12,794 bases of DNA, from positions 1 to 12,794 of the forward strand of contig JALXCG010000693.1 of assembly GCA_026991065.1 (NCBI GenBank), written 5' to 3'. The number at the start of each line of letters is the position of its first letter. The stretch's first letter is position 1. This document shows positions 1 to 12,794 of the stretch, piece after piece. Source of the DNA: JALXCG01 sp026991065 [NCBI: Gemmatimonadota bacterium]. Its GTDB lineage: Bacteria > GCA-2686955. The position numbers and the translations under genes were made by a program. The notes beneath the pieces were generated by a model. It did not search any database and was not told the origin of the DNA. It saw only the letters and a list, made by a program, of their open reading frames with translations.

Positions 1-287
1 CCTTCATCAGCCCCTATGTGCGTGATCGCGACATGGCTCGACGGATTGCCGGTGGAGCGTTCATCGAGGTCTATGTTTGCCCGCCTTTGGAAGTATGCGA
101 AGAGCGCGATCCCAAGGGGCTCTACAAAAAGGCACGCAGCGGTGAGATTCCCAATTTCACCGGTATCAGTGCCCCCTACGAAGCGCCGCCCTCGCCCGAG
201 CTGGAGATCAACACCGGTGAGATGACGGTTGAAGAGGCGGCCGAGAAAGTTGTCGCATACCTGCGGGAGCATGGCATCATCCGCTGA
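1..287 (+). CDS. cysC: Adenylylsulfate (APS) kinase, C-terminal part
   Basis: This is the 3' part of a gene cut by the window start; the reading frame begins at position 3 and ends at the TGA at 285-287. APS kinase phosphorylates adenosine 5'-phosphosulfate with ATP to give PAPS in cytoplasmic sulfate activation. About 94 residues remain. They begin [10 protein letters not shown], matching the family's conserved 'FISP(F/Y)' strand. Next come an [20 protein letters not shown] block and then '[19 protein letters not shown]', the usual substrate-lid and C-terminal signature. The ending, with [22 protein letters not shown], is also typical of the family. The ATP-binding P-loop half lies outside the window, so it is unknown whether this is stand-alone CysC or the C-terminal domain of a CysN/C fusion. 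The aldolase gene starts about 33 bp downstream on the same strand. Confidence 0.93.
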
Positions 288-320
288 TGTCGCTTGGTCC
301 CATGATGGGCGGATCTGCGC

Positions 321-1034
321 GTGCAAGGTGAACTGGGCACTCGGGAAGAGATTGTTCGAACTTGCGCGCGCATGTACGAGCGCGGTTACATCGTTGCCGG
401 AGACGGCAACGTTTCGGTGCGCGTGGGGCGTGACCGGGTTGTGGTAACACCCGCCGGCGCGCACAAAGGGATGTTGCGGCCGGCCGATCTGGTTCTCACC
501 GATCTGCGCGGTGTTCCGTTGCGGGGAGGAAGCCCCAGCAGCGAAATGCGCATGCATGTCGAGGTCTATGCGCGCCGGCCCGAGGTGCGTGCCGTGGTTC
601 ACGCGCACCCACCCCATGTGTTGGCGTTCAGTGTCGCCGGGCAATCACTGGGGCAGTGTATTTTGCCGGAAGTGGTGTTTGCCTTGGGGCGCGTCGCGCA
701 AGCCGGCTATGCGACTCCCACCACCAGCGAGGTTCCACGGATCATCGCCGAGCATGTGGCCCGGAGCAACGCATTGATTCTGGATCGCCATGGGACCCTC
801 ACCCTGGGCGAGGATCTGGCGGCAGCCTTCAACCGCCTGGAAACGCTGGAGCACACCGCCAAGATCACCTGGCTGGCTCGCGCCCTGGGGCCGATCGCAC
901 CCCTGCCGGCGGAGGAGGTGAAACGGCTCCACGCGCTGGCCGAGGGGATCGGGCTCCAGCGAGCCTACCCGGACTGTGCCGGCTGCGACGTTTGCTCGGG
1001 GACCGAAACAGGCGGGACGACGCCATCGGGGTAG
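321..1034 (+). CDS. Class II aldolase/adducin family protein (L-fuculose-phosphate aldolase-like)
   Basis: A 237-residue, zinc-dependent class II aldolase-type protein, close to the usual 210-240 residues. Visible motifs are GDGNVS (27-32, phosphate binding), TPAG (43-46), SSE (73-75, with E75 the expected catalytic acid), HAH (94-96) and HG (157-158). H94, H96 and H157 are the expected zinc ligands. Family members cleave sugar phosphates such as fuculose-1-phosphate or act as related decarboxylases or dehydratases; the substrate cannot be read from sequence. The GTG at 321 is the chosen start: an in-frame TGA at 303-305 rules out anything longer, GGCGGA sits about 7 nt upstream, and the N-terminus TREEIVRTCARMYERG fits the family. 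The tail carries C219-x2-C222-x2-C225, which is not part of the core fold. The gene probably shares a transcript with the upstream APS kinase gene. Confidence 0.88.
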   Translation: MQGELGTREEIVRTCARMYERGYIVAGDGNVSVRVGRDRVVVTPAGAHKGMLRPADLVLTDLRGVPLRGGSPSSEMRMHVEVYARRPEVRAVVHAHPPHVLAFSVAGQSLGQCILPEVVFALGRVAQAGYATPTTSEVPRIIAEHVARSNALILDRHGTLTLGEDLAAAFNRLETLEHTAKITWLARALGPIAPLPAEEVKRLHALAEGIGLQRAYPDCAGCDVCSGTETGGTTPSG

Positions 1035-1048
1035 CCCGGCAGTGCACG

Positions 1049-1074
1049 GGCGCTTTGTGCCAGCGGCACACGCC
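1049..1074. terminator. Stem-loop between convergent genes, possible bidirectional terminator
   Basis: TGTGCC (1056-1061) pairs with GGCACA (1065-1070) across an AGC loop. The outer GGCG (1049-1052) can pair with CGCC (1071-1074), leaving a 3-nt bulge. The structure lies between the stop of the + strand aldolase gene and the stop of the - strand operon, where a shared terminator is expected. No T-run follows on either strand, so an intrinsic terminator is only weakly supported. Confidence 0.3.
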
Positions 1075-1148
1075 ACCGCGAACACCGGAAGTGCTTGCGA
1101 GTGGCAGTGGGCCGGTAAGTTGCCGCGCCTGCCCGCACCAAAGCGAAG

Positions 1149-2264
1149 CTACTTGAGCAGGAGCATGGAGCGCTCGATCACCTGTCCCTCGGCCTGCAGG
1201 CGGTAGAGATAGACACCGCTGGCCAGGTTTTCCGGTTTCCACCCGATGGTGTGGCGCCCGGCCTGGTGAACGCCGTCGGCCAGCGTGGCGACTTTGTGAC
1301 CGGCGAGGTCGTAAACGCTCAGATTGACGGGTGACGCCTCGGTCAGTTCGAAAGTGATCGCCGTGGAGGGGTTGAACGGGTTGGGCGCGTTCTGGCGCAA
1401 CGCGATCTTGCTTGGGGCGGCCGGCGCCTGCGGGTTCTCATCGGCGATGCCGACCAGTGCCGGATACCAGTCGTCGAGTTCCAGTTCAAGTGTCGGGTTG
1501 GTGTCGTCCATCTCGAAGGTCAGATTGGCGAAGCAGTCGTTGCCGTAAAGGTTGCGCAGATCCTGCCACATCCAGTGGGTGGCGTCATCCCAGGCGGTGC
1601 AGGGATCGCCGAGAATGTCGAAGCGCTCAGGCTTGGTGTCGGCGTGGGCGCGGTATTTGTAAGCGATGGTTCCCTTGGGTGTGGTGCCGGCCGGGAAGAG
1701 GAGCGATACAGACCAGGTGCCGTCGCCGTTGTCAACGAGTTGGGTGTTGTCGTCGTCCCAGTTCAGGGGCGCTGCGGCGCCCCGGATCGCCATCTGATCG
1801 ATGGTGCAGGTCGCGCAGTCATCATTTTCCAGGACGTTGAAGGTGACTGTCACATCCTGTGATGTGAAACCGGCGAAATCATTGAAGTAGACCAGATCCA
1901 GCACCTTGTCTTCACCCTCGAAGAGGAAGGTGCGGTTGTTGATGCTTTCCCAGGTCAAGTCACCCCCCGAGACAATGACGTATTTGAACTCGACCGTGGT
2001 ACCGGCGTTGGAATTGTCGAAATCCAGAATGGTCTCATAGACCCCCGGGTTGAGAACACTCTCGGTCAGTACATTGTCGCTGAACCAGTCCAGCGGAGCG
2101 ACGCTGCCGCGGACAACGACCTGGTCGCCGCTGCCGGGATCGAACGCACCGATCTCCTCCTGGGCGGACATGTCCACCTGGAAGAGCACCGCGGATGTGT
2201 CGGCCAACGCGACCGTCGATGAGGCTGCCAGCGCAACCGCCATGAGCGTTAACATCTTTTTCAT
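1149..2264 (-). CDS. Secreted two-domain starch-binding-like protein with type A sorting C-terminus
   Basis: About 371 residues. A Sec signal peptide (MKKMLTLMAVALAASSTVALA) is followed by two similar beta-rich modules, about residues 25-130 and 133-260. Each starts with a 'V-x-F-x-V' type strand and carries a 'VVRGSVAPLDWF' or 'AIRGAAAPLNWD' segment and a 'KY(V/R)' strand. This resembles the E-set/CBM folds of SusE/SusF-type starch-binding proteins; that assignment is by pattern, not search. The second module has several cysteines (DDCATC, DPC, NDC) that may form disulfides. The last 85 residues hold NAPNPFNPST, VYDLAGHKVATL, SGVYLYRL and the ending MLLLK, the hallmark of type IX type A sorting / FlgD-like domains. 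Two adjacent ATGs exist (2267, 2264). GGAGG at 2271-2275 is 3 nt from the first and 6 nt from the second, favouring 2264. It is the last gene of the run, about 110 bp after the PorV-like gene. Likely role: surface binding of an alpha-glucan. Confidence 0.82.
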   Translation of the reverse strand: MKKMLTLMAVALAASSTVALADTSAVLFQVDMSAQEEIGAFDPGSGDQVVVRGSVAPLDWFSDNVLTESVLNPGVYETILDFDNSNAGTTVEFKYVIVSGGDLTWESINNRTFLFEGEDKVLDLVYFNDFAGFTSQDVTVTFNVLENDDCATCTIDQMAIRGAAAPLNWDDDNTQLVDNGDGTWSVSLLFPAGTTPKGTIAYKYRAHADTKPERFDILGDPCTAWDDATHWMWQDLRNLYGNDCFANLTFEMDDTNPTLELELDDWYPALVGIADENPQAPAAPSKIALRQNAPNPFNPSTAITFELTEASPVNLSVYDLAGHKVATLADGVHQAGRHTIGWKPENLASGVYLYRLQAEGQVIERSMLLLK

Positions 2265-2270
2265 CATCTA

Positions 2271-2275
2271 CCTCC
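2271..2275 (-). promoter_or_regulatory. Strong ribosome binding site of the two-domain secreted protein
   Basis: GGAGG on the minus strand is the clearest Shine-Dalgarno sequence of the operon. It lies 6 nt before the second of two tandem ATG codons, so translation most likely begins at 2264 rather than 2267. The last gene can therefore be translated without coupling to the PorV-like gene. Confidence 0.7.
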
Positions 2276-2343
2276 GGTTAGCCTCTGGTCGCACTCGTGG
2301 AGCGATTCCTTCCTGCGAACCAGTGCCTGTCCAAGAATCGAAA

Positions 2344-2358
2344 TCCGCTCGAAGCGGG
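2344..2358 (-). terminator. Intercistronic stem-loop, possible weak terminator or attenuator
   Basis: CCGCT (2345-2349) and AGCGG (2353-2357) form a perfect 5-bp stem with a 3-nt loop. In minus-strand RNA it reads CCGCU-UCG-AGCGG followed by AUUUCGAUUC. It lies about 20 nt past the stop of the PorV-like gene, in the widest gap of the operon. The stem is short and the U-stretch interrupted, so it may only reduce read-through or protect the 3' end. Confidence 0.25.
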
Positions 2359-2378
2359 CTGGTGAAGTGCCGAAGAGG

Positions 2379-3494
2379 TCAGAACTCCAGCCCGAGCGTG
2401 AAGAATTGAGTGGTGTCGAGACGCCCATAGTCCGCCCAAGCATAGTCGATTCGCAGCGCGCCGAAACCGCGAATCTCCCAGTTGATCCCGGCGCCGGCGG
2501 TGAGCCCGCCTTCTACCGCGTCATCCCGCTCAATGTCGAAGCCGACCCGTTCGGCCAGATTGCGCGGGCTCAGGTGATTCCAGCCCAGTCGCACAAAAAG
2601 GATTCGCGACAGGGCTGCTTCCAGACCCAGGTTGAGCGACTCCAGGTTGTCGTTCGGATGGATGGCATCAATCGCGGCGCGGATCGGCAAAACCGTGGAT
2701 TGCAGAAGATCCAGAGCGATCCCCGCGCGGAAGGTGAGCGGCAGATTCCAGGAGTTGACGTCGAGATTGGCCGGGGTGTTTTCGTTGTTGCCATCGACAC
2801 CGCCATCCAGGTCCTTGGTGGTGAGCAGGTCCAGGCCATTCATCTGCATTCGCGTGCCGAAGTTGGAGATCGCTGTTCCGATGGTGAGGTTTCGCCACGG
2901 GATGCGGTAGAGCGTGCCGATGTCCAGGGCCCAGCCGTCGGCTGACTCATGCCAGATCGACTGGTGGACATATTTGGCCTGCCCGCCGATGGAGAAGCGG
3001 TCGGTGAGCGAGGTCGCATAGGAGAGGGCAAACGCCAGATCACGGGGTGTGAAATGTTCGCCGGTTCCCTCCTGCTCCAGCACGGTCGTCACCTCCATGC
3101 GGCCGGCATCCAGGAGCGTCAGTGAAGCACCCGCGGTTCCACCGGCGATTCCCGGCAGCACCACGCTGGCGTATTCGAAGTTGATCCCGGCGAGCCACTC
3201 GGCGTGTTGAAAGAGAAGTTGGGGGCGTTCCAACTCGGCCACGCCGGCAGGATTCCAGAACAGAGCGCTGGCGTCGTCGGCAACTGCGGAGAAGGCGCCC
3301 CCCATCGCGGTTGCGCGGGCGCCGATTCCCAGGGTGAGAAAGGGCGCGGCCGTGGTCCCGACATTGGTCTGGGCCGCGGCAGCGGGGAGCAAGGTGAGTG
3401 AACTCAGAGCCATCGCTCCGAGCCCCAGGGCCCGGGAGAAGGCCCGCCGGCGCCGGCGGTGGCTAGGCATCGAATGGAGGAAAAAGCGCGTCAT
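2379..3494 (-). CDS. PorV/PorQ-family outer-membrane beta-barrel protein
   Basis: A 371-residue protein with a basic N-terminus (five arginines at 13-17), a hydrophobic signal segment and a likely cleavage after 'LLPAAAA'. The mature start holds the family signature: 'PFLTLGIGARATAMGGAFSA' then 'VADDASALFWNPAGVAEL'. This is the N-terminal pattern of PorV/PorQ (UPF0164-like, FadL-type fold) barrels. Alternating beta strands follow, and the protein ends in FFTLGLEF, with the C-terminal phenylalanine typical of barrels folded by BamA. In type IX secretion PorV binds sorting-domain cargo at the outer membrane; several lineages also carry many PorV paralogues of unknown role. The start codon overlaps the stop of the 1078-residue protein gene (ATGA, 3494-3491), indicating translational coupling. 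A second ATG at 3470 gives a shorter signal peptide but has no better ribosome site. Confidence 0.85.
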   Translation of the reverse strand: MTRFFLHSMPSHRRRRRAFSRALGLGAMALSSLTLLPAAAAQTNVGTTAAPFLTLGIGARATAMGGAFSAVADDASALFWNPAGVAELERPQLLFQHAEWLAGINFEYASVVLPGIAGGTAGASLTLLDAGRMEVTTVLEQEGTGEHFTPRDLAFALSYATSLTDRFSIGGQAKYVHQSIWHESADGWALDIGTLYRIPWRNLTIGTAISNFGTRMQMNGLDLLTTKDLDGGVDGNNENTPANLDVNSWNLPLTFRAGIALDLLQSTVLPIRAAIDAIHPNDNLESLNLGLEAALSRILFVRLGWNHLSPRNLAERVGFDIERDDAVEGGLTAGAGINWEIRGFGALRIDYAWADYGRLDTTQFFTLGLEF

Positions 3495-6400
3495 TTGATC
3501 ACCGCGAATTTGCCGATATGCTCACCGTAGCCCGGTGCATCGACATGGTAGAGGTAGACGCCGTAGGCGATATCCAGATTGTCGCGAGAGCGGAGGTTCC
3601 AGTAGGCGAAGCCGCTCATGTCGCCGCTGTCTTGATGCTCGATCGTATCCACCAGCTCGCCGCGGATCGTGTAGATGCGAATGGTTGCCGCCGGTGGCAA
3701 GTGGGTAAACATGATGCGCCGCTCGCCACGCTCCTGGCCGATGCTGCCGGCCGGCTCCAGCGCATTGCCGGCGACGTAGGGGTTCGGCACCACCTTGATG
3801 GCGGAGAGATCGTAGTTGCTGTTTTGCGCGCTGGCTTCGGCCGGCGAGGTCTGCAAGAGGTAGAGATCGCCGTCCTCGCCGCCGCGGAAGGGGATGGTGG
3901 TGTGGGCGGTGTAGACCGCGCCGTCCGGAGGCGCCGCGCCGCCGCCGTCGTCGATCGCCAGGCTCCAGGTGGCGAGCAGCGTGTCGGGGTGCGCGGGGTC
4001 GGGTTGGAGCAGAATGATCTGGTCTCTCGGGTCAAGCACACCATCCTCCGACCCCAATTCCCACCAGGCGAAAGCGACCGGTCTCTCAACCCCGCCGGTG
4101 ACGTCGACCACATTGAAGTGGGTATCCACAGCCGGGAGGACAATCGAACCCACCAGATCCTGGACCTCGAACTCGGTCGCGCGGCCGGAGATCTGGTCGG
4201 TAATGCGCAACTCGAAAACCCCGGGCCAGGCATGCCCGTGAGTGCGGCGGAAATTGAACACGCGCGGCTCCACCGTGTAGACATCGACCGGCGCGTTGCG
4301 CCAGGTGGAGAGCGAGTCGATGGCTTCCACCGGCCCCTGCCCCTCCATGGCCAGGCGAATGCCATCGAAGAAGTCATCCGTCGGACCGCCGGTGACGCGC
4401 CGGGAGTTGCGGACCAGGAGCGAGTCGCTGTCCAGGTCGCGCACTGAGTAGCCGGCCGTCATGCGCGCGCGGAGCGTGTCGCCGTCCCAGTAGGTCGTAT
4501 CGCTGAAACTGATTTCGTAATTGGCGCTGCGCACCTTGGTGGGATCGACAATGTCGACCCTGAGGGAACCGGTCGCGCTGCCCGCCTGATGCTCCAGCAG
4601 GTCCACCGTCGCGTCGGAAAACCCACCGGCGACGGTTCCCGGCGTTGCCGCCACCGTATTCTTGTCGAAGAGCAGCACCCCCCCCTCCAGTTCGGTGATC
4701 GACTTGGTGGTCTCCGCCGGTTGGATCAGCTTTTCCACACTGCCGTGATCGTAGGCCGTGACCGCGTAGTAGTAGGTGCGACCGTTGACCACGTCGGTGT
4801 CTTCATAGACATATTGCAAGCCGGTGTCCTTGCCGAGGAAGAACTGCAGCCCGCGCCCCTCGATCGGGATCTCGAAAAAGTCGAAACGACCGTCGATCAG
4901 ATCGAACTGTGCGATCGGCTTGGAGAATGTCTTGCGCCCTTTGGCATCGGTGATGGTGAAGCTCTCATTGAAGAAGGGTTCGGTGGAGCGATAGATCTTG
5001 TAGCCCTCGAAATCGCGTCCGAGAACATCATCGACGCTGTTTTCCGAGTCCTTGCCGTCCCAGTAGAGCGTGACCTTGCTGGAATCCGCCACCGCCCATA
5101 CTGTGGGCAGTGCCGGTGGCCGCGCGAAATTGTAGTTGTCGTCGTAGATCTTCTGCGCCGTGCGCTTGTTGTTGACGATGTCCTCCATGTCGTCACCAAA
5201 GACCAGGGCCATGGAGAAGCGCTGGGTTTGGCCCGCCTTCAGTGGGAAATAGCCGGAACCGTAAATGAAATCGCCGTCCTCCGCGCGCCCCGGCACGACA
5301 TCGAAGCGCCCCGGTTCCATGCGCGTCCACTGATCTTCATCGTCATTCATGCGCAGGGCGCTCGATGGCGCGAAATAGTCGAAACTGGTAAGCCCGATCT
5401 GGTCCGATTCATTCACGTCGGTGGCGTCGAAATTGCGCTCACCCGGCGTGGGGATGCCGTCCCCTTCGCCTTCGTCGCCGGTTCCCGGAACACCGTCGGC
5501 ACCGGTGTCGTTCAACAGCGGATCCCAATCGCCATCATTGTCGATGCCGTCGTCGCGACGCTCATCGATCATTTCATCGATCAGACCATCGCCGTCGTTG
5601 TCGATGCTGTCGGCATAGGCGAGGCCGACATGTTGCGGCCCCTCGTCGATGAGTCCATTGCCGTTGTCGTCGATGCCATTGTTGGGTTCCTCTCCGGCCA
5701 GCATGTCGTAGGTGATGAGCGGACTGCCCTCTTCGCCGTCGCCGTCGTCATCGATCCCGTTGAAGGGATTGCCGGGCGATTCGAGAAATGCGTAGCCGAC
5801 ATAGCCGACATTGGCGTCACCCCAGGCGTCGGAGTGGTTGTCTTTGTCCCAGGAGTAGGTGATGTCGTCTTCGAGATCGAAAAACGCCAGGTCGTCGTTG
5901 GCGTCGTTGCGCCCGCCGGAGAGTGTACCCACCACCATGCCGAAGACGACCTTGTCATAGTCGTGGACCGAGATGTTGGTCACCTCGTAGAGCCAGAAGA
6001 TCACATCCTCGGCGAGAAAGTGCGACCACTGCAGACCGCGCACCTTGACCAGCAACCCCAGCCCCATCCGCTCCGGATCCTCCGGGTCGGGCAGCCACAG
6101 AATTGTGCCGTCGTCGGCGCGATTGAACTCGGCGTCATTCGCATCGTCCATGTAGTAGAACGATTCCTGGTCGGCATTGCGCACGTCGCGGCCGAAGTAA
6201 CCGTTCCATTGCCCACCCCAGGAGAGGGGGCGATCGGGCCAACTCGCCGGCCACGTGGTGGGCAGGTGGCTCATCGCCACCCCGGGACCATCCTCGGCGA
6301 GGAACCCCGGAACCGGCTCGAAGCCCCAGAAGACCCCGCCGCCGGGGCCATCCGAGTTGCCCCGCGGACCGTCGCAGGTCACCACCGAGTGGACCGTTTC

Positions 6401-6727
6401 GCCCTTCAGATTGGTGTATTCCACCCCGACCAGCGGAGTGACGTCGCCCACATACTCGTGCCCGGTCCCCTTCGGCCACTCGCCGGAGACCTCGCCGACA
6501 TTGGCGACCAGACCGAAATTGTAGAAAACCGTGGCCACCTTGTTGCCGTTGTGCATCCCCTTGCGGCGCCAGGTGGCGTTGCCCTTCTCCAGGTCGGAGA
6601 GTTCCTGAGTGAATGCGGGCAGAGCGGAACCGGCGACGACCGATCCCAGAACCAGCGCGCCGAGCCAGCGGCGCGGAGAGTTCAGGCGGAAGTGCGAGGC
6701 TGTTTTTCGATTGCGCTGGAGATCCAT
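3491..6727 (-). CDS. Large secreted surface protein: calcium-type repeats, FN3-like domain, sorting-type C-terminus
   Basis: A 1078-residue exported protein. The N-terminus (HFRLNSPRRWLGALVLGSVV...FTQ) is a signal peptide cleaved near residue 41. Residues about 45-320 form an aromatic-rich domain I cannot name. Residues 323-401 carry four aspartate-rich segments: NGIDDDGDGEEG, NGIDDNGNGLIDEG, SIDNDGDGLIDE and DGIDNDGDWDP. These match thrombospondin type 3 / dockerin-like calcium-binding loops. About 535-663 looks like fibronectin type III (VTLYWD, GYKIYRS, TYYYAVTAYDHG). The last roughly 100 residues (VVPNPY, TIRIYTIRGELVDTI, YGVYLYHV, ending GKFAVIK) resemble FlgD-like sorting domains of FCB bacteria. 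It begins 16 bp after the receptor gene and overlaps the PorV-like gene by 4 bp. Function is unknown; a surface-exposed partner of the receptor, or PorV cargo, is inference. Confidence 0.8.
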   Translation of the reverse strand: MDLQRNRKTASHFRLNSPRRWLGALVLGSVVAGSALPAFTQELSDLEKGNATWRRKGMHNGNKVATVFYNFGLVANVGEVSGEWPKGTGHEYVGDVTPLVGVEYTNLKGETVHSVVTCDGPRGNSDGPGGGVFWGFEPVPGFLAEDGPGVAMSHLPTTWPASWPDRPLSWGGQWNGYFGRDVRNADQESFYYMDDANDAEFNRADDGTILWLPDPEDPERMGLGLLVKVRGLQWSHFLAEDVIFWLYEVTNISVHDYDKVVFGMVVGTLSGGRNDANDDLAFFDLEDDITYSWDKDNHSDAWGDANVGYVGYAFLESPGNPFNGIDDDGDGEEGSPLITYDMLAGEEPNNGIDDNGNGLIDEGPQHVGLAYADSIDNDGDGLIDEMIDERRDDGIDNDGDWDPLLNDTGADGVPGTGDEGEGDGIPTPGERNFDATDVNESDQIGLTSFDYFAPSSALRMNDDEDQWTRMEPGRFDVVPGRAEDGDFIYGSGYFPLKAGQTQRFSMALVFGDDMEDIVNNKRTAQKIYDDNYNFARPPALPTVWAVADSSKVTLYWDGKDSENSVDDVLGRDFEGYKIYRSTEPFFNESFTITDAKGRKTFSKPIAQFDLIDGRFDFFEIPIEGRGLQFFLGKDTGLQYVYEDTDVVNGRTYYYAVTAYDHGSVEKLIQPAETTKSITELEGGVLLFDKNTVAATPGTVAGGFSDATVDLLEHQAGSATGSLRVDIVDPTKVRSANYEISFSDTTYWDGDTLRARMTAGYSVRDLDSDSLLVRNSRRVTGGPTDDFFDGIRLAMEGQGPVEAIDSLSTWRNAPVDVYTVEPRVFNFRRTHGHAWPGVFELRITDQISGRATEFEVQDLVGSIVLPAVDTHFNVVDVTGGVERPVAFAWWELGSEDGVLDPRDQIILLQPDPAHPDTLLATWSLAIDDGGGAAPPDGAVYTAHTTIPFRGGEDGDLYLLQTSPAEASAQNSNYDLSAIKVVPNPYVAGNALEPAGSIGQERGERRIMFTHLPPAATIRIYTIRGELVDTIEHQDSGDMSGFAYWNLRSRDNLDIAYGVYLYHVDAPGYGEHIGKFAVIK

Positions 6728-6743
6728 GAAGAAAACGCCGCTC

Positions 6744-9575
6744 TCAGAAGTTCAGGTTGAAACCGACTTGGACCTGTCGGGGGGAGGAGAAGAGACTCGG
6801 ATTGTCGAAGAATGCATCGACGCTGTTGACATACTCGGTGGAGAGTTCGCGCGCCCTGATCTCCGCCAGACTTTCGGTGGCGCGGCCCGTGTCGCTGTAG
6901 ACAAAGAGTTCGTTTTCGCGGTCGAGCAGGTTGAAGATGCGGAGGAAGAACTCCACCTTCCGGCTGCGCACCAACCAGTTGTAGTGAGCCTGCAGGTCCA
7001 CGTTATAGAAAGCTGGAATCCGCCCGATGTTTTCCACCACCGCGCCGGGATGGACCTCGCTCGGTGTGTAGGGGGTCGGACTCCAGATGTTGGCAAGGAT
7101 GCTGCCGCCCCAGTGCTCGCGGTTCAGCCCGCCGCGCAGGTTCAGATTGTGGCGCCGATCCCAATTCAGCGGGACCAACTGCGGCAGGGGCTCCAGGCCG
7201 CTGCTCAACCTGCGGAACGCGGTGGCCGGGTCGGAAGCGACCCCCTCGGCGATCTGGAAGGTGTAGTCCACGCTCCAGAAATAGCCGGCGCGATCCTCCG
7301 AGTAGGAGAGGGCGATGCCGCGGGCGTTGCCCTGATCGCGGTTGTTGTACTGGGTGTATTTCTTGCCCGCCGAGTAGGTCTCGACGATGCGATCCGAGGC
7401 GAGCAGATTGCGAAAATCGCGGAAGAAGAAGTCGGTGGTCAGCCGGCCCGATTCGCCGATCTGTTGCTGAATGCCGATCTCGTACTGCACCGTCTTCTGG
7501 GCGTCGATATCGGGGTTGCCCATCAGCGCGGTGATGCCGACCCCGTCGCCCATCCGCCATTGCGGATTGCTGTAGATGGTGGAGAGTGTCGGCATCTGGA
7601 AAAAGTGGCCGTAGGAGACGTGGATTCCACCGGTATCGGTGATCGGATAGGAGAGACCGATGCGCGGCGAAACCTGATACTTGACCGTTGCCGGCTTGTA
7701 CATGTAGGGGCGGCGCCACTCGGTCGCCCCGGGATCGTCCCAGGGAATGGTGTAGACACTGTCCTGGTAGACCGGTGCCCCCTGATCATCGAAGCCGTAG
7801 ATGCGCCCTGAGCTGTGGTCGAAGAAGGAGCGCAGCGGACTTTCGACATTGGGGTCGCGCGGATCGAAGGGGATCACCGCGTTGGGAGCAAAGCGGTCGA
7901 GCCGCAAGCCGATATTCAGCACCAGATCGGCAACCTCCAGCTTGTCCTGCAGATAGGCGCTGAAGTCACTCGGCGAAACCTTGAACTGCTCGATCAGCGG
8001 GTCGCCGACACGCCCCTGGAACACCGTTTGATTGTAGGTGTCGAGATCGTGGGCGCGCCACTCCAGCCCCGCCTTGACCAGATTCTCGTTGTTGACCTGG
8101 CTGGTGAACGCCCCCTTCAAGACCCTGGTCTGGGTCTGCTGCTCCCACCAGTTGGGCGCCACACCACCGGTCGCGAAGGAGTAGCCGTAGGGGGGAATGT
8201 GGGTGAGGTAGTCGGTGAAGTAGTAGCGTGGGTCGTTGCGATCCTCGAACACCCACGACTCCTGGTGGTTGTCGAACCAGGAGAAGCCGAGGTCGACAAA
8301 ACTCCGCCCCGCGCTGTCGACCGTCCAGGTGGCGGTGAGCGTGTGGGATTGGCCGGTTTTGCGGTAGCTGGGGGTGCCGTCCGGGTTGTAGCGGAAATAG
8401 CTGTCGAAATTGTCGTTCTTGCTGTTTTCGAGCAGAACATTGTAGCGACAGGTGAGCCGCGTCGATGGGCGGTAGGTGAGTTTCGCCTGGCCTGAGTATT
8501 TGCGGTAGCCGTTCATGGCCACGAAGGAACTGTCGCCGGTCGGCAGCATGCGCCAGTCGCTCTCTTCCAGCGGCGTAAAATCGGCGACATCATAGTAGTT
8601 GAAGACCCGGCGCCCGTAGAGATAGCCATCGGAGCCGGTGGCGCGGGCACTGGCGAAGAGCGAGAGTTTGCCCGCGACGAGTGGACCGGAGAGGGTCGCC
8701 TGAAGGTCGCGGATCGCGTCCGGCGCCAGATCGTCGATGCCCCAGAAGAGGTCATCGTGGGTGGAGAGGAAGTCGCCTCCGTAGCCGGAGAGACTGCCGT
8801 TCCATTCACTCGCCCCCTCCTTGGTGACGATGTTCACCACCCCGCTCATCGCCTGCCCATACTCGGCATTGAAGGCGCCGCTGAGCACCTGCACCTCTTC
8901 GATCGAGGCGTTTTCCACCGCCACCGACTGGCCGCCGGTGAAGACGTCGGTGAAAGAGACTCCATCCACCATGAACGCTACTTCACCCGAGCGGCCGCCG
9001 CGAAAATGGATGCCGCCGCCCGCATCGGTTGTGATGCCGGCCTGTAGCTCCAGCAGGTCGCCCAGCTCAGTGGCCGGGGTGTCGTCGATATCATCTCTGC
9101 CGACCACTGCTTGCGACGCCGTAAGATCCTTCTGGAAAAGCACGCGGTCGGCGACCACCACCGCTCCGCCATCCTCCAGCTCGATCACCTGCGGGGAAAG
9201 CTCCAGGCGCAGGCGCGAAGTGTGGTCGATCGTCACCCGCACGCCGGTCACGGTGCGGCTGCTGTAGCCCACATAGTCGGCGCGCACCGTATAGGTGCCG
9301 GGCCGGACATTGAGGATGAAGAAGCGGCCTTCATCATCGGTGGCCGCCCCCTGGTTCTGGCCGACCAGAATGACGTTGGCGTAGGGGAGGGGCGCTCCGC
9401 TCTCGGCATCGAGCACGCGGCCGGCGATCTTGCCGGTGGTGCCGGCGAGGGCCGCGCCGCCAAAGCTGAGCGCGACCAGAAGCAGGAGCACTTTTAGGCG
9501 ATTGCAACGGAACTGCATGATTCGAGCCAAACCAGTTGAAACGAGAGAAGCCGCGGAATGAGTCGCGATGCTCAT
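6744..9575 (-). CDS. TonB-dependent outer-membrane receptor with carboxypeptidase-like N-terminal domain
   Basis: About 943 residues. After the signal peptide (RLKVLLLLVALSFGGAALA) comes a CarboxypepD_reg-like beta-sandwich, about residues 46-115 (GKIAGRVLDAESGAPLPYAN, TDDEGRFFI, PGTYTVRADYVGYSS). A TonB plug follows at about 135-265, with FRGGRSGEVAFMVDGVSF and the 'AEYGQAMSGVVNIVTKEG' motif. The rest is a long 22-strand-type barrel ending VQVGFNLNF. The architecture is that of SusC-like and related receptors, which use TonB/proton-motive energy to import oligosaccharides or other large ligands. Next to an amylase, alpha-glucan import is the likely job, but the ligand is inferred. Start choice: ATG 9575 overlaps the amylase stop in an ATGA. 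ATG 9518 would give a compact 25-residue signal peptide (MQFRCNRLK...). Neither has a clear Shine-Dalgarno site. No SusD-like gene follows. Confidence 0.9.
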   Translation of the reverse strand: MSIATHSAASLVSTGLARIMQFRCNRLKVLLLLVALSFGGAALAGTTGKIAGRVLDAESGAPLPYANVILVGQNQGAATDDEGRFFILNVRPGTYTVRADYVGYSSRTVTGVRVTIDHTSRLRLELSPQVIELEDGGAVVVADRVLFQKDLTASQAVVGRDDIDDTPATELGDLLELQAGITTDAGGGIHFRGGRSGEVAFMVDGVSFTDVFTGGQSVAVENASIEEVQVLSGAFNAEYGQAMSGVVNIVTKEGASEWNGSLSGYGGDFLSTHDDLFWGIDDLAPDAIRDLQATLSGPLVAGKLSLFASARATGSDGYLYGRRVFNYYDVADFTPLEESDWRMLPTGDSSFVAMNGYRKYSGQAKLTYRPSTRLTCRYNVLLENSKNDNFDSYFRYNPDGTPSYRKTGQSHTLTATWTVDSAGRSFVDLGFSWFDNHQESWVFEDRNDPRYYFTDYLTHIPPYGYSFATGGVAPNWWEQQTQTRVLKGAFTSQVNNENLVKAGLEWRAHDLDTYNQTVFQGRVGDPLIEQFKVSPSDFSAYLQDKLEVADLVLNIGLRLDRFAPNAVIPFDPRDPNVESPLRSFFDHSSGRIYGFDDQGAPVYQDSVYTIPWDDPGATEWRRPYMYKPATVKYQVSPRIGLSYPITDTGGIHVSYGHFFQMPTLSTIYSNPQWRMGDGVGITALMGNPDIDAQKTVQYEIGIQQQIGESGRLTTDFFFRDFRNLLASDRIVETYSAGKKYTQYNNRDQGNARGIALSYSEDRAGYFWSVDYTFQIAEGVASDPATAFRRLSSGLEPLPQLVPLNWDRRHNLNLRGGLNREHWGGSILANIWSPTPYTPSEVHPGAVVENIGRIPAFYNVDLQAHYNWLVRSRKVEFFLRIFNLLDRENELFVYSDTGRATESLAEIRARELSTEYVNSVDAFFDNPSLFSSPRQVQVGFNLNF

Positions 9576-11419
9576 TGCGGAGCCAGGTAGAGAAGCCCGG
9601 TGGAGGCGGGGACCACTTGATTCACCACGCCGCCCGCGGGCACCGCCAGAACCTCGTCGCGGCTGCCGGTGGCGGGATCGAAACGCCGCCACGCTCCCTC
9701 CGCGGGGAAGTGCAGCGCGACCTCGTGCTCCTCGTGGTCGAAATTGAGCACCACCAGAATCGCCTGGTCGCCGCTGCCGCGAATGTACTGCAGAATGCGA
9801 TCCCCTTCGTCCGGCGACGACGGCACCGCGCCCCCTGTTGCCCAGACGAACTGGATCTCGGTCGAGGCCAGCGCCGGTTCCTCCAGCCGCAGATGGATCA
9901 GATTCCGGTAGTAGTCGCGCAGCCCCGGCGCCGCCGCATCCCAGTCGATCGGACTCGGCGCCGGATTGGCGTCGATCGGGTTTGCCACGCCGATCTCCTG
10001 GCCGTGGTAGAGCATCGGGATGCCAATGCTGGTGAACAAACTCACCGCCCCCAGCCGCGATTTCTGCACCCCGCCGATCTGCTTGGCGAAAGCGCTGCCG
10101 GAGTTGTCCACCTGCTCCACCACCCGCCGCTCATCGTGGCTTTCCAGGTATTTGATATCCCGCCACGGCCCGCGCCCCTCATTAAAGGTGGTCACATCGG
10201 CGGTCGCCAACATCGGTGAATCGTTGGCCGCGAAACTGCCCACCACATCGCCGTAGCGACGCACATATCCCGTCTCCGCCAGGTTGCAGTTGAGCCGCTG
10301 GTGATAGTTGTTGACCCGCCCGCCGTAGTTGGAGGATTGCCCGCCCCACTGGGCATCGAACCCGACCGCCGGGTCGAGCGCGCCGCCGCCGGTGTCGAAG
10401 CTCTCGGCGATGTGGAAGGTTTCGGGAAAGCGCTCCTTCAGCGGCAGCACCACCTTGGCCCAGTTGGAGAGCGCCTCCCCCTCGACGAAGTCGTAGCGAA
10501 AACCGTCGACCCCCCGATCCTCGATGAAATGGGAGAGCGCGCCGACGAAATAGTCGATCACCGCCGGGTTGTTCCAGTCGAACTCCGGCAGGCCGAAAGG
10601 ATTCTCCGCCGTGGGGTCGAAGTAGTACGACTCGCCGGTCACCCACTCCAACTCCGCCAGCGGATGGTGCCCGCCGGCATGGTTCAGCACTACGTCCAGA
10701 ATCACCGCCACGCCGCGCGCATGGCAGGCATCCACCAGATCCCGCAAACCGTCGCGCCCGCCATAGGCGGGTTTCACCGACCAGTGCGAGCCGCAGTCGT
10801 AGCCCCAGGAGAAGCTCCCCGGCACCGGGTGGATCGGCATCAGCTCCAGCGCGTTCACCCCCAGGTCGACCAGCGCGTGGTCGCCGCCATCGAGTGCCGC
10901 CACGATATCGGCGAAGCGGCCCTCGGCGGAGAAGTCCGACACCATCATCTCGTAGATCACCAGCCGCGCCGGGTCGATCGGCGCCGGCAGCGGCCGCGGC
11001 GGCTGATAGGTGCGATCCACCCGGGTCTGGAACGGATCCAGCCGGAGGTCGGCCGAGTCCTCGCCGAACGGATCCTCGATGCGCGCCAGCGCCCCCTGGG
11101 CATAGACCGCGTAGTGGTATGCGAAGCGCTGCGGCAGCTCGCCGGCGTCCAGCACGAAGGTCGCCGAATCGGCGTCGTCCGCCGCCAACTCCATGCGCCA
11201 CTTCGGATCGCGCGGGGCCCATTGATTGAACGAGCCCTCGATGAAGACCGAATCGGCCCCGGCCGCGCGCAATTCAAAATGGAACGGGCCGCCATCGCGC
11301 CGGTCCGGCGAAACGGGGTCGTCGGAGCAGGCGCTCCACAGACCGGCGGCGAGGATCACGGAGGCGGCGACAGCGAGGCGCCAGGGAGCGTGGCGTCGGC
11401 GTGAGGATGGGAAGCGCAC
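9572..11419 (-). CDS. GH13 alpha-amylase family glycoside hydrolase, probable lipoprotein
   Basis: 615 residues from the GTG at 11419. The signal peptide is MRFPSSRRRHAPWRLAVAAS... ending GLWSAC, with Cys31 as probable lipidated residue (the lipobox is loose, with W at -3). Residues about 42-130 form a CBM48/isoamylase-N-type E-set domain (VFIEGSFNQWAPRD). The GH13 barrel follows with all hallmark regions: DVVLNH (242-247), GFRYD with nucleophile D310, IAES with acid/base E339, and SHD with H428 and D429. The catalytic triad is complete, so an active alpha-1,4/1,6-glucan hydrolase or transglycosylase is expected; exact specificity is unknown. A C-terminal beta-domain ends the protein (LVVLNFDHEEHEVALHF). 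An in-frame TTG at 11518 would extend the N-terminus by 33 residues, but that codon lies between the candidate -35 and -10 boxes. First gene of the five-gene run; its TGA overlaps ATG 9575 of the receptor gene. Confidence 0.9.
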   Translation of the reverse strand: MRFPSSRRRHAPWRLAVAASVILAAGLWSACSDDPVSPDRRDGGPFHFELRAAGADSVFIEGSFNQWAPRDPKWRMELAADDADSATFVLDAGELPQRFAYHYAVYAQGALARIEDPFGEDSADLRLDPFQTRVDRTYQPPRPLPAPIDPARLVIYEMMVSDFSAEGRFADIVAALDGGDHALVDLGVNALELMPIHPVPGSFSWGYDCGSHWSVKPAYGGRDGLRDLVDACHARGVAVILDVVLNHAGGHHPLAELEWVTGESYYFDPTAENPFGLPEFDWNNPAVIDYFVGALSHFIEDRGVDGFRYDFVEGEALSNWAKVVLPLKERFPETFHIAESFDTGGGALDPAVGFDAQWGGQSSNYGGRVNNYHQRLNCNLAETGYVRRYGDVVGSFAANDSPMLATADVTTFNEGRGPWRDIKYLESHDERRVVEQVDNSGSAFAKQIGGVQKSRLGAVSLFTSIGIPMLYHGQEIGVANPIDANPAPSPIDWDAAAPGLRDYYRNLIHLRLEEPALASTEIQFVWATGGAVPSSPDEGDRILQYIRGSGDQAILVVLNFDHEEHEVALHFPAEGAWRRFDPATGSRDEVLAVPAGGVVNQVVPASTGLLYLAPQ

Positions 11420-11477
11420 GAGTCTTCTCGTTTTCGAGGCGACCGTGGCCGCCGCAGATGTTGCGATTTTGCTGATT

Positions 11478-11501
11478 GTGGTGGAGGCGAAAATCCACCG
11501 C
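11478..11501. promoter_or_regulatory. Operator-like inverted repeat at the predicted transcription start
   Basis: GGTGGA (11480-11485) and TCCACC (11494-11499) form a perfect 6-bp dyad with an 8-bp spacer; the stem extends by one wobble and one G-C pair to 11478-11501. The dyad begins just downstream of the candidate -10 box and spans the predicted +1. That is a common position for a repressor operator. It could instead be a 5' mRNA hairpin if transcription starts further upstream. Confidence 0.35.
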
Positions 11502-11503
11502 CT

Positions 11504-11532
11504 ATTGGACCAGATCAACCGCTCGGAGTCAA
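11504..11532 (-). promoter_or_regulatory. Candidate sigma70-type promoter of the amylase operon
   Basis: On the minus strand TTGACT (-35, 11532-11527; 5 of 6 matches to TTGACA) and TCCAAT (-10, 11509-11504; 4 of 6) are separated by exactly 17 bp. Transcription would start near 11497, leaving a leader of about 78 nt before the GTG at 11419. It is the best promoter-like match I found upstream of the operon. The housekeeping promoter consensus of this lineage is unknown, so confidence is moderate. Confidence 0.45.
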
Positions 11533-11780
11533 TAACGGTCGCCCGCGATCAACTCACCCCGGCCGCATCTGTTTCCGCTTTTTCGCGCACCGTTTCTTCG
11601 TTCTTTTTTTGTCGCTGCACCTCCGCTGCCCCGCCTGAACCCCTTTGGCTCCTCGCCCCGGTGCAGGATGCGCGTCGGACCGTGAAGATCCTCGCCGAAC
11701 ACGCGCCTGGCGCAGCTCCGGCGTTCAGCTCCACGACGCGCTCCGAACCCGTCGCCTGTCCGGGTGCCGCGGGTGGAACT

Positions 11781-11960
11781 GGCGCGCGAGCGAGGCCGGT
11801 GATCACCTGTCCCGGGGCGGGTGGCGCGAGCGTGGCCGGCAATCACCTGTCCCGGGGCGGGTGGCGCGAGCGAGGCCGGCAATCACCTGTCCCGGGGCGG
11901 GTGGCGCGAGCGTGGCCGGCAATCACCTGTTCCGGGGCGGGTGGCGCGAGCGTGGCCGGT
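11781..11960. repeat. 40-bp tandem repeat array, four full units plus a partial unit
   Basis: Four complete units lie at 11801-11840, 11841-11880, 11881-11920 and 11921-11960. A partial unit at about 11781-11800 precedes them, and a more degenerate copy may extend back to about 11751. The units differ at only four positions (1, 11, 33 and 40). Each unit contains CACCTGT and GCGGGTG (unit positions 4-10 and 17-23), which can pair around a CCCGGG loop; the two G-U pairs make this hairpin stable only in plus-strand RNA. The 40-nt period is not a multiple of three and shifts frame at each copy, so the array is not coding. There are no spacers, so it is not CRISPR. Confidence 0.9.
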
Positions 11961-12173
11961 GATCGCCGCGGGTTGTTTGGCCCGGGGGCGGCGCCGGGCA
12001 GGCCGCGGCGACTGTGAGCGGAATCGATTTCGGCGAGCGGCCGGTTGCCCCGTTGCGCGGGCGTTCGGGCCGGGAAGGTTCGACGCCGGTGCGCGGGACA
12101 AATGTGTTATTCCTGACCCGGTCGAGTGCTTGCGCCCGCTGTTTCGCGAACCGTGTCGGTTCTCTTCTTTGTC

Positions 12174-12177
12174 GGAG
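12174..12177 (+). promoter_or_regulatory. Ribosome binding site fixing the TauE/SafE start
   Basis: GGAG lies 6 nt upstream of the GTG at 12184, a standard spacing. The frame is open further upstream, and another in-frame ATG exists at 12211, so this site is the main reason for choosing GTG 12184. Confidence 0.6.
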
Positions 12178-12183
12178 TTTGTT

Positions 12184-12794
12184 GTGGATCTCGCCGCGCT
12201 TCCCTACCCGATGTGGGCCCCGTTGCTTTTTCTGATTGTCGCCGCTGCTTACTCCGCGGTGGGGATCGGCGGCGGCTCCTCTTATACCGCGCTGATGGCG
12301 ATTCTCGGGTTCAATATTCTGGCGATTCCGCTGGTCTCTTTGACGCTTAATCTTTGCGTCACGACGGTGAGTGCGTTCACTTTTATTCGTGCCCGGCACG
12401 CCCGACCGCGGCTGATTCTGCCGATTCTCGCCGGGTCGATTCCGGCGGCCTATGTCGGGGGTTCGCTGACCCTGCCGCCGCTGCTTTTTGAGTGGATTCT
12501 GCTCGCTTCGCTGCTGCTGGTGGCGGCGCGGATCTATCTCTGGCGCGGGGCGACGCCGGAGCTGCGGGTTGGGGCGCGGGCGCGGGTTGCACTGGCGGTC
12601 GGCGCGGGGGCGGTGCTGGGGCTGGTGGCCGGCATTGTGGGGATCGGCGGTGGGGTTTATCTGGTTCCGCTTATTCTGTTTCTCGGGCTCGGCACGGAGC
12701 GGGAGGCGGCGGCCTGCGGGGCGGTTTTTGTGTGGCTCAACTCGGCTTCCGGGCTGACTGCGCGGTTGCAGCAGCCGAGTCTTGATCCTCTGCC
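12184..12794 (+). CDS. TauE/SafE-family membrane transporter (sulfite exporter-like), N-terminal part
   Basis: The gene runs off the window end; 203 codons are present, against about 240-270 residues in the family. The protein is strongly hydrophobic, with several membrane helices. It contains the two family repeats marked by glycine motifs: SAVGIGGGSS (GIGGG at 27-31) near the first helix and GIVGIGGGVYLVPLILFLG (GIGGG at 153-157) in the second half. A cationic loop (RARHARPR) lies between helices. Family members are inner-membrane exporters or importers of sulfite, sulfonates, sulfoacetate or related anions; the substrate here is unknown. GTG 12184 is chosen as start because of the GGAG site just upstream. 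It is transcribed divergently from the amylase operon and lies beyond the 40-bp repeat array. An APS kinase gene lies at the other end of the window, but about 12 kb away with an unrelated operon between. Confidence 0.88.
   Translation, partial: MDLAALPYPMWAPLLFLIVAAAYSAVGIGGGSSYTALMAILGFNILAIPLVSLTLNLCVTTVSAFTFIRARHARPRLILPILAGSIPAAYVGGSLTLPPLLFEWILLASLLLVAARIYLWRGATPELRVGARARVALAVGAGAVLGLVAGIVGIGGGVYLVPLILFLGLGTEREAAACGAVFVWLNSASGLTARLQQPSLDPL

Follow-up and report, generated by a model that had tools for sequence, protein, structure and literature searches.

SusCD is the textbook outer-membrane route for large sugars in bacteria of this kind, and searches for sugar-use loci are commonly keyed on SusC and SusD. 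The Sus operon and SusCD utilisomes of Bacteroides (PMC7618045, PMC7782687) provide the comparison system; SusC/D has also been described in general terms (PMC10576277), and a sus operon with SusC, SusD and SusE was reported from Melioribacter roseus in 2013 (PMC3534657). A TonB receptor with a lid other than SusD is known from Bacteroides, in which BtuB works by a pedal-bin mechanism with BtuG, a beta-propeller lipoprotein for vitamin B12 (PMC10404256). PorV and PorQ hold the T9SS proteins PorU and PorZ, PorQ being the anchor of PorZ (PMC5562754); type B T9SS cargo has cognate PorP/SprF barrels (PMC12618676, PMC9143113); and in the BAM complex of Flavobacterium the FadL-type barrel BamG carries the large extracellular lipoprotein BamH beside another barrel (PMC12611786). 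In the passages of the Caldithrix genome paper on TonB receptors, these are discussed for B12 and thiamine only (PMC5317091). A search of titles and abstracts, with preprints and most subscription papers outside its scope, found no description of the three-gene set reported below.

The window, a whole stretch of 12,794 nucleotides, belongs to a 4.1-Mb draft genome of an uncultured bacterium (84% complete, 902 contigs). In agreement with the sequence-only reading, open reading frames called by a simple script rather than a gene finder place five genes head to tail on its minus strand, encoding a GH13 amylase, a TonB receptor (TBDR), a 1078-residue surface protein (LP), a barrel of the PorV/PorQ family (PorV-like) and a double-CBM20 protein. 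These genes and two parts of LP are as follows:

9572..11518, minus strand: GH13 protein of the alpha-amylase family that has a possible lipobox and, at the N-terminus, a CBM48/AMPK-CBM-like region (PF00128)
6744..9518 (ORF to 9692), minus strand: TBDR with CarboxypepD_reg and plug (matches to TonB barrel, plug and CarboxypepD_reg)
3491..6727, minus strand: LP, a 1078-residue surface protein that belongs to no Pfam or NCBIfam family and whose place between the TBDR and PorV-like genes is conserved
5108..6601, minus strand: LP residues 43-540, predicted beta-supersandwich (structure model, fold searches)
3494..3808, minus strand: LP residues 974-1078, C-terminal domain of T9SS type, closest to those of PorU/PorZ (hhalign, Foldseek)
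2379..3494, minus strand: PorV/PorQ-family outer-membrane barrel, the proposed anchor of LP (NF033709)
1149..2267, minus strand: double-CBM20 protein with a type A T9SS sorting domain, a proposed surface starch binder (CBM_20, TIGR04183)

The sequence-only reading had described these genes as tightly packed, and the spacing bears this out: about 53 bases separate the GH13 and TBDR genes and 16 the TBDR and LP genes, the LP and PorV-like genes overlap by 4 bases, and 111 bases precede the CBM20 gene. Across the whole window, a promoter scan gave one site, inside the CBM20 gene, with 1.7 expected by chance, and a terminator scan gave 11 sites with 10.1 expected by chance.

The first protein matches Alpha-amylase (PF00128) with 87 bits, and what are presumably its catalytic motifs were spotted by eye in the translation. 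Its N-terminal region matches AMPK1_CBM with an E-value of only 0.2, and its start may be at 11419 (fitting GTG) or 11518 (the full ORF). Of the earlier description "GH13 lipoprotein" the family stands, and lipoprotein status is plausible only, because the lipobox (..LWSAC) is imperfect. The TBDR, which probably starts with ATG at 9518 and stops at 6744, has the TonB barrel (85 bits), the plug (47 bits) and, as the sequence-only reading had noted, a CarboxypepD_reg domain (72 bits). It falls below the cut-off of the SusC/RagA family (TIGR04056, 63 bits versus 368), so the label "Sus-like" given to the operon is valid in a functional sense and not as membership in the SusC family. The last protein matches CBM_20 in two stretches (33 bits), in agreement with its description as a two-domain starch-binding-like protein, and carries a C-terminal sorting domain (Por_Secre_tail, TIGR04183, 37 bits, cut-off 23).

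A GTDB scan with LP as a single-protein query returned no match. An alignment-based scan found homologous loci, and the best 80 of 550 confirmed stretches were compared; proteins of the window seeded the iterated TBDR and PorV profiles. Immediately upstream of LP lies a TBDR gene in 68 of these 80 loci (another gene in 3, contig edges in 3), and immediately downstream a PorV-like gene in 60 (another gene in 8, edges in 11), with the order of LP and PorV-like swapped in 5; this count skips genes shorter than 150 residues and includes L091, which is on the same contig as L071 and was left out of the tree comparison and of the candidate rows for the LP domain model. Intergenic gaps within the module are short (medians 22 and 17 bases). 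The three-gene set is present in many little-studied bacterial groups, and gene order in relatives, proposed earlier as a check, was kept across several phyla rather than lost. Tree agreement over 80 modules was 0.81 for LP and TBDR and 0.67 for LP and PorV-like, compared with at most 0.28 in 500 permutations; among 23 pairs of within-genome paralogues it was 0.92 and 0.88, respectively. TBDR, LP and PorV-like are almost certainly a unit of function. The draft state of the host genome (902 contigs) might suggest that unrelated neighbours, brought together by chance or by the assembly, were mistaken for an operon, but the order is identical in the sister genome (L071) and the same in most of the 80 loci (best 80 of 550), and the likelihood of such an error is vanishingly small.

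As the sequence-only reading had claimed, no SusD is encoded in the operon: family profile searches recognised no SusD homologue in any of the five proteins. Profiles PF07980 and PF12771, with which a control genome (Bacteroides ihuae) gives a match, found nothing in the host draft, which covers about 84% of the genome in 902 contigs. Among 29 LP genomes, 19 were also searched for SusD, as were the genomes that contain 50 of the 80 loci; 12 of the places found in the latter were fetched. In 10 of these 12 regions SusD follows its own TBDR, and neither an LP gene nor a PorV-like gene was seen in any of them; conversely, a SusD profile built from the 12 regions matched none of the ORFs of LP loci. 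Some LP genomes do carry SusD (2 of 19, and 15 of 50), and in one family LP is present in 37 of 38 sampled genomes and SusD in 12 of 38; thus, LP is no universal substitute for SusCD. In one genome sampled from the family of L107 (G155), a true SusD lies at 880,105, and a TBDR-LP-PorV set stands apart from it near 1.10 Mb. Stygiobacter electus 09-Me, which has an LP locus (L109) and one SusD match in its genome (G115), makes an LP test protein available in a named strain.

LP has no match above cut-off in Pfam or NCBIfam. Its residues 43-540 (498 residues), modelled from an alignment of 108 rows out of 114 candidates, form a predicted beta-supersandwich (pLDDT 93.1, pTM 0.92). Glucoamylases and glycoside phosphorylases align to this domain with VIA-align Z-scores of 15.4-20.1 among the 50 matches listed; the best Foldseek E-value is 1.1e-5, with low TM-scores, mostly 0.2-0.4. 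The full-length model, built from 16 rows (pLDDT 71.6), is poor over residues 318-422, which the 108-row domain model resolves, and has strands and few helices beyond residue 540. A supersandwich like that predicted by the model occurs in GH15, GH65, GH94 and GH116 enzymes; these, however, have a helical (alpha/alpha)6 catalytic barrel, which the full-length LP model lacks, and LP matches no GH family, so that LP is unlikely to be an enzyme. The shared supersandwich fold alone says nothing of LP function. A SusD hidden in LP was likewise rejected, as PF07980 and PF12771 have no match in the draft genome, the 12-region SusD profile has none among the ORFs of LP loci, and the N-terminal domain is modelled as a beta-supersandwich, not as the helical SusD. 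SusD was absent among the fold-search matches listed, an absence that by itself is no evidence.

At the other end of LP, the tail aligns to T9SS tails by hhalign with E 3.2e-7 (in a 23-row alignment of which 3 rows lack the tail; the hand-picked row subsets A1, A6 and A7 have 16, 20 and 23 rows). LP alone scores under the family cut-offs for C-terminal sorting domains. Matches of the tail to PorU (E 0.0053) and PorZ (E 0.01) are marginal, and PorZ and PorU are the top rows of a Foldseek search with full-length LP; by family cut-offs LP is neither. The PorV-like barrel noted earlier belongs to the PorV/PorQ family (PorV_fam, NF033709, 206 bits, cut-off 90) and matches PorV of the PDB (E 0.00031), and it is under every equivalog cut-off (PorQ 122/220, PorV 68/250 and PorV2 90/325 bits). 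The T9SS translocon SprA is above cut-off in the host genome, with neighbouring pieces, and was detected in all 19 LP genomes tested, 18 of them above cut-off. LP is probably exported by the T9SS and anchored by the PorV-like barrel.

Neighbours of LP loci (genes of at least 200 residues with gaps of at most 400 bases) often have CBM20, CBM9, glycosidase or sugar-ABC domains. Among distal control genes (80 scanned of 110 drawn from 160 candidates), CBM20 and CBM9 are found in at most 2 of 80, although small counts can slip through tables of the 25 commonest families per set. Distal regions still contain sugar genes (MalK-type domain 4, amylase 2, GH130 2), which makes the contrast a conservative one. 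The alpha-glucan assignment made earlier holds for the glycan context, with CBM20 and GH13 genes adjoining, and not for its restriction to alpha-glucans, since GH94, GH16, GH3, GH2 or GH9 genes adjoin other copies. The module could instead be a general TBDR platform for other cargo such as peptides, cofactors or metals, the sugar genes being incidental at the present locus. No obvious sugar gene directly adjoins a divergent copy in the host genome (contig C408). Behind PorV, C408 and its counterpart L057 encode a sorting-domain protein instead of an evident sugar enzyme, and for many neighbours of LP loci a T9SS tail is the only feature recognised or Pfam gives no match. Against such a platform, the module lies here between GH13 and CBM20 genes that run in its own direction, the sister genome retains the CBM20 gene (65% identity), and other loci often have CBM, GH and ABC genes next to them; we regard it as improbable, and sugar uptake at the present locus as very likely.

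The sequence-only reading had left open whether LP or the PorV-like protein takes the capture or lid role. LP is the likelier, because it has a sugar-enzyme-type fold and is closely co-inherited with the TBDR; the PorV-like barrel is more likely the anchor of LP, because studied members of its family hold T9SS surface proteins. That LP is the capture or lid partner of the TBDR is, on this evidence, slightly favoured. Alternatively, LP might be a peripheral surface glycan binder in the role of SusE/SusF, with a lidless TBDR and a PorV-like protein that is merely a secretion partner. Many proteobacterial receptors function without a lid, LP is far bigger than SusD or BtuG and has a T9SS tail in place of a lipid anchor, and in a few loci the LP gene stands apart from that of the TBDR (another gene upstream in 3 of the best 80 of 550; also L089 and L090). 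We nevertheless consider a peripheral binder rather unlikely: the TBDR is directly upstream in 68 of these 80 loci, LP and TBDR show the strongest tree agreement, and the role of binder would already be filled, as dedicated CBM20 and CBM9 proteins are encoded besides LP.

The locus is reasonably likely to be a SusD-less outer-membrane glycan-uptake operon in which LP, anchored by the PorV-like barrel, serves the TBDR as capture protein or lid. LP would retain its PorU/PorZ-like tail and be fixed at the cell surface by a barrel of its own, as PorZ is by PorQ, and its supersandwich would lie beside or over the TBDR, capturing oligosaccharide or closing the barrel in the manner of SusD/SusC and BtuG/BtuB. 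In the present copy, to judge from their families, the GH13 enzyme and the CBM20 protein would process and hold starch-like alpha-glucans, and maltodextrins would be imported by the TBDR with TonB energy; in some homologous loci sugar ABC transporters may perform the step after the TBDR. Chances are even that TBDR-LP-PorV sets, with LP as a capture or lid protein that has a supersandwich of glycoside-phosphorylase type, is exported by the T9SS and is held by a PorV-like barrel, constitute a second, SusD-independent class of TonB-dependent glycan uptake in several phyla of the FCB kind (Fibrobacterota-Chlorobiota-Bacteroidota) and the main oligosaccharide route in some lineages. Genomes relying on this set would seem to be without sugar-use loci in searches keyed on SusC/SusD.

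Like the Sus operon, the locus combines a TonB-dependent barrel, surface glycan binders and an amylase, LP having the proposed capture or lid role; unlike SusCD, it has no SusD and its TBDR is under the SusC cut-off. SusD is a helical lipoprotein, whereas LP has a predicted beta-supersandwich, a T9SS-type tail and an adjoining PorV-like barrel gene. As with type B T9SS cargo, the gene for the cargo, here presumably LP, sits with that for a cognate shuttle or anchor barrel, but type B systems have PorP/SprF barrels and type B tails, and here the barrel is of the PorV/PorQ family and the tail nearer to type A/PorU/PorZ. BamG-BamH resembles the set in that a FadL-type barrel carries a large protein outside the cell, next to a further barrel, but is part of a protein-insertion machine, and the score of the PorV-like protein against BamG is 17 bits, with a cut-off of 250. 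In the T9SS attachment complex, too, a large surface protein (PorU or PorZ) keeps its tail and is held by a PorV/PorQ-family barrel, as proposed for LP; those pairs, unlike the LP set, belong to a secretion machine and have no link to a nutrient receptor. A lid exported by the T9SS, if that is what LP is, would unite nutrient uptake with protein secretion in one complex. The proposed arrangement shares with BtuB-BtuG a TBDR with a non-SusD lid, although BtuG is a lipoprotein for B12 and LP, whose setting is one of sugar genes, a surface protein of T9SS type; were it true, lids of TonB receptors would have arisen from at least three unrelated folds, those of SusD, BtuG and LP.

The sequence-only reading had described the operon as a tight row of five genes, all on the minus strand, and the open reading frames of the window bear out this layout. 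By family scan, the products are a GH13 protein, a TonB-dependent receptor (TBDR) with a CarboxypepD_reg domain, an unassigned 1078-residue protein (LP; positions 3491-6727, minus strand), a barrel of the PorV/PorQ family (206 bits against a cut-off of 90) and a protein combining two CBM20 domains with a T9SS tail of type A. The catalytic motifs of the GH13 protein, inspected by eye in the translation at what we take to be their positions, are apparently intact. Past the CBM20 gene, the opposite strand encodes a partial APS kinase as well as a class II aldolase, and 5' of the operon (positions 11784-11959) there are 4.4 copies of a 40-base GC-rich unit (95% matches).

The TBDR-LP-PorV gene set is a conserved unit. 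A search of 98 genomes gave LP matches in 29, of which 27 are outside the family of the window's genome, and the loci from the best 80 of 550 confirmed stretches bear labels (from draft genomes, and possibly in error) that include Ignavibacteria, Melioribacteraceae, Calditrichota, KSB1, Neomarinimicrobiota, Stahlbacteria, Cloacimonetes and Stygiobacter electus. In these best 80, the gene upstream of LP encodes a TBDR in 68, a PorV-like protein in 6 and another protein in 3 (contig edge, 3), and the downstream gene encodes a PorV-like protein in 60, a TBDR in 1 and another protein in 8 (edge, 11); five of the six loci with PorV-like genes upstream (L121, L122, L124, L125 and L114) have the order TBDR-PorV-LP. 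The median gap is 22 bases 5' of LP (80 modules) and 17 bases 3' of it (76 modules). Protein trees of 80 modules agree (Spearman 0.81 for LP-TBDR, 0.74 for TBDR-PorV and 0.67 for LP-PorV, against a maximum of 0.28 in 500 permutations). Shared species history could account for part of this agreement, and therefore paralogues within genomes were compared: 23 pairs, not mutually independent and hence unsuited to p-values, gave 0.92 for LP-TBDR and 0.88 for LP-PorV. Whole modules are duplicated in tandem at L115, L116 and L163, and two successive LP genes or pieces occur at L074 (8510-13331), L132, L139 and L167.

A contig of a sister genome (L071, of which L091 is a duplicate record; its label reads Gemmatimonadetes bacterium ARS67) has the same order as the window, TBDR-LP-PorV followed by a homologue of the CBM20 protein (71% identity for LP, 65% for the CBM20 protein), and stops short of any visible GH13 gene. 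The window's own genome contains two further LP-PorV pairs, one on contig C408 in a complete TBDR-LP-PorV order with a sorting-domain protein, the other on contig C735, interrupted by the contig end. The C408 module (L014, 9123-18942) is a divergent type shared with the sister genome (L057, 5386-15294), having a far larger TBDR (~1,400 residues), a sorting-domain protein of ~615 residues after PorV, and no evident sugar enzyme immediately adjoining.

SusD, the usual lid partner of SusC receptors, had no match (PF07980 and PF12771) in the window's own draft genome, which is 84% complete. SusD occurs in 2 of 19 LP-bearing genomes, in 15 of 50 (14 over the cut-off), and in 12 of 38 sampled from one family, 37 of which have LP matches; the three counts come from overlapping sets. 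In 10 of 12 SusD regions fetched, SusD lies immediately 3' of its own TBDR (none was recognised in the other two, on short contigs), and no LP or PorV-like gene was seen in the 12. Where present in LP genomes, SusD looks like a separate system from the LP module.

In 15 of 16 aligned LP members Pfam (E <=0.01) recognises nothing, and in the remaining one it reports CHU_C, a T9SS signal; a phage tail tube model of NCBIfam (NF052337) also matches one of the 16 (E 7.8e-11). LP residues 43-540, modelled from 108 sequences, yield a confident domain (pLDDT 93.1, pTM 0.92) for which the 50 VIA-align matches listed are all sugar-active enzymes (Z 15.4-20.1), including dextran dextrinase, glucoamylase, glucodextranase, cyclic glucan synthase, GH94 and GH65 phosphorylases and GH116, matched in what we take to be the domain known as the beta-supersandwich. 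Foldseek gave a best E of 1.1e-5 with low TM-scores. The full-length model (pLDDT 71.6) matches the same enzymes (Z 14-20) and contains no helical catalytic barrel. Within the supersandwich domain, acidic DxDxDG-type repeats at residues ~320-420 (positions ~5468-5770) are conserved and resemble calcium sites.

The LP tail is probably of the T9SS type. NCBIfam models (E <=0.01) match PorZ in 4 of the 16 members, Por_Secre_tail in 3 and PorU in 1; the best PDB sequence matches of the final 105 residues, marginal ones, are PorU (E 0.0053) and PorZ (E 0.01); profile comparison with the T9SS tails of neighbouring proteins gave E 3.2e-7 (probability 93); and the first two Foldseek matches of the full-length model are PorZ and PorU. 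SprA is present in all 19 LP genomes tested (18 over the cut-off). PorU and PorZ are described as retaining their tails and being held by PorV and PorQ (PMC5562754). On the simplest reading, the PorV-like protein is a dedicated anchor for LP, which would itself partner the TBDR at the surface; LP may further serve in capture, lid motion and sugar specificity.

Among the families listed (at most 25 per gene set) for 37 first-upstream genes are Por_Secre_tail (24), CBM9_1 (13) and LacI-type regulator domains (3), and for 92 downstream genes (at most two per locus) Por_Secre_tail (32), CBM20 (12), sugar-type solute-binding domains (9) and the glycosidases GH16 (6), GH2 (5), GH94 (4), GH3 (4) and GH9 (2). 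In 80 distal control genes of the LP loci, Por_Secre_tail occurs 9 times, and CBM20 and CBM9 at most twice each, since they are absent among the families listed. L073 has a complete ABC set immediately after PorV, made up of two permeases with their solute-binding protein, and GH94 and GH2 genes occur at L107; at L074, by contrast, the next gene is of the glycosyltransferase/mannose-isomerase type. PPIC-type (SurA-like) peptidyl-prolyl isomerase domains, which may be chaperones for the barrels, also adjoin LP modules (3 of 37 upstream genes, and 5 of 46 and 4 of 46 in two downstream sets, among the families listed).

The individual pieces of the module are of kinds already known. No description of the TBDR-LP-PorV combination was found in a search of literature titles and abstracts, with preprints and most subscription journals outside its scope. 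Lipoprotein-capped TonB-dependent transporters are reported as apparently exclusive to Bacteroidetes, and BtuG offers a precedent for a lid other than SusD, the role proposed here for LP (PMC10404256). Further precedents are BamG-BamH, in which a FadL-type barrel holds a surface canopy as the PorV-like protein may hold LP (PMC12611786), and type B T9SS substrates, cargo with a barrel of its own, as is proposed for LP (PMC12618676, PMC9143113).
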